A DNA stretch of 64,000 bases from Alphaproteobacteria bacterium (GTDB taxonomy: Bacteria; Pseudomonadota; Alphaproteobacteria; Caulobacterales; Maricaulaceae), in NCBI GenBank assembly GCA_016124675.1, contig WGNG01000009.1:310001-374000 (forward strand), in the 5' to 3' direction. Shown in pieces: positions 1 to 64,000 of this stretch. A program made the translations under genes and the position numbers. The notes beneath the pieces were generated by a model. It had not been told where the DNA came from and ran no database searches. It was given only the letters and a program-made list of their open reading frames with translations. Every line of letters begins with the position of its first letter. Positions within the stretch are counted from its first letter, which is position 1.

Positions 1-1109
1 CGGTGCAGGCAGTAGAAGGCGAGCAGGGCCACATCGCCCTTGCGCACCGGTTCACCGCAAATCTCGGTGTCGGCCACGGCCCGCCGGCCGAGGATCGGCG
101 CGGGTGGAAACAGCCGCATCGCCTCCTCGATCACCTGACGCGCCAGGACCAGTTTCGGCACCGCCTGCGCGTCCGGCTGGCCGGCGCCGAACACCGCATC
201 AGCCTCGGCGCGCAGGGCGTCCTGGCAGGCCTCGTCATGGGAGATCAGATACAGCGCCCAGGTCAGCGCAATCGCCGTGGTCTCATGCCCCGCCGCAATG
301 AAGGTCATCAGCGTGTCGCGGATGTCGCGGTCGGACAACGCCGCGCCGGTCTCCTCGTCACGGGCCGACAGCAGAAGCCCCAGCAAATCCTCACCCGGAT
401 CGGTGAGGGCGCGGCGGCGCCTGATCTGGGCGTCGGCAGCGGCCCGGAACACGCCGCGGGCTTTCAGCGCGCCCAGGCCCATCAGGCGCGGCGTCCATTC
501 GGGCGACGGGATCAGATCAGAATAGCGCATGCGCCCGATCTCCTCGAGCAGCACCTCGATGGCGGCGCGCACTTCACTGCGATCAAACCCCTCGCCATCG
601 GAAAACAGCGCCTGCTCGATCACCGAGAAGGTCGTGTCATTCATCACGCCATGCACATCCACCGGCCCGGACGCGCCCAGCAGCGCCTGCGCCGCATCGC
701 AGCCCGCCTGCGCCATGATGGGCACGAAGCGGTCGATCCGGCGCTTGAGGAAGGCCGGCTGCAGCGTCATGCGCTGGCGCCGCCAGCTTTCGCCATGAGC
801 GGTGAGAATGGAATCGCCCAGGATCGGCGTCAGCATGCGCAGGATGAGCGGCGATTTGCGCCAGGCCGCGACATTGTCCTGCAGAATCGACTTCATCTCC
901 GCCGCCCCGGACACTTCATGCACCCTTCGCCCCAGATAGGGACCGGACAGGCGCGTCGTCTCGAACAGCGCTTCGGGCAGGATGGCCATGGGGTTGCGGC
1001 GCATCAGCCGGGCGGTTTCGATCAGGCTGATCGGCCGTGTCAGGCCGGGCGCGCGCGCCGGCTCGAACAGGGCGTGAGGCGGTCTGGCCAATGCAAGGGA
1101 GGGCGTCAT
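1..1109 (-). CDS. cytochrome P450, C-terminus cut by window edge
   Basis: Heme-thiolate monooxygenase, partial. Reading from an ATG at 1109, 369 codons are present and the frame is still open at the window edge. The helix I oxygen-activation motif AGHETT lies at residues 273-278 (T277/T278), and the K-helix ExxR is E329-A-M-R332 (EEAMRLFPP). The cysteine heme loop should follow about 70 residues later, outside the window, so heme binding cannot be confirmed here. The N-terminus has no clear membrane anchor, as expected for a soluble bacterial P450. The substrate cannot be read from the sequence. It is divergent from sspB, with about 170 bases between them. P450 family membership is near certain; the subfamily is open. 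Confidence 0.93.
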   Translation of the reverse strand, partial: MTPSLALARPPHALFEPARAPGLTRPISLIETARLMRRNPMAILPEALFETTRLSGPYLGRRVHEVSGAAEMKSILQDNVAAWRKSPLILRMLTPILGDSILTAHGESWRRQRMTLQPAFLKRRIDRFVPIMAQAGCDAAQALLGASGPVDVHGVMNDTTFSVIEQALFSDGEGFDRSEVRAAIEVLLEEIGRMRYSDLIPSPEWTPRLMGLGALKARGVFRAAADAQIRRRRALTDPGEDLLGLLLSARDEETGAALSDRDIRDTLMTFIAAGHETTAIALTWALYLISHDEACQDALRAEADAVFGAGQPDAQAVPKLVLARQVIEEAMRLFPPAPILGRRAVADTEICGEPVRKGDVALLAFYCLH

Positions 1110-1276
1110 GGTCAGGGGTCTTTCGCCAGCGTGGCGCTTCGATTAGCACGTGCCGGGCGCCGCAACCAAGGCGCGCCAGGGTGTGCAGAGGCGCCCGCGC
1201 GCAATTGACGCGCGGCGCGACTGAGCTAGGCTCGGCGCGGGAAAGGCCAGCTTGGCTGGAGAAGGGCGGCAGGGGC

Positions 1277-1735
1277 GTGAGCAAGGACCTGATGCATTAC
1301 GACCAGCTGGCGCAGGACGCCCTGCGCGGGGTCGTGCGCAAGGCGCTGGAGCGCGCCGCCGGACCCGGCGGCCTGCCGGGCGCGCATCATTTCTACATCA
1401 CTTTCCGCACCGATGACCCGGCCTGCGATATCGATGAAAGCCTGGTCAAAGCCTATCCCAAGGAAATGACCGTGGTGCTCGAGCACCAGTTCTGGGACCT
1501 GTCCAGCGATGACGAAGGCTGGGAAGTGACGCTGCGGTTTTCCGGCGTGCCCAAATACATGCGCGTGCCCTGGCGCGCGGTGACCCGCTTCCATGACCCC
1601 AGCGTCGACTTCCGGCTGCATTTCGATTATGTGGCCCCCGGCCCCGGCGAGATCGCGCGCGCCGCCAGCGAAGCCGCCGCGCCCGGCGGCGAAGGCACTG
1701 TGGTCAGCCTCGACACCTTCCGGAAGAAGGAATGA
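1277..1735 (+). CDS. sspB: SspB-family ClpXP adaptor (alphaproteobacterial type)
   Basis: SspB tethers ssrA-tagged and other substrates to the ClpXP protease. The 152-residue protein has the alpha-type opening MSKDLMHYDQLAQDALRGVV, the core with HHFYITFRTDD and the PxxMTVVLEHQFWDL strand, and ends with VVSLDTFRKKE, a short basic tail of the kind that docks ClpX. I chose the GTG at 1277 because it keeps the family-typical start of this protein; an ATG at 1292 is the alternative. The next gene starts within its stop codon (ATGA at 1732), so the two are probably translationally coupled. The family is clear; the exact start is less so. Confidence 0.88.
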   Translation: MSKDLMHYDQLAQDALRGVVRKALERAAGPGGLPGAHHFYITFRTDDPACDIDESLVKAYPKEMTVVLEHQFWDLSSDDEGWEVTLRFSGVPKYMRVPWRAVTRFHDPSVDFRLHFDYVAPGPGEIARAASEAAAPGGEGTVVSLDTFRKKE

Positions 1736-2169
1736 CCGCGGCGGCGACGGATCCGGCTGCGCGCTTCATCGCGCTGTTTTCCGACCCGGCTCACATCCCG
1801 GCCGTGTCGAAGCATTTCGGGTTTGAACTCATCGGGCTCGACCCGTCCGCCCTCACGGTGGAGGCCTGGTTCTCGGCCCGGCCCGAATTTCTCAACCCCA
1901 ACGGATCGGTCCAGGGCGGCATCGTCACCGGCTTTCTGGACGAGGCGATGAGCGCCGCCGCCTTCATGGGCGCCGACCTCAAGGCCGCAGTCCCGACGCT
2001 GGAGATGAAGACGAGCTTTCTGCGCCCCCTGACCACGGCGCGCGCCCGCGCGCTGGGCCAGGTCGTGCGCCTGGGGTCGTCCGTGGCGTTTCTGGAAGGC
2101 CGGCTGTGGAACTCTGACGGCGCGCTGTGCGCCACCGCCTCGGCGACAGCGGCGATCCGTCCGCTCTGA
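1732..2169 (+). CDS. PaaI-type hotdog-fold thioesterase
   Basis: Predicted acyl-CoA thioesterase of the PaaI/YbgC-like hotdog family, 145 residues, which is a usual length. The central helix region carries NPNGSVQGGIVTGFLDEAMS, matching the N-x-x-G-x-x-H/Q-GG family signature around residues 55-75, and the closing strands include TLEMKTSFLRPLTTARARAL. In many members the first signature position is HGG; here it is QGG. Its ATG overlaps the sspB stop by 4 bp. The substrate is unknown; products of aromatic or fatty acyl metabolism are typical for the family. Coupling to an adaptor gene does not itself indicate function. Confidence 0.82.
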   Translation: MTAAATDPAARFIALFSDPAHIPAVSKHFGFELIGLDPSALTVEAWFSARPEFLNPNGSVQGGIVTGFLDEAMSAAAFMGADLKAAVPTLEMKTSFLRPLTTARARALGQVVRLGSSVAFLEGRLWNSDGALCATASATAAIRPL

Positions 2170-2182
2170 CCTCCGGTCTTGT

Positions 2183-2434
2183 TCAGGCCCTGATATCGAG
2201 ACTGGCCTCGGCTGCATCGCTCGCCGCCCTGATGATGGACGCTGCAGCGGCGGCCTGGTGGCGGGCGCGCATCATGTCGGCGCGCGCCTGCACGATGTCA
2301 TCCCCCCAGCCATTCTCCCGGGCGGTCCCGCCGGAAAGACCCGCCCCGGCGCGCACGGTGCGGTCGGCGGCCGCATTCAGGCGCGCCGCCGCGGGTGTGA
2401 AGGCCTGAAGGCCAATGGCGAAAACCGGGCTCAT
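2183..2434 (-). CDS. small helical protein resembling a flagellar rod/hook C-terminus
   Basis: An 83-residue Ala-rich helical protein. The C-terminal half (ADDMM-like repeat DIVQARADMMRARHQAAAAA, then IIRAASDAAEASLDIRA) resembles the short C-terminal helix of flagellar basal-body rod and hook proteins, in which a V-x-L/M-x-x-A/R-x-x-x-x-A-A pattern ends in TxDxLL-like residues. No other domain is visible. It is convergent with the thioesterase and divergent from the TipF-like gene, which also suggests a flagellar context. I do not recognise a named family, so the flagellar link is an inference from sequence pattern and neighbour. Confidence 0.55.
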   Translation of the reverse strand: MSPVFAIGLQAFTPAAARLNAAADRTVRAGAGLSGGTARENGWGDDIVQARADMMRARHQAAAAASIIRAASDAAEASLDIRA

Positions 2435-2631
2435 GTCGCCATCATGCCACGCCGGCGCCGCACCTGGCGCGCCCCGCCTTGCGCCAGGGTGAACGCCCGG
2501 TGAGCGGGCGCGTCCCGGTCGCCAGGATTAACGATGTGACAACAGTGTTTAACGCAGCTTACGCTGGTGCGGGCGCGCCTGCTGATTCGCAAGCGGGTCA
2601 GCCGGCGCGGCGGCGGAGAGACGCAACGGAC

Positions 2632-3837
2632 ATGATGGCTCGTCTGGGCGATATTCTGGTGGTGCTGACCTACGCCATGGTGGCGGTGGTGGCTGCGCTT
2701 GCGTTCCAGCGCTTTGAGCTCATGAACGCGCAGCTGGCCTGGCTGATGGGCGCGGTGGTGTTCCTCATCGCCGGTCAGGTCCATGCCGCTGCGGCCCGCG
2801 CCGAGGAACGCGCCCGGTTCGAGGCCGAGCTGAAATCCCTGCAGAGAGCCAACGCCAGCATGATCGAGACGCTCACCGAGGCCCAGGCGCGCCTCGACGC
2901 CCTGGCGGGCGGCGCGCCGGCCGCTGCGGCCCCTGCGCCCGAGGCCGGAGCGCCGCGGGATGAGACGCTGGTGGCGCAGATCCTCGCCCGGCTTGAAGCG
3001 TCCCGCCCGGCGCCTGAGCCCGCGCCCGGCGAGACCAGCGCGAGCATCGCCGCCATGGTGCGCGAGGCGCTCGATGCGAACCGGGTCGACCTCTATATGC
3101 AACCCGTTGTGGGCCTGCCCCAGCGGCGCACCTGCTTTTATGAAGGCTTTACCCGCCTGCGCACTGCTGCGGGCGAGGTGGTGGCGCCGGGCGCTTTCCT
3201 CGCCGCCGCAGAAGCTGCGGGCCTGATCGCGGAGGTCGACAATCTTCTGCTCCTGCGCTGCGTGCAGATCGTGCGCCGCCTGACCAAGTCCGACCGCCGG
3301 GTGGGCGTGTTTTGCAATGTCTCGATTCGGTCGCTGGCGGATGAGGATTTCTTCCCCGGCTTCCTCGACTTCCTGCGCCGCAATGGCGATCTCGCCGGCG
3401 CGCTGATCTTCGAGATGCCGCGCGCCGCCTTCGAGACCCGTTCGGCGATCGCGGCGCGCAACATGGCGCGGCTGGCCGATTACGGCTTCCGCTTCTCGCT
3501 CGATCAGGTCAGCGATCTCAATATCGACCTCAACGAGCTGCAGCGCGCGGGCGTGCGCTTTCTCAAAATCCCCGGCGAGCGCCTGGTGGCCGCGCTGCAT
3601 GGCGGCGAACCGGTCGCCGGACGCGAACCCGGCGCGCTGCCGCCGCAGGATATCGCCGGCCTGTTCGCCCGCTACGGCGTGGACCTGGTCGCGGAAAAGA
3701 TCGAGACCGAGGCCATCGTGGTCGAAGTGCTCGATCTCGATATCGCCTACGCCCAGGGCCATCTGTTCGGCGCGCCGCGCCCGGTGCGCGACGACGTCCT
3801 GAGCCAGGCCGGCCAGGATATGCGCCGGGCTGGATAA
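2632..3837 (+). CDS. tipF: TipF-like membrane protein with degenerate EAL domain
   Basis: Likely cyclic-di-GMP effector of flagellar placement. From the ATG at 2632 the protein has 401 residues: two hydrophobic segments near residues 5-22 and 30-48, an Ala/Glu-rich coiled coil (about 55-95), a low-complexity linker, and a C-terminal EAL domain (about 145-395). The EAL motif itself reads E171-G-F-T-R, and the DDFGTG loop has become DQVSDL, while KIETEA and QGHLFG are kept, so phosphodiesterase activity is doubtful. This order (two membrane segments, coiled coil, degenerate EAL) is that of Caulobacter TipF. The frame is open back to an upstream ATG at 2479, but 2632 begins the membrane segment. 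Named by architecture, not by alignment. Confidence 0.68.
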   Translation: MMARLGDILVVLTYAMVAVVAALAFQRFELMNAQLAWLMGAVVFLIAGQVHAAAARAEERARFEAELKSLQRANASMIETLTEAQARLDALAGGAPAAAAPAPEAGAPRDETLVAQILARLEASRPAPEPAPGETSASIAAMVREALDANRVDLYMQPVVGLPQRRTCFYEGFTRLRTAAGEVVAPGAFLAAAEAAGLIAEVDNLLLLRCVQIVRRLTKSDRRVGVFCNVSIRSLADEDFFPGFLDFLRRNGDLAGALIFEMPRAAFETRSAIAARNMARLADYGFRFSLDQVSDLNIDLNELQRAGVRFLKIPGERLVAALHGGEPVAGREPGALPPQDIAGLFARYGVDLVAEKIETEAIVVEVLDLDIAYAQGHLFGAPRPVRDDVLSQAGQDMRRAG

Positions 3838-3879
3838 GCCTTCTGGTCGGCAGCGCACGCAGGCGCCATATTCGCACGC

Positions 3880-4200
3880 ATGTCAGCACGCCCCCCCTCC
3901 GCCAGCCCTTCCCTTGTGCGCACGCTCACCTGCGTCCATGCGGCGCTGGGCGTGTGCGCCATCGCCGGCTTCCAGGCCGACCATGGACCGGCGCGCGTCA
4001 TCGTCGCCGGCCTTCTGGTGGCGGGCGTGATCGCGCTGATGGTGACGGGATATCTGGTGCGCGAGGTCGGCGGCCAGGCGCCCTATTCGGTGGTGCCCGG
4101 TTTTCCCGACCGTGCGCTCAGGCTCGCCGCCCTCGCCTGTGTGATCGTGTTCGGCGTGGTGAGCTGGCTCGGGCTGGAATACCGCCCGGACGGCGTATGA
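3880..4200 (+). CDS. small membrane protein of unknown function
   Basis: 106 residues with three likely transmembrane segments (about residues 16-32, 40-58 and 82-98). I do not recognise a family. The 4-bp ATGA overlap with the following HAD gene makes co-translation likely, and this is the best argument that it is a real gene. An element GCCATATTCGC lies 5 bases before the ATG, so the message may be nearly leaderless if that is a -10 region. A possible partner role for the HAD enzyme cannot be shown. Confidence 0.6.
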   Translation: MSARPPSASPSLVRTLTCVHAALGVCAIAGFQADHGPARVIVAGLLVAGVIALMVTGYLVREVGGQAPYSVVPGFPDRALRLAALACVIVFGVVSWLGLEYRPDGV

Positions 4201-5042
4201 GCGGCGCGGCGCGCCTGTCGGCGCTGGCGCGCGATTATGACGTCATCCTGTGCGATGTCTGGGGCGTGATCCGCGACGGGCGCGCGCTGATGCCCGCCGC
4301 GCTGGACGCGCTGGCGCGCTTTCGCGCCGGGGGCGGCACGGTGATCCTGGTATCCAACTCGCCCCAGCGCAGCCCCTGGCTTCTCAACCACCTTGCCGGA
4401 CTGGGCGCCCCTGAGGGCAGCTGGGACGGGGCGGTGACGTCTGGCGACGCAATTTTCGAAGAACTCAGCCGGCGCGCGCCGGGGCCCGCCTACAAGCTGG
4501 GGCCGGACTTTGACGACGGGCTTTATGCAGGGACCGGCCTTGCCTTCGCGCCCCTGAAGGACGCCGCCTTCATCTCCTGCACCGGGCTCATCGACTATGA
4601 GACCGAGACGCCCGGGCAGTACCGCGATCTCCTCACGGAGGGCGCGCTGCGCCGCCTGCCCATGGTGTGCGCCAATCCCGACATCGTGGTGCAGGTGGGC
4701 GGGGCGCTGCGCTATTGCGCCGGCGCGCTGGCGGCGCTGTACGAGACGCTGGGCGGCGCCGTGGTGATGGCCGGCAAGCCGCATCCGCCGATCTATGAGC
4801 TCGCCTACCGCCGGCTCGAAGCGCTGGGCGTGGAGGCGGACCGCCGCCGCATGCTGGTGATCGGCGACGGCCCGAAGACCGACATTGCCGGCGCCCAGGG
4901 CGAGGGGATCGAGGCGCTGTTCATCACCGGCGGGATCACCGGCGGGCGCATGGCTGACGCGTTCGACGTGCGCGCGGCGGCGGACCTGCTGGCCGAAGAC
5001 GGACTATCGGCGCGCTATGTGGCGCCGGCTCTGGTGTGGTGA
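4197..5042 (+). CDS. HAD-superfamily class IIA hydrolase (TIGR01459-like)
   Basis: Predicted cytoplasmic phosphatase of 281 residues. HAD motif I reads CDVWGVIRDG (about residues 18-27); the second Asp is replaced by Trp, as is usual in the NagD/TIGR01459 branch. Motif II is ILVSNSPQRS, motif III uses the Lys of GKPHPPIYE, and motif IV is VIGDGPKTDIAGA. A substrate-covering cap lies between motifs II and III, which is class IIA. The ATG at 4197 overlaps the stop of the preceding membrane protein. The substrate is unknown; the family is well supported. A bidirectional hairpin terminator follows 15 bases after the stop. Confidence 0.85.
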   Translation: MSGAARLSALARDYDVILCDVWGVIRDGRALMPAALDALARFRAGGGTVILVSNSPQRSPWLLNHLAGLGAPEGSWDGAVTSGDAIFEELSRRAPGPAYKLGPDFDDGLYAGTGLAFAPLKDAAFISCTGLIDYETETPGQYRDLLTEGALRRLPMVCANPDIVVQVGGALRYCAGALAALYETLGGAVVMAGKPHPPIYELAYRRLEALGVEADRRRMLVIGDGPKTDIAGAQGEGIEALFITGGITGGRMADAFDVRAAADLLAEDGLSARYVAPALVW

Positions 5043-5056
5043 GCGAGGCATGAAAA

Positions 5057-5082
5057 AGCCCGGACGCTCGCGCGTCCGGGCT
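5057..5082. terminator. bidirectional hairpin terminator
   Basis: Perfect 11-bp inverted repeat (agcccggacgc / gcgtccgggct) with a TCGC loop between the convergent HAD and sppA genes. A run of five A on the plus strand just before it gives the minus-strand transcript (sppA) a U tract; the plus-strand side has only a weak tail (ctctcc). Confidence 0.85.
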
Positions 5083-5107
5083 CTCCCGTGTCGTTGACAA
5101 CCCCCGC

Positions 5108-6985
5108 CTATTGCACGCGGCGGAAGGTCTCGCACTCCAGGCAGGTGGCGTAGACGCCGCGCCGGTCCGTCATCATGTTGATGCGCTCCAGCTCGGCGCC
5201 GGCCTGCGAAGCCGCCTGACCGAACAGCCCGCCCGGCAGGACGCCGGAACCGTCAAACACCGCGCCTACGAAGGACAGGCCGATCATGTCCAGGAAGGCT
5301 TTGAAGGGATCGGCCTCCTCGACGAATTCCTTGACGCGGTACTCGCCCTCTTCCAGCCCGGCGCGGGCGGCGGCCGCCGCAATGGCCTCGTCATACCCGC
5401 CCAGATGATCGACCAGGCCGCGCTCATGGGCCTGGGCGCCCGTCCAGATACGGCCCTGGGCGACCGCGTCGACCTCGTCGCGGGTCATGTTGCGCGCTTC
5501 CCCGACAACGCCGAGGAATTGCTCATAACCCGCTTCGATATTCTGTTGCAGGATGTCGGCCCAGGCGCCGGTGACCCCGCCCGTCGCCGAGGGAGCGCGG
5601 GCGGTTTCGGTCAGCGCCACGCCGTCTTCATACACGCCGATTTCGGCCAGCGTGTTCTCAAAAGTCGGGATGAAGCCGAAAATGCCGATCGAGCCGGTGA
5701 TGGTGGTGGGTTCGGCCCAGATCTCGTGCGCGGGCGCCGCGATCCAGTAGCCGCCCGAGGCCGCCACGCCGCCCATGGAGGCGATGATGATCTTGCCCTG
5801 CTCGCGGGCCAGCACCAGCTCCTCGCGGATCAGTTCCGAGGCGAAGGCCGAGCCGCCGCCGGAGTCGATGCGCAAAACGATGGCCTTCACATCATCATCG
5901 AGACGCGCCTGACGGATGAGATTGGCATGCCGGTCGCCGCCGATCACGCCGCCATCGCCGTCACCTTCGAGGATCGTGCCCACCGCGTTGATCACGGCGA
6001 TGACATCGCCGCTGCCCGACGGCTCGGGCCGGCGCGCCTCGACATAGTCAAGGAAATTGCTCGCGCGGATGCGGTTCTCGTCCTCGTCGCGGCCGAAGCG
6101 CTCTTCCATCATGGTGCGCCAGGCGCCGCGCCCCGTGAGTGAGTCGACCAGGCCGGCCTCCTGCGCGACGCGGGCGACGTCGCCATCAACGCGCGCCAGG
6201 AGCTCGGGGAAGGTGTCGGCATAGGTTTGCAGCGCGCCCGCTTCCAGGCTGCGCGCGGCTTCAACACGGGCCTGATACGCGGCCCAGATATCGCCGAACA
6301 CATAGCGCGTGGCCTCGGCGGCCTCGGGCGACATGCTGTCGCCCAGGAAGGGCTCCAGCGCCGATTTGAACGTGCCCACGCGGTAGACGTTGACGGTCAC
6401 GTTGAGGCGCTCCAGCAGCGAGCGGAAGAAGGTGCGGTAGATCGCATAGCCATTGACCATGGCGCCGCCCATCTCGTGCATGTGCACTTCGCTGGCGTGC
6501 GAGGCGAGCATGTAGCCGCCCATGGAATAGTATTCACCGTAGGCGATGATCTCCTTGCCCGCTTCGCGAAAAGCGGTCATCTCCGCCGCGATGGCGTGCA
6601 TGGCCGCCGGCGTGGCGCCCACAAGGCCATCGAAATTCACCAGCAGCGCCGTGACCTCATCGTCTTGCGCGGCCAAGCGCAGGCCCTCGACCACGTCGCG
6701 CAAAAGGATCTGGTCCGGCGTCCCGCCGCCCAGAAGCGCCGAGGTGAAGGCGTCGCCGGGCGACACCTGGCTGGTCTCTTCCACAATCACGCCGGTGGGC
6801 GAGAAGTTCAGAAGACCGCCTTCAGCCATCTCGAACTCGTCATCCCCGCCGAACAGGCCGCCGATGAGGGAAATGACGACGATCAGGATGAGGATGAGAC
6901 CAAAGACCCGCAAAATCCCGTGCTGGACCAGGCCGATCCAGCGCCAGATCCTGGCGGCGATGTTTTCATTGGCGTGTTCAGACAT
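5108..6985 (-). CDS. sppA: signal peptide peptidase SppA, 67-kDa type
   Basis: Membrane-bound serine protease that degrades cleaved signal peptides. 625 residues, the usual length of the long (tandem-domain) form. One N-terminal transmembrane segment (about residues 25-50) anchors it. The catalytic dyad is split as in E. coli SppA: K207 in GTFKSALEPF and S410 in the ASGGYW motif, with the oxyanion region RIDSGGGSAFASE upstream. I chose the ATG at 6985, with GGGAG 8 bases upstream, over an in-frame codon at 7012. It lies downstream of the PhoD gene on the same strand. Strong family assignment. Confidence 0.95.
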   Translation of the reverse strand: MSEHANENIAARIWRWIGLVQHGILRVFGLILILIVVISLIGGLFGGDDEFEMAEGGLLNFSPTGVIVEETSQVSPGDAFTSALLGGGTPDQILLRDVVEGLRLAAQDDEVTALLVNFDGLVGATPAAMHAIAAEMTAFREAGKEIIAYGEYYSMGGYMLASHASEVHMHEMGGAMVNGYAIYRTFFRSLLERLNVTVNVYRVGTFKSALEPFLGDSMSPEAAEATRYVFGDIWAAYQARVEAARSLEAGALQTYADTFPELLARVDGDVARVAQEAGLVDSLTGRGAWRTMMEERFGRDEDENRIRASNFLDYVEARRPEPSGSGDVIAVINAVGTILEGDGDGGVIGGDRHANLIRQARLDDDVKAIVLRIDSGGGSAFASELIREELVLAREQGKIIIASMGGVAASGGYWIAAPAHEIWAEPTTITGSIGIFGFIPTFENTLAEIGVYEDGVALTETARAPSATGGVTGAWADILQQNIEAGYEQFLGVVGEARNMTRDEVDAVAQGRIWTGAQAHERGLVDHLGGYDEAIAAAAARAGLEEGEYRVKEFVEEADPFKAFLDMIGLSFVGAVFDGSGVLPGGLFGQAASQAGAELERINMMTDRRGVYATCLECETFRRVQ

Positions 6986-7081
6986 GCTACCCGCTCCCAG
7001 CGATTGTTGCACGGCACCGTGAACGCTGTGCGCGTGTCTGTCCAGCGCTTGCGTCGTTAATTATCGGACAGGCGGGGCGCG

Positions 7082-8809
7082 CTAGGACACCCGCTCAACC
7101 GGCTCCACCGCGCCACCGAGGGCCGGGCGGACCCGCCAGGCGCTCTCCACCTCGCCGGTGAACTCCCGGCTGAGGATGGTCGACACCCGCACATGCTCTG
7201 CGACGGCCTCTGCGCGGCTCAGCGTCAGGCGCAGATAGCCCCTGTCGCGCACATTATTGTGCAAGATCTGCACATTGCGCTCTTCCATCATCCGCCCGAA
7301 ATCCACGTCCGGCGCATTGACGGTCTCATAGGGCGAGGGGCTGGTCACCGAGGTGACGCCGAACTCGGTCCCGCGCCGCTCGCCCGAAGCGTCCAGAAGA
7401 TCATTCGTCCACATATTATGGGTGTCGCCGGTGAGCACGATCACATCGGCGCCCGCGGCGCGCAGCCGGTCGTAGAAGCGCTCGCGGTCCACCGGAAAGC
7501 CATCCCAGCTGTCGAGATTCATCGGCACGCCGTGGGCGGTGCGCTGGGCGAACGCCCACTGGAATTGCGAGGTCAGGCGCATGCCCAGACGCAGCCAGAA
7601 CGGTGTTTCAGTCATGAAATCGGGCGCTTCCAGCCGGCCCATCAGCACCTGATTGGCGATGACCCGCCAGGGCTTGCCCTCGGCCACCGAGGTAGACAGG
7701 GTTTGCGTGATGAACTCGCCCTGCACGTCCTCGATCAACCGGCGCTGCGGGTCGCCGATCACCGTCTCGCGCCAGTGGCGCACGGCAGCCTGGTTGGCAG
7801 GATCATCGGGATCGGCGCTGACCGGGATCGGGAAGCTGGAAAAATCGATCCTGGCCGACCGCGCCGTCAGGCGCGTCTCAAGGAACATCAGGGTCGCCAG
7901 ATCGCCGATCTCGACCGCGCCATAGCGGTTGATCAGGGTCTCGCCCTCGCGCACCGGCAGCCAGTCATGATAGGCGCGCATCGCCGCATTGCGGCGCTCG
8001 GTCCAGTCGCCCTCGGTGGCGGGATCGTGATTCTCCGCCCCGTCCGCCCAGGCGTCATTCGCCGATTCGTGATCGTCCCAGATCGGCAGCCAGGCCGAAG
8101 CGGCCTTGGCCGCCTGCAGGTCCGGGTCGAGGCAGTAGAGCGAATGGCGCGTGGCATAGTCGCCCGCCGACAGGGTTTCGGTGACCGGATCGATCATGCG
8201 CGACAGGCGCTCGGCATTGTCCGTGCCATATCCGCCCATGCCGTATTCGTAGAGATAATCACCCAGATGGATCATCAGATCCGCCTGCGCCGTCTCGGCG
8301 GCATGGCGATAGGCGTTGAAGAAGCCGCGCGGATAGTTGGAGCAGGAGAAGGCGGCGATCCTGAACGTCTCCACCTGGCCCACAGGCAGGGTGCGCGTGC
8401 GGCCCGTGGGCGAGGTCTGCGTCCCGTAGCGGAAGCGGTAATGATGCCAGACGCCCGGCGCCAGCCCTTCGGCGATGATCTTGACGGGCGTTGCGCCATG
8501 GGCGCTCAGCGCGCCGTCGCGCGGCGACGCCTCGCCGCTCCAGACGATCTGCGTGAAGCCCTCGTCCAGCGCCATCTCCGCCACGACCGGACCCGGCGGC
8601 GCGCCGTCAGCCGGCGTGATGGCGGTCCACAGCACGACGCTCTGCGCCCGCGGATCGCCCGACGCCACGCCGTGCTTGAACGCGCCCTCGCGGCGCGGCA
8701 GCGGGTCGAGCTGCGGCAGATCCTCGGCGCAGGCGCTGACCGCCACGCCCATGCCGGCGGCGCCCAGAAGCGCGCCCCGGCGCGTCAGCCTGAATGTGGT
8801 GTCGGCCAT
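7082..8809 (-). CDS. phoD: PhoD-family alkaline phosphatase/phosphodiesterase
   Basis: Exported metallophosphatase that frees phosphate from organic esters. 575 residues. The start has a twin-arginine signal (LTRRGALLGAAGMGVAVSAC), typical of PhoD. An N-terminal beta domain (GAFKHGVASGDPRAQSVVLWT) leads to the calcineurin-like core: AAFSCSNYPRGFFNAY, MIHLGDYLYEYG, WDDHESANDAW, and VLTGDTHNMWT, which supply the metal-binding Asp, Asn and His residues. It lies 143 bases downstream of a TonB-dependent receptor gene that has a PHO box, so it may be phosphate-regulated, though a possible hairpin stands between them. Family call is firm; regulation is inferred. Confidence 0.93.
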   Translation of the reverse strand: MADTTFRLTRRGALLGAAGMGVAVSACAEDLPQLDPLPRREGAFKHGVASGDPRAQSVVLWTAITPADGAPPGPVVAEMALDEGFTQIVWSGEASPRDGALSAHGATPVKIIAEGLAPGVWHHYRFRYGTQTSPTGRTRTLPVGQVETFRIAAFSCSNYPRGFFNAYRHAAETAQADLMIHLGDYLYEYGMGGYGTDNAERLSRMIDPVTETLSAGDYATRHSLYCLDPDLQAAKAASAWLPIWDDHESANDAWADGAENHDPATEGDWTERRNAAMRAYHDWLPVREGETLINRYGAVEIGDLATLMFLETRLTARSARIDFSSFPIPVSADPDDPANQAAVRHWRETVIGDPQRRLIEDVQGEFITQTLSTSVAEGKPWRVIANQVLMGRLEAPDFMTETPFWLRLGMRLTSQFQWAFAQRTAHGVPMNLDSWDGFPVDRERFYDRLRAAGADVIVLTGDTHNMWTNDLLDASGERRGTEFGVTSVTSPSPYETVNAPDVDFGRMMEERNVQILHNNVRDRGYLRLTLSRAEAVAEHVRVSTILSREFTGEVESAWRVRPALGGAVEPVERVS

Positions 8810-8895
8810 GTCCGCGCCCCTCCCTCAAGAATCGCGCCGCCAGACTTGCAGCAACGTGCGCAAAAGCAAGTCCTTGCGCCGGCGCAGCACGGAAA

Positions 8896-8928
8896 CGGCC
8901 GGCGGCGGGCCCCCTCCCGCGCCGGCCG
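8896..8928 (-). terminator. possible terminator between receptor gene and phoD
   Basis: Inverted repeat cggccggcg / cgccggccg, extended inward by cggg/cccg with one bulged base. It lies just past the stop of the TonB receptor gene (minus strand). The minus-strand tail is only TTTCC, so termination may be partial and allow readthrough into phoD. Confidence 0.45.
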
Positions 8929-8951
8929 CCATTCCCCCGCTGGATCCTGCG

Positions 8952-11312
8952 CTAGAAGGACGCCCCGATCCGCACGCCGAAGGTGCGCGGCGCGCCGGCG
9001 ATGAAGGTCGGCAGGCCGAAGGCGCCGCCGGTATTGCCCGAATCGATCAGGTATTCCTCGTCCAACAGGTTGGACCCGAACACTTCGGCGAACCGGCTGC
9101 GATCGGCGGTTTCGTAGCGCAGGCGGGCGCGCAGGAGGCCGTATGCGTCCTGACGCACGCCCACGAACTCGTCATTATCGTTGTCGGTGAAGAAGTGCGA
9201 CTGCCATGTATAGCTCGGCAGGACGCTCACTTCGCCCCACGATCCGCCCGCCACCACCACGCGCGCGCCCAGGGCGATCGCGTGCTCGGGCGAGTAGCGG
9301 AAACGGTTGCCGGCAAGCGCCTGGGGCTGGCCGTTCGCCGTATCGTCGAACGTGGCCAGGTTATAGGCATAGGTGAAGAACACGTCGGCGCGGTCATTCA
9401 GGCTGAAATCACCCTGCAGCTCCAGACCGTACTGGGTGGCGTTGCCCGCATTGGTCGGCGCGAACGTGCCCGAGGTGGGGTCGAAGATCGAGGACTGGAA
9501 ATCCTCGTACTGCGAGCGGAAGATCGAGCCTGACAGCGTGCCGCGATCCAGGCTGACGAAGGCGCCCGCTTCAATCGAATCGACGATTTCCGCCGGCGCG
9601 ATCGAGAAGAAGGTCGGCGATCCGGTGTCGAGCGCGATGACATCCGGGCGACGGCCGCGCGCGAAGCTCGCCCAGGTATTGATCCGGTCATTGAGCTCGT
9701 AGGCCGCCACCACACGCCAGGTCCAGGCGTCGAAGCTCGCGGTCTGGCGCACCGTGGCGCCGTTCGGCGTGGCGGGCAGGATCAGCGTCCGGCCAAAGGT
9801 CACACGGTTCGGGCCCATGCTGGTCCCGCCATAACCCGAGGCGATCTTGTCCTCGTCGGTGTAGCGAAGGCCCGCCGTCAGCGTCAGCCGGTCGGTGAGC
9901 GCGTAGGAGGCGTCGGCGAACACGTCCATCGCCTCGGTGACGCCGGCATTGGCGGACTCTTCGGTGTAGTTCGGGCGCAGCGGGACGAAGCCCATGCCGC
10001 TCGACAGCGCCGCGATGGAGAAGGGGAAGGGATTGCGCAGATCGGTGATGGCCGACACCGGCACGCCCAGCCCCGCCGCCACCGTCGCCGGATTGCCAAA
10101 GGCGCCGGTGGAGACGAAGAAGGCCTGCGCGACGCCCTCGTCATAGATGCCCGGTATGCGCTGGGTGTTGGCTTCGTAGAAATAGGTGACGCCGCCGAAC
10201 GCGGTGAGGGCGCCGCCATTATCGAAAGTCAGGCGCATTTCATGGCTGGTCTGACGGCCCGTGGCGTCCTCGGCGAAGTTCAGGAAATTGAGCCCGGCGC
10301 CGATCGGATCGAAAATCTCCACCGACTCGTAATCACGGTAGCCGGTGATGGTGGACAGGCTGAACGCGTCGTTGATATCCCATTCGGTCAGGACGGTGAC
10401 GCCGCGCACGGTGCGATCCAGGCCCAGCGGCTGATTGCCTTCAAAGCCGGGGATCAGGCGCAGATCGGCGGCGGTGTAGGGCGAGGTGTCGAGGCCCGGC
10501 GCAGCCAGCACGCCGGATTTGAACGAGGTGCCCGGCCCATTGTCTTCCTGCCAGTTGGCGATCACGTGGAAGCGGAACGAGTCGGTGGGCTCGCCGCTGA
10601 ACACGGCGCGCAGGCCGGTCGTGTGACGGCCCTGCAGATCATCGCCGCTGCCGCGGTTCTCGATATAGCCGTCGCGCGAACGCAGCACGCCCGCCAGGCG
10701 GAAGGCGTAGCCGGCGCCGAGATCGCGGTTCACATGGCCGCCCATTTCGCGGTGATCGAAATTGCCATAGCCGGCGAACAGGCTCGCCGTGTTCTCCTGC
10801 GCCGCCTTGTTCTGGATGATGTTGATGCCGCCGATCAGCGCGCCGCGCCCGAACAGGGTCGGCTGCGGGCCCTTGGCCACTTCCAGGCGCTCGATGTCGA
10901 ACAGCTCGACGTAGGAGCCGCGCGAGCGGGTGATGGACAGCCCGTCCTGGAACATCGCCACGCGCGCTTCGGCGTTGGCCGCGCCGCTGTCGGTGGTGAT
11001 GCCGCGCAGCGAGTAGCCAGGATTGTTCGGGCTCTGCTCCTGGACCACCAGGCCCGGGGTGAACAGGCCAAGGTCTTCCAGCGTGCGGATGTCGAGCCGG
11101 TCGATGAGCTCGGAGTCAAGCGCGGTGACATTCACCGGCACGTCGGCCAGCGACTGGGCGCGGAACTGGGTGGTGACGACGATCACGTCACGGGTTTCGG
11201 CGCGGGCTTGCGCGCCCTGCGCGGGCTCGGCTTCGCTCTGGGCCAGCGCAGGCGCGCCATACAGCAGGGCGGCGAGGGCGGCGCAGGCGGTCAGGCGGGA
11301 TTTCATGGTCAT
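8952..11312 (-). CDS. TonB-dependent outer-membrane receptor, likely phosphate-regulated
   Basis: Outer-membrane ligand-gated channel, 786 residues. A signal peptide ending ALAQSE is followed by an N-terminal plug with IVVTTQFRAQSLADVPVNVT, the TLEDL and LRGI plug elements and FDIERLEVAKGPQPTLFGRGA, then a long barrel that ends in the terminal Phe (FGVRIGASF). I chose the ATG at 11312 because AAGGGGA lies 7 bases upstream. Four PHO-box heptamers lie 76-115 bases upstream, and phoD follows on the same strand, so uptake of a phosphate-containing ligand is a reasonable inference. The ligand itself cannot be read from the sequence. Confidence 0.93.
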   Translation of the reverse strand: MTMKSRLTACAALAALLYGAPALAQSEAEPAQGAQARAETRDVIVVTTQFRAQSLADVPVNVTALDSELIDRLDIRTLEDLGLFTPGLVVQEQSPNNPGYSLRGITTDSGAANAEARVAMFQDGLSITRSRGSYVELFDIERLEVAKGPQPTLFGRGALIGGINIIQNKAAQENTASLFAGYGNFDHREMGGHVNRDLGAGYAFRLAGVLRSRDGYIENRGSGDDLQGRHTTGLRAVFSGEPTDSFRFHVIANWQEDNGPGTSFKSGVLAAPGLDTSPYTAADLRLIPGFEGNQPLGLDRTVRGVTVLTEWDINDAFSLSTITGYRDYESVEIFDPIGAGLNFLNFAEDATGRQTSHEMRLTFDNGGALTAFGGVTYFYEANTQRIPGIYDEGVAQAFFVSTGAFGNPATVAAGLGVPVSAITDLRNPFPFSIAALSSGMGFVPLRPNYTEESANAGVTEAMDVFADASYALTDRLTLTAGLRYTDEDKIASGYGGTSMGPNRVTFGRTLILPATPNGATVRQTASFDAWTWRVVAAYELNDRINTWASFARGRRPDVIALDTGSPTFFSIAPAEIVDSIEAGAFVSLDRGTLSGSIFRSQYEDFQSSIFDPTSGTFAPTNAGNATQYGLELQGDFSLNDRADVFFTYAYNLATFDDTANGQPQALAGNRFRYSPEHAIALGARVVVAGGSWGEVSVLPSYTWQSHFFTDNDNDEFVGVRQDAYGLLRARLRYETADRSRFAEVFGSNLLDEEYLIDSGNTGGAFGLPTFIAGAPRTFGVRIGASF

Positions 11313-11387
11313 GGACAGTCCCCTTGGAATGGCGGCAGCGCCCGGCGATATGGCCGGGCGCGTTGGCGGCCTCACTAGGCGCAGCGC

Positions 11388-11427
11388 ATGACAAACGCCC
11401 GACAAAGCGATGACAGGTATTTGACGC
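11388..11427 (-). promoter_or_regulatory. PHO box, four PhoB heptamers at 11-bp period
   Basis: On the minus strand the order is GCGTCAA, CTGTCAT, TTGTCGG, TTGTCAT, each separated by exactly 4 bases (plus-strand starts 11421, 11410, 11399, 11388). The PhoB consensus is CTGTCAT-N4-CTGTCAT; the second heptamer is a perfect match and the fourth has one mismatch. The orientation points to the TonB receptor gene starting at 11312. Confidence 0.8.
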
Positions 11428-11489
11428 GGTGCAGCAAAGTGTGGCGTGTGGCCTGTTCGCCACGCCCCGGCCCGGCTACAAGGCCGGTC

Positions 11490-12494
11490 ATGAGCGACGC
11501 GAGCCCCGACATCCGCACCCTGACGCCTGAGCCCGAGGCTCTGGGCGAACGCCTTGACCGCTGGCTGGCCGACCAGTGCCCGGACCTGTCACGCTCGCGC
11601 TGCAAGGCGCTGATCGAGGCGGGGGCTCTGCTGGTGGATGGAAGCGCGCTGACGGAGGCTTCCGCCAAGGTGCGCGAGGGCGTCTACCGGCTGAGCGTGC
11701 CCGAACCTGCGCGCGCCGAACCGGAGCCCGAGGCGATCAGGCTCGACATTCTCTATGAGGACGCCCACCTCATCGTCATCAACAAGGCGGCCGGCATGAC
11801 GGTCCACCCCGCCGCCGGCGCCTGGAGCGGGACGCTGGTCCACGCCCTGTTGCACCATTGCGCGGGCTCGCTGTCAGGCATTGGCGGGGTGATGCGCCCG
11901 GGCATCGTCCACCGCCTGGACAAGGACACGTCCGGCGTCATGGTCGCGGCCAAGAGCGACGAAGCCCATCAGGGCTTGTCAGAACAGTTCGCGGCCCACG
12001 ACGTGGAGCGCGCCTATATCGCCTTCACACGCGGCGCGCCCAAGCCCCGCGCCGGGCGGATCGAGACCCGGCTCGGCCGCTCCGACCATGACCGCAAGAA
12101 GATCGCGGTGCTGCCCGAACACAGCAAGGCCGGCAAGCACGCGATCACCAATTACGAGACGCTGACCGTCTACGGCCAGATCCCCGGCGCCTCGGTGGGC
12201 ACGCCGGTCGCCGCGCGCGTCGAATGCCGGCTGGAGACCGGGCGCACCCACCAGATCCGGGTGCACATGGCCCATATCGCCTGCCCGCTCCTGGGCGATC
12301 CGCTCTACGGCAAGGCGCGTGGCGGCGTGCTGGCCAGGCTCGATGACGGCAAGGTGTTCCGCGGCTTCGCCCGCCAGGCCCTGCACGCCGCCGTGCTGGG
12401 CTTCGAGCATCCGGTCACCGGCCAGCCCCACCGCTTCGAAACCCCGCTCCCGCCCGACATGGCGCAGCTGGAAGGGTTTCTGAAGACGCTGTGA
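11490..12494 (+). CDS. rluD: RluA/RluD-family pseudouridine synthase
   Basis: Converts uridines to pseudouridine in 23S rRNA. 334 residues from the ATG at 11490. An N-terminal S4 RNA-binding domain (ERLDRWLADQCPDLSRSRCK) precedes the catalytic domain with the family motif HRLDKDTSGVMV; the nucleophile is D144. Later family blocks are YIAFTRG, GRTHQIRVHMA and GDPLYG. The D144 position and S4 domain match RluD (23S positions 1911/1915/1917), but RluA relatives with other targets share this build. The open frame extends to 11388, which would overlap the PHO box of the divergent gene, so the shorter start is preferred. Confidence 0.88.
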   Translation: MSDASPDIRTLTPEPEALGERLDRWLADQCPDLSRSRCKALIEAGALLVDGSALTEASAKVREGVYRLSVPEPARAEPEPEAIRLDILYEDAHLIVINKAAGMTVHPAAGAWSGTLVHALLHHCAGSLSGIGGVMRPGIVHRLDKDTSGVMVAAKSDEAHQGLSEQFAAHDVERAYIAFTRGAPKPRAGRIETRLGRSDHDRKKIAVLPEHSKAGKHAITNYETLTVYGQIPGASVGTPVAARVECRLETGRTHQIRVHMAHIACPLLGDPLYGKARGGVLARLDDGKVFRGFARQALHAAVLGFEHPVTGQPHRFETPLPPDMAQLEGFLKTL

Positions 12495-12497
12495 GGG

Positions 12498-14369
12498 CTA
12501 ACGCCGTCGGCCTGCTCGTGCCTGCTTCGAGCCGGCCGGTCCGGCGCGCACATCACGCTCGAACAGGCCCGCCAGCTGGTGGGTGATGGCGCCGGCCAGC
12601 TGGTCGACATCCACCACGGTCACCGCCTTGCGGTAATAGCGCGTCACGTCATGCCCGATCCCGATCGCCAGCAGCTCCACGTCCGACCGGGTTTCGATCA
12701 TCGCGATCACCTCGCGCAGGTGCTTTTCCAGATAGGACGGGGAATTGGCCGACTGGGTGCCGTCATCCACCGGCGCGCCGTCAGAAATCACCATAAGGAT
12801 GCGCCTTTGCTCGGGCCGCGCCAGCAGGCGCCCGTGCGCCCACAGCAGCGCCTCACCGTCGATATTCTCCTTCAGGAGGCCGTCGCGCAGCATCAGGCCC
12901 AGATTGGGCCGCGCCCGGCGCCAGGGCGCATCGGCGCTCTTGTAGATGATGTGGCGCAGATCATTGAGACGGCCCGGATGCGGCGGCTTGCCCTGGGACA
13001 GCCATTCCTCCTTGGCCCGCCCCCCCTTCCAGGCGCGGGTGGTGAAGCCGAGGATCTCGGTCTTGACCCCGCAGCGCTCCAGCGTGCGCGCCAGAATGTC
13101 GGCGCAGGCCGCCGCCACCAGGATCGGGCGCCCGCGCATCGAGCCTGAATTGTCCAGGAGCAGGGTGACGACCGTGTCGCGGAAGGCCATCTCCTGTTCC
13201 TGCTTGAAGGAGAGCGGCTGCATCGGGTCCATGATGATGCGCGGCAGGCGCGCCGGATCGAGCACGCCCTCCTCCTGATCGAACGCCCAGGAGCGCTGCT
13301 GGCGCGCCATCAGCTTGCGCTGCAGCCGGTTGGCGAGGCGCCCCACCGCCGCCTCCAGCCCCTTGAGATGCTGGTCGAGATTGCGGCGCAGCCGGGTGAG
13401 CTCCTCGCCGTCGCATAAGTCGGAGGCCTGGATCACCTCGTCGAACGCGCGGGTGAACACCTTGTAGGCGTTGGGGTCCTCGCCCGGCGACGGGGTCCAG
13501 TTGGGCCGCGAGGCCTGGCGGGCGTCACCGGGCTCGTCATCGGCCTCGATGCGGGTCTGGCTCTCCTGGGCGTAGTCGACGTCCTGGCTGTCCGACGCTG
13601 TGCCGCGCGCATCCTCAGGCTTGTCCTCCTCGGCGCCCTCGGGCTCGCTGTCGCCCTCGTCCTCGCCGGACTGGGGATCCTGCTCGATCCCGGAATCGTC
13701 CTCGGTCTCGCTGTCCTCGTCCTCGTCGGCCTCCTCGCCGAGCTCGTCAGAGAGGTCGAGATCGCGCAGAACCTGGCGCAGCGCTGCGGCAAAGCGCACC
13801 TGGTCGCCAGCCGTCTGCGCCAGCGCGTCCAGCGCCGGGCCGGCGGCAGCCTCCACATCCTCGCGCCAGACCTGCATCAGCCCGCGCGCGTCCGCCGGCG
13901 CCGGGCGCCCGGTGATGCGCTCGCGCACCAGCATGGAGACCGCGTCCGCCAGCGGCGCGGTCTGGCGGTCTTCGGTCTGGTTCCAGCCCTCGCGCTTGCA
14001 GCGTTCGATCAGGGCGGCATCGAGATTGCCTGCCACGCCGCGCATCTCGCGCGCGCCCAGCGCCTCCACCCGGGCCTGTTCGGCCGCATCATGAATGCGG
14101 CGCGCGCGCGCGCCCGGCGGCGCCGATTGCTGGTGGCGCGCGCTATCGTGCAGCGCCAGCCTCAGCGCCATCGCATCGGCCTTGCCGCGCAGCAGCGCCG
14201 CCTCGGCCGGCGACAGACCCTCGGGCGGGTTGGGCAGGAGGACGCGGCCCTTGGACAGGGCATCCTTGTCGCCACCGAACTTCACCTCCAGCTCGCACGC
14301 GCCGGACAGGGCGCGCGTGGCGGCCCCGAGGGCGCGGCGGAAGGTTTCGGCGGGCGTCTCTTCGCTCAT
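12498..14369 (-). CDS. cobT: CobT-type cobaltochelatase subunit with VWA domain
   Basis: CobT joins CobS (AAA+ ATPase) and CobN to insert cobalt into hydrogenobyrinate a,c-diamide. 623 residues: an N-terminal helical domain, a strongly acidic middle (Asp/Glu runs at about residues 205-330), and a C-terminal von Willebrand A domain with the MIDAS sequence [13 protein letters not shown] and [12 protein letters not shown]. The ATG at 14369 gives the usual [14 protein letters not shown] opening. Its usual partner cobS is not next to it, and no other B12 gene is in the window. Alphaproteobacterial CobT relatives also occur without the full cobalamin pathway, so the cobalt role is family knowledge, not shown here. 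Confidence 0.88.
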
Positions 14370-14427
14370 GGCTCCACACTTAGCGCTGGCGCGTACGCTT
14401 GCGAACCCGCCGCGGCGCCGCAGCGCA

Positions 14428-15648
14428 TCACATGGCCCCCAGACCGTAGGCGCCGTGCAGCGCCCGAACCGCCCGCTCGATGAGATCACCGTCCACCAGC
14501 GCGGATATCTTGATCTCGCTGGTGGCCGCCATGCGCACGCTCACGCCCTCGCGCGCCAGCACGCCATAGAGCGTGCGCGCCACGTCCGCCCGGCCGCGCA
14601 GACCGGTGCCCACCACCGACACCTTGGCCAGACCCGTCTCGGAGCGGATCTCGAGCCCGTCAAAGCGCGCCGACAGCCCTTGCGCCAGCGCCAGCGCGCG
14701 CGGCAGATCGCGTCCGCTGACCGAGCATTCCACCACCGCCCCGCCCGCCCGCGCGCGGGCCTGCACGATCATGTCCACCGCGACATCGGCCTGCGCGAAC
14801 GCCGCGAACAGGGCTTCGGCCGCTTCGGGACCCGGCGCGCCGTGCAACGACAGGCGCGCCTGATCGCGCACATAGGCGACGCCCGACACCACCCGGCGTT
14901 CCGCCAGGCGCGCCTCGTCCACCACTTCGGTGCCGGCGCTGGCGCCGGGCATGAGGAAGCTTGACTTGACCCGCAGCGTCACCGCCTTGGCCTTGGCGTA
15001 CTCCACCGAGCGGGTCTGCAGCACTTTCGCCCCCATGGCCGCCAGCTCCAGCATGGCGTCATGACTGATGCGCTCCACCCGCGCCGCATCCGGCGCGATG
15101 CGCGGATCGGTGGTGAACACCCCGTCCACATCGGTGTAGATGTCGCACTCGGCCCCCACCGCCGCCGCGACCGCCACCGCCGTCAGGTCCGTGCCGCCAC
15201 GGCCCAGCGTGGCGAGACGCCCGCTGGCGTCCACGCCCTGATAGCCGGCGACCACCGGAATGATTCCCTCGCGCATCATTGCATCCAGCGCCTCGCCCGC
15301 AATGGCGATGATTCGCGCCGCGCCCGGCGGACCATCGACCAGGATCGGCAGGCTCCAGCCGGTGACCGCCTCGGCCTTCAGCCCGCGCGCCTTGAGCGCC
15401 AGCGCCATCAGGGCTGCGCTCGCCTGCTCGCCCGCGCCCAGCAGGGTGTCGGTCTCGATCTCGCCCAGCCCCCCGCCCAGCGCCTCGGCGAGCGCCAGAA
15501 GCCGGTCGGTCTCGCCCGCCATGGCCGACACCACCACCGCCACCTCGCGCCCGGCCGCCTGTTCGTGGGCGACGATGGATGCCGAGTGCGCAATGCGTTC
15601 CGGTCCGCCCATGGAGGTGCCGCCGAATTTCACAACCAGACGCGTCAT
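14428..15648 (-). CDS. lysC: aspartate kinase
   Basis: First step of the aspartate family pathway (Lys, Thr, Met, DAP): ATP-dependent phosphorylation of L-aspartate. 406 residues, the standard length of the bacterial single-function enzyme. The opening [10 protein letters not shown] is the kinase signature, followed by [18 protein letters not shown] and [13 protein letters not shown] in the amino-acid-kinase fold, and two ACT domains after about residue 260 that usually bind Lys or Thr for feedback control ([29 protein letters not shown]). The ATG at 15648 has GGGAG upstream. It is divergent from ubiG, an arrangement I recall from other alphaproteobacteria. Confidence 0.96.
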
Positions 15649-15777
15649 GCCTGCTCCCGCCAGCATAGGACCGGGACGTAACCGCGCACCCGGCTCGATT
15701 CCGGGCGCACCAGCGCCCATATTGCGACACCTATACGTAAGCGCCCCCCGCGCGCCAACGCCGCACCGGAGTCACCC

Positions 15778-16542
15778 ATGGCCCAGGCCGCCGCCCCAGA
15801 CCGTCTTGTATCCCCGTCCATCGATCCCGACGAGGTGGAGAAATTCTCCCGCATCGCCGGCGAATGGTGGGACCCGGCATCCAAATTCGCCCCGCTGCAC
15901 AAGTTCAACCCGGCGCGCCTGACCTGGATTCGCGATACGCTGTGCGCCCATTACGGGCTGAGCGGCGCGGCGCCGCTCGAGGGGCTGACCCTGCTCGATA
16001 TCGGCTGCGGCGGCGGGCTGGTGAGCGAACCCATGGCGCGCCTCGGCGCACGGGTCACCGGCGTGGATGCGGCCGAGGCCAATATCAAGACGGCCCTGGT
16101 CCATGCCGGGGAGGCGGGGCTCGTCATTGATTACCGCTGGGGCGTCGCCGAGCAATTGCTCGAGCAGGGCGGGCCGGGCCAGTTCGATGTGGTGCTCAAT
16201 CTGGAGGTCGTCGAGCATGTCGCTGACCCGGACGCCTTCCTGCGCGATTGTGCACGCCTTGTGAAGCCGGGCGGGGTGATGATTGTGGGCACGATCAACC
16301 GCACCGCGCGCGCCTTCGCCACGGCGATCTTCGGCGCCGAATATGTGCTGGGCTGGCTGCCGCGCGGCACGCACCGCTTTGACAAGCTGGTGCGCCCGGA
16401 GGAAGCGCGCGCGGCGCTGGAGGCGGAAGGGCTGGAGGTGCGCGCGCCGGTGGGCGTCAGCTATAACCCGCTGAAAGACAGGTTTTTCATTTCCGGCGAT
16501 GCGGGTGTGAACTATCTGATGGCGGCGGTGAAACCGGCCTAG
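15778..16542 (+). CDS. ubiG: ubiquinone biosynthesis O-methyltransferase UbiG
   Basis: SAM-dependent methyltransferase for both O-methylation steps of ubiquinone synthesis. 254 residues. The N-terminal VEKFSRIAGEWWDP block is diagnostic of UbiG, as is FAPLHKFNPARLTWI. SAM motif I is LLDIGCGGGLVSEPMAR (about residues 64-80), followed by VTGVDAAEANI, VVLNLEVVEHVADP and GTINRTARAF. Its stop codon shares the CTAG at 16539-16542 with the stop of the convergent gene. Strong call. Confidence 0.96.
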   Translation: MAQAAAPDRLVSPSIDPDEVEKFSRIAGEWWDPASKFAPLHKFNPARLTWIRDTLCAHYGLSGAAPLEGLTLLDIGCGGGLVSEPMARLGARVTGVDAAEANIKTALVHAGEAGLVIDYRWGVAEQLLEQGGPGQFDVVLNLEVVEHVADPDAFLRDCARLVKPGGVMIVGTINRTARAFATAIFGAEYVLGWLPRGTHRFDKLVRPEEARAALEAEGLEVRAPVGVSYNPLKDRFFISGDAGVNYLMAAVKPA

Positions 16543-17456
16543 CGGCGCAGGGTCAGCGAGAAGGCGGCGAAGCCTTCATTGGTGTCCCAGGACTGGGCGG
16601 GCAGCGAATAGGTCGTTTCGCGCCGCACATAGGCCACCGAAAGGTCCGCGCCGCCAAGGCGCATGGCGACGCCCGCCTGGGCGTCGCCCACCATGGCGTA
16701 GGGCGCGACCGTCATCGCGCCCAGCGACCGCAAGCCGGCGCCCGGATCATACAGCAGCGCCTGGCGGTCGGCGCCGGCGAACAGCCACCAGGCCGGGCGC
16801 GACCAGCCGGCGTCATCGCCGATAAAGCGGCCCAGCCGCACTGTGGCGCCCGCCTGCGCGGCGGGGCCATAATCGCCGACGGACACGCCGGCGCGCGGCG
16901 AGACGCCCAGATCAAGACCGGCCTCGCCCGGCGCATCAAACGCGCCTTCATAGCTCAGCGCCATCCGGCGTGGCCGGTCACGGTCGCCGGCCAGCGCAAA
17001 GCCGGCCGCTTCGGCGTAATCCTCGCCAAACGCCAGCGTCATGGCGCTGGGCTCTTCACCATTGAACAGGGTCAGGATGAACCGCCCGCCGGCCGGCGTC
17101 GCCGCCAGCAGGGTTTCCGACGCCTCGAATCCCGCCAGCATGTCGCGTGCGATGACCGGCGCGCGTGCAGCCAGAAGGCCGGACGCCAGACGCGATGCGC
17201 CCGGCCTCACGGCCTCTCGCGCCGGGGAGAAGCCTTCGTCACGCGCATCGAATCTCAGGCCTGAACCGGCGCTGACCGCATCGAGCTCCCGCAGGCGCGG
17301 TGATTCGGGCTGCGGGGCGGCGCGCAATTCTTGCAGAAGGGGCGCGATGACCGACGGGCGCAGATCGCCCGGAGAGGCATGGGCGCTCACAGCGCCGAGG
17401 GCGGCAGCGAACGCCGCAGCCGTCAGGCGCGATGCGATGGCGCATAGACGGGTCAT
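16539..17456 (-). CDS. exported protein of unknown function
   Basis: 305 residues with a clear Sec signal peptide (MTRLCAIASRLTAAAFAAAL, cleavage near AHA-SP). The mature protein is Ala/Gly-rich with alternating beta-like stretches late on (SVGDYGPAAQAGATVRLGRF, LSVAYVRRETTYSLP) and ends in FAAFSLTLRR, which resembles a small outer-membrane or periplasmic beta protein. I do not recognise a family. The ATG at 17456 has AAGG 5 bases upstream. A perfect 7-bp palindrome, ttttggt/accaaaa, lies about 90 bases upstream and may be an operator. Confidence 0.7.
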   Translation of the reverse strand: MTRLCAIASRLTAAAFAAALGAVSAHASPGDLRPSVIAPLLQELRAAPQPESPRLRELDAVSAGSGLRFDARDEGFSPAREAVRPGASRLASGLLAARAPVIARDMLAGFEASETLLAATPAGGRFILTLFNGEEPSAMTLAFGEDYAEAAGFALAGDRDRPRRMALSYEGAFDAPGEAGLDLGVSPRAGVSVGDYGPAAQAGATVRLGRFIGDDAGWSRPAWWLFAGADRQALLYDPGAGLRSLGAMTVAPYAMVGDAQAGVAMRLGGADLSVAYVRRETTYSLPAQSWDTNEGFAAFSLTLRR

Positions 17457-17541
17457 GATGACCTTATCCTTCCGGACCGGACCCCCGTGTCGACGCCTCA
17501 ATACCACGAACCGCAGGGGAATGCATCTGATGTGGCGATGT

Positions 17542-17556
17542 TTTTGGTTACCAAAA
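17542..17556. promoter_or_regulatory. perfect palindrome, possible operator
   Basis: ttttggt-t-accaaaa: 7-bp arms around one base, in an AT-rich patch between the nrdA 3' side and the exported-protein gene (start 17456). Length and symmetry fit a dimeric repressor site. The protein that would bind it is unknown. Confidence 0.4.
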
Positions 17557-17642
17557 CCTGAACTCGCAACAGGGTGTTAGGTTCCACAGCGCCGGGTCGT
17601 CCGGCGCGATCGCGGCCGTAGGAAACCGGCGCCGGAAACACC

Positions 17643-17671
17643 AGCGCCCCGGCCTTGGGGACCGGGGCGCT
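17643..17671 (-). terminator. hairpin downstream of ribonucleotide reductase gene
   Basis: Perfect 10-bp stem agcgccccgg / ccggggcgct with a 9-base loop, 28 bases past the stop of the minus-strand nrdA gene. The minus-strand tail is TGGTGTTT, only modestly T-rich. Confidence 0.55.
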
Positions 17672-17698
17672 GAAGGCGTGAGGGCTCGGCGCGGCGCG

Positions 17699-19573
17699 TC
17701 ACTGGCAGCCGAGGCATTCCTCGTAATCGGTCGGCGCTGCCTGCTCCATGCCGCGCTCGATCTCCGATTTCTCGCCCGACCCGGCATAACCGGCGCGCTG
17801 CACCGATTTGGAGCGGCAATAATACAGCGATTTCACGCCCTTCTCCCACGCCGTCCAGTGCAGCATGTGCAGATCCCATTTGTTGACATCGCCGGGCAGG
17901 AAAATATTCAGCGACTGGGACTGGCAGATAAAGGGCGTACGGTCGGCGGCGTGTTCGATCACCCAGCGCTGGTCGATCTCGAAGGCGGTCTTGAAGATCG
18001 CCTTCTCGTCCGCGTCGAGGCAGTCAAGATGCTGCACCGAACCCTCATGCTCGAGAATGCTCGCCCAGACGCCGGGCGTGTTGGCGCCCTTGGCTTCGAG
18101 CAGCTGTTCCAGGAACGGGTTCTTGACCGTGAAGGAGCCTGACAGCGTCTTGTGGGTATAGACATTGGCCGGAATCGGCTCGATGCCCGCGCTGGTGCCG
18201 CCGCAAATGATCGAGATCGACGCGGTCGGCGCGATCGCCAGCTTGTGGGAGAAGCGCGCCTTCACCCCCTGCTCGGCCGCATCCGGGCAGGCGCCGCGCT
18301 CTTCGGCGAGCTTCACCGAGGCTTTGTCCGCCTGCTGGCGGATATGCTTGAACAATTTCATGTTCCAGGAGCGGGCGGTGGAGGATTCGAACGCCACGCC
18401 GAGCTTCTGCAGGAAGGAATGGAAGCCCATGAGGCCCAGGCCCACCGACCGCTCGCGCCACGCCGAGTAGCGCGCGCGCTCCATCTCGTCCGGCGCCCGG
18501 TCGATGAAGTCCTGCAGCACGTTGTCGAGGAAGCGGAAGACATCGTCGAAGAAGTCCGGATCGTCCTTCCATTCCAGATAGGTCTCGGCGTTGACCGAGG
18601 ACAGGCAGCACACCGCCGTGCGGTCGCGGCCCAGATGGTCGAGACCCGTGGCCAGCATGATTTCCGAGCACAGATTGGACTGGCGCACCTTCAGGCCCAG
18701 CTTGCGCTGGTGGGCGGGCAGGGCGTTGTTCACCGTGTCGGAGAAGATGATGTAGGGCTCGCCGGTCTGCAGGCGCAGCTCCAGGATTTTCTGCCACAGC
18801 TTGCGCGCGTTCACCGACTTGACCACCTCGCCCGACTTGGGCGAGCGCAGCTCGAAATCGGCGTCATCGCGCACCGCCTCCATGAAGGCGTCGGAGATAT
18901 TCAGCCCGTGATGCAGGTTGAGGCTCTTGCGGTTGAAATCGCCGCTGGGCTTGCGGATTTCAAGGAACTCCTCGATCTCCGGGTGGTGCACGTCGAGATA
19001 CACCGCCGCCGAGCCGCGGCGCAGCGAGCCCTGGCTGATGGCGAGGGTGAGCGAATCCATCACCCGGATGAACGGGATGATGCCGCTGGTCTGGCCGTTC
19101 TGGCCCACCTTCTCGCCAATGGAGCGCACGCCGCCCCAATAGGTGCCGATGCCGCCGCCATTGGAGGCGAGCCAGACGTTTTCGGTCCAGGTATTGACGA
19201 TATCGCCCAGCGAATCATCCACCGAATTGAGGAAGCATGAGATCGGCAGGCCGCGATCAGCCCCGCCATTGGACAGGACCGGGGTGGCGGGCATGAACCA
19301 GAGCTTCGACATATAGTCATACAGGCGCTGCGCATGCGCGACATCGTCGGCATAGGCGCGCGCCACGCGGGCGAACATGTCCTGATAGGATTCGCCGGGC
19401 AGCAGATAGCGGTCGACCAGCGTCTTCTTGCCGAAATCGGTCAGCAGCGCATCGCGCGACGGGTCGGTGCGCACCGAATCAACCAGGCGCAGCTTGACCG
19501 CCTTGGGCTTGCCGTTCTGGCTCGGCGCGCGCTGGGCGGCGGCGGTGGCGGAGACATGGTCAAACGGCGTCAT
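17699..19573 (-). CDS. nrdA: class I ribonucleotide reductase, alpha subunit
   Basis: Makes deoxyribonucleotides from NDPs with a beta (radical) subunit that is not in this window. 624 residues from the ATG at 19573, which has AAGGAG 9 bases upstream. The redox cysteine sits in LPISCFLNSVDDS, the thiyl radical cysteine C302 and E304 are in NLCSEIMLA, the second redox cysteine is in CCLSSVNAE, and the C-terminus ends ECLGCQ, the CxxC that thioredoxin reduces. The N-terminus goes straight into the catalytic barrel, and I see no ATP-cone, so it is shorter than E. coli NrdA (761) and probably lacks dATP overall inhibition. Two NrdR boxes lie upstream. Strong call on function. Confidence 0.93.
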   Translation of the reverse strand: MTPFDHVSATAAAQRAPSQNGKPKAVKLRLVDSVRTDPSRDALLTDFGKKTLVDRYLLPGESYQDMFARVARAYADDVAHAQRLYDYMSKLWFMPATPVLSNGGADRGLPISCFLNSVDDSLGDIVNTWTENVWLASNGGGIGTYWGGVRSIGEKVGQNGQTSGIIPFIRVMDSLTLAISQGSLRRGSAAVYLDVHHPEIEEFLEIRKPSGDFNRKSLNLHHGLNISDAFMEAVRDDADFELRSPKSGEVVKSVNARKLWQKILELRLQTGEPYIIFSDTVNNALPAHQRKLGLKVRQSNLCSEIMLATGLDHLGRDRTAVCCLSSVNAETYLEWKDDPDFFDDVFRFLDNVLQDFIDRAPDEMERARYSAWRERSVGLGLMGFHSFLQKLGVAFESSTARSWNMKLFKHIRQQADKASVKLAEERGACPDAAEQGVKARFSHKLAIAPTASISIICGGTSAGIEPIPANVYTHKTLSGSFTVKNPFLEQLLEAKGANTPGVWASILEHEGSVQHLDCLDADEKAIFKTAFEIDQRWVIEHAADRTPFICQSQSLNIFLPGDVNKWDLHMLHWTAWEKGVKSLYYCRSKSVQRAGYAGSGEKSEIERGMEQAAPTDYEECLGCQ

Positions 19574-19887
19574 GGTCGAACGCTCCTTCATGGGCGGCAG
19601 CGGCGCAAGGACCCGTACGGCGGACGCATCTGCCCGCGCGCTGCTTGAAAATTTCAATACATTGTGTGCGGCTTCCCGATGAAACCGCAACATATAGTGC
19701 TGAGCCTTCCCACAGGCGTCAACGCTCCAAACCGTCCGAACGCGTACTTTTTGGTAAACAAACCCTTACCAGACCCGCGCCCGGCGCCCGACTCATTAAG
19801 GAAGCTGAGTATGGCCTTAAGGCGCCGATTCCTGTGGAAAGGCGCGCGGGCGCTTGGCGGCGCGCGCGGGGGCGGCTAAGAGGCGCC
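19574..19887. other. intergenic control region between nrdA and LOG gene
   Basis: 314 bases between divergent genes. It holds the NrdR boxes (19652-19700) and an inverted repeat tggtaa (19752-19757) / ttacca (19766-19771) on the LOG side, in an AT-richer patch beginning ttttt. No further coding sequence is supported. Confidence 0.6.
19652..19700 (-). promoter_or_regulatory. two NrdR boxes upstream of nrdA
   Basis: On the minus strand, ACACAATGTATTGAAA (plus 19652-19667) and GCACTATATGTTGCGG (plus 19685-19700) both match the NrdR box pattern ACAC-w-ATAT-w-w-GTGT imperfectly. They are 33 bp apart start to start, close to three helical turns, which is how tandem NrdR boxes are arranged. They lie 79-127 bases upstream of the nrdA start. 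Confidence 0.75.
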
Positions 19888-20472
19888 ATGATCTCATCTG
19901 TCTGCATCTATTGCGGCTCGAGCCCCGGCGCCCATGAGGCCTATGGTCAGGCGGCCCGCGCCATGGGCGCAGCGCTGGCCCGGCGCGGCGTGCGCCTCGT
20001 GTATGGCGGCGGCCAGGTCGGGCTGATGGGCCAGCTGGCTGATTCGTGCCTCGATGCCGGCGGCATGGTCACCGGCGTGATCCCCGACTTCCTGTTCCAC
20101 AAGGAAATCGCCCATGGCCGCGTCAGCGACATGCGCGTGGTCACCTCCATGCACCAGCGCAAACAGGTGATGGCCGACGAATCAGATGCCTTCATCGCCC
20201 TGCCCGGCGGGCTCGGCACGCTGGAGGAATTGTTCGAGGTCTGGACCTGGTCCCAGCTCGGCCGTCACGCCAAGCCGGTGGGCGTGCTGAACGCTCACGG
20301 CTATTTCGACCAGCTGCTGGCCTTCCTCGATCACATGGAAGCTGAGCGATTCGTCGAGCCGCGCCACCGCGCCATGCTCATCGAGCACGACGATCCTGAT
20401 TCGCTGCTCGACCGGATGGCCACGTTTCAATACCCGGGCGTCATCGCCAATCTGACCCGCCACCAGGTCTAG
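19888..20472 (+). CDS. LOG-family protein (TIGR00730)
   Basis: Predicted nucleoside 5'-monophosphate phosphoribohydrolase of the LOG family, the fold once misannotated as lysine decarboxylase. 194 residues, the usual length. It has the Rossmann opening VCIYCGSSPGAHEAYG, RLVYGGGQVGLMG, and the active-site motif PGGLGTLEELFEVWTW (PGGxGTxxE) near residues 109-124, with R and E of the substrate site in MHQRKQVM. The ATG at 19888 follows AGAGG. Plant and fungal LOG enzymes make free cytokinins; in bacteria the substrate is often AMP-like. The family is firm and the physiological role is open. Confidence 0.9.
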   Translation: MISSVCIYCGSSPGAHEAYGQAARAMGAALARRGVRLVYGGGQVGLMGQLADSCLDAGGMVTGVIPDFLFHKEIAHGRVSDMRVVTSMHQRKQVMADESDAFIALPGGLGTLEELFEVWTWSQLGRHAKPVGVLNAHGYFDQLLAFLDHMEAERFVEPRHRAMLIEHDDPDSLLDRMATFQYPGVIANLTRHQV

Positions 20473-20657
20473 GCGCCCTTCGGGAGCCTACTGCGGCCCG
20501 GATTTGCGGCGGGACGTCACATCGAGGCCGAATCATGTCCCGAAAACACGGTCTGGCGTCACCTGCAGCGCGCGGAACGTCACCGGCCGTGTGGAGCCTG
20601 TCCACGCCCGCCCGGGTTCTTTGACCGGTCACGTCAGCCATGAAAAGGAACAAGGCT

Positions 20658-20849
20658 ATGGATATCGGATTTTTTGTCCGGGCATGGATACTGATCGCGC
20701 CCGCCGTCTTGTTCTCGCTCCTGTCGCTGCGCCCGCAATCCGGGATAAGAAGGAGCATAATGACGCGCCGCCTCACGAAGCGGCGCCGCCAGACCGGCGC
20801 GCAGCCCCTGCGCATGCAGGGGCTTTCGCGTGGGCGCGCGCTGGCGTAA
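20658..20849 (+). CDS. possible small membrane protein
   Basis: 63 codons beginning MDIGFFVRAWILIAPAVLF, one likely transmembrane segment (residues 7-26), then a strongly basic tail (MTRRLTKRRRQ). AAGGA lies 8 bases before the ATG at 20658. An internal in-frame ATG at 20760 has a better Shine-Dalgarno sequence (AAGGAG, 4-base gap) and would give a 29-residue basic peptide. A hairpin lies inside the 3' part, which argues against the full frame being translated to its end. No family recognised. Confidence 0.3.
   Translation: MDIGFFVRAWILIAPAVLFSLLSLRPQSGIRRSIMTRRLTKRRRQTGAQPLRMQGLSRGRALA
20803..20824 (+). terminator. hairpin before prfA
   Basis: Perfect 9-bp stem agcccctgc / gcaggggct with loop GCAT, followed by TTTC on the plus strand. 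It may end a transcript that comes from the LOG side. It lies 36 bases before prfA, so prfA would need its own promoter or readthrough. Confidence 0.45.
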
Positions 20850-20859
20850 CTGAAAGTCC

Positions 20860-21933
20860 ATGAGCATACAGACCGCCAAGCTGGATCAGGTGATCGACCG
20901 GTTCGACCAGGTCGAGGCGCGCCTGTCTGCGTCCACCGATTCAAGCGAGATCGTGCGCCTGTCCAAGGAACATGCCGAGCTGAAGAAGGTCGCCGACAAG
21001 GCCCGCGAGCTGAAGAACGCCCGCACCGAAATGGCTGAAGCCGAGGCGATCATCGAGGACAGCACGGATCGCGACATGACAGCCCTGGCCGAGGAAGAAC
21101 GCCAGCGCCTCAAGAAGGCGATCCCGTTGCTGGAGCGCGAGCTGCAACTGCTGCTTCTGCCCAAGGACCGCGATGACGAGGCCTCCATCGTTCTGGAGAT
21201 TCGCGCCGGCACGGGCGGCGACGAGGCGGCGCTGTTTGCGGGCGATCTGTTTTCCATGTACCAGCGCTACGCCTCGCTGCGCGGCTGGCGCATGGAGGTG
21301 ATCGACGCCAGCGAATCAGAGATTGGCGGCTACAAGGAGATCATCGCCAGCATTGACGGCGCGGGCGTGTTCGGACGGATGAAATTTGAGTCCGGCGTGC
21401 ACCGGGTCCAGCGCGTGCCGGCCACTGAAAGCGGCGGGCGCATCCACACCTCGGCGGCAACGGTGGCGGTGCTGCCCGCGCCCGAGGAAGTGGATATCGT
21501 CATCCGCGACGAGGACATCCGCATCGACACCATGCGCGCTTCGGGCGCAGGCGGCCAGCACGTCAACAAGACCGATTCGGCCGTGCGCATGACCCACATC
21601 CCTACCGGGATCGTGGTGATCAGCCAGGAAAAATCCCAGCACCAGAACCGCGCCATCGCGATGCAGGTGCTCAAGACCCGCCTTTATGACAAGGAGCGCG
21701 CCGAGCGCGACGCCGAGCGCGCCGCCGACCGCAAGGGCCAGGTCGGGTCCGGCGACCGGTCCGAGCGCATCCGTACCTACAACTATCCCCAAGGCCGCGT
21801 CAGCGATCACCGCATCAACCTCACCCTCTACAAGCTGGATGAGATCATCACCGGCGATGCGCTCGACGAGGTGATCGACGCCCTCATGGCCGAGGACCAG
21901 GCCGCGCGCCTCGCTGCGATGGAAAACGCTTGA
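20860..21933 (+). CDS. prfA: peptide chain release factor 1
   Basis: Recognises UAA and UAG stop codons and triggers peptide release. 357 residues. The anticodon-like PAT tripeptide of RF1 is present in [10 protein letters not shown], and the peptidyl-release GGQ is in [11 protein letters not shown] (near residues 231-233), followed by [12 protein letters not shown]. The N-terminal helical domain and the late [17 protein letters not shown] block are standard RF1. prmC, whose product methylates the GGQ glutamine, starts within the last bases of this gene, so the two are coupled. Confidence 0.97.
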
Positions 21934-22787
21934 GCGCGCCTGCCCGGCGCGAGGCGCTGCGCGCGGGCGCGGCCCGCTTGCGCGCCGCCGGACTGGGCGA
22001 CGAAGCCGAAGGCGATGCGCGGCGGCTCATGGAGGTCGCCAGCGGGCTTGATGGCGCCAGCCTCCTCGCCCGGCTGAATGCGCCGATGCCGGGCGAGGAA
22101 GCCGCCCGCTTTGATGCCCTGCTCGCCCGCCGCGCGGCGCGCGAACCCCTCTCGCACATCATCGGATCGGTCGGCTTCTGGACGCTGGACCTGATCGTCA
22201 CGCGCGACGTCCTCACGCCGCGCCCGGACACCGAGACGGTGGTGGAGGCCGCGCTCGCCGCCGCGGCGGACCGTAACGCGCCGCTCGAGATTCTCGACAT
22301 CGCCACCGGTTCGGGCGCCATCGCGCTGGCCCTGCTCAGCGAACTGCCGAACGCGCGCGCTGTCGCCACCGACCTCTCCGCCGGCGCCCTCGCCGTAGCG
22401 CGGGATAACGCGGCGCACAACGGTCTGGCAGACCGGATCGGCTTCATCGAGACGAGCTGGGCGGATGGTGTGGATAGCCGCTTCGATCTCGTCGTGTCCA
22501 ATCCGCCCTATATTGCCAGCGCCGTCATCGAGACGCTGGCGCCCGAGGTGAAGGATCACGAACCCCGCCTCGCCCTGGATGGCGGCCCCGACGGGCTGGC
22601 CCCGTATCCCCACCTGTTCGCCGAGGCAAAACGCCTGCTGAAGGCCGGTGGCGCCGCGGTTTTCGAGATCGGATATGACCAGGGCCACGCCGCCTTGTCC
22701 CTGGCGCGCGCGGCGGGGTTTGGGAATGCCGCCCTGCGCCGCGATCTCGGCGGGCGGCACCGGGCGCTCGTGTTCCGCCAAGGATAA
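21930..22787 (+). CDS. prmC: release factor glutamine methyltransferase PrmC
   Basis: N5-methylates the glutamine of the GGQ motif in release factors. 285 residues. An N-terminal helical domain precedes the SAM-binding motif [16 protein letters not shown] and the catalytic [10 protein letters not shown] (NPPY). It starts with TTG at 21930, overlapping the prfA TGA as TTGA, so ribosomes ending prfA can restart here. No ATG fits as well. Gene pairing with prfA is the rule in many bacteria. Confidence 0.95.
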
Positions 22788-23050
22788 CTCCGCCATGTAA
22801 AAAAACCTTGGAATCACCTCACGGATGCGTCTAGGGTGCGCCACGTCAGAGGCGCGGTGCGGGCCGGGATGGGGCTGCTCCGGATATTTCAGGCGGATCG
22901 CCCGCATCTGACGGTTACGACTCACACGATGGACGCAAGCGGCCCGACGGTCTGAGAACCGTAGCAGGCCGTGACGTTCAGCGCAGCCGGTGCTTGAAAG
23001 ACCGGCCGCCCGGACATTCACACCCGCCCGAAAGAGATCAGGTTTTGGCA

Positions 23051-23839
23051 ATGAAGCGTCAACGCGGCCGCGGCCGGAAGCCCGGCCACCAGAATAATTC
23101 CAACCGGGCGTTCGAGAGCAACGGCCCGGATGTGAAAATCCGCGGCAATGCCCAGCACATCTACGAGAAATACCTCCAGCTCGCGCGCGACTCTTCGTCT
23201 TCGGGCGACCGGGTGATGGCGGAGAACTACTATCAGCACGCCGAGCACTATCTGCGCATCGTGCAGCTGACCCAGCCGCGCCGCGACGACAGCGACCACG
23301 ATGATGATCGCCCGTCCGACCGCCAGCCCGAGCGCCACAACGAGCGCCAGCATGAGCGGCAGGGCGGCGGCGAGCGGCAGCATGAACGCGCCGCGCCCCC
23401 GCAGGCGCAGCGCCACGAGCAGCCGCGCTTTGATCCGCAGCCGCGTCAGGATCATCAGCCCCGGCCCGCCGCTGCGGAAGGCGACGGGCAGCGGCCCCGC
23501 GGCAATGGCCAGGGCCCCAACGGGCCTGAAGGCCACAACGCCCCGCGCGGCGAGGCTGAGTCCGGAGAGAACGCCAACCGTCAGCGCCGTCAGCGCGGCC
23601 GCCGCCGGCGCTCCGAGGATGACCATGACAGCGCCGGCGCCGATCCGCTCGCCGTGGTCGATCCGGAAGCCGCCAGCGCGTCGGAACCTGTACAGAGCGC
23701 GCCTGAAGCCGCCGGCGAGCCCGCCAGCGAGCAACCGGCGCCCAAGCGCGCCCGGGCGCGCCGTCCGCGCGCCGATGCAGCCGCCGAGGACGCCCTGAAA
23801 GCCGCCGGCGCCAAATCAAACGGCGGCGCGGCCGCGTAA
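23051..23839 (+). CDS. DUF4167 domain protein
   Basis: 262 residues. The N-terminal domain (MKRQRGRGRKPGHQNNSNRA, then NGPDVKIRGNAQHIYEKY and AENYYQHAEHYLRIV) is the DUF4167 family, nearly limited to alphaproteobacteria. The rest is a low-complexity tail rich in Arg, Gln, His, Asp and Pro, including repeated RQxEH-type units (about residues 85-165), then an Ala/Pro-rich end. The basic start and disordered tail suggest nucleic-acid association, but no activity is known to me. The 263 bases upstream contain no gene that I can support. Confidence 0.88.
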   Translation: MKRQRGRGRKPGHQNNSNRAFESNGPDVKIRGNAQHIYEKYLQLARDSSSSGDRVMAENYYQHAEHYLRIVQLTQPRRDDSDHDDDRPSDRQPERHNERQHERQGGGERQHERAAPPQAQRHEQPRFDPQPRQDHQPRPAAAEGDGQRPRGNGQGPNGPEGHNAPRGEAESGENANRQRRQRGRRRRSEDDHDSAGADPLAVVDPEAASASEPVQSAPEAAGEPASEQPAPKRARARRPRADAAAEDALKAAGAKSNGGAAA

Positions 23840-23899
23840 AGCGCACCATGTGATCGTGAAAGCAAGGCGGGCGGCTCCCATTGGGCCGCCCGTTCGCGC

Positions 23900-25015
23900 T
23901 CAGGCCGGGCGCAGGCGCGCGGCGAGCGCATCGATGCGGGCATTGGCCTCGGCCAGGCGCGAGGCCGGCAGTTCGCCTGCCTCCAGCGCCACACCCACCC
24001 AGTCCACCGCCCGCCGGGCAAGATCCGGATCGGGATTGGCGGAGTTGGAGATCAGGATGAGATCATTACCGGCGGCCAGCGCGCCGGTGAGGGCCTGATC
24101 GCGGGTGTAGTGATTGCGGATCGCGCCCATGTCGAGATCGTCGGTGATCATCGCGCCCTCATAGCCCATCACCTCGCGCAGCAGCCCGTGCAGCACGCGG
24201 CGCGACAGGGTCACGGGCAGGCCATCGGGATCGAGCCTGAGATTGACCAGATGGGCGCCCATCATCAGATGCGCCCGGCCCAGACGCATCAGCCGCCCGA
24301 ACGGCGCGGCCTCCTCGAACGTCCAGGTGGAGGTGATGTCGACATAGCCGTCATGGCTGTCGCCGCGCGACCGGCCATGGCCAGGGAAGTGCTTGATCGC
24401 GCAGGCGATGCCTTCCGCCTCGAATGCGTCGATGAAGGCCGCGCACCATTGCGCCACGTCGCCGGTATCGGCGCTGTATGCCCGCCCGTACTGGCCGATG
24501 GCGTCATTGCCATCATCATGCAGATCGGCGATGGGGGCGAGATTCATGTTGAAGCCCGCTTCGCGCAGCTCGCGCGCCGCCGTCCCGAACAGCGGCCGGG
24601 CCGCGTCGAGCCCGCCCTCGGCCAGCGCGCTGGCGCGCGGGATGCGGGTATAGCCCATATCGCCGGTCAGGCGCTGGACCACGCCGCCTTCCTGATCAAT
24701 GGCGAGCCAGGCGTCCGGCGCCGCCTCACGGAAGCGCCGCGCCAGCCCCTCCACACCCTCACGCGTGCGCGCATTGTGGCGCAGGAACAGCACTCCGCCA
24801 ATCCGGCCTGCGGCCAGATCGGCCTCAACAACATCGGCGCCAGGCGCATCAGGCGCGTCGCCCAGAAATCCGAGGATCAGCGTGCGCCCGACCAGCGCCT
24901 CCAGCGGCCTTTGCGCATGGCGGGCCAGCGCTGCGGCGGGCAGGCCGGCGCTGGCGGCGGCCGGCGCAGCCGCGCCCGCCGCCAGGGCGCCCAGGATGTG
25001 GCGTCGCGTCAGCAT
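23900..25015 (-). CDS. nagZ: GH3 beta-N-acetylhexosaminidase (NagZ-like), exported
   Basis: Predicted to cut GlcNAc from peptidoglycan fragments. 371 residues. The GH3 motifs are LAIDQEGGVVQRL, the NagZ-type KHFPGHGRSRGDSH with the catalytic His loop, and the nucleophile Asp in MITDDLDMGAI. Unlike cytoplasmic NagZ it begins with an export signal with twin arginines (LTRRHILGALAAGAAAPAAA), so it acts outside the cytoplasm. Glycolytic class is firm; whether the physiological role is wall recycling or degradation of external glycans is not shown. Confidence 0.88.
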   Translation of the reverse strand: MLTRRHILGALAAGAAAPAAASAGLPAAALARHAQRPLEALVGRTLILGFLGDAPDAPGADVVEADLAAGRIGGVLFLRHNARTREGVEGLARRFREAAPDAWLAIDQEGGVVQRLTGDMGYTRIPRASALAEGGLDAARPLFGTAARELREAGFNMNLAPIADLHDDGNDAIGQYGRAYSADTGDVAQWCAAFIDAFEAEGIACAIKHFPGHGRSRGDSHDGYVDITSTWTFEEAAPFGRLMRLGRAHLMMGAHLVNLRLDPDGLPVTLSRRVLHGLLREVMGYEGAMITDDLDMGAIRNHYTRDQALTGALAAGNDLILISNSANPDPDLARRAVDWVGVALEAGELPASRLAEANARIDALAARLRPA

Positions 25016-25091
25016 GATATCTGAAATCCCTCATTTCCCCTGACGCCAGCTAAGCCTTATGCGGGCGCGCTGTCCAGCCGACGCAAAAAAA

Positions 25092-25115
25092 GCCCGGCGT
25101 CTTGCGGCGCCGGGC
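25092..25115 (-). terminator. strong terminator downstream of hisS
   Basis: Stem gcccggcg / cgccgggc with an 8-base loop; on the minus strand it is followed by seven T (plus strand aaaaaaa at 25085-25091). It ends minus-strand transcripts that come from hisS or from the 148-base gap between. Confidence 0.85.
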
Positions 25116-25263
25116 GTTCAATTTGGTTGGTCGACAAAGAGACGTCTCCTCCCCAGAGACACCGCTTAGAGACAAGACGGTCAGGCCCTGTCGGATAAAA
25201 ACGTGACCTAACTGTCATGTTGGCGTCAAGCCCCCAATGTCAGGGGTGATGAGCGCGAGCCGG

Positions 25264-26727
25264 TCAGCACTCGGTCACGGCGCCCAGAATGGCGCGCACG
25301 AACCCGTCACGCGGCGCGGCGAATTGCTGCTTCTGTTCCTTCCACTCATCGCGGTCGGTCATGGCCTCAGCGAGCTGCGCACCGAGTTTGAGATCCTTGA
25401 TCTGCACCTCGCCGCGCGCACGCTCTTCCTCGCCCTCGATCACGGCGAAGGCTGCGCCGCGCCGGTCGGCGTATTTGAGCTGCTTGCCCATATTGCCTGC
25501 GCCGACAAAGGCTTCGGCGCGAAGGCCCGCCGCGCGCAGCTCGGCCGCCATGGCGAAATACTCGGCCATGCGCGCCTTGTCGGCGGCGATCACGATGACC
25601 AGGGGCGCGGCCTGCGCCGCATCCAGCCGGCCCAGCGCCGACAGCGCGGCGGCGAAGCGGCTGACGCCAAAGCTGAAGCCCGTGGCGGGGACGGCCTGAC
25701 CGGTGAAGCGCGCCACCAGATCGTCATAGCGCCCGCCCGAGGCTACCGAGCCAAACTGCATCGGGCTGCCATCTGGATAGGTCGGGGTGACCAGAAGCTC
25801 GGTCTCGAACACCGGGCCGGTGTAATAGCCCAGCCCGCGCACCACGGACGGGTCGAACACCGCTTCGCTCTCGCTCACCCCCAGCGCGGTGAGGATGGCG
25901 TTGATTTCGCCCAGCGCCTCGACGCCCGCCGCGCCCGATCCGGCCGCGGCCGACGCCAGGCGCTGCGTGATCTCGGCCCGCGTGCCTTTGGCCTGGGCCG
26001 CTTCGAGGAAGCCCAGCACCGTGCGTGCGCCCGCCGCATCAAGCCCCGCGCCTTGCGTAAAGTCGCCGCTCTCATCCTTGCGGCCCGCGCCGAGCAATTG
26101 CTCCACGCCTTCAAGGCCGAGGCGATCCAGCTTGTCGATGGCGCGCAGGACGCGCATGCGCCGCGTGTCGTCGGCGGATCCCAGGCTTTCCAGCACGCCA
26201 TCGAGCAGGCGGCGATCATTGACCCGGATCACGAACTCGCCGTCCTTCAAGCCTGCCGCGCGCATCACCTCGGCGGCCAGCGCGATCATCTCGGCGTCCG
26301 CGGCGGGGCCGGCGGCGCCGACACTGTCCGCATCGCACTGGACGAACTGGCGGAAGCGGCCGGGACCGGGCTTTTCATTGCGCCAGACCTCGCCGAACTG
26401 ATAGCGGCGGAAGGGTTTGACCAGATCCTGGAAATGCTCCGCCGCGAAACGCGCCAGCGGCGCCGTCAGATCATAGCGCAGCGCCATCCACTGCTCGTCA
26501 TCGTCCTGAAGCGCGAACACGCCCTCATTGGGCCGCTCCTCGTCGGGCAGGAATTTGCCCAGCGCGTCGGCGTATTCAAACGCCGGGGTCTCCAGCGGCT
26601 CAAACCCCCAGCGCTCATAGACGGCGCTGGCGGCGGTGACGAGCGCGCGCTCGGCGCGGATCACGCTGGCGCTGCGATCTTCAAACCCGCGCGGACGGCG
26701 CGCCTTTGGGCGGAAGCTCTTGGCCAT
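25264..26727 (-). CDS. hisS: histidine-tRNA ligase
   Basis: Class II aminoacyl-tRNA synthetase that charges tRNA-His. 487 residues, slightly longer than E. coli HisRS (424), as is usual in alphaproteobacteria. The ligand-binding blocks are motif 1 around EPLETPAFEYADALG, LRYDLTAPLARF, motif 2 RYQFGEVWRNEKPGPGRFRQF, the histidine A loop GLGYYTGPVFE, and motif 3 FGVSRFAAAL. A C-terminal anticodon-binding domain follows (KARMAEYFAMA). The gene stands alone with its own downstream terminator. Confidence 0.96.
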   Translation of the reverse strand: MAKSFRPKARRPRGFEDRSASVIRAERALVTAASAVYERWGFEPLETPAFEYADALGKFLPDEERPNEGVFALQDDDEQWMALRYDLTAPLARFAAEHFQDLVKPFRRYQFGEVWRNEKPGPGRFRQFVQCDADSVGAAGPAADAEMIALAAEVMRAAGLKDGEFVIRVNDRRLLDGVLESLGSADDTRRMRVLRAIDKLDRLGLEGVEQLLGAGRKDESGDFTQGAGLDAAGARTVLGFLEAAQAKGTRAEITQRLASAAAGSGAAGVEALGEINAILTALGVSESEAVFDPSVVRGLGYYTGPVFETELLVTPTYPDGSPMQFGSVASGGRYDDLVARFTGQAVPATGFSFGVSRFAAALSALGRLDAAQAAPLVIVIAADKARMAEYFAMAAELRAAGLRAEAFVGAGNMGKQLKYADRRGAAFAVIEGEEERARGEVQIKDLKLGAQLAEAMTDRDEWKEQKQQFAAPRDGFVRAILGAVTEC

Positions 26728-26863
26728 GACTGCTCTCGCTGCGCTGTGAGGGCGCGTCAGCCGCGCCGTGAAACCGGTCCCGGGGCTTAGCCCCCTTGCG
26801 GCGGGCGATCAAGCGGCCCGCGCCTTGCACGCCACAGCCTGAACGCCCCCTTGGAGACCGCCC

Positions 26864-27283
26864 ATGTCCCTGATCGCCACACTTCTGGCCGCCCTCTCGC
26901 TGCTGAGCGCGTCCGATACAGCCGATCTGCAACACGCCGCCGCAGCGCTGGAAGCCGAGGCCAACGCCCGCGCGCAGTTGATGGCGGCGACGCCCGGAGC
27001 GCCCGCTCGCGCGCTCAATGCTGGCGACCCCGTGCTGGACGGCCTCGACGCCCTGTCATTGGCGGCCGCGCGCCATGCGAGCGCCATTGACGCGGCGGGC
27101 GGCGCCCGCGATCTCGCCTGCATCTTCCGCGGCCTGAGCGCCGACGCCGCCGCCTGGCCCGAACAGCTGGCCGGCATGGACCGCGCCGCCGACCAGGCGC
27201 GCGCCTATCGCGAGATTGCAAGGCTGGCCAATCACGCCGCCCGTCTGGCGCAAGAGGATATCCGGTCGGCGCCGCCCGCCTAG
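26864..27283 (+). CDS. small exported helical protein, unknown
   Basis: 139 residues. A short signal-like start (MSLIATLLAALSLLSASDTA) is followed by an Ala-rich, Arg/Glu-dotted sequence likely to be all alpha-helical (AAAALEAEANARAQLMAA; RAYREIARLANHAARLAQED). It has two cysteines at most and no recognised motif. Codon use matches its neighbours. I do not recognise a family. Confidence 0.6.
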   Translation: MSLIATLLAALSLLSASDTADLQHAAAALEAEANARAQLMAATPGAPARALNAGDPVLDGLDALSLAAARHASAIDAAGGARDLACIFRGLSADAAAWPEQLAGMDRAADQARAYREIARLANHAARLAQEDIRSAPPA

Positions 27284-27343
27284 CGTTCACGACACGCCTG
27301 AAGAGCTCTCGCCGGAACGCCGCCGCGCGTTATAGTATGCGGC

Positions 27344-28099
27344 ATGATCGCCGTTGCGCTTGTGATGCTCTCCTTCGCCCTGTCCGCGCCGCATCCTGGC
27401 GCGCTTGAAGCCTATGAGCGCGGCGACTGGGCCGGCGCCGAGGCGGCGGCTGACGTCCGTTCCGATGCTGAAAACCGCACGCTCGCGGCCCAGGCGGCGC
27501 TCACCCCGCTCATGCTGGGCGACATGTCCGGCGCGTCACGCAGCGACCGGCGGGAGATCGCAAGGCGCGCGCAAGACCATGCGCGGGCCGCCATCGCGGC
27601 GGATCCCGGCTATGCGCCGGCGCATTTGCGCCTCGCCGCCGCGATCGGGTTCGAGGCGCGCTATATCAATCCTGTACGCGCGGCGATGATGGGCCTGCCC
27701 CAGGAGGGAAAGCGCCATATCGAGACCGCCCTGTCGCTCGACCCCGACGATCCCTGGGCCGAGGGCATGCTGGGCGCCTGGCATATGGAGGTGGCGCGCC
27801 GCGCCCGCCCGGGCATGTTCGGGTCAGATGCAGAGGAAGGGCGGGACCGCTACCGCGCCGCCGCGGCGCGGGCGGGCGATGATCCGTCCATCGCCTTCCA
27901 TTTCGCGCTCGCCCTGATCGCCGCCGACCCGCACGCCCATGGCGATGAAGCGCTGGCGCTGCTGGATGAGGCCCGGGCAGCCGACGCGCCCGGCGCGTTT
28001 GAAGATGCGATCCGGGCCCAGGCGGGCGCGCTGCATGCGCTGCTCGCGCGCGACCGGGAGGCGGCTCAGACCGAAGCGATCCGGCGGCTGGAGGAGTAG
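27344..28099 (+). CDS. exported TPR-like protein, unknown
   Basis: 251 residues beginning with a signal peptide (MIAVALVMLSFALSAPHPGA). TPR-like helix pairs can be seen: ALEAYERGDWAGAEAAADV, ARAAIAADPGYAPAHLRLA, HIETALSLDPDDPWAEGML, and IAFHFALALIAADPHAHGD, each with the small-residue and Pro spacing of TPR units. It therefore probably binds another protein in the periplasm. It is convergent with, and two bases from, the ABC transporter gene. No specific family recognised. Confidence 0.7.
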   Translation: MIAVALVMLSFALSAPHPGALEAYERGDWAGAEAAADVRSDAENRTLAAQAALTPLMLGDMSGASRSDRREIARRAQDHARAAIAADPGYAPAHLRLAAAIGFEARYINPVRAAMMGLPQEGKRHIETALSLDPDDPWAEGMLGAWHMEVARRARPGMFGSDAEEGRDRYRAAAARAGDDPSIAFHFALALIAADPHAHGDEALALLDEARAADAPGAFEDAIRAQAGALHALLARDREAAQTEAIRRLEE

Positions 28100-28101
28100 C
28101 C

Positions 28102-29793
28102 CTACCCGCCCGTCAGCTGCAGGGCGCTGAGGCGGGCGTAGAGGCCTCCGGCCTCGGTGAGGCTCGCATGGTCGCCCTGTTCGGCGATCCGGCCCTGATC
28201 GAGCACATAGATGCGGTCGGCCTTGCGCACGGTGGACAGGCGGTGGGCGATGACCAGCGTGGTGCGCCCCTCGGCCAGCCGATCCAGCGCCGCCTGGACG
28301 CGGGCTTCGGCTTCGGCGTCCAGGGCAGACGTGGCTTCATCCAGCAAAAGGATGGGCGCGTCTTTCAGTATGGCGCGGGCGATGGCGATGCGCTGGCGCT
28401 GACCGCCCGACAGGCTGGTCCCCTTCGGGCCGACGCGGGCGTCATAGCCACCTGGCAACGCCATGATGAAATCATGGGCGTCGGCGGCCTTGGCGGCGGC
28501 GATCATCGCGTCGGGGTCTGCGTCAGGGCGGCCCAGGGCGATATTTGCCGCGACGGTATCGTCGAACAGGATGATGTCCTGGCTGACCAGCGCGGCGGCG
28601 GCGCGAACGCTTTTGAGGGTCGCCACGCGGATATCCTGATTGTCAATGAGTACGCGGCCCGCCGACGGGTCATAGAGCCGGGCGGCGAGGTTGAGGAGCG
28701 TGGTCTTGCCCGAGCCGGACGGGCCCACGAGGGCAATGGTCTCACCCGCGCGCGCCTCCAGCGTCACGCCGTCCACCGCCGCGCGCACGCCGTCATAGCC
28801 GAAATGCACGTCCTCAAACCGCACTGCACCGCCATTGAGGACCAGATCGGACGCGCCGGGCGCCTCGATGACCGTGTCGGTCTCGTCGATCAGGGCAAAG
28901 ACGCGGTCGAGCACGGCGAAACCTTCCTGCATCACGCCCGCCAGCGAGGCCAGCGCCCGCGCCGCCGGGCTGACCACGAGGATGGCGGCGATAATGCCCA
29001 GAAGCTGGCTGATCCCGGCCTCGCCCTGCAAGGCGCGCCAGCCCAAAATGACGAACACGCCCGCCAGCGCGATCATGCCGGCGATCTCCATCAACGGCTC
29101 GATGCGGGCGCGCTGGCGGATCATGGACAGGAGCAGGCGAAAGCGCTCGGCAAAGCGGGCGCGGGCGCGCGCATTGACCCGGTCTTCCAGGGTGAAGCTC
29201 TTGATCATCCGGGCGCCCGACAGGCTTTCATCGAGAAAGCTCGTTACATCGCCCGCCTGTGACTGCACCGCGTCAGCGCGCTTGCGGATCGCCTGGCCGA
29301 TGCGCAGCACGGGCTGACCCACCAGCGGCAGCACCACCAGCACGTAGAGCGCCAGCATCCAGTCGATCCAGACCATCCAGGCGATGCCCAGAATGACCAT
29401 GAACAGGTCACGGGTGAGGCTATTGGCCGCGCGCACCAGGCTCTCGCGCAGCATGGTGATGTCATTGGTGAAGCGCGAAATGAGCGAACCCGTCGCCTCG
29501 CCCTGCAGGCGCGCGAAATCGGCGGTGACGAGGCGGGCGTACATGGCGCTCTGCAGATCGCGCATGATCGACAAGGCGAGCTGATTGGTGGCGATGGTCT
29601 GGCCGTAGAGCGAGGCGGCGCGGACAAGCCCCAGCGCGCCAATCAGGGCGGGCGCAACCCACAGCACGCGCGGATCAGCCGCCTCGATCATCCGGCTCGC
29701 CAGATGCACCGCCCCGGCATAGGATGAGCCGGCCGCCGCGGTGATCAGGGACAGGAGCACACCCCAGCCGAACAGGGCGAACCGGCCGGGCAT
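28102..29793 (-). CDS. msbA: MsbA-like ABC transporter (fused membrane and ATPase)
   Basis: Half-transporter of the lipid-exporter type. 563 residues from the ATG at 29793: six membrane segments in about residues 1-285, then an ATPase with Walker A LVGPSGSGKTT, Q-loop LVSQDIILFDD, signature LSGGQRQRIAIARA and Walker B ILLLDEATSALD. The ATG falls at the start of the first membrane helix and removes an amphipathic leader (ARALAARLWRDF) that this family normally has. The frame is open 28 more codons to a CTG (29877) overlapping the DUF4170 stop as CTGA, so the true start may be that rare codon. Last gene of an operon with DUF4170, as for envelope genes. Confidence 0.85.
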   Translation of the reverse strand: MPGRFALFGWGVLLSLITAAAGSSYAGAVHLASRMIEAADPRVLWVAPALIGALGLVRAASLYGQTIATNQLALSIMRDLQSAMYARLVTADFARLQGEATGSLISRFTNDITMLRESLVRAANSLTRDLFMVILGIAWMVWIDWMLALYVLVVLPLVGQPVLRIGQAIRKRADAVQSQAGDVTSFLDESLSGARMIKSFTLEDRVNARARARFAERFRLLLSMIRQRARIEPLMEIAGMIALAGVFVILGWRALQGEAGISQLLGIIAAILVVSPAARALASLAGVMQEGFAVLDRVFALIDETDTVIEAPGASDLVLNGGAVRFEDVHFGYDGVRAAVDGVTLEARAGETIALVGPSGSGKTTLLNLAARLYDPSAGRVLIDNQDIRVATLKSVRAAAALVSQDIILFDDTVAANIALGRPDADPDAMIAAAKAADAHDFIMALPGGYDARVGPKGTSLSGGQRQRIAIARAILKDAPILLLDEATSALDAEAEARVQAALDRLAEGRTTLVIAHRLSTVRKADRIYVLDQGRIAEQGDHASLTEAGGLYARLSALQLTGG

Positions 29794-29873
29794 GAAATCG
29801 CGCCACAGCCGGGCGGCCAGGGCGCGCGCGCCGGACCGGGTGGCTGCCGGCGGCGCCGGGGCGGGCGGGGCGC

Positions 29874-30122
29874 TCAGGACGGGCCGCTCCGGCCCGGATC
29901 CAGCAGCCGGTGGGCGTGGATCACGAAAAAGCGCATATGGGCGTTGTCCACCGTGCGCTGCGCCGCAGCCCGCCAGGCGTCGCGTGCAGTTTCATAGTTG
30001 GGATAGGCGCCGACGAACTCCACGTTCGACAAATCCTTGAACTCGTGGGCGCCCGGGCCGAGATCCTTCAGCTCCCCGCCGATGACGAGGTGCAAGAGCT
30101 GGGGCGAATCATGGGCGCTCAT
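29874..30122 (-). CDS. DUF4170 protein
   Basis: 82 residues, small and soluble: HLVIGGELKDLGPGAHEFKD, VEFVGAYPNYETARDAWRAA and MRFFVIHAHRLLDP are the family blocks of DUF4170, which is common in alphaproteobacteria next to CysQ-like and lipid A genes. No activity is known to me. The ATG at 30122 overlaps the stop of the upstream phosphatase gene by 4 bp, and its own stop overlaps the presumed start of the ABC gene. Confidence 0.88.
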   Translation of the reverse strand: MSAHDSPQLLHLVIGGELKDLGPGAHEFKDLSNVEFVGAYPNYETARDAWRAAAQRTVDNAHMRFFVIHAHRLLDPGRSGPS

Positions 30123-30898
30123 GGCGTGTCCTCCTGTGCGAGCCGCTCTAATAGCAAGGCGTGCAGCGCCGGGCCAGCCGCCAGCGGCGCAGGCTGGCGG
30201 GGCGGGTCGCCATCATAGCGCAGGGCGCGGCCTGTGCGGTCCGTGATGCGCCCGCCCGCCTCGGTGATCAGCAGATGCCCGGCGGCGAGATCCCAGTCCC
30301 ATTTCGGCCGCACCGCGACGACGCCGTCAAAGAGGCCGGACGCCGCCAGCGCCAGGCGCAGCGCAGCCGAGTTGACCGTTGACGCCTGCGCGCCGAGATC
30401 GCGCAGCCCTGTCAGCCGCCCGGGATCGCCGAGGATGCGCGCGCCGGCGATCGCCGCGTGGCCGCTCATGCGCATGCGCCGGCCATTGAGCCGGGCGCCC
30501 TGGCCCTGCACAGCATCCCACAATCGCTCGGTGGAGGGGTCATAAATCGCCGCGGCGACCGGAACGCCGTCCTCAATCACCGCCACGGACACCACAAACT
30601 CCGGCCGCCCCTTGATGAAGGCGCGCGTGCCGTCGATGGGATCGACGACAAATGTGCGCGCGGCGCTGAGGCGGGAGCGGTCGTCGGCCGTCTCTTCCGA
30701 CAGCCAGCCATAATCCGGGCGGGCCGGGATCAGATGATCCTTCAGGAGCGCGTCGGCGGCGAGGTCGGCATTGCTGACCGGGTCATCGGGCCCCTTGTCC
30801 CAGGCGCGCAGGCCCCTTGCGCGAAAGGCGAGCGCCAGCTGGCCCGCATCGCGCGCCGCGCGGGCGATCAGATCGCGATCAGCCTCAGCGCCCGCCAA
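30119..30898 (-). CDS. cysQ: CysQ/inositol monophosphatase family phosphatase
   Basis: Probably 3'(2'),5'-bisphosphate nucleotidase, which clears PAP formed in sulfur metabolism. 259 residues from TTG at 30898. The metal site is built from SEETADD, the DPIDGTRAFI motif and WDWDLAAGHLLITEAGG, the IMPase superfamily set. I chose TTG because it overlaps the end of the upstream PmbA gene by 14 bp with GAAGG 9 bases before it; the frame is open further back but inside the upstream gene. An inositol-phosphatase activity is the alternative. Neighbouring DUF4170 fits the CysQ annotation seen in related genomes. Confidence 0.82.
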   Translation of the reverse strand: MAGAEADRDLIARAARDAGQLALAFRARGLRAWDKGPDDPVSNADLAADALLKDHLIPARPDYGWLSEETADDRSRLSAARTFVVDPIDGTRAFIKGRPEFVVSVAVIEDGVPVAAAIYDPSTERLWDAVQGQGARLNGRRMRMSGHAAIAGARILGDPGRLTGLRDLGAQASTVNSAALRLALAASGLFDGVVAVRPKWDWDLAAGHLLITEAGGRITDRTGRALRYDGDPPRQPAPLAAGPALHALLLERLAQEDTP

Positions 30899-32261
30899 CC
30901 GACAGGCCTTCGACCAGAACGCTCGGGGCGTTGACCGAGCCTTCAAACTCGAGATCCGAGCCGGGGATGAGGCGCGCAAAGATATCAATCAGATTGCCCG
31001 CCACCGTCACCTCGCTGACCGGGCCGGCGCGCTTGCCGCCCTCGATCGCGAACCCCGCCACCCCGACCGACCAGTCGCCGGTATTGGCGTTGAGCGAGGG
31101 GCCGAACATTTCGGTCACCAGGAGCCCGTCGCCCGCTTCAGCGATCAGCTCATCCAGGCTCGCCTCGCCCGGCGCCAGATGCACATTCGCCGCGCTCACG
31201 CCCGGCGGGCCGCCCATATTGCGCGACGCGTGTCCGGTGAGCGCCATGCCCAGCTGGCGGGCGCTGGCGGCGTTGATCAGCCAGGTGGTGACCACCCCGT
31301 CCTCCACCAACGCACGCGGGCGGCAGGCCACGCCCTCGCCGTCAGCGCCGCGCGCCCCGAAGCTCCAGTCGCGCAGCGGGTCCTCGATGATGTTGATGTC
31401 ATCGGCGAAGACGCGCTGTCCCAGCCGGTCGCGCAGGAAGGACGTGCCGCGCGCAATGGCCGGGCCGGAGATCGCCCCCAGAAGCGCCGACACGAAGACG
31501 CCGGATTCGCGCCGGTCGAACACCACCGGCCGCTTGCCCGACGCCACCTTGCCCGAGCCGAGCCGGGCCACCGCGCGCTCACCGGCGCTGCGGCCGATGG
31601 CGTCCGGCGATTTCAGATCGCTGAGGCGGCGCGACGCGTGTGAATCATAGTCACGCTCCATGGCCTCGCCCCGCTTGGCGATGGCGGAGACGCCCAGCCC
31701 ATAGCGCGAGCCGCGCCGGGCGATCTCGAACCCGTTGGAAGCCGCCGCCGCCGACGCGCCGGCGCCCAGGCTCGCGCCGGCGGAACTCACCGTGCTGACG
31801 CCGGCCACCGAGCGCGCCGCGTCTTCGAGGCGCAACGCAGCCAGCTCCAGGCCCGCCTCGTCCAATGCGGCGTCTTCATAGGAGGCGATCTTCGGCAGAT
31901 GGCGCGCCAGCGCGTCGGGCTCGACGAGGCCGCAATACGGGTCCTCCGGCGCGATGCGCGCCATGGCGATGGCGCGCTCGATCGCCAGCGCCTGACCGGC
32001 CGCCGACAGATCGGACAAGCTGACACCCGCTTGGCGCTGGCCGATGAACACCCGCACGCCCGCCTCGCGGTTCTCCGACCGCTCCAGGCTTTCCAGCGCG
32101 CCGTCGCGCACGCTGGCCTCCAGCGAACGCGATTCGCTCACCAGCGCTTCGGCATGGTGCGCGCCGGCTTTCAGGGCGGCGTCGCGCAAGGTGCGGGCAA
32201 GATCAAGCAGCGCGTCCGGATCGGGCGCGCCCTCGCGGGTCCTGGGGGAGGTCTGGCTCAT
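30885..32261 (-). CDS. pmbA: TldD/PmbA family metalloprotease-like protein
   Basis: PmbA (TldE) pairs with TldD to form a protease that processes peptides such as microcins and CcdA. 458 residues. Recognisable blocks are HAEALVSESRSLEASVRDG, ENREAGVRVFIGQRQAGVS, PVVFDRRESGVFVSALLGA, and the C-terminal NIYIEP-like/GDWSVGVAGFAIEGGK. The HExxxH metal motif that marks TldD is absent, which identifies the PmbA side. A TldD gene is not in the window. I chose the ATG at 32261; a GTG at 32270 is possible. It heads the coupled operon with cysQ, DUF4170 and the ABC transporter. Confidence 0.9.
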   Translation of the reverse strand: MSQTSPRTREGAPDPDALLDLARTLRDAALKAGAHHAEALVSESRSLEASVRDGALESLERSENREAGVRVFIGQRQAGVSLSDLSAAGQALAIERAIAMARIAPEDPYCGLVEPDALARHLPKIASYEDAALDEAGLELAALRLEDAARSVAGVSTVSSAGASLGAGASAAAASNGFEIARRGSRYGLGVSAIAKRGEAMERDYDSHASRRLSDLKSPDAIGRSAGERAVARLGSGKVASGKRPVVFDRRESGVFVSALLGAISGPAIARGTSFLRDRLGQRVFADDINIIEDPLRDWSFGARGADGEGVACRPRALVEDGVVTTWLINAASARQLGMALTGHASRNMGGPPGVSAANVHLAPGEASLDELIAEAGDGLLVTEMFGPSLNANTGDWSVGVAGFAIEGGKRAGPVSEVTVAGNLIDIFARLIPGSDLEFEGSVNAPSVLVEGLSVGGR

Positions 32262-32320
32262 GGCCCGCACATAGCCCGCGCACGCTTGCGGAGCAATGCA
32301 GCGCGGTCAGATCAGGACGC

Positions 32321-32722
32321 TCACAGCAGGGCGTGTACAGCCAGCCCGGCGCCCAGCACGATGTAGACAATCAGCGTCAAGAGGGTGCCGGCCATGCGGC
32401 CCGGGCTGGTCCCGGCGGAGCCCGACAGGCCCCAGCCGTGCAGGATGCGCCCGGCCGTCAGCATCACGCCCAGAACGTGGATGGCGATAACCGGCGCGCC
32501 CAGCGCCGCCGCCGCCACCAGGCCGATCAGCGCGGCCGGCGTCCACTCCGTGCCGTTGGCATGGGCGCGCACAGCGAGGATGAGCTTTTCCTGTCCGCCA
32601 TCGCCGACACCGATTTTCGTGGCCTGGCGCTGGCGCATGACCATCACGCCCAGCACCAGAAGAATGAGCAGATTGAGGCCCACATAAAGCCCCGCCGCCG
32701 TCATCGCTGTGGTCGCCATCAT
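32321..32722 (-). CDS. MAPEG family membrane protein
   Basis: 133 residues with four likely transmembrane helices (about 8-27, 58-75, 78-95, 110-130). The pattern VMRQRQATKIGVGDG followed by RAHANGTEWTPAAL and HVLGVMLTAGRILHGWGL is the MAPEG fold (E-x-x-R-A-x-x-N-x-x-E like motif, here RAHANGTEW). Eukaryotic members act in eicosanoid and glutathione metabolism; bacterial members are largely uncharacterised and may bind glutathione. Cytosolic-side charge pattern fits an inner-membrane protein. Confidence 0.85.
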   Translation of the reverse strand: MMATTAMTAAGLYVGLNLLILLVLGVMVMRQRQATKIGVGDGGQEKLILAVRAHANGTEWTPAALIGLVAAAALGAPVIAIHVLGVMLTAGRILHGWGLSGSAGTSPGRMAGTLLTLIVYIVLGAGLAVHALL

Positions 32723-32745
32723 CTTCTAACCCCCTGTTGAGCCGG

Positions 32746-33417
32746 TCAGTCCTGCGCCGCCGGTTTTTTCGCCGCTTCGGCTATGGCCCCGGCCAGCACG
32801 TCCGGCGCTTCCGCCCCGGATACGGCAAACCGGCCATTGAAAATGAAGCAGGGCACCCCCTGCACGCCCAGCGAGCGGTAGAATTGCTCTTCGCGCTCGA
32901 CCTGTGCGCTGTCCCGGTCCGTACCGAGCAGGTCGCGCACCACGTCAGCGTCCATACCCGCCTCACCCGCCAGTCCGGCCAGAACGTCCGGCGAGCCGAT
33001 ATCGCGGCGATCCTCAAAGAAGGCCTTGTGGATGAGGTCGAGCACGGTTTCGCCCAGACCCTGACCCTGCGCCCAGCGGATCACCCGGTGGGCATTGAGC
33101 GTGTTGGGACGAATCTCGATGGCGTCGAAATTGAACACGATGCCCGCGCCGGGCGCAGCCTGTTCGAGATGGTCGCGCATCGCCTTGAACCGGTCGGGCG
33201 CACCGGCGGAGGCGGCGGCGAATTTGCGCGCCATATACTCGCCATAGGGCACGCCCGCCTTCGGCACGGACGCATCCAGCTGAAACGGGCGCAGCACCGT
33301 CTCGACGGGGATATGAGGGACCAGCGCCCGCGCCGCGCTCCAGTAGCGCAGGCCCAGCCAGCACCAGGGACAGACCGGATCGGTCACCAGATCAACGGAG
33401 ACAGGGTAAACGCTCAT
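32746..33417 (-). CDS. DsbA-family (FrnE-like) oxidoreductase
   Basis: 223 residues of the DsbA-like thioredoxin fold with a helical insert. The active site is D-P-V-C-P-W-C-W (CPWC, about residues 15-18), and the cis-Pro loop is GVQGVPCFIFNG. There is no signal peptide, so it acts in the cytoplasm like FrnE and HCCA isomerase relatives rather than as a periplasmic disulfide donor. The C-terminal cysteine in VPCFIF is typical of FrnE. Substrate unknown. Confidence 0.87.
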   Translation of the reverse strand: MSVYPVSVDLVTDPVCPWCWLGLRYWSAARALVPHIPVETVLRPFQLDASVPKAGVPYGEYMARKFAAASAGAPDRFKAMRDHLEQAAPGAGIVFNFDAIEIRPNTLNAHRVIRWAQGQGLGETVLDLIHKAFFEDRRDIGSPDVLAGLAGEAGMDADVVRDLLGTDRDSAQVEREEQFYRSLGVQGVPCFIFNGRFAVSGAEAPDVLAGAIAEAAKKPAAQD

Positions 33418-33465
33418 GGATAAGAGTCTAGCGTGATTGCGGCGGGAGGGAACAGGGCTTTCGCG

Positions 33466-34200
33466 TCAGAGGGCGGGCTCGGCGTCGCGGCGGAACCAGC
33501 CGGTGATCGCCAGGCGCGGACCCGGCGCAAACGGCGCCACGATGCTCACAGCGTGAGGCTGAGGCACCTTGAAAACGGCAAGCCGGTTAAATCGCGGAAC
33601 CAGACCCGCCTTCACATCACCCGCCTCATCGAGCAATTGCAGCACACCGCCGAAATCGGCGCACCAGTCGCGGGCGAGATTGAGGACAAAGGCCGCGCTG
33701 CGGTCCTTGCCTTGAGCAAAGTCATCGTGGGCGGTCAGGAAATGCCCCGCGCTGTACCGGGTCAGCTGGCAGTCGGCGAACCGGATCGCCGGATCGCCGG
33801 TGAGGCGCCGTCCCAGCGCGATGAACGCGTCCGAGGCGATCAGCTGCGCCGCCTCAGCCAGGACCGGATCGCCCAGCGTGCCCCGCCGGCCACGCTCATA
33901 GAGATTGAGCTGGTCATACAGGTAGCAGAAGCCGGCCCGGGCCTCGCGCGCGACAAGCGCGTCAAACCCCGCCCGGCGTGAGGTCTCCAGCCGGTCCATC
34001 TCCGCAGACACGAACTCGCGGTGCTGCCCGTCGATCACCGTCACGAGGCTCCAGTCCTGGCAGGCGAGTCCCGCCTTGTACAAGCGCTCGGCGAAGGGCG
34101 CGGCGAGGACCGCATTCACGGCTGCAAAGCCCGTCGCGGCAAACATCCGGGCCGGTTCGGCGAGGTCGATATCAGCGCGGAGCGGGTTCGGGCGGGCCAT
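33466..34200 (-). CDS. 2OG-Fe(II) oxygenase, prolyl hydroxylase-like
   Basis: 244 residues. The double-stranded beta-helix core carries the iron triad: H-x-D in HFLTAHDDF (near residues 154-162) and a distal His in VPQPHAVSIV, and the 2-oxoglutarate Arg is in RLAITGWFRR near the C-terminus. The N-terminal region (LACQDWSLVTVIDGQHREF) resembles P4H-like bacterial oxygenases that often hydroxylate protein residues. The ATG at 34200 is used; TTG at 34206 is also in frame. The substrate is unknown. Divergent small genes or partners are not apparent. Confidence 0.8.
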   Translation of the reverse strand: MARPNPLRADIDLAEPARMFAATGFAAVNAVLAAPFAERLYKAGLACQDWSLVTVIDGQHREFVSAEMDRLETSRRAGFDALVAREARAGFCYLYDQLNLYERGRRGTLGDPVLAEAAQLIASDAFIALGRRLTGDPAIRFADCQLTRYSAGHFLTAHDDFAQGKDRSAAFVLNLARDWCADFGGVLQLLDEAGDVKAGLVPRFNRLAVFKVPQPHAVSIVAPFAPGPRLAITGWFRRDAEPAL

Positions 34201-34251
34201 GGTCAATCCGGCAACAGGCGGGATCAGGGAGCGTGCGCCCGTCTCCAGGTT

Positions 34252-35442
34252 TTACTGTGGCATGGTCTGGTGCGGCGCGTCTGCGCCAGCGTCAGCGGCT
34301 CGCTCCAGCCGGATCCGCTCGCTGGCGCGCAGCTTGACACTTTCGCTCTTGAGCTGGCCGCAGGCGGCGAAGATGTCGCGGCCGCGCGGCGTGCGCACCG
34401 GGCTGGCATAGCCGGCGCGGTTCACCACGTCGGCGAAGCGCTCGATCGTCTCCCAGTCCGAACACGCATAGGGGCTGCCCGGCCAGGGATTGAACGGGAT
34501 GAGGTTGATCTTGGCCGGAATGCCCTGCAGGAGGCGCACCAGCGCCCTGGCTTCAGCCAGCGAGTCATTGACGCCCTTGAGCATCACATATTCGAACGTC
34601 ACCCGGCGGGCGTTGGAGAGGTCGGGGTAGCCGCGGATCGCGTCGAGAAGCTGTGCGATCGGGTATTTCTTGTTCAGCGGAACGAGCTCGTTGCGCAGCT
34701 CATCATTGGTGGCGTGCAGGCTGATGGCCAGCATGGCGCGGGTGCGCTCGCCCAGCTCGCGGATTTTCGGGACCACGCCGGAGGTGGACACGGTCGTCCT
34801 GCGCCGGCTTATGGCCATGCCGTCGCCGTCGGAGATGATGTCGATGGCGTCGCTGACCGCGTCGAGATTGTAGAGCGGCTCGCCCATGCCCATGAAGACG
34901 ATATTGGTGATCTTGCGGTCTTCGTTCGAAGTCGGCCATTCGCCCAGGTCATCGCGGGCGATCATCACCTGGGCGGCGATCTCGGCGGCGGTGAGATTGC
35001 GCACCAGCTTCTGGGTGCCCGTGTGACAGAAGGTGCAGGTCAGGGTGCAGCCCACCTGGCTGGACACGCACAGCGCCCCCGACCGGCCGACATCGGGGAT
35101 GAACACCGTCTCGGCCTCCACGCCCGGGGCGAAGCGGATCAGGTATTTGCGCGTGCCGTCCACACTGACGAGGCGCTCCACGATCTCGGGGCGGGACAGC
35201 GTGAAACATGATTTCAGCGCGCTGCGCAAATCCTTGGAAACATTGGTCATCGCGCCAAAATCGGTGACGCCGTAATGATAGATCCAGCGCCAGAGCTGGT
35301 CGGCGCGCATCTTCGCCTTGCCCGCATCCACGCCGGCATGGGCGATCAGCGCGTCGCGCAATTGCGCGCGCGTCAGGCCGGCAAGGCTTTGCGGGCCGGG
35401 CTGGGGCCGGTTGGCGAAATCGATGTTCAGCGCGGTGCTCAT
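34252..35442 (-). CDS. rlmN: dual-specificity rRNA/tRNA methyltransferase RlmN
   Basis: Radical SAM enzyme that methylates C2 of A2503 in 23S rRNA and A37 of some tRNAs. 396 residues. The CxxxCxxC cluster motif reads [11 protein letters not shown], followed by the RlmN blocks [13 protein letters not shown] and [30 protein letters not shown], and [11 protein letters not shown], plus a C-terminal Cys in [12 protein letters not shown] that carries the methyl intermediate. The N-terminal accessory domain is [10 protein letters not shown]-like here as [11 protein letters not shown]. Standard length. Confidence 0.96.
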
Positions 35443-35531
35443 GGCCGCGCGGTATAGTCCAAACGCGGCGAAAATGCGAGGGCCGCAGCGCGCCCTTGAA
35501 AGGGGCGCCCGGTTCGCGTCAAGTGCGGCCC

Positions 35532-36302
35532 ATGAAGCTCATCTGCCACCCCCTTTCCGCCGGCGCCCCGCCGATCCGCCCTGCGTCCCAGAAGCGCCAG
35601 TGGATGGACGATACGCCCGAAGGCTTCGCCTATCGCTGCCTGCCCCTGGTGGTGGCCAACCAGCATGGCTGGGAGGTGTTTGCGCCTTTCGGCCTCACCG
35701 CGCGCTGGAATGGCGGGGTGCGGGTGGAGGATGTGGAGGTGGTGCTGGACCAGCCGCTCTCCATGGGGCAGGCCGGCTCGGCCATGGCCAATTTCGGCTC
35801 GGGCATCCTTACCTTCGAGATGGGCTTTCTTTTGCGCACCCCGCCGGGCTGGAATATCTGGGTCCAGGGCCCGGTGAACCAGCCCAAGGACGGAATATCG
35901 CCGCTCACCGGCGTGATCGAGACCGACTGGAGCCCCTATACCTTCACCATGAACTGGCGCTTCACCCGGCCGGGCGAGGTGCGGTTTGAAGCGGGCGAAG
36001 CCATCGCGCATCTGTTTCCGGTGCGCCGCGACCTGTTCGAGCGCGTGCAGCCCGAACTGCGCACCATTCACGCCGACCCGAAGACCGCCAGTCAGATGGA
36101 TATCTGGCGCGAGAGCCGCACCGATTTCATGAAGCGGCTGAAAACCCATGACCCCCAGGCGGTGGAGGAGAAATGGCAGAAGGGCTATTTCCGCGGCCTC
36201 CTGCCCGACGGCTCCAGGGGTCCGGCCGATCACAAGACCAGGCTGAAGGTGAAGCCGTTCACCGAAGCCCCCGCCCCCGGCAAGCCGGCGCGCAAGCGCT
36301 GA
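35532..36302 (+). CDS. DUF6065-like protein, unknown
   Basis: 256 residues that resemble DUF6065, an uncharacterised bacterial family. Conserved-looking stretches are [78 protein letters not shown] and [20 protein letters not shown]. These Trp/Gly-rich beta blocks suggest an all-beta catalytic or binding domain. No motif gives an activity. I chose the ATG at 35532; the frame is open from 35496. Its stop is 39 bases before the first copy of the direct repeat that borders the islet. Confidence 0.72.
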
Positions 36303-36341
36303 GGGCAGGACGGCGGAGGGCACCGTACGCGGTCGGCCGGG

Positions 36342-36374
36342 GCCATATTCGCCTTCCCCGATCCTGAAAACTTT
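36342..36374. repeat. direct repeat, left copy, bordering the islet
   Basis: 33 bases beginning gccatattcgccttccccga and ending tgaaaacttt. It matches the right copy at 37586-37618 at 31 of 33 positions; the two differences are at 36362-36363. The repeats are in the same orientation and enclose the AT-richer stretch with the HEPN-like and membrane-protein genes. Confidence 0.85.
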
Positions 36375-36408
36375 GGCGATTGTATAGATGACTTAACAGG
36401 CGCCAAAG

Positions 36409-36585
36409 GTGTCTGAGAATCATGGGGTTGTCGTGCTCACGGATGAGATGGAGAAGACGGTATCGGCTTTGTTTGACTGCATTACTACCGATGAGGCTAT
36501 GCCTCAGACGGTTTATCGCGCTCTAGATACCGCGCTTGAACCTGTGGCAACAATTCGCCTCTCAATGCTTTCAGAGCAGCAATAA
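36409..36585 (+). CDS. possible 58-residue protein, islet left side
   Basis: 58 codons from a GTG (MSENHGVVVLTDEMEKTVSA to RLSMLSEQQ), Glu/Ala/Leu-rich and probably helical. Shine-Dalgarno support is weak (CCAAAG). It overlaps the 3' part of the opposite-strand HEPN-like gene by 89 bases. Both frames read as plausible protein there, and the opposite one is better supported, so this one may be chance. Confidence 0.22.
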   Translation: MSENHGVVVLTDEMEKTVSALFDCITTDEAMPQTVYRALDTALEPVATIRLSMLSEQQ

Positions 36586-37069
36586 ATTCGTCAATGCCTT
36601 CAATCCCCTCTTTTAGATCGTCTGCGGTAACGGGCCGCCCTTCCGGAAAGGCTCGTTTAGGGCCAACAATTCCATGTTTCTTGGCTTCTTGATCCCAGTT
36701 GCCAGTTAAGTCTTTGACGGCCCAGCATCCTAGAGCTTCGGAGCGAGCCCAAGCGCCATGAGCCAGCAAATCGCGGAACTTTTTGATATCAGAGGAAGCG
36801 GTTTTCAAAGCCTTCAGGTTGACGCTTTGGATGGTGTACCCGCGCAAGAAGGCGATTTGCTCGATGAGGTTAAGTCGGTCTTCCAGACGGCCCTCTCTGA
36901 CGGAAAGCCGCCCTATTTCGGGTCCAACTTCAACCATCATATAGACAATGCCTTGGGCGTAATGTTCGGCGAAGGCAAACCGCGTTATAATGCGGCCAAT
37001 TTCCTCGCAGATATCCCTTGGGATGTCATATCGAGTAATTGTGGTTTCTCTAGAAAAGGTCTTTTTCAT
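36497..37069 (-). CDS. HEPN-like accessory protein in the islet, unknown
   Basis: 190 residues from an ATG at 37069 (MKKTFSRETTITRYDIPRDI), mostly helical. The segment KKFRDLLAHGAW holds R99-x4-H104, the RX4-6H pattern of HEPN-domain ribonucleases and related folds; an acidic/hydrophobic helix precedes it (FAEHYAQGIVYMMVEVG). No partner nucleotidyltransferase is present. The frame is open upstream to 37132, but the sequence there does not look like protein. Base use (ATA, AGA and other A/T-rich codons) differs from the surrounding genes, suggesting transfer. Family assignment is by motif only, and a non-HEPN helical protein is possible. Confidence 0.5.
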   Translation of the reverse strand: MKKTFSRETTITRYDIPRDICEEIGRIITRFAFAEHYAQGIVYMMVEVGPEIGRLSVREGRLEDRLNLIEQIAFLRGYTIQSVNLKALKTASSDIKKFRDLLAHGAWARSEALGCWAVKDLTGNWDQEAKKHGIVGPKRAFPEGRPVTADDLKEGIEGIDEFIAALKALRGELLPQVQARYLERDKPSEA

Positions 37070-37143
37070 GCCCACACAAGATGAAGAGCACCGCGACGGA
37101 GCGCTAAAGCGGATTCTGGAAACGCCTCGCACATTGCATCAGC

Positions 37144-37431
37144 CTAAGGAGCAGAAGCCAAGTAAGAAAGGTATGAGATGACCATGGCCGCTATCGCTAT
37201 CGGAACCGCAATAATCGCCGCTATTGCGGCGGCCCATGCAGCATTCTTCGCACTTCGAGCGATGCGCAAGCTTTCATAGTTGGAAGACTTTTTGGCTTCC
37301 AACTCGGCATGTTGTAGCCAAGCCTCGGCTTGAGCAAGCCTGTTTCCGGCGTAGACGCCAGCCGAAACCTTCTTGCGAGTTGCCTCTTCACCATCGCGCT
37401 GAAAGTCGGGCCAGTAGTCATTTTGCGTCAT
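37144..37431 (-). CDS. small single-pass membrane protein in the islet
   Basis: 95 residues from the ATG at 37431 with GGGGGA just upstream. An Arg/Glu/Gln-rich helical cytoplasmic part (GNRLAQAEAWLQHAELEAKK, YESLRIARSAKNAAW) is followed by one C-terminal hydrophobic segment (about residues 69-91, AAAIAAIIAVPIAIAAMVIS). It lies 74 bases upstream of, and in the same direction as, the HEPN-like gene, so the two may be one transcript. Proteins of this build are common in genomic islands but have no known function that I can name. Confidence 0.55.
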   Translation of the reverse strand: MTQNDYWPDFQRDGEEATRKKVSAGVYAGNRLAQAEAWLQHAELEAKKSSNYESLRIARSAKNAAWAAAIAAIIAVPIAIAAMVISYLSYLASAP

Positions 37432-37585
37432 CGATTCCCCCATCGGACGAAGTGTACACCCCTAATCTCAGGCGAGCCAGAGGCTATTATTCCGACGATA
37501 GGTAAGGCGCTTGCCCTCTGCATCGCGCAGGATGGCACCTCAGCGCAGTACGGCCACAGGCTATGATCCTAAGCCGCCGCGGCGA

Positions 37586-37618
37586 GCCATATTCGCCTTC
37601 CCCGAATCTGAAAACTTT
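37586..37618. repeat. direct repeat, right copy, in the nuclease leader
   Basis: 33 bases beginning gccatattcgccttccccga and ending tgaaaacttt, 14 bases before the ATG of the nuclease gene (37633). Compared with the left copy, aat replaces tcc-side bases at 37606-37607. If the element inserted here, this copy restores the original promoter or leader. Confidence 0.85.
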
Positions 37619-37632
37619 CCTACATTCGGCTC

Positions 37633-38115
37633 ATGAGAGCAGTCTTTTCCCTATTCGCGTGCGCCATGGGGTTGATGCAACCGGCGATGGCGCAGGACAT
37701 TCCCGGCCCCGTGCCGGCGGAGATTCTGCATATTGTGGACGGGGATACGGTGGGCGTGCGCGCCCATACCTGGCCGGGTCAGTATGTGGAGATCCGGGTG
37801 CGCCTGCGCGGGGCCGATGCGCCGGAGGTGCGCCGCGTCGCCTGTGAGGCCGAGCGCATCAAGGGCCATGAGGCGACAGAATTTACCCGAAACTGGCTGA
37901 GCGCACCGGGTGGGGAGGGCTTTGCGCCGGTCATGCTGACCGAGATCGGCCCGGACAGTTTCTGGGGCCGCGTGGTGGCGCGCATGGTGCGCGAGGCGGA
38001 CGGCGCCGATCTGTCCGATGACCTCATCTCCGCCGGGCTGGCCGTGCCTTATCGTCAGCCAGGACCGTGGTGCGATACAGGGACGGCGGCGGCGGCCGGA
38101 CCGTCCTTGCGCTGA
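37633..38115 (+). CDS. exported thermonuclease-like (SNase) protein
   Basis: 160 residues. A signal peptide (MRAVFSLFACAMGLMQPAMA) is followed by the SNase OB fold: ILHIVDGDTVGVRAHTW (metal-binding DGDT), VRLRGADAPEVRR (Arg and Asp-Ala-Pro-Glu block) and ERIKGHEATEFTRNWL, then the third block DSFWGRVVARM. It is shorter than staphylococcal nuclease because no long C-terminal helix remains, and many such alphaproteobacterial proteins have unproven nuclease activity. The last 61 bases overlap the convergent DUF2061 gene. Confidence 0.82.
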   Translation: MRAVFSLFACAMGLMQPAMAQDIPGPVPAEILHIVDGDTVGVRAHTWPGQYVEIRVRLRGADAPEVRRVACEAERIKGHEATEFTRNWLSAPGGEGFAPVMLTEIGPDSFWGRVVARMVREADGADLSDDLISAGLAVPYRQPGPWCDTGTAAAAGPSLR

Positions 38116-38366
38116 GCCGCCGCGTTCTGACGCCCCGCACGGCCCCAGGCGCGCTCGTGCAGCACATAGGCCACGGTCTGCACCACCGGCTCGATCAGCC
38201 CCACCGCCAGCGCCGCGCGCCAGTCGCGGGTCAGCGCAAACACCACCGCCATCGCCACGACCATGTGGGTCAGGCCATAGGTCAGTGTTTTCAACAGGCC
38301 CCGCGGCACGCCCGGCAGGCGGGCGGGCGCAGGCGTGTGAAACAGGGCGCGGGCCAGGGCGGTCAT
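38055..38366 (-). CDS. DUF2061 membrane protein
   Basis: 103 residues. Two hydrophobic segments (about 27-44 and 52-70) with the DUF2061 pattern GLLKTLTYGLTHMVVAMAVV and VVQTVAYVLHERAWGR, then a low-complexity Ala/Gly tail. Start at 38366; 27 further codons in frame upstream look non-protein. The 3' end overlaps the convergent nuclease gene by 61 bases, so the two transcripts would be complementary there. Function unknown. Confidence 0.75.
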   Translation of the reverse strand: MTALARALFHTPAPARLPGVPRGLLKTLTYGLTHMVVAMAVVFALTRDWRAALAVGLIEPVVQTVAYVLHERAWGRAGRQNAAAQRKDGPAAAAVPVSHHGPG

Positions 38367-38504
38367 GGCGATCCTCTCAAACCGGTGAGACTTGAGAATG
38401 GATCGCAAATGTGGCCATAGCAAGCGCCCGGGCGTTATCGGCCCCATAAATAATTCAGTTCAGCGCTATAGGCTTGCTCTATTTGAGGGCCACCCGGCCC
38501 GCGC

Positions 38505-39221
38505 CTAGCCCTTCAGCGCCTCGCTCTGGGCGGCGCACAGCGCGGTCACGCCCCGGCGCGCCATTGCGAACAGGGCGTCGAACTCGGCCTGGCTCATGGG
38601 CCGGTCCTCGGCCGTGGCCTGCACCTCCACCACGCCGCCCGTCGAGGTGAGCACGAAATTGGCGTCGGTCTCGGCGATGCGGTCTTCCTCGTATTCAAGG
38701 TCGAGGCGCGGCTCGCCCGCAATGATGCCCGCTGACACTGCGGCGAGCTGGGCGTGGACCGGATCGGTCTTGATCACGCCTTCCTCCTTGAGCCAGAGGC
38801 AGGCCGCTTTCAGCGCCAGCCAGGCGCCCGTGACCGAGGCCGTGCGCGTGCCGCCATCGGCCTGCAGCACATCGCAGTCGATGAGAATCTGGCGCTCGCC
38901 CAGCGCCTTGAGGTCAATGCAGGCGCGCAAGGACCGGCCGATCAGGCGCTGGATTTCCTGGGTGCGGCCGGACGGCTTGCCGGAACTCACCTCGCGGCGG
39001 GTGCGCTGATGGGTGGCGCGCGGCAGCATGGCGTATTCCGCCGTCACCCAGCCGCGCCCCTGGCCGCGCAGCCAGGGCGGGGTCGCCTCGTCCACGCTGG
39101 CGGTGCACAAGACATGGGTATCGCCCATTTTGACGAGGCAGGAGCCTTCGGCATAGGGGCTGAAGCCCATCTCGAAGCGGATCGGACGCAGGGCGTCGGG
39201 CTGGCGGCCGTCAGGGCGCAT
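38505..39221 (-). CDS. rph: ribonuclease PH
   Basis: 3'-to-5' phosphorolytic exoribonuclease that trims tRNA precursors. 238 residues, exactly the usual length. Family blocks: [78 protein letters not shown], and [19 protein letters not shown] (phosphate/active-site region). The ATG at 39221 has GGAGA 6 bases upstream, while the frame extends to 39236. Fully typical. Confidence 0.96.
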
Positions 39222-39277
39222 GAGAGTCTCCATCAATGCTTGAAGGCGGTGTTAGCCGGGTCGTGGCGCAAATAAAA

Positions 39278-39307
39278 GCGGCGCCGGGCAGGACCGCCCG
39301 GCGCCGC
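39278..39307 (-). terminator. terminator of the second TonB receptor gene
   Basis: Perfect 12-bp stem gcggcgccgggc / gcccggcgccgc with a 6-base loop. On the minus strand it is followed by TTTTATTT. It lies 28 bases past the receptor stop (39336). Confidence 0.85.
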
Positions 39308-39335
39308 GGAGGCAAGGTCTCAAGCCTGACGCCGC

Positions 39336-41984
39336 CTAGAAGCGGGCGCGCAGGGTCACCCCGTAGGTGCGGGGCTGGTTGGCGTAGGCCGAGAACGAAC
39401 CCGGCTGCAGCGTCGTCGGGAAGCCCGCCGTGTAGTATTCGTCATTGTTCAGATTGCGGCCCCACAGCAGCGCCTCGAGACCGTTATTGAGGTTGACCCC
39501 AAGGCCGGCGTTGAAGGTGCCCACTTCACGGGTGAGCGACGTCGGCAGGCTGTTGCCAAGGTTGGTTTCCGACTCATACTGGTAATCGGCCCGGACGAAG
39601 GCCTCGCCGAAGCCGACCTCGCGGGCGTACTGGACGCCGAACGAGCCGGCAAACTCAGCCACGCCCGCGACCGTGACCCCGGACAGATCGCCGCGTCCGT
39701 CAGGCACGCCGTCGGCCAGGTCTTCCGGGCTGCCGCTGACCACCGGGGCGCCCGGGAAGTCATTGAACTCGGCGTCCATCCAGATGCCCGACACGGTGAG
39801 GGTCAGACCCGGGATCGCCGGCGGGCTGATGGCGGCGTCAAACTCCACGCCGCGCGCGCTCTGTTCGCCCGCATTGGTCACCGCAAAGCCGGCGCCCAGG
39901 AAGATCGAGGACTGGAAGTCCGTGATCGTCTGGTCGAACAGCGCCACGTTCAGGAAGCCCCAGTCAAACTGGCTCTTGATCCCGATCTCGAACGTCTCGG
40001 TGATTTCCGGACGCGCGAAGCGCTGGTTGCCGGCCACGCCGAGGGCCTCGGCAGTGTTGACGATGGTCGGCAGGCCGAGCGCGTTGTCGGCAGCCAGCTG
40101 GCCCGCCGCACGCAGGGCGGCGACGTCAGCCGAGGCCGGACGGGTGTCCGGGGTCAGGTTCCAGGACGAGGCCTTGAACCCGCGGGCGAACGACGCATAG
40201 ACATTGACATTGTCCCGCAGATCATAGGCCAGCCGCAGCGTGTACGGCCAGTCGGAGTCCTCGGTGCGGCCATCCTCGACCGAGTTCGGGAACGGCGTCA
40301 TCGCGCCGAGCGGCTGCAGGCCCTGCTGGAACAGGGTGAGCAGCGGGTTGGACAGAGGCGCGCCGCTGCTGGGGAAGGTGGTGGACGCAGCCTGGATCGC
40401 CGCGAACGCGGCCGGGTTGGCGGCAGCAAACGCCGCGACCTGAGCAGGATCGTTGGGATTGGCCACGCCGGCGCCCTGCAGCAGCAAGCCGAAGCCGACC
40501 TGAACCAGGTTCAGGTCAGAGAACGGGTTGTTGCGCGTGACATCCGTGAAGTCGACCTCTTTCTCGCTGCGGAAATAGGCCAGGCCCGCCGTCAGGGTCA
40601 GGCGCTCGGTGAGGTCGAAATCAACCTGGCCGAACAGCTGCATCTGGCGGTCAGATTGCTCGGCCGTAAAGCGCGTGCCGCGGCCCGCGCCATAGAAGGT
40701 GCCGGCAGGGAAACCGGTGGCCGCCTCGAGCACAGTGATCGTGCTGGTCGCCGGGTTGGGAATGAACACGCCGGGAGCCACCTGGACGACGCCGGTCGCC
40801 GTGAGCAGGTTCACATAGGGACGCGCACCGGCGCCATAGATCCGCGAATCCGTCACCGTCATGTCTTCGTCGGAGAAGAAGGCGCCCAGCAGGTAGAAGG
40901 CGCGGTTGTTCCAGTCGCCGGTCAGGCGGAATTCCTGGGTGAAGGTTTGCACGTCCAGACCGCGGGTGTTTTCACCGAGCAGGGCCAGCGTGGTGAAATC
41001 GCCTTCGAAGTTGACGAAATCGTCATACTGGCGCAGGGCCGTGATCGAGCTCACCGTGACATTGTCGTTCAGGCTCCAGTCTGCCTGGAGCGAGATGCCC
41101 GAGTTCTCGATCTGGTTCTCGTTCGCGAAATCCGTCGCGATCTGATAGTTGAAGCCGGCGCCGGCCGACGTACGGCCGCCCAGCACATCGCGGATCAGCG
41201 GCGCGGTGAGGCCGTCGATCACGCGGTCGGTGCCGCAGCATTTCTCGTCAATCTCGTCGTGATCGGCGATCAGGCGCAGGGAGAGATTGTCGGTTGGGTT
41301 GAACAGCAATTGTCCGCGCACCGCCCAGCGGTCGCGATCATTGAAGTCGCCGCCATTGCCGAGATTCTCGTAATAGCCGTCACGCGTGTTGCGGCTGCCC
41401 GACAGCGAGAAGGCGAGGCTGTCCGACAAGGGACCGGTGACCGAGCCGCGCACGATGCGCTGGTTGAGATTGCCCACCGTCGCCTCGACGACGCCGCCAA
41501 ACTCAAACTGGGGCTCCTGGGTGATGATGCTCACCACGCCGGCCGTGGCGTTCTTGCCGAACAGGGTGGATTGCGGGCCGCGCAGCACCTCGACCCGCTC
41601 AATGCCGATGAGGTCGGACAGGGCCGAACCAGCGCGCGGGCGGAACACGCCATCGATATAGACCGCGACGGACGGCTCGATGCCGGGATTGTTCGCGCCA
41701 TTGCCCTGGCCGCGAATGATGAAGGTCGCATTGGAGCTGCGCTCCAGCTGGCTGACGCGCAGGGACGGGATCACCGACTGAAGGTCGAGCGCATCGACGA
41801 TCTGGGCGTTCTCGAGCGTTTCAGCCTGGACCACGGACACCGCAATCGGCACTTCCTGCAAGGTCTGCTCGCGCTTCTGGGCGGTGACCGTGATCACGTC
41901 TTCCTGCGCCTGGGCGGCGGTGGTGACAAGGCCAGCGGCCAGTGCGGTCGCGCCGAGCACGGCCGCTTTGGTGAATCGTTTCAT
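39336..41984 (-). CDS. TonB-dependent outer-membrane receptor
   Basis: 882 residues. Signal peptide to about residue 26 (MKRFTKAAVLGATALAAGL), a plug domain (VITVTAQKREQTLQEVPIAV, TFIIRGQGNGANNPGIEPSV, VYIDGVFRPR, ERVEVLRGPQSTLFGKNA) with the TonB-box-like DVITV at its start, and a barrel ending in Phe (GVTLRARF). The sequence GVFRPRAGSALSDLIGIERV fits receptors common in Caulobacterales for carbohydrate or complex organic substrates. No sigma/anti-sigma pair is adjacent. The ligand is unknown; a catabolic dehydrogenase cluster starts about 800 bases away. Confidence 0.94.
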   Translation of the reverse strand: MKRFTKAAVLGATALAAGLVTTAAQAQEDVITVTAQKREQTLQEVPIAVSVVQAETLENAQIVDALDLQSVIPSLRVSQLERSSNATFIIRGQGNGANNPGIEPSVAVYIDGVFRPRAGSALSDLIGIERVEVLRGPQSTLFGKNATAGVVSIITQEPQFEFGGVVEATVGNLNQRIVRGSVTGPLSDSLAFSLSGSRNTRDGYYENLGNGGDFNDRDRWAVRGQLLFNPTDNLSLRLIADHDEIDEKCCGTDRVIDGLTAPLIRDVLGGRTSAGAGFNYQIATDFANENQIENSGISLQADWSLNDNVTVSSITALRQYDDFVNFEGDFTTLALLGENTRGLDVQTFTQEFRLTGDWNNRAFYLLGAFFSDEDMTVTDSRIYGAGARPYVNLLTATGVVQVAPGVFIPNPATSTITVLEAATGFPAGTFYGAGRGTRFTAEQSDRQMQLFGQVDFDLTERLTLTAGLAYFRSEKEVDFTDVTRNNPFSDLNLVQVGFGLLLQGAGVANPNDPAQVAAFAAANPAAFAAIQAASTTFPSSGAPLSNPLLTLFQQGLQPLGAMTPFPNSVEDGRTEDSDWPYTLRLAYDLRDNVNVYASFARGFKASSWNLTPDTRPASADVAALRAAGQLAADNALGLPTIVNTAEALGVAGNQRFARPEITETFEIGIKSQFDWGFLNVALFDQTITDFQSSIFLGAGFAVTNAGEQSARGVEFDAAISPPAIPGLTLTVSGIWMDAEFNDFPGAPVVSGSPEDLADGVPDGRGDLSGVTVAGVAEFAGSFGVQYAREVGFGEAFVRADYQYESETNLGNSLPTSLTREVGTFNAGLGVNLNNGLEALLWGRNLNNDEYYTAGFPTTLQPGSFSAYANQPRTYGVTLRARF

Positions 41985-42193
41985 TCGGGTTCCTCCCCCT
42001 GATGATGGCGCCGGGGCAACCTTGATCTGGCTGTTCTCCCGTACGGATGAAACCGTAAGCGCGCTTTACACAGTTGTCATGCGCCGATCTCGGGCGCCCG
42101 CCCTGCCGCGTGCGCGGCCTGCCGCCAGCGTGGCGCCAAGGCCACAGAACGCCCCCGCGAGCCCCGAATTTGTTAACCATGTGGTGATGATTG

Positions 42194-42631
42194 TCACCGG
42201 CGCGCCGACACCGCCGCGTAAATGAGTCCGGACAAACCGCCGATCCCCGCCTGAGCCGTCTGCCCCGCAAGACTGCGCGCACCCGCGATGGGCTGGATGC
42301 CGAAGAAGACCGGCTCCATCGCCGCCAGCATCACCGCGATGGCGGCCAGGCCGGCGGCTGCATACACCAGAAGACGCGGCAGCGGCGAGAAACGGACCAC
42401 CAGCCCGCCGGCGGGAAAGGCGATCACGAAGGCGATGGCGATCAAGGCGCCATAGATGGGCGCCAGCCCCGCCCAGTCGGCCAGGATCATGCCCAGCGCG
42501 TCGCCCGCTGTAATCGGAGCACCCACATCGGCCAGCGCCGCCAGGACGAACCCGGTCTGGGCCGCCGTTCCGGCCAGAGCCATGAACACAACGGCGGCGA
42601 GCCAGGCGGCGGCGATGCGGATAATGGCCAT
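42194..42631 (-). CDS. multi-pass membrane protein, unknown
   Basis: 145 residues with four likely transmembrane helices (about 5-31, 55-78, 86-107 and 118-140). Ala/Gly/Ile-rich with short polar loops and a C-terminal SARR. No conserved motif is recognised. It lies upstream of the TonB receptor on the same strand, with 209 bases between, so a shared transcript cannot be excluded. It is divergent from the sugar dehydrogenase gene. Confidence 0.62.
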   Translation of the reverse strand: MAIIRIAAAWLAAVVFMALAGTAAQTGFVLAALADVGAPITAGDALGMILADWAGLAPIYGALIAIAFVIAFPAGGLVVRFSPLPRLLVYAAAGLAAIAVMLAAMEPVFFGIQPIAGARSLAGQTAQAGIGGLSGLIYAAVSARR

Positions 42632-42774
42632 GACACGTCTCTCCCCGGTAATGCCGCGAACGCCAGGTGCGCACGCGGTGGCGCCGGTCTATGTTGGACC
42701 AGATACCGGCGAAACGGAATGCGCTGGCGCGCCGACTGCGCGTTCGCCGCAGACCTTATGTGTGGAGATCCGCG

Positions 42775-43896
42775 ATGACCCGTCTGTCCTGTCTCCTGGT
42801 GGCCGGCGCCCTGGGCCTGCTGTCCGGTGCGTGTGCGCAGCCTGAAACGCCGGCCCCGGCCCCTGACGCGGATCGAGACAGCTATGCGGTGGACGTCGTG
42901 GCCAGCGGGCTGAATGTCCCCTGGGGTCTCGCTTTCCTGCCGGATGGCCGGTTCCTCGTCAGCGAGCGCAATGGCGCGGTGCGGATCGTCGCCGCGGACG
43001 GACACGTGGCGGCTGAGCCGGTCGCCGGCGGCCCCGATGATGTCTTCGCCGGCGGTCAGGGCGGGCTTCTGGACATCGCGCTGGCCCCCGATTTCGCCGA
43101 CAGCGCGCTTGTCTATCTCAGCTATTCGGCGGGCACGTCCGGGGCCAATCACACCGCGGTCTACCGCGCCCGCTTCGACGGCGAGGCTTTCGTGGACGGC
43201 GAAACGATCTTCCGCTCGGTTCCCGACCGGTCCACCGAGCACCATTATGGCGGGCGCCTGGCGTTTCTGCCCGACGCCAGCCTGATCCTGACCCTGGGCG
43301 ACGGTTTCGCCTATCGTGAGCGCGCCCAGTCGCGCGACGATCATCTGGGCGTGATCGTGCGGCTGGCGCCGGACGGATCCGCGCCGCAGGACAATCCCTT
43401 CTTTGCCGAGGGCGGGCCGGCGGCGTTCGTCTACAGCTATGGCCACCGCAATGTTCAGGGCGTCGCCTTCGACCCTGCGGCCGGACGCCTCTGGTCCCAT
43501 GAGCACGGACCGCAGGGCGGCGACGAGCTCAACCTCATCGAACCCGGCGTCAATTATGGCTGGCCCATTGTCAGCCACGGCCTTGACTATACCGGCGCGC
43601 GGATCAGCCCCTTCGAGACCCTGCCCGAGTTTCCCGAACCCGCCCATGTCTGGACCCCGTCCATCGCGCCATCGGGCCTGGCCATCCATGATGGCGATCT
43701 CTATGTCACGGCGCTGGCCGGTCAGGCCCTGCACCGGCTGGAGCTGGACGCAGACGGCGCGGTCGCAAGCGAAACCCGGCTGCTGGCCGGACGCGGCGAG
43801 CGCTATCGCCACGTGCTGAGCGGTCCGGACGGGGCGCTCTGGCTGCTGACGGACGCCGAGGACGGCGCTATCCTCAGGGTGCGCATGCGCGACTAG
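42775..43896 (+). CDS. PQQ-type sugar/aldose dehydrogenase (GSDH family)
   Basis: Six-bladed propeller dehydrogenase of the soluble glucose dehydrogenase/YliI type, 373 residues. An export signal precedes a cysteine (LLSGACAQPE) that makes a weak lipobox. Blades include NVPWGLAFLPDGRFLVSERN, GQGGLLDIALAPDFADSALV, FRSVPDRSTEHHYGGRLAFL (the HHxxG block with the catalytic His), and the family hallmark HGPQGGDELNLIEPGVNYGW. It therefore probably oxidises an aldose in the periplasm with PQQ. The ATG at 42775 has GGAG 7 bases upstream. The substrate is not shown. Confidence 0.86.
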   Translation: MTRLSCLLVAGALGLLSGACAQPETPAPAPDADRDSYAVDVVASGLNVPWGLAFLPDGRFLVSERNGAVRIVAADGHVAAEPVAGGPDDVFAGGQGGLLDIALAPDFADSALVYLSYSAGTSGANHTAVYRARFDGEAFVDGETIFRSVPDRSTEHHYGGRLAFLPDASLILTLGDGFAYRERAQSRDDHLGVIVRLAPDGSAPQDNPFFAEGGPAAFVYSYGHRNVQGVAFDPAAGRLWSHEHGPQGGDELNLIEPGVNYGWPIVSHGLDYTGARISPFETLPEFPEPAHVWTPSIAPSGLAIHDGDLYVTALAGQALHRLELDADGAVASETRLLAGRGERYRHVLSGPDGALWLLTDAEDGAILRVRMRD

Positions 43897-43993
43897 CCTG
43901 CGCCCGACTGACTGGCGTTTCATTCGTGAAAGGTGTTCACTTGAGCGCGCGGCGACTCGCCATCACAAGGCGGGCGGGCGGGGGAGGAAACGC

Positions 43994-45262
43994 ATGCTCA
44001 AACGGATCGTGATCGCCGCACTGGCGCTCATTCTGGCCGCGATCATCGCCGGCGCCGGCTGGTATTTCCGGCCCTGGTCGCCCTATTCGCCCGCCAGCAT
44101 TCGCGCCATGGATGATCCGGACGCCTATCCCCAGACCTTCCAGCGGATGGATTCCATCCTGCCCGCGCGCCCCATCGCGGCGACGGCGCCGGCGCCTCTG
44201 CCGCGCGCGGTTGCGCCGCTGGCGCTGTCCTACGGGTGGATGGGCGAGGAGAAGACCCTCGAAACCTATTTGGAGGAGGCGGACGTCATCGGCCTGACCG
44301 TGCTGCGCGACGGGGTGGTCACGGCGCAGGCATTCCGTCTCGGCGCCGGTCCGGAGACGCGCTTCACCTCATGGTCTGTGGCAAAGACCATTATCGCCGT
44401 GCTCATCGCCAAGGCGATGGAGGACGGGCTGATCGACAGCCTCGATGATCCTGCGGGTCAGTACGCCCCGCAATTTGCCGGAACCGATTATGGCGCGGTG
44501 AGCCTGCGCCATCTGCTGATGATGTCGGCAGGAGTGGATTTCAACGAGGAATACTCGCCCGAGCGGCGCTCCGATGTCCGCCCGCTCTTTTTCAACGCCT
44601 TCATCCTGGGCCGGGACGTGGACGCCATGGTGGGCGAGATCACCAGCAATCGCGCGCCGGGCGAGGATACTCACTATGTCAGTCCCAATTCCCACGTGCT
44701 CTCGGCGGTGGTGCGCGCGGTCTATGACGCGCCGCTGGCTGAGATCGTCGCGCGCGAGCTCTGGGGGCCGCTGGGCATGACCGCAGAGGCCAGCTGGCTG
44801 CAGAATGTGGCCGGGGATCGCGGCGTGCCCATCGGCTATTGCTGCCTGCAGGCGACCAGCGAGGATTATGCCCGCTTTGGCCAGTTCCTGTTGCAGGACG
44901 GGGTCTGGGATGGAAACCGCCTGTTGCCGGAAGGCTTTGTGGAGATGGCGAGCGCGCCCAACGCACCCTTCCAGGAGCCGGGCGCCACGCCCTATCCCGG
45001 CCGGGGCTATGGCCTGCATGTCTGGGTGCCGGAGGATTATGACGGGGAGTTCTACGCGGCGGGCGTGTTCGGCCAGTTTATCTGGGTCGACCGCCGGCGC
45101 GGCGTTGTCATCGCCCTGAATTCCGGAGATCCGGGTTTCGCCGCTCGCTTTGCCGAATCGACCGCCGTGCTGCGGGCGATCGCGGCCCATGCCGCGCCGC
45201 TCGCTCAGGCCACCGCCACGCTCGAGCCGCCGGTCGACGGCGAAGACGGGATCGAGCCGTGA
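43994..45262 (+). CDS. serine hydrolase, class C beta-lactamase/NylB-like
   Basis: 422 residues. An N-terminal membrane segment (about 5-24) anchors or exports it. The SxxK motif is S128-V-A-K131 in FTSWSVAKTIIAVLI; the downstream GVDFNEEYS and YVSPNSHVLSAVVRA (Y-x-N type) blocks match the NylB/esterase-like branch of COG1680 rather than true beta-lactamases, which usually lack such N-terminal anchors. It likely cuts an ester or amide. ATG at 43994 with GGGGAGG upstream. Its stop overlaps the GTG of the next gene by 4 bp, and the three-gene set reads like a degradation pathway. Confidence 0.82.
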   Translation: MLKRIVIAALALILAAIIAGAGWYFRPWSPYSPASIRAMDDPDAYPQTFQRMDSILPARPIAATAPAPLPRAVAPLALSYGWMGEEKTLETYLEEADVIGLTVLRDGVVTAQAFRLGAGPETRFTSWSVAKTIIAVLIAKAMEDGLIDSLDDPAGQYAPQFAGTDYGAVSLRHLLMMSAGVDFNEEYSPERRSDVRPLFFNAFILGRDVDAMVGEITSNRAPGEDTHYVSPNSHVLSAVVRAVYDAPLAEIVARELWGPLGMTAEASWLQNVAGDRGVPIGYCCLQATSEDYARFGQFLLQDGVWDGNRLLPEGFVEMASAPNAPFQEPGATPYPGRGYGLHVWVPEDYDGEFYAAGVFGQFIWVDRRRGVVIALNSGDPGFAARFAESTAVLRAIAAHAAPLAQATATLEPPVDGEDGIEP

Positions 45263-46860
45263 GCGCGGTCTATGACTACATCATCGCCGGAGCGGGCTCG
45301 GCCGGGTGCGTTCTGGCCAATCGCCTGTCCGAAAATCCCTCGGTCACGGTCTGCCTGATCGAGGCGGGTGGCAGCGACAATAAGGCGATCATCCAGACGC
45401 CCATGCTCTTGCAGTTCGCGATCACGCAAGAATCCATCAACTGGAATTACTGGACGCAGCCCCAGCGCCACCTGAACGGCCGCAAGCTCTACTGGCCGCG
45501 CGGCAAGACGCTGGGCGGCTCCTCCTCCATCAACGCCATGCATTACATGCGCGGCGCGCTGGAGAATTACGACGAATGGGAGCGCGTCTACGGGGCTGAG
45601 GGCTGGGGCCGCGAGGCGGCGCTGGAAGCGTTCAAGCGCGTCGAGCACAATGAAAATCACGGCGAGCCCTGGCACGGCCGGGGCGGACCGCTGAACGTCA
45701 AGACCATTGCCCCGCTCAACCCGCTGACGCAGCGCTATTTCGAGGCCTGCCGCCAGCGCCAGATCCCCGAAAACCCCGACCATAACGGCGCAGCCCAGGA
45801 AGGGTTCGGCCCCTATCAGGTCACCCAGAAGGGCGCAAAGCGCTGCTCTGCGGCGGACGCGTTTCTCAAACCGGTTCTCAAACGCCCCAACCTGACCGTC
45901 ATCACCGGCGCGCTGGCCCGGCGCATCCTCATCGAGAACCGCCGCGCCGCCGGGCTGGAGATCGAGGTGGAGGGGGAGGTGCGCATCATCGAGGCCGCCC
46001 GCGAGGTGATCGCCTCCGGCGGCGCGATCAATTCACCCCAGCTTCTCATGCTGTCCGGCATCGGCCCGGCCGATCATCTGCGCGAGCACGCGATTTCGGT
46101 CGAGGCGGACCTGCCGGGCGTGGGCGCCAATCTGCAGGACCATCTCGACATCATGGCCCGGGCGTCGACGAGAACGCCGACCTCCATCGGCTATTCCTGG
46201 CGCAAATTCCCGGCGACGGCGCGCGACGTGCTGCAATGGGCGCTGACGGGAACCGGCAAGTTTACGATCAACCCGGTACAGGGCTGCGGCTTCGTGAAAT
46301 CGGGCCGGGCCAGGGATTTACCCGACATCCAGCTGGTCTTCATCCCCGCGCGCGGCAGCCCGCACGGGCGCGAAACCATGACCGGGCATGGCATGATGGT
46401 GCATGCCTGCCATCTCTATCCCCAAAGCCGCGGGCGCTTGCGCCTTGCCAGCGCCGATCCGCGCGATCCGGTTCTCATCGATCCCAACTACATGGATCAC
46501 GAGGAGGATGTGGAGGTGATGACCGATTGCCTGGAAATCGCCCGCGACATCCTTTTGAGCGACGCGTTTGACGGCGAGTTCAGGGAACTGGAACTGCCCG
46601 CCTCCACCAACGGCACGCGCGCGCAATTGCTCGATCATGTGCGGGCGAATGCCGAAACGCTCTACCATCCCACCTCTACCTGCGCGATGGGCACGGGCGA
46701 ACTCGCCGTCGCTGACGCCCAATGCCGGGTGCGCGGGTTTGCGGGCCTGCGGGTGGTGGACGCCTCGGTCATGCCGCGCCTTGTGGGCGGCAACACCAAT
46801 GCGCCCACCATGATGATCGCCACCCGCGCCGCCGACATGATCCTGGCCACCAACAGCTGA
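45259..46860 (+). CDS. GMC-family FAD alcohol oxidoreductase
   Basis: 533 residues, like choline and long-chain alcohol dehydrogenases of the glucose-methanol-choline family. The FAD-binding dinucleotide motif is IIAGAGSAGCVLANRLSE; PROSITE-like GMC blocks are GGSSSINAMHYMRG and SGGAINSPQLLMLSGIG; the C-terminal GNTNAPTMMIATRAAD and HPTSTCAMG hold the catalytic His and Asn region. It starts with GTG at 45259, overlapping the preceding stop (GTGA). No export signal, so it is cytoplasmic. It would convert an alcohol to an aldehyde, with the downstream dehydrogenase taking the next step. Confidence 0.9.
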   Translation: MSAVYDYIIAGAGSAGCVLANRLSENPSVTVCLIEAGGSDNKAIIQTPMLLQFAITQESINWNYWTQPQRHLNGRKLYWPRGKTLGGSSSINAMHYMRGALENYDEWERVYGAEGWGREAALEAFKRVEHNENHGEPWHGRGGPLNVKTIAPLNPLTQRYFEACRQRQIPENPDHNGAAQEGFGPYQVTQKGAKRCSAADAFLKPVLKRPNLTVITGALARRILIENRRAAGLEIEVEGEVRIIEAAREVIASGGAINSPQLLMLSGIGPADHLREHAISVEADLPGVGANLQDHLDIMARASTRTPTSIGYSWRKFPATARDVLQWALTGTGKFTINPVQGCGFVKSGRARDLPDIQLVFIPARGSPHGRETMTGHGMMVHACHLYPQSRGRLRLASADPRDPVLIDPNYMDHEEDVEVMTDCLEIARDILLSDAFDGEFRELELPASTNGTRAQLLDHVRANAETLYHPTSTCAMGTGELAVADAQCRVRGFAGLRVVDASVMPRLVGGNTNAPTMMIATRAADMILATNS

Positions 46861-46876
46861 TACAGGGACCACACCC

Positions 46877-48292
46877 ATGAGCGACACGGACGCCATTGCG
46901 CGCATGAACGCCCTCCTCAAGGCCCAGAAGGCCGCCTTCGAGGCCGAACGCCACCGCCCCGTGGAGGAGCGCAAGTCGGACCTGAAAAAGATCGAGGCCA
47001 TGGTGAAGGCGCGCGGCGCCGATTTCGCCGCCGCCATAGACGCCGATTTCGGCCGCCGCTCCAAGGCTGAAACCGCCATCGCCGAGGCCGGTTTCGTCAT
47101 CGCCAGCGCCAGGCATGCCCGCCAGCATCTCAGCCACTGGGCGGCGTCGCGCCGCAAGCCGGTGCCCATGACGCTGGCGCCAGGCAAGGCCTATGTGCGC
47201 CGCGAGCCCAAGGGCGTGGTGGGGATTGTCTCGCCCTGGAACTACTCCATGCAGCTGGCGCTTGCGCCATTGGTGGCGGCGCTGGCGGCGGGCTGCCGGG
47301 CGATGATCAAGCCCAGCGAGTTTACGCCCCGCACCGCTGAACTGCTCCACGAGACCCTGTCGGACCTGTTCAACGAGGATCATGTGGCGGTGATCCCGGG
47401 CGGTCCGGATGTGGCCAAGGCCTTCTGCGCCCTGCCGTTTGATCATCTCTTCTATACCGGCTCCACCCCTGTGGGACGCCTGGTGGCCAAGGCGGCGGCG
47501 GAGAACCTCACCCCGGTGACGCTGGAGCTTGGCGGCAAATCGCCCGCCGTGATCGCGCCCGATTTCGATCTGGACCAGGCGGCCAAGACCATCGCCTGGG
47601 GCAAGTATTTCAACGCCGGCCAGACCTGCGTGGCGCCGGACTATGCCCTCGTCCCGCGTGGCGGCCAGCGCGCCTTCGCTGACGCGGTGATGCGCGAAGC
47701 CGCTACGATGTGGCCCGATGTGGCGGGCAATGACGACTACACGGCGATCATCTCCGAAAAGCATCACGCGCGCCTGACCGATATGGTGGAGGAAGCGCGC
47801 GCCGCGGGGGCCGAGGTCCTGCAGGCAGACTTCGACAAGGAGAAAGCAGGCAACACGCGCATCTTCCCGCCCACGGTGGTGATCGACCCGCCGCTGGACA
47901 GCGCCCTGATGCGCGAAGAGATTTTCGGCCCTGTCCTGCCGGTGCTGGGCCATGACGGTCTGTCGGATGCGGCCCGCTTCATCAATGAACGCGACCGGCC
48001 GCTGGCGCTCTATGTGTATTCAAAAGCAAGCACCACGGCGCGGGGTTTTCTGGCCCGCACGATGTCCGGCGGGGCGGGGGTGAACCTGCCCATGCTGCAT
48101 CTGTCGGTGGAGGATCTGCCCTTTGGCGGGGTGGGCGCGTCAGGTCAGGGCGCCTATCACGGCGAGACCGGGTTCCTGACCTTCACCCATGAGCGCTCGG
48201 TGTTCGAGGCGCCGGTCTGGCATCCCAGCCGGCTGGTCTTCCCGCCCTATGGCAAGGTGTTTGAATTCTTCAAGAAATTGCAGGCAGGTTAA
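46877..48292 (+). CDS. aldehyde dehydrogenase, coniferyl-aldehyde type
   Basis: 471 residues of the ALDH superfamily, close in type to coniferyl aldehyde dehydrogenases (CalB-like): GIVSPWNYSMQLALAPLVA, the Glu base E217 in TLELGGKSPAV, and the catalytic Cys C251 in NAGQTCVAPDY. NAD-binding GSTPVGRLVAKAAAENL is present. It starts 16 bases after the GMC gene stop, so the two form an operon with the serine hydrolase: ester cleavage, alcohol oxidation, aldehyde oxidation. The true aldehyde (coniferyl, other aromatic or aliphatic) cannot be told. Confidence 0.88.
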   Translation: MSDTDAIARMNALLKAQKAAFEAERHRPVEERKSDLKKIEAMVKARGADFAAAIDADFGRRSKAETAIAEAGFVIASARHARQHLSHWAASRRKPVPMTLAPGKAYVRREPKGVVGIVSPWNYSMQLALAPLVAALAAGCRAMIKPSEFTPRTAELLHETLSDLFNEDHVAVIPGGPDVAKAFCALPFDHLFYTGSTPVGRLVAKAAAENLTPVTLELGGKSPAVIAPDFDLDQAAKTIAWGKYFNAGQTCVAPDYALVPRGGQRAFADAVMREAATMWPDVAGNDDYTAIISEKHHARLTDMVEEARAAGAEVLQADFDKEKAGNTRIFPPTVVIDPPLDSALMREEIFGPVLPVLGHDGLSDAARFINERDRPLALYVYSKASTTARGFLARTMSGGAGVNLPMLHLSVEDLPFGGVGASGQGAYHGETGFLTFTHERSVFEAPVWHPSRLVFPPYGKVFEFFKKLQAG

Positions 48293-49425
48293 GGCTCGCC
48301 GGACGGGTCGCGGGCGCGCTGCGGTGTGATGGGTGCGCGGAAGCCCTGGGCATCGGTGCGGTCGCCGGCGATGCGGTCCATCTCGCGCGTGATGGCGGGC
48401 TGTTCGATCACCGCCCGGCGCGCGGCGGCGAGTTGTGTCAGGATGCGCCGGATCTGGCTGGCGCCAGCGCCCATCTGGGCCAGTTCGAACTCGAGGCGCG
48501 TCATGTCTTCCAGAAAGCGCGGCGGGGTGGCGCCGAACCCCGTAAGTCCAAACTGCGCCAGGTCTATTTCGCTCGCCGGACCGTCTTCGGGGCAGTTTCC
48601 GGCCTCACGGTTCGCGTCAGATGAGGACAGGCAGAAGGACTCGCGCACCGTCAGCCTTGAGCCGACCGCGCCCTGGATCATCCGGTAGTCCTCGGGACTA
48701 AGGGAGATTTCCATTTGCGCCATCAGCGCATCGGCATCGATCCCGGGCTCGCCGCTTTCGCCCGGCTCGGCGCGTTCGGGCTGGAGCGTCGTGACCGGGG
48801 TATCCGGGTCGGACGGACCGGGCGCCGGGGCGGGGATAGTGGCGGCGCGGTCAGGGGCTGAGGCCGCCGGGCGGGCGGCGCTGTCCTCCGGCCTGTCCCC
48901 GCTGTCCATGCGTTCCAGAACGACCCCTGTGGGGTCATCCGGCTGTGTTTCGAGGTCATCAGATGCGGGTTCGGTGTCATCAGATGCAGGGTCGGGCTCG
49001 TCAACCGGATCGGCGTCCGGCTCGGACGCGAGGTCCGCATCCGCATCCTCGCCGCCCTCCCCCTCGCCATCATCGCCGGCGTCCTGACCGGCGCCGCCGC
49101 CTTCACCGCCCAGGGGCGCTGCGTCGGGGTCCCCGTCAGCGGCCAGGGGCGGTTCGAACAGGGGCGCGTCGCTGTCGGCGCCCTCGGCGAGGAAGACATA
49201 GAACGCGCCCTGGCCCGATGCGACCGGAGCCGATTCAGGCGGGCGCGCCACAGGCGGCAGGGCGATCAGGCCCGCGAGGGCGAGCAGGTGCAGCACAATC
49301 GCGCCCGCCAGCCCCCCCGCCCGCGGCGTTGTGGCGGCCGCACGCCAAGCCACCGCCCCCGGCGGGGGCGCGGGCCGGCGCCCCGGCCCGGCGGGCGGGC
49401 GGGCGGAAACGGGTGTTGCGCTCAC
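48289..49425 (-). CDS. acidic-linker membrane protein, TonB-like build, unknown
   Basis: 378 residues. A Pro/Ala/Arg cytoplasmic start, one transmembrane segment (about residues 38-56, GGLAGAIVLHLLALAGLIAL), a very acidic Asp/Glu/Gly/Pro linker (about 85-225) with short repeats such as DPASDDTEPASDD, and a C-terminal globular domain (IDADALMAQMEISLSPEDYR to RAVIEQPAITREMDR) with a possible Cys pair (FCLSSSDANREAGNCPE). A single helix plus long linker is the TonB layout, but the linker is acidic where TonB is Pro/Lys-rich, and no TonB C-terminal motif is seen. Unknown function. Confidence 0.6.
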   Translation of the reverse strand: MSATPVSARPPAGPGRRPAPPPGAVAWRAAATTPRAGGLAGAIVLHLLALAGLIALPPVARPPESAPVASGQGAFYVFLAEGADSDAPLFEPPLAADGDPDAAPLGGEGGGAGQDAGDDGEGEGGEDADADLASEPDADPVDEPDPASDDTEPASDDLETQPDDPTGVVLERMDSGDRPEDSAARPAASAPDRAATIPAPAPGPSDPDTPVTTLQPERAEPGESGEPGIDADALMAQMEISLSPEDYRMIQGAVGSRLTVRESFCLSSSDANREAGNCPEDGPASEIDLAQFGLTGFGATPPRFLEDMTRLEFELAQMGAGASQIRRILTQLAAARRAVIEQPAITREMDRIAGDRTDAQGFRAPITPQRARDPSGEP

Positions 49426-49487
49426 AAGGACAAGAGATGACCGAGGCGGGCGCGCGCTTCAATTAAATTCACAGAGAGGTTGCGCGC

Positions 49488-49637
49488 TCAGCGCTGCGGC
49501 GCCGCGGCGTCTGCGGTGAGGAAGAGCGAGCCGGACGGTCGCGGACCGGCATGGAACACCCAGGCTGCGGCGGCGAGGCAGAGCCCGGCGATGATCACGC
49601 CGGTCAGGCCGGCTCCGGCAGCGTTGCGGCGGGTCAT
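49488..49637 (-). CDS. 49-residue single-pass membrane protein
   Basis: A small protein: MTRRNAAGAGLTGVIIAGLC begins a single hydrophobic helix (about residues 8-27), then a short outer tail ending DAAAPQR. GGAG lies 8 bases before the ATG at 49637. The basic start places the N-terminus in the cytoplasm. It lies upstream on the same strand as the acidic-linker protein (62 bases from its start). No family recognised. Confidence 0.42.
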   Translation of the reverse strand: MTRRNAAGAGLTGVIIAGLCLAAAAWVFHAGPRPSGSLFLTADAAAPQR

Positions 49638-49837
49638 GGGTCGTCTCCCGTACATCCTGGCGCGTTCATCCTCATGAACGCCTGATGAGCGCACCCTTCA
49701 GCTCCGGCGCGGCGGCGCAAAGGCGCGATTGGGGCGGGTTCAGGGTCAATCAGGGCCATTTTCAGGCGCCAGGCCAGGATGCAGACGCCACCGGACCACT
49801 CTAGACTGGGCGCATTAAAAAGATGTGGAGCACCCTG

Positions 49838-51621
<1,784 letters not shown>

Positions 51622-51734
51622 GGCCATAAGCCCAGTCTATGGCCGCTGTCAGTGAAACCAGTTGGACACAATGGCGCCTGGCCGGGCATTATAGAGACAT
51701 CAAAATTCGAGCCACCCGAAGGAGGCATCCGACA

Positions 51735-52202
51735 ATGGACATCAATATGGGCCTGTCGAAAGACCAGCGCGAAACCATGGCGAAAGCCGTGCTGGCGCTG
51801 CTGGCCGACACCTATGCGCTGTATTTCAAGACCCACGCCTATCACTGGAATGTGACGGGGCCGCGCTTTCACGATCTGCACGCCATGTTCGAGACCCAGT
51901 ATACCGAGCTGTGGACCGCCACTGACGACATCGCCGAGCGTATCCGCGCGCTGGGCGTGCTGGCGCCGGTCTCCTATGACGAGATGGCGGCCGCGGCCTC
52001 CATCAAGCACGACGCCAGGACGCCGGACGCCAACACCATGCTGGCCAATCTGGTCGCCGGCCACGAGCAAGTCGTGCGCACCGCGCGCGCCGCGCTGAAG
52101 CTCGCCGAAGAACATGGCGATGAAGCCACCAGCGATCTGGTCGCCCCGCGCATTACCGCCCACGAAAAAACCGCCTGGATGCTGCGCGCCACGCTGGGCT
52201 GA
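51735..52202 (+). CDS. dps: Dps/ferritin-like DNA-protection protein
   Basis: Forms a 12-mer ferritin-like shell that stores iron and protects DNA in stress. 155 residues, typical. The Dps signature is YALYFKTHAYHWNVTGPRFH (His and the ferroxidase Trp-His) and FHDLHAMFETQYTELWTATD DIAERIR (Asp/Glu ferroxidase residues at subunit interfaces). The ATG at 51735 has AAGGAGG 10 bases upstream; frames extend further but lack support. A clear terminator follows at 52227-52258. Confidence 0.93.
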   Translation: MDINMGLSKDQRETMAKAVLALLADTYALYFKTHAYHWNVTGPRFHDLHAMFETQYTELWTATDDIAERIRALGVLAPVSYDEMAAAASIKHDARTPDANTMLANLVAGHEQVVRTARAALKLAEEHGDEATSDLVAPRITAHEKTAWMLRATLG

Positions 52203-52226
52203 GCGGCGGGTTAGGTGAGACGAAAG

Positions 52227-52258
52227 AGCCCCTGCGGCGGACGCTGCGGGGGCTTTTT
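52227..52258 (+). terminator. dps rho-independent terminator
   Basis: 12-bp stem agcccctgcggc / gctgcgggggct (two G-U pairs), 4-base loop, followed by TTTTT and CTT on the plus strand, 25 bases past the dps stop. Confidence 0.88.
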
Positions 52259-52289
52259 CTTATTGTGCCAGTCTGAGGTTCGCGCCAAA

Positions 52290-52394
52290 AGAAAAGGGCC
52301 GGTCCCGCAGATCGCGGTGACCGGCCCAGTTTAGCATACCCGTTCGGGGAGGAGACGGTATGCACAAAGGGAAAGGCGAGAATATCGCCGTTCG
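52290..52394 (-). ncRNA. candidate sRNA with CUCCUCCCC loop (anti-Shine-Dalgarno)
   Basis: On the minus strand: -35 TTGAAC (plus 52424-52429), a 17-base spacer, -10 CATATA (52401-52406), then a 5' hairpin (ggcga/tcgcc, 52375-52389), a hairpin with 7-bp arms gcatacc/ggtatgc (52334-52340 and 52357-52363) whose 16-base loop holds CTCCTCCCC (52354 to 52346), and a 13-bp terminator stem (52296-52327) followed by TTTTCTTTT. Loops with CCUCCUCCC-type motifs mark known alphaproteobacterial sRNAs (the cuckoo/CcsR group). Promoter, structure and terminator all agree on strand and length, about 105 nt. Confidence 0.62.
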
Positions 52395-52503
52395 GGGGTG
52401 TATATGCGCAAGCGGCGCGGGCGGTTCAAGACCGGTTCGGGTATAGCGGCCATGCAAAATTGCCGCACTGCAACAAAGCCGTCGGATAGCCGCCACAAAA
52501 CCG

Positions 52504-52707
52504 TCATAAAGGAGCGGCCGGAGCGGCGCGGCCCCCGTCATCGGCCGTGAACCGGCCCAGGGCGAGGCTGTCCTGCTGCGAGAGCCGGCCCACCGAATGC
52601 TGATCGAGCTCCACCGGCCTGCGATCGCCCGCCGCGCCTCTGGAGAGGGCTTCGACCTCCGCTGTCAGCGCGGTGAGGCGTTCACGCACAGTCGCTTCGC
52701 CGGTCAT
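52504..52707 (-). pseudogene. truncated TraR/DksA-like protein, no zinc finger
   Basis: 67 codons. Residues about 1-47 (VRERLTALTAEVEALSRGAA, RRPVELDQHSVGRLSQQDSL) match the N-terminal coiled coil and the VxLDQxxVGRLSRxDA block of the DksA/TraR family. The reading frame then runs through GRFTADDGGRAAPAAPL to a stop, and I see no CxxC-x17-CxxC zinc finger in any minus-strand frame beyond. Either it is a remnant, or a short version that still binds RNA polymerase. The candidate sRNA lies just downstream on the same strand. Confidence 0.5.
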
Positions 52708-52758
52708 GATAGGGTATTGCGGTATCTGTCAGTTGACTGATCAGGGGAATTCGCACGC

Positions 52759-53256
52759 GTGCTCGACCACTTCAAGCGCTTCGCCGCCTATAACGCCTGG
52801 GCCAACGCCCGGCTTTACGACTCCGCTACGGCGCTCAAGGATTTTGAGCGCAAGAAGGATGTGCGCGGCTATTTCCGCAGCCTGCACGGCACGCTGAGCC
52901 ATATTCTGGTGGCGGACCGAATCTGGCTGCGCCGCCTCACCGGCGAGGGCGTGGCGCACACGCGCCTCGATGAAGAACCCTACGCACTGTTTGAAGAGCT
53001 GCGTGCGGCGCGCGAGGCGGAGGACCAGCGTCTGAGCGTCTATGTGGCGGGCGTCACGCTGGAGGAGCTGGAGCGGGTGCTGGACTACGCCAATACGCGC
53101 GGCGAGGCCAAGGCGCTGCCGGTGAAGGTGATTCTCGCCCATGTGTTCAATCACCAGACCCATCATCGCGGTCAGGCGACCCACATATTGCGCCAGCTGG
53201 GCGTGGCCGAGCCGCCGGCGCTGGACCTTTTGTATTTCGCCCTGCCCTCAGCCTAG
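52759..53256 (+). CDS. DinB-family protein
   Basis: 165 residues, a four-helix bundle of the DinB/YfiT superfamily. Starts with GTG at 52759 (MLDHFKRFAAYNAWANARLY). The likely metal-binding histidines are in LHGTLSHILVADRIWL and FNHQTHHRGQATHILRQLG, the H-x-x-x-H-x-H-like pattern of the family. Members act as metal-dependent thiol transferases or hydrolases; no substrate is known here. Its stop overlaps the convergent DUF1499 gene by 9 bases. Confidence 0.87.
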   Translation: MLDHFKRFAAYNAWANARLYDSATALKDFERKKDVRGYFRSLHGTLSHILVADRIWLRRLTGEGVAHTRLDEEPYALFEELRAAREAEDQRLSVYVAGVTLEELERVLDYANTRGEAKALPVKVILAHVFNHQTHHRGQATHILRQLGVAEPPALDLLYFALPSA

Positions 53257-53649
53257 CTTGGATCGAAGCGCCGCGATCCAGCGCTCCAGGCGGCGCTGGT
53301 TGACCTTGAAGTCATAATGGCCGACCTCAGCGCGCGAATACGCCGCCAGCGCCGCGCCCCCGCCGGCGGCCATGGCCTCTACCGTGATGCGGTCGGGGAA
53401 TTTGAACACTTTGGAGCGCTGGACATATTCGGCCTGCCCCCCGCCATCGCGCATGCGCACGGTGCGGTCCTCGCCCAGCGCCACCGCGTCGACGGCGGAC
53501 AGCAGGGCTTCGGGCGTGCAGGCGAAGACCGGGCTTACGGCATCGGGCTCAGCCGCGCTGACGAAGCCCGGCGGCAGGATCAGCCAGCGGCGCGGGCGCG
53601 TGTCAGGGATGAGGGCGGCGAAATCCAGCGGGAAAGGCGAAGGGGTCAA
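53248..53649 (-). CDS. DUF1499 family protein
   Basis: 133 residues. FGPD-like DUF1499 features: an N-terminal Pro-rich part (PSPFPLDFAALIPDTRPRRW), YVQRSKVFKFPDRITVEAMA, GGAALAAYSRAEVGHYDFKV and NQRRLERWIAALRSKL. These strands and the R-x-x-x-x-W close are seen in the uncharacterised DUF1499 family. No signal peptide is clear. The 9-base convergent overlap with the DinB gene is tight packing. Confidence 0.8.
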   Translation of the reverse strand: MTPSPFPLDFAALIPDTRPRRWLILPPGFVSAAEPDAVSPVFACTPEALLSAVDAVALGEDRTVRMRDGGGQAEYVQRSKVFKFPDRITVEAMAAGGGAALAAYSRAEVGHYDFKVNQRRLERWIAALRSKLG

Positions 53650-53740
53650 AGCTCGGCTCCTTGAAGCGGCGGCGCGTCCTGGCGGCGCGCGGACACAGAC
53701 TGAACCGGAAACGCCGCCCCGGCCAGCCTCGTTGTAATGC

Positions 53741-54061
53741 CTAGAATTTCTCCGGGCGCAGCACCTCGACCTCGCTCATATACACAATGCCCGGGTGATC
53801 GGTGAAATAGCGCTGCGACACGGTCAGGGCGATGCGCTCGGCGGCGGCGCGGCCCGCGACGATCACCTCGATGCGCACGATGGTGAAGCCCGGCGCGATG
53901 CCGGGCCGGTCGGTGCCGTGCAGGCCGTGCTCGCCCTTGCCGATGCCTTCGGTGACCGTATAGCCCTTCGCCCCCTCGGTCTCGACGATGGCGAGGACCT
54001 TGTCGCGCAACAGGCGCTCGACGACCAGGATGATTTTGGTGGCCTTGTGAAACGCGGTCAT
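53741..54061 (-). CDS. PII-like signalling protein, SbtB type
   Basis: 106 residues with the PII fold. HKATKIILVVERLLRDKVLA, EGAKGYTVTEGIGKGEHGLH (T-loop/B-loop equivalent), TIVRIEVIVAGRAAAERIAL, and YMSEVEVLRPEKF are the beta-alpha-beta repeat. The T-loop Tyr of GlnB is missing, which favours the SbtB or DUF190-like branch over nitrogen PII. It lies 15 bases after the SbtA-like gene, the standard partner, and probably binds adenyl nucleotides to gate that transporter. Confidence 0.75.
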   Translation of the reverse strand: MTAFHKATKIILVVERLLRDKVLAIVETEGAKGYTVTEGIGKGEHGLHGTDRPGIAPGFTIVRIEVIVAGRAAAERIALTVSQRYFTDHPGIVYMSEVEVLRPEKF

Positions 54062-54076
54062 GGCGGTCTCCTGACG

Positions 54077-55084
54077 CTAGAGATCGAAGACAAGCTGGGC
54101 GAGGGCGACGTAGAGCGGGATGCCGATCGCGATCGCCACCGGCGTGCCCACCGCTGTGGACGATCCGATATAGGCGGAAGGATTGGCGCCCGGTATGCCG
54201 GCGCGCAAGGTGGGCGGGCCGGAAATATCCGAGCTCGACCCCGCCATCACCGCCAGCAGCACTACCCCGCCCGGCGAGAAGCCGGTGGTCATGTGCGCCA
54301 CATAGCCGAGGCCGAACGCGGCCAGGCCATGGACGATCGGCGCGATCAGCGCGTAGGTGGCGTACCAGTGGGCGACCCGGGCGAGCTCCGCCATGCGCGA
54401 CCAGGCCTCCATGCCCAGCACCAGCATCAGGATGGAGAGCAGGCCGCGGAACAGCGGATCGTAAAAGCTCTCCACCACGCTGTCGGGCCGGGTGATGATG
54501 CCCAGCAGCATGCCCAGGAGCAGGGCGGAAATCGCCGAGCCGCGCAGGGAGTCCAGGATGATCGCCTTGATGTCGGCCTTGCCCGCGCCGCCGCCCGCCC
54601 GCTTCTGACGCGCCATTCCGGCCAGGATGATCGCGGCGAGGAGGGCGGGAATGTCCATGAAGGGATAGAGCGCCGGAACCCACGCCTCGAACGGGATGCC
54701 TTCCTCGTCAAGCACCACCATGGCGGCGGCGAGGGTGGAGGCGGAGACGGCGCCGAACAGCCCGGCAGTGGCGTAATTATCGTCCGGCTTCAGCCCGGGA
54801 AGCCGGTTCAGGGCGAACGCGCCTGCCGCCACGATCGCGAGCCCCAGCGCCACGGTGAACAGGGCGGGCAGCAGCATGGACGCGAGATCGGCCTGGCGCA
54901 GCTCCATCCCGGCGCGCAGCCCGATGGTGATCAGCAGCATGAACACAATGAAGCGGTAGACCGGGTCGGGGATGGTCAGCTGGCTGCCCAGGGCCGCGAT
55001 CAGCATTCCGCCGATCAGGAAGGCGAGGGTGGGCTTTTGCAGCTGGGCGGCGAAGGTGGCGGCGAAGTCGAGCAGAATGTCCAT
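54077..55084 (-). CDS. sbtA: SbtA-like sodium-dependent bicarbonate transporter
   Basis: 335 residues with about ten membrane helices. The two SbtA signatures are present: FGAVSASTLAAAMVVLDEEG and the long GSSSDISGPPTLRAGIPGAN block followed by SAYIGSSTAVGTPVAIAIGI. This matches the DUF897/SbtA family, first known as the sodium-dependent bicarbonate carrier of cyanobacteria. I chose the ATG at 55084 with GGGAG 7 bases upstream. The PII-like gene follows and a LysR gene is divergent. In a heterotroph the ion could be bicarbonate or another carboxylate. Confidence 0.85.
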   Translation of the reverse strand: MDILLDFAATFAAQLQKPTLAFLIGGMLIAALGSQLTIPDPVYRFIVFMLLITIGLRAGMELRQADLASMLLPALFTVALGLAIVAAGAFALNRLPGLKPDDNYATAGLFGAVSASTLAAAMVVLDEEGIPFEAWVPALYPFMDIPALLAAIILAGMARQKRAGGGAGKADIKAIILDSLRGSAISALLLGMLLGIITRPDSVVESFYDPLFRGLLSILMLVLGMEAWSRMAELARVAHWYATYALIAPIVHGLAAFGLGYVAHMTTGFSPGGVVLLAVMAGSSSDISGPPTLRAGIPGANPSAYIGSSTAVGTPVAIAIGIPLYVALAQLVFDL

Positions 55085-55155
55085 GGCAGGCTCCCGGGCC
55101 GCGCTGGGGGCGGCGGCGTGTCCGGCGGGGAGGCTAGTCATGGACAGAGTTAGAT

Positions 55156-55169
55156 AAATTACATAATTT
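55156..55169. promoter_or_regulatory. palindrome between sbtA-like and LysR genes
   Basis: aaatta-ca-taattt, a perfect 6-bp inverted repeat in an AT-rich patch midway between the divergent sbtA-like (start 55084) and LysR (start 55212) genes. A second, smaller repeat cgttc-cttt-gaacg lies at 55179-55192. One of these could be the LysR site. Confidence 0.45.
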
Positions 55170-55211
55170 GCACGTTATCGTTCCTTTGAACGGAATGATC
55201 CGGAGCGCGCC

Positions 55212-56126
55212 ATGAATTACAAGCACTTGCGCTATTTCGCCGCCGTAGCCCACGAAGGCCGCCTGACCCGCGCGGCGCAGCGCCTGAACCTGTCGCAGTC
55301 GGCCCTGTCCACACAGATCCGCCAGCTGGAGGCGCAGCTGGGCCATGAGCTGTTCGAGCGGCGCGGCCGCACCCTGGTGCTGACCGAAGCCGGGCGCGTG
55401 GCGCTGGACTATGCCGATGCGATCTTCAGCGCGGGGGAGGAGCTGGAGGCGGTGATGCGCGCGGGCGCCGGGGCGCCGCGCCGGGCCTTGCGGATCGGCG
55501 CGCTGGCGACGCTGTCGCGCAATTTCCAGATTGATCTTCTGGCGCCCGTACTGGTCCGGGGCGGGGTAGAGATTCACTTGCGGTCGGGCTCCATGGGCGA
55601 GCTCATGGCGGAGCTGGCCGCGCACAATCTTGATCTGGTGCTGGCCAACCAGGCGCCGCTGCGCGAAGCCGACAGCGTCTGGACGGTGCACACCCTGGCC
55701 GAGCAGCCGGTAAGCCTGGTGGGAACGCCGGACCGGGTTGGCGGCACCCGCGATCTGCCGGCCCTGCTGGCGGCCCATCCGCTGATCGTACCCTCGCGCC
55801 TGAGCGGCGTGCGCTCGGGATTTGACGCGCTGATGGTGCGTCTGGGACTTCGGCCGGAAATCCTGGCGGAGGTGGACGACATGGCGATGGTGCGCCTGAT
55901 GGCGCGCCAGGGCGCAGGCCTGGCGGTCGCGCCGCCCATCGTGGTGCGCGACGAGCTGGCCAGCGGCCGGCTGGTCGAGGCCGCGACCCTGCACGGCCTG
56001 ACCGAGACGTTCTGCGCCATCACGCTGGAGCGGCGCTTTCCCAATCCCCTGGTCGCCGCCATGCTGGCGCGCAAGCCCGCGCCGGCGCCGCAAGAGGGTC
56101 TTGCAGGCATTCTGTCACAGACTTAA
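55212..56126 (+). CDS. LysR-family transcription regulator
   Basis: 304 residues. The winged-helix start MNYKHLRYFAAVAHEGRLTR then SQSALSTQIRQLEAQLGHEL is the LysR HTH; a linker helix and an effector-binding domain follow (LRIGALATLSRNFQIDLLAP, GSMGELMAELAAHNLDLVLA, LVGTPDRVGG). CGGAG lies 6 bases before the ATG. Being divergent from the bicarbonate transport gene, it likely controls it, similar to CbbR/CcmR-type layouts, but the effector is not known. Confidence 0.9.
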   Translation: MNYKHLRYFAAVAHEGRLTRAAQRLNLSQSALSTQIRQLEAQLGHELFERRGRTLVLTEAGRVALDYADAIFSAGEELEAVMRAGAGAPRRALRIGALATLSRNFQIDLLAPVLVRGGVEIHLRSGSMGELMAELAAHNLDLVLANQAPLREADSVWTVHTLAEQPVSLVGTPDRVGGTRDLPALLAAHPLIVPSRLSGVRSGFDALMVRLGLRPEILAEVDDMAMVRLMARQGAGLAVAPPIVVRDELASGRLVEAATLHGLTETFCAITLERRFPNPLVAAMLARKPAPAPQEGLAGILSQT

Positions 56127-56220
56127 CTGGATTTGCGCTGCCGGCCGGCCTAATGACCGCACCGGCAATCGTCCATATAGATAGACGCGTCCGACCACGT
56201 CCCCGGGGGAATGAGCCGAC

Positions 56221-57174
56221 ATGACCGAATACGCCCTTGAGGTGAGCGGCCTGACCAAAAGCTTTGGCGGCCAGACGGCGGTGCGCGACGTGTCGTTCCG
56301 CGCCGCACGCGGCGAGATCACCGGCTTTCTGGGGCCCAATGGCGCGGGCAAGACCACCACGCTGCGCATGTCGCTGGGCGTGATCGCGCCGGATTCGGGA
56401 ACCGCGCGCCTGTTCGGCCGCGCGCCGGACGCCGCCAGCATGGACCGGGTGGGCTTCCTGCCCGAGGAACGCGGCGTCTACCGCAAGATGACCGCCGAAG
56501 CCGTGATCGTGTTCTTCGCCCGCCTGAAGGGCGTTGCGGCGGGCGAGGCGCGCCGGCGCGCGCGCGCCTATCTGGAGCGCTTTGGCCTGGCCGAGGCGGG
56601 GCGCAAGAAGATCAAGGAATTGTCCAAGGGCATGGCCCAGAAGGTCCAGATCATCGCGGCCATCGTGCACGAGCCGGACTTCATCATTCTTGACGAGCCC
56701 TTCTCCGGCCTGGATCCCGTAAACCAGTCGCTTCTCGAGCAGATCATCCGTGAACAGGCCGGGGCCGGGCGTACGGTCCTGTTCTCCACCCATGTGATGG
56801 AGCATGCCGAGCGCCTGTGCGACCGCATCATCCTGATGGCGCGCGGCCAGAAAGTCTTCGACGGCAGCGTGGAGGACGCGCTCGCCCGCGTGCCGCGCCA
56901 GATCGTGCTGGGCGCGCCGGCTGATTGCGACCTGCCGGGCGTGCTGAGCGGGTTTGGAAGGCTGGAGCGGATCGGCGAGGAAGACGGCGCGCTGCTGTGG
57001 CGCCTGGCGCTGGCGCCCGGCGCGGACGCGCAGGGCGTGCTGCGCGCGCTGGTGGATGCGGGCGTGCGCCTGACCCGGTTCGAGCCGCGCCGCGCCCATC
57101 TGCACGACGCCTTCGTCGCTTTGGTGGGCGAAGAGGCCGCCAGCCCTGCCGACACCGCCGCCGGGGAGGCCTGA
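56221..57174 (+). CDS. ABC transporter ATP-binding protein (NatA-like)
   Basis: 317 residues. Walker A FLGPNGAGKTTTLRMSLGVI, Q-loop and signature LSKGMAQKVQIIAAIV, Walker B FIILDEPFSGLDPV, and H-loop STHVMEHAERLCDRI. The C-terminal part (ALARVPRQIVLGAPADCDLP to FEPRRAHLHDAFVAL) is the extra domain typical of NatA-type sodium/antibiotic export ATPases (DUF4162-like). It starts at 56221 and the permease follows 3 bases after its stop. Substrate class: sodium, drug or lipid export; not specified by sequence. Confidence 0.9.
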   Translation: MTEYALEVSGLTKSFGGQTAVRDVSFRAARGEITGFLGPNGAGKTTTLRMSLGVIAPDSGTARLFGRAPDAASMDRVGFLPEERGVYRKMTAEAVIVFFARLKGVAAGEARRRARAYLERFGLAEAGRKKIKELSKGMAQKVQIIAAIVHEPDFIILDEPFSGLDPVNQSLLEQIIREQAGAGRTVLFSTHVMEHAERLCDRIILMARGQKVFDGSVEDALARVPRQIVLGAPADCDLPGVLSGFGRLERIGEEDGALLWRLALAPGADAQGVLRALVDAGVRLTRFEPRRAHLHDAFVALVGEEAASPADTAAGEA

Positions 57175-57177
57175 GCC

Positions 57178-58653
57178 ATGCGCGCCATCTATCTGATCGC
57201 CCGGCGGGAATACCTGTCCTACGTGGCCACCTGGGGCTTCTGGCTGTCGCTGCTGGCGGTGCCGGTATTCGCCGCCATCGGCGCCGGCGTGCCGGCCCTC
57301 ATCCAGGGCTCGCAGCCGGTGCGCTATTTTTCGGTGATCGACGAGACCGGACGCGGTGTGGACGAGATGATCCGCGCGCGCCTTGAGTCAGAGCGCCGCA
57401 TCGAGGTGCGCGACCGGCTGGAGCTGATGGCGCGCGCCAATGCGGGCGAAGCGGGCGCGCAAGCGGCGCTGGCGGCGTTCGACGCCGACCCTGACGGGCT
57501 TTCGGGCCTCGACGACGCCATCGCCGCCGCCAATCTCGGCGGCGCGCGCGGCGTGCTGGCGGCCTCATCCTCGCAGCGGGTTCTGGTCGATGCGCCGGGC
57601 GCCGGCCTTGAGGATCTGCGCCCTTACCTCACCGGCGACCGGACGGTCACGACGCCCGAAGGCGAGCGCGGCCTGTTCGCGGTCTTCGTGATTCGGCCTG
57701 CCGCGGACGGCGGGATCGCCATGGACTATGTATCGGCCAATCTCACCAGCACGGGCCTGCGCAGCGAGGTCACGGGATTCGTGCGCGACTTCCTGCGCCG
57801 CGACGCGCTGGAGACGCGCGGCCTGAGCGCGCAGGAGGCGGACGCCCTGCTCACCCTCAGCCCCGAGGTGACCACGCTGGACGCCCGGCCCGGCGCCGCG
57901 GCGGACGCCGAGGTGACCACGGCGGACCGGGCGCCCTTCGTCGTGGCCGTCATGATGGCCTTTGTGCTGTGGCTGGCCGTGTTTTCGGTCGCCAACATGC
58001 TGCTCACCAGCCTGATCGAGGAGAAGGGCGGCAAGATCATCGAAGTGCTGATGTCCACCGCGCGCTTCCAGGACATATTGATCGGCAAGCTGGCGGGGGT
58101 GGCGGCGATGTCCTTCACCCTGTTTGCCGTCTGGGGCGTGGTGGGCGGGGCCCTGAGCCTGTTCGCCGGGGCTGCCCTGTCGGGCATGGATCCGCGCATG
58201 ATGGAGGTGATCAGCGCCGTCGCCGATCCGCAGCTTCTGCTGGCGGCGATGATCTTCTTCCTGGCTGGCTATCTGATGTTCGGCGCGATCTTCCTGGCGC
58301 TGGGGTCGCTGTGCGACACGCTGCAGGACGCCCAGACCCTGATGGGTCCGGTGATCTGGATGCTGATCCTGCCGCTCCTGTTCCTGTTCTTCTCGCTGGA
58401 AGCGTCCGATTCGATGTTCGTGCGCGCCGCCAGCTGGGTGCCGCTGTGGACACCCTTCCTGATGATGGCGCGCCTGCCGTCCGATCCGCCCCTGTGGGAG
58501 ATTCTGGGTTCGGGCGCGCTGATGCTCGCCACCACGGCGCTGGTGCTGTGGGGCGCGGGGCTGGTGTTCCGCCAGGGCGCGCTGGGTCAGGCCAATGCCG
58601 ACAGCTTCAAGCGCTGGTTCCGCTTCGGCCGGGGCCGCAAGACCGCGGACTGA
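57178..58653 (+). CDS. ABC exporter permease (NatB-like)
   Basis: 491 residues. One helix at residues 20-42, a long periplasmic domain (about 55-235), then five or six more helices (VVAVMMAFVLWLAVFSVANM, GVVGGALSLFAGAALSG, LLAAMIFFLAGYLMFGAIFL). SLIEEKGGKIIEVLMSTAR is the conserved coupling helix of NatB/YhaP-type permeases. It forms the usual pair with the ATPase upstream. The exported substrate is unknown. Confidence 0.9.
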   Translation: MRAIYLIARREYLSYVATWGFWLSLLAVPVFAAIGAGVPALIQGSQPVRYFSVIDETGRGVDEMIRARLESERRIEVRDRLELMARANAGEAGAQAALAAFDADPDGLSGLDDAIAAANLGGARGVLAASSSQRVLVDAPGAGLEDLRPYLTGDRTVTTPEGERGLFAVFVIRPAADGGIAMDYVSANLTSTGLRSEVTGFVRDFLRRDALETRGLSAQEADALLTLSPEVTTLDARPGAAADAEVTTADRAPFVVAVMMAFVLWLAVFSVANMLLTSLIEEKGGKIIEVLMSTARFQDILIGKLAGVAAMSFTLFAVWGVVGGALSLFAGAALSGMDPRMMEVISAVADPQLLLAAMIFFLAGYLMFGAIFLALGSLCDTLQDAQTLMGPVIWMLILPLLFLFFSLEASDSMFVRAASWVPLWTPFLMMARLPSDPPLWEILGSGALMLATTALVLWGAGLVFRQGALGQANADSFKRWFRFGRGRKTAD

Positions 58654-58668
58654 CGCCCGCCACGAGGC

Positions 58669-59760
58669 TCAGGCGTGCTTGCGCAGGCGGCGCAGCCGGC
58701 GCCAGAAGCGTTTGCGCTCGGGCCGGGGCTGGGGCTTGAGATTGCGCACGAATTCCTCCGCGCAGGCGCGCCAGGAAAAGCCTTCCGCGTATTCACGGCA
58801 GCGCGCCCGGTCCATGGTCAGCGCCTCCAGGCAGGCCGTGCGCAGATCATCATTCACCGCGCCCGCGCCCGAGCCCGGGATGATGTCCTTGGGCCCCGGC
58901 GCGATATAGGCCGCCACCGGCGTGCCGCAGGCCATGGATTCCAGGATTACGAGGCCGAACGTGTCGGTAAAGCTGGGGAAGACCATCACGTCGGCGTCGG
59001 CGAAATAGCGCGCCAGCTCCACGCCGGACTTTGAGCCGGGGAACACCACGTCGGGATATTTGCGCTTGAGCTCCTCCAGCTGCGGCCCCGGACCCACCAC
59101 CACCTTGGCGCCAGGCAGGTCGGCTTTCAGAAACGCCTCGATATTCTTCTCCACCGCGACGCGGCCGACATAGACGAAGATCGGACCTTCCAGCCCGGCA
59201 TAGACGCTCTCGCCGTCCATATGGCGCTTGTCGGGATGGAAAAGCGCGGTATCCACGCCGCGCGTCCAGGGCGTGATATTGTTGAAGCCGCGCCGGGCGA
59301 GATCATCGCGCATGGTGGGCGTGGCCACCATCAGCCGGTTGCCGGCATTATGGAAGCGCCGCATGAAGGCATAGCCCGCCGACACCGGGATGAACGGGAA
59401 GCGCGCGTGCACATATTCGGGAAACTGGGTGTGATAGCTCGTCGAAAAGGGCAGCTTCCACGACAGGCAGATGCGCCGCGCCACATGGCCCAGCGTGCCT
59501 TCGGTGGCGATATGGATGGCTTCGGGCTCGAACGCCTTGAAGCGCGCTTCGAGATCATCGCGCGCGCCCAGCGCCAGCTTGATGTCAGGATAGGTGGGCA
59601 AGGGAATGGTGCGGAAGCCGAGGCCGGGGTGGATCACCTCCACCTCGTGGCCCATGGCCCGGCATTCCTCGACGGTGCGCGACAGGGTGCGCACCACGCC
59701 ATTGACCTGGGGCTCCCAGGCGTCGGTGACGACAAGAATCCGCAGCGGTGAATCGTCCAT
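58669..59760 (-). CDS. GT4-family glycosyltransferase
   Basis: 363 residues, GT-B fold. The N-terminal domain opens VVTDAWEPQVNGVVRTL and holds IHIATEGTLGHVARRICLSW; the C-terminal domain has YVGRVAVEKNIEAFL, VVVGPGPQLEELKRK, and the donor-site motif SFTDTFGLVILESMACGTPV (D-x7-E where E-x7-E is usual). Cytoplasmic, with a basic tail (KRFWRRLRRLRKHA) that may touch the membrane. Alphaproteobacterial relatives glycosylate lipid acceptors, and the basic tail fits a lipid substrate. ATG at 59760. Confidence 0.87.
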   Translation of the reverse strand: MDDSPLRILVVTDAWEPQVNGVVRTLSRTVEECRAMGHEVEVIHPGLGFRTIPLPTYPDIKLALGARDDLEARFKAFEPEAIHIATEGTLGHVARRICLSWKLPFSTSYHTQFPEYVHARFPFIPVSAGYAFMRRFHNAGNRLMVATPTMRDDLARRGFNNITPWTRGVDTALFHPDKRHMDGESVYAGLEGPIFVYVGRVAVEKNIEAFLKADLPGAKVVVGPGPQLEELKRKYPDVVFPGSKSGVELARYFADADVMVFPSFTDTFGLVILESMACGTPVAAYIAPGPKDIIPGSGAGAVNDDLRTACLEALTMDRARCREYAEGFSWRACAEEFVRNLKPQPRPERKRFWRRLRRLRKHA

Positions 59761-60108
59761 CAGGCAGGCTCCGGCCCTGTTGACTATGACAGGGCGCGTG
59801 TCTAGCGCGTTTTGTGCAGGAGGCGAAGCGATCCCGGCGCCGCAGGCGGCGGGTCGTGGAGGTCGGGGGATTGGGGTGGGCCGCAATGGCGGTCGCGTCG
59901 TCTCACCAGACCCCGTGGCCAGCTCCGGCCTGGAGGGCGCCGAGGGTCAGTCCTCCCCATCGTTCCATGCTGGAAGAAACCGCAAGGCGATCGCAAAGCA
60001 GAACGAGGCGGCGTGAGCGATGTCTCCGAAGGGCCGGGTCAAACCGCCGGCTTTGGTCAAGTGAGGCTGCCCTGCCGCCCCCCGGCCGGTTCGCCGCCCC
60101 GCCCGGAT
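59761..60108. other. 348-base gap without a supported gene
   Basis: GC-rich sequence with several small inverted repeats, such as ttcca-tgc-tggaa at 59963-59975 and a longer gggg...cccc element near 59875-59925. Open frames are short; a 37-codon minus-strand frame has no start support. It may carry the GT4 promoter or a structured RNA, but I can name none. Confidence 0.4.
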
Positions 60109-60759
60109 TTAGTTGATCTCTTCAGGCGCCGCAATTTCAGGCCCGCCCGCCTGGGCAGCCCCGTCCGCTGCCACGTCGCACAGCTCGGCGCGGCGCTCGC
60201 CGCGCGGGGGCAGCGTCGGGGTTTCGCCCGCCGTGCGCACCAGCACCACCACGCGCTCCACGCCATTGACGAGGGAGGCGTGGCGGGCGGCCCGCTCGCG
60301 CTCGCCCGCGTCGCGCGCAAAGCCCAGGAGGTAGACGACGCCGTCATGGGTCTCGATATTATAGTTCACCGAGCGCACGGAGCGGTCACCGGCGAGCCGG
60401 GCGCGCACGCGCTGGGTGATCCACAGATCGCCTGCCCTGTCGCGCGCGCCGCCGGCATGGCCAAGCTCGATATGGTTGGCCACCAGGCGCACCGACGGCG
60501 CTGACCAGGCCAGGCATTCGGCGTGGCGCCGGTCGGCCTCGCGCGGGGCGGCGCCCGCCAGAAGCGCGACGCCTTCGGTCACCTCCACATCGACGCCGGT
60601 CAGGTCAAAGCCCTCGGCGCGCAGCATGGCCGACTTGATGGCGAGCGAAGCGTTGGCGTCATCGAGCTGGCGGCCTGCCGAGCGCTCCTGGGTGGCGGCG
60701 CAAGCGGAGAGCGTGATGAGGCAGGCGGCGAGGATGAGGATGGGTGCGGATTTCAGCAT
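60109..60759 (-). CDS. BON-domain lipoprotein
   Basis: 216 residues. Lipoprotein signal with the lipobox in LITLSACAATQ (Cys near residue 17). Two BON domains follow: ASLAIKSAMLRAEGFDLTGV with VEVTEGVALLAGAAPREADR, and ITQRVRARLAGDRSVRSVNY with THDGVVYLLGFARDAGERER. Ends in a variable tail. Periplasmic BON lipoproteins of the OsmY/DolP type act in envelope maintenance or membrane association. Start chosen at 60759 (upstream frame lacks support). Confidence 0.85.
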   Translation of the reverse strand: MLKSAPILILAACLITLSACAATQERSAGRQLDDANASLAIKSAMLRAEGFDLTGVDVEVTEGVALLAGAAPREADRRHAECLAWSAPSVRLVANHIELGHAGGARDRAGDLWITQRVRARLAGDRSVRSVNYNIETHDGVVYLLGFARDAGERERAARHASLVNGVERVVVLVRTAGETPTLPPRGERRAELCDVAADGAAQAGGPEIAAPEEIN

Positions 60760-60860
60760 GATCAAACCTGTCAACAGGCGCCGGGCGCGCGCCCCCCGGC
60801 CCCTTCATGCCGTGTGCTTCGCCAACGCGCGGTTAACGCGGTGTTGACGGCCGCCCCGCC

Positions 60861-61250
60861 TCAGATCAGATCGCGCAGGCCCGGCGCATCGGCGTCAAAC
60901 GCCCCGGCCCGGCGGATGGGCCAGCGCCAGGGCGCAATGACGACGAGGTCATAGCGCGGCTGCAAATGGGCGAGATCGGTGCGCCGGGCCTGCCAGAGCG
61001 AGCCGGCGCGGATCAGGCGGGCGCGCTGGCGCAGGCTCACCGCCTCCAGCGCCGCATCGAGGCTGGCGCGCTCCTTGACTTCGATGAAGGCGAGCACCGG
61101 CCCGCGCCGCGCCACAAGGTCCAGCTCGCCCGCCGCCGTGCGCGCGCGCCGCGCCAGAATGCGCCAGCCGGCCAGCTGCAACCACAGCGCGGCCAGCGCC
61201 TCGGCCCGCCGGCCCCGGCGCTCGGCGGCGCGGCGGCGCGTACGGCTCAA
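60861..61250 (-). CDS. yraN: YraN/UPF0102 endonuclease-like protein
   Basis: 129 residues of the UPF0102 family, a PD-(D/E)xK-like fold: RGRRAEALAALWLQLAGWRI, then GELDLVARRGPVLAFIEVKE which supplies the Asp, Glu and Lys of the nuclease-like core. The C-terminal strand is YDLVVIAPWRWP. Role unproven but probably nucleic-acid processing. Divergent from the LpoA-like gene. In related genomes rsmI lies with them, and it is absent from this spot. Confidence 0.9.
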   Translation of the reverse strand: MSRTRRRAAERRGRRAEALAALWLQLAGWRILARRARTAAGELDLVARRGPVLAFIEVKERASLDAALEAVSLRQRARLIRAGSLWQARRTDLAHLQPRYDLVVIAPWRWPIRRAGAFDADAPGLRDLI

Positions 61251-61358
61251 AACCGCCGCTCCGCGCGCGCGGATGGTTGCCCCGCCGGGCGCGCAAGGCT
61301 AGCTTCGCGTCGCCGGGGGGACGCCGCAGGGCGGGACACACAGGATGGAACACGCATC

Positions 61359-62816
61359 ATGACATCGCCAGTCTCCATCAGCGCGCGCCTGCGGCCAAGC
61401 CTTGCCGGCGCGCTGGTCACGGCGGCCGCGCTGGCGCTGTCGGCCTGCGGCGCCACGACACCGAGCCAGCCCGTCCCGACGGGCCCGTCGCGCCCGGTGA
61501 TCGGGCAGCCGCCGGAGCCGGCCACCGCCGCTGCGGACATGAGCACGCGCGTCTACACGCCCGCCCATCTCGCCGGGCGCGAGCGCGAGATTTTGCGCGT
61601 GGCGGTGCTGCTCCCGTTCGGCGCCAGCAATGCCGGGGCCCGCAACGAGGCGACGCATCTTCTGCGCGCCGCCGAGCTTGCCCTGTTCGAGCAGGGCGAC
61701 GCGTCCATGCTGCTTCTGCCCAAGGACACCGGCGGCACGGCGCAAGGCGGGCGCGAGGCCGCCGAATCAGCCATCGCCGACGGCGCCGACCTGATCATCG
61801 GCCCGCTGTTCAGCGCCGCAGCGCAAGCCGCCGGAGAGGTCGCCCGCGCCGCCCGCGTCCCCCTGATCTCATTCTCCACCGACGCCGCCATCGCTGGCGA
61901 CGGGCTGTTCCTTCTGAGCTTCCCGCCCCAGGAAGAGGTGCGGCGCGTCACCGAATACGCTCTGGACCAGGGCGCGACACGCTTCGCCGCCATGGCGCCT
62001 GACAGCGCCTATGGCCAGCTGGCGCGCGACACCTATGCCCAGACCATCGGCGCGCGTCTGGGGTTTGACCCGCCGGTGGAGGTATCGGCGGTCGAGATGC
62101 CCGCACCCGGCAACGCCGGGCCGGGAACCGCCCCGCGCATGGTCGAGCGCAGCTTCCGCACCGGGCTGGTGGCTGCCGAAACCTATGGCGGCGACGTGGA
62201 AGCGATGACCCAGGCCGCGCGCCGCCTCGCCCGGCTGGGCGTTGAAACCCTCGACCCGCGCCGGGCGGCGGCCATGAGCGGCGCCAACTGGCGCCCCTCG
62301 CCGGGCTCGCCCTTCCAGGTCGTGCTGCTGCCCGAGGGCGGCGACCGGCTGCGCATGCTGGCGCCGGTTCTCGTCTTCGAGGATATCGACCCGCTGCTGG
62401 TCAAGTTCGTCGGCACCGGCCTGTGGCGCGATGGCAGCCTGGCGCGCGAGCCGGCGCTGGCCCATGGCTGGTTCGCCAGCGCCGATCCCGGCGCCCGCGG
62501 CCGGTTTGAGCAGGCCTATGCCAGCGTCTATGACAATGCGCCCTCGCGCCTTGCCGGTCTCGCCTATGACGCGGTGACGCTGGCGGCGCTGATCGGGCGC
62601 GAGCCGGGCGGCGGCGATGCGATGGGCCTCCTGCAGCAGCCGGGCGGCTTCTTCGGCGTTGACGGCCTGTTCCGCTTCCGCGCCGATGGCACCATCGAGC
62701 GCTCGCTGGCGGTCTACACCATCCAGGGCGGCGGCTTCCAGGTGATCTCCCCGGCGCCGGACCGGTTTGACGGCGCCCCGCCGCCGCTGCGCATGGACCG
62801 CACCGGGCCGAGCTGA
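61359..62816 (+). CDS. lpoA: LpoA-like penicillin-binding protein activator lipoprotein
   Basis: 485 residues. Lipobox LALSACG near residue 27 then a linker and a periplasmic type I binding-protein fold (ILRVAVLLPFGASNAGARNE, VPLISFSTDAAIAGDGLFLL, FAAMAPDSAYGQLARDTYAQ, GTGLWRDGSLAREPALAHGW), as in LppC/LpoA. In E. coli LpoA activates PBP1a from the outer membrane; alphaproteobacterial proteins of this group are called PBP activators by homology. It has no N-terminal TPR domain, which E. coli LpoA has. ATG at 61359. Confidence 0.82.
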   Translation: MTSPVSISARLRPSLAGALVTAAALALSACGATTPSQPVPTGPSRPVIGQPPEPATAAADMSTRVYTPAHLAGREREILRVAVLLPFGASNAGARNEATHLLRAAELALFEQGDASMLLLPKDTGGTAQGGREAAESAIADGADLIIGPLFSAAAQAAGEVARAARVPLISFSTDAAIAGDGLFLLSFPPQEEVRRVTEYALDQGATRFAAMAPDSAYGQLARDTYAQTIGARLGFDPPVEVSAVEMPAPGNAGPGTAPRMVERSFRTGLVAAETYGGDVEAMTQAARRLARLGVETLDPRRAAAMSGANWRPSPGSPFQVVLLPEGGDRLRMLAPVLVFEDIDPLLVKFVGTGLWRDGSLAREPALAHGWFASADPGARGRFEQAYASVYDNAPSRLAGLAYDAVTLAALIGREPGGGDAMGLLQQPGGFFGVDGLFRFRADGTIERSLAVYTIQGGGFQVISPAPDRFDGAPPPLRMDRTGPS

Positions 62817-62847
62817 TCGGCGCCGGGCGGGGCGCGCCAACCCGGCG

Positions 62848-63975
<1,128 letters not shown>

Positions 63976-64000
63976 GGGGTTCACAGACGCGCCTGTCCGG

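Follow-up and report, generated by a model that had tools for sequence, protein, structure and literature searches.

The AT-richer islet that separates a DUF6065 gene from a nuclease-like gene in the window, i.e. the whole 64,000-nucleotide stretch of DNA analyzed here, is in all probability a truncated, transposase-less relic of a passenger-carrying transposon of the IS1595 family. This assignment refers to the identity of the islet, with the origin of 25 bp of its flanking repeats and the function of its cargo judged separately below, and it is based on the presence of an empty site in related genomes, a terminal repeat at the junction, a scrap of transposase sequence, and the same order of parts elsewhere. 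Read along the minus strand, the islet consists of the transposase tail, Orf2, Orf1, and the cargo-side terminal repeat. Such a relic should be unable to move by itself. The features of the islet and of its immediate surroundings are as follows.

35532–36302, plus strand: DUF6065 gene, the left host neighbor (Pfam PF19541, E = 1.6e-100)
36342–36374, plus strand: left copy of the 33-bp repeat, with 25 bp of leader sequence followed by the 8 bp inferred to be the target duplication; the sequence to its left aligns with the empty sites of relatives
36367–36374, no strand assigned: AAAACTTT, left copy of the presumed 8-bp target duplication, directly adjacent to the terminal repeat in the same position as in eight elements of the family
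36375–36399, plus strand: IS1595-family terminal inverted repeat GGCGATTGTATAGATGACTTAACAG, the cargo-side end (score of 26.2 bits under a matrix built on 21 ends that were taken from other loci)
36497–37069, minus strand: Orf1, 190 residues from the ATG (211 from an earlier GTG), HEPN-like passenger with relatives beside IS1595 transposases (14-protein alignment)
36758–36775, minus strand: codons R99-D-L-L-A-H104 of Orf1, a HEPN-type R[ND]xxxH signature, with R99 and H104 as the sole invariant columns
37144–37443, minus strand: Orf2, 99 residues with one hydrophobic stretch (judged by eye), a passenger 49% identical over 80 residues to that of the element L037
37471–37539, minus strand: open frame with a scrap of the C terminus of an IS1595 transposase (AILRDAEGKRLTYRRNN...), ranking first among the 1762 six-frame segments of the window (E = 0.022)
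37586–37618, plus strand: right copy of the 33-bp repeat, which includes the nuclease leader; its last 8 bp (37611–37618) are the second AAAACTTT, and its right flank aligns with the empty sites
37633–38115, plus strand: nuclease-like gene of the staphylococcal-nuclease type, the right host neighbor (Pfam SNase, E = 0.0018, under the curated cut-off)

The islet and its empty site in related genomes

The two copies of the direct repeat are identical at 31 of 33 positions (94%) and lie 1244 bp apart, start to start. A match of this quality was observed once in the region 35500–38500, compared with none in eight simple (mononucleotide) shuffles. The GC content of the insert is 0.527, and the two 500-bp steps that fall inside it have values of 0.520 and 0.522, compared with 0.616–0.776 for the remaining steps of the window. 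The same deviation is found at the third codon positions, where GC amounts to 0.51 in Orf1 and 0.55 in Orf2, compared with 0.86, 0.78, 0.89, and 0.87 in four neighboring genes. The nuclease ATG is located 14 bases past the end of the right copy. All these features, namely the 33-bp repeat enclosing about 1.2 kb of AT-richer DNA, two minus-strand genes with deviant base use, and the distance of the right copy from the nuclease gene, had been described in an initial annotation made from the sequence, and they are confirmed here.

The nuclease was matched in 26 of the 61 genomes searched, including its own, and is 80–86% identical in five other genomes of the same genus. In each of these five congeners the DUF6065 gene (88–92% identical) is located directly upstream of the nuclease, with 44–78 bp between the stop codon of the former and the ATG of the latter, and with one repeat-like leader in this gap. 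In seven further congeners the nuclease is 44–54% identical and no DUF6065 match is present in the stretch that was fetched, so that these loci count neither for nor against an empty site. It is on the outer sides of the repeat pair, to the left of the left copy and to the right of the right one, that the window aligns with the relatives, and joining the two flanks with a single copy of the repeat yields the arrangement seen in the relatives. Thus, the empty site with one repeat copy, for which the initial annotation had recommended a search, is found in all five comparable loci, as is the DUF6065–nuclease order that the removal of the insert and one copy had been expected to restore.

The transposon end, the probable transposase scrap, and the 33-bp duplication

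The terminal repeat at the left junction is clearly set apart by its score of 26.2 bits, compared with 6.5 bits for the next-best site when both strands of the window are considered and with 15.7 bits for the best site in 200 shuffles of the insert, although it is placed a little under the range of the 21 training ends (29.0–43.1 bits). These ends come from other loci and were chosen by the pattern T[AG]T[AG]..TGAC, not all of them being confirmed as pairs. The left junction also resembles the inverted repeat of the L037 element. The same matrix scan revealed no second, inverse terminal repeat anywhere in the window, and the islet is therefore a relic rather than a complete element.

The transposase scrap was identified with a profile of 46 transposases from the surveyed loci plus L037 and L071, at least two of which are incomplete. 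The match is short, with the next-best segment of the window at E = 0.33, and tblastn gives 0.058 for the same scrap. It is located between Orf2 and the right repeat, upstream of Orf2, which is its place in other elements; an in-frame stop precedes it, and a possible out-of-frame continuation extends upstream up to position 37585. The earlier statement that no integrase or transposase is present inside the repeats holds for a complete recombinase, but it does not extend to this C-terminal scrap. No IS1595 transposase was matched at E = 0.001 in the islet's own genome.

Exact 8-bp duplications abut the ends of eight elements with paired ends (L037, L040, L049, L054, L077, L082, L116, and L135), in seven of which the end starts with GG, and in L049 with CCC. 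In L097, no 8-bp duplication accompanies the candidate pair of ends; the left member of this pair, which does not start with GG, is doubtful, and this locus is outside the count of eight. One of the eight loci, L082 (G138:C85, 1400–3780), contains two oppositely oriented IS1595-type elements, placed back to back, whose ends are separated by only ~20 bp. Eight-bp repeats, preferably A/T-rich, are also given for ISApl4, a member of the IS1016 group of the IS1595 family (PMC12561309). In the islet, AAAACTTT is present on both sides, but as the last 8 bp of a 33-bp duplication. Since a duplication of 33 bp is not made by the IS1595 family, a second event has to be assumed for the other 25 bp, and the long repeats have the appearance of an extended target duplication rather than of integration sites.

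The mechanism that we consider somewhat probable attributes the extra 25 bp to an illegitimate join of a broken element to an empty allele. An IS1595-family transposon with its passengers would have inserted between the DUF6065 and nuclease genes, creating the 8-bp duplication of AAAACTTT, and would later have been broken within the transposase gene. The illegitimate join would then have connected the broken end to an empty allele at a point 33 bp left of the insertion, for instance through one-sided homologous recombination that followed the uptake of DNA. After such a join, the islet would be followed on its right by 25 bp of leader and the 8-bp target, and the nuclease leader, with its putative promoter, would be left whole. 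Donor and recipient alleles could account for the two mismatches between the repeat copies, although later mutation explains them equally well. At these two positions each copy matches L003 once and L004 once, thus the differences give no sign of which copy is ancestral.

Where just the origin of the repeat is concerned, a one-step alternative has a lesser, though appreciable, probability. In one-ended transposition, the single intact end of an already truncated element would be joined to the target, and host repair would attach the ragged end 33 bp away, giving the 33-bp duplication at once; this agrees with the presence of just one terminal repeat, with the exact stop of the direct repeat at that terminal repeat, and with the near identity of the two copies. 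A transposase would have to be supplied from elsewhere, however, and none is found in the genome at present; the end product is the same as that of the two-step model, and the sequence does not separate them. We regard as improbable, again for the repeat origin only, a tandem duplication of the leader, with a transposon landing where the first copy ended and a subsequent deletion extending to the second, since none of the five empty sites has a tandem leader and the insertion would need to have occurred by coincidence precisely at the end of the duplicated unit, even if the same final structure would result with a plain deletion as the last step, and even if the repeats are 94% identical. The reading of the repeats as 33-bp attachment cores of a cargo element, integrated site-specifically by an integrase acting in trans, as proposed in the initial annotation, is very improbable and was rejected, since the left end of the element is an IS1595-type terminal repeat just inside the left copy, with only the last 8 bp of that copy at the position of a target duplication, a transposase scrap is found inside, and no other near-copy of the repeat, around another insert or elsewhere, was listed by BLAST of the whole islet against its own genome, despite the direct repeats at both ends, the lack of a complete recombinase, and the empty site in relatives. 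What is retained of that proposal is an insertion with a duplicated target and cargo genes.

Duplication of a promoter had been considered as well, with the argument that the repeat core also precedes the gene at 3880. The sequence GCCATATTCGC is indeed present at 3865, but it begins there 15 bases before the ATG, compared with 47 for the right repeat, and this copy looks unrelated to the repeat; with its different spacing, GCCATATTCGC was set aside as a promoter motif. With at most one mismatch, this 12-mer occurs six times in the window, compared with 0.63 expected, and two of the six occurrences are the repeats themselves. Near-copies of GCCATATTCGCC are located at 8225, 16866, and 44080, all on the plus strand, and, counted with the repeats, they exceed the number in shuffles; they are possibly coding repeats of small hydrophobic residues. 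Promoter duplication may nevertheless be true in effect, because the right copy contains a leader block common to the five relatives (TTCCC or TTTCC, followed by TTTCCTA), in which a putative promoter may be located.

The passenger genes

Relatives of Orf1 were found at E = 0.01 in two of 384 other genomes of the class. The locus L106 (G113:C86) presents the same order as the window, with a transposase tail, a small membrane protein, the Orf1 relative (31% identity), and a terminal repeat, and its membrane protein is not recognized by the Orf2 profile. The Orf1 relative of G408:C72 has an IS1595 transposase upstream of it. Related transposases are present in 73 of 385 genomes of the class sample, and a three-sequence Orf1 profile matched nine of these 73 at 10 places, two seeds included; the set was chosen for IS1595 transposases and gives no frequency. 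A phylum sample of 397 other genomes yielded six with matches to the same profile.

Seven of the 16 other loci of the Orf1 family (two in G113, as well as those in G408, G076, G045, G607, and G577) have an IS1595 transposase upstream on the same strand, including one tail and one fragment. Another locus has only a downstream terminal repeat, and in another one a transposase is located on the other strand, ~3 kb away. The remaining seven have no IS1595 part in the stretch examined, some of them being on short contigs, and these loci count against the IS1595 identity. Among the six Orf1-family loci of the unselected phylum sample, three have the transposase upstream on the same strand. Two elements, G113:C59, where the transposase and the Orf1 relative are placed within ~1.9 kb, and G076:C14, show both ends together with 8-bp target duplications. 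The terminal repeat is located 120–175 bp past the stop codon of the Orf1-family gene in five loci, including the window. In L127 (G363:C22, 3114–3860), an Orf1-family gene is followed by an IS1595-type terminal repeat, with no transposase or second end within 6 kb; this is possibly a second transposase-less derivative. Orf1 had no match at E = 0.001 in 60 relatives, nor any in plasmids, phages, viral contigs (also by profile), or a collection of genome contigs.

Alignment of 14 proteins of the Orf1 family reveals only R99 and H104 as invariant residues, with N or D following the arginine, and the position of E35 is occupied by glutamate in 12 rows and by aspartate in two. The alignment omits L126, L131, L132, and L133, which have awkward starts or weaker scores, as well as L037, and the motif is present in all five. 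The HEPN pattern, as given by Anantharaman et al. 2013 (PMC3710099), is Rx4-6H, with the residue after R being mostly N, D, or H, and with a second conserved acidic residue. R[ND]xxxH is found in all 16 other Orf1-family loci, which were collected with a profile itself containing the motif, and also in L037 and L070, which were found via Orf2 and not via the motif. Since it also occurs by chance in long frames (four times in L071), R[ND]xxxH alone is no proof.

Orf1 itself matches none of the Pfam or NCBIfam models. When the 14 members were scanned, single ones matched HEPN_Cthe2314, HEPN_Apea, and HEPN_RiboL-PSP at E = 0.032, 0.11, and 0.14, respectively, and unrelated families ranked above HEPN in the same scan, namely Anticodon_3 (E = 0.00071) and a herpesvirus domain (E = 0.0023), with one member each. 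PADLOC gave no match for the five proteins scanned beyond two weak ones to JetC, parts of which Orf1 matches weakly. A structure model of Orf1 predicted from the single sequence is of very low confidence (mean pLDDT 36.8; helices only), and a profile search of solved structures turned up unrelated proteins, among them designed repeat proteins, with a best E of 0.0057 for the latter. Judged by its motif, Orf1 likely belongs to the HEPN superfamily, and it may be an RNase of the toxin or defense type, anchored or controlled by Orf2.

Orf2 has one weak match in the 384 other genomes of the class (G195) and none in plasmids, and only L070 and L071 were matched in an alignment search. A scan of viral contigs with Orf2 led to L037, a two-ended IS1595-family transposon bounded by 33-nt inverted repeats (3913–3945 and 6933–6965), which carries a DDE_Tnp_IS1595 transposase (E = 5.1e-38), an Orf2-like gene, and, farther along, a gene encoding the sequence RNTAAHG. 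The Orf2-like protein of L037 is not matched in plasmids either, and its HEPN-like gene, used as a query, matched only itself. BLASTP gave no real match between the latter and Orf1, and the two would be linked by motif and context.

Among the five loci of the Orf2 family (the window, L037, L070, L071, and L039), a neighbor with the HEPN motif is seen in the window, L037, and L070, and an IS1595 transposase or a scrap of it in the window, L037, and L071. Such co-occurrence makes it plausible that Orf1 and Orf2 form a two-gene module, and a weak hint at retention of the passengers is provided by both reading frames being open while the transposase is broken. In L070 (JASMAE010000318.1, 2890–3677), the Orf2-like gene overlaps a gene with RNKIIH head to head, and no transposase was found on the short contig. 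The distant Orf2-like gene of L039 (G195, 1492–1767), with no transposon part seen, is located directly between what we take to be an enoyl-reductase-like and a chorismate-synthase-like gene.

Comparison with known systems

An apparent integrase-type islet thus becomes readable as a transposon relic, and the 33-bp repeat serves as a caution that long direct repeats flanking an islet are not necessarily attachment sites. The cargo points to a HEPN-like protein family that is unnamed in the curated libraries used and is carried by a common transposon family, and, if it is active, IS1595-family transposons spread toxin or defense genes. We can speculate, tentatively, that a so far unrecognized HEPN RNase, accompanied in some cases by a small membrane protein, is widespread in the IS1595 transposons of Alphaproteobacteria and serves there as an addiction or anti-phage module; in the islet, this module would have outlived the transposase and would persist intact as a captured pair of host genes.

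IS1595-family elements with passenger genes were reportedly described by Siguier and colleagues in 2009. The islet resembles such elements in the sequence of the terminal repeat, in the putative transposase C terminus, in the placement of its cargo on the transposase strand, downstream of that gene, and in the 8 bp at the position of the target duplication, whereas it differs from them in that the transposase is mostly gone, one end is missing, and the flanking repeat extends over 33 rather than 8 bp. No description of HEPN cargo in IS1595 elements was found in the open-licence literature, and in the accessible text of PMC9296519 the mentions of IS1595 and of HEPN are unrelated to each other.

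In turn, Orf1 is similar to the HEPN RNase superfamily, as characterized in PMC3710099, in its R-[ND]-x3-H motif, in the polar residue after the arginine, and in the upstream acidic residue E35, but it matches no curated HEPN family, and its scanned relatives match such families weakly, with one member each. The closing comparison is with TnSod9, which, according to PMC7157771, is a transposon of the Tn3 family with a HEPN/MNT toxin–antitoxin pair. TnSod9 and the islet share a HEPN-type passenger within a transposon, although TnSod9 belongs to a different transposon family, and its HEPN protein is paired with an MNT nucleotidyltransferase, where the islet has a small membrane-type protein.
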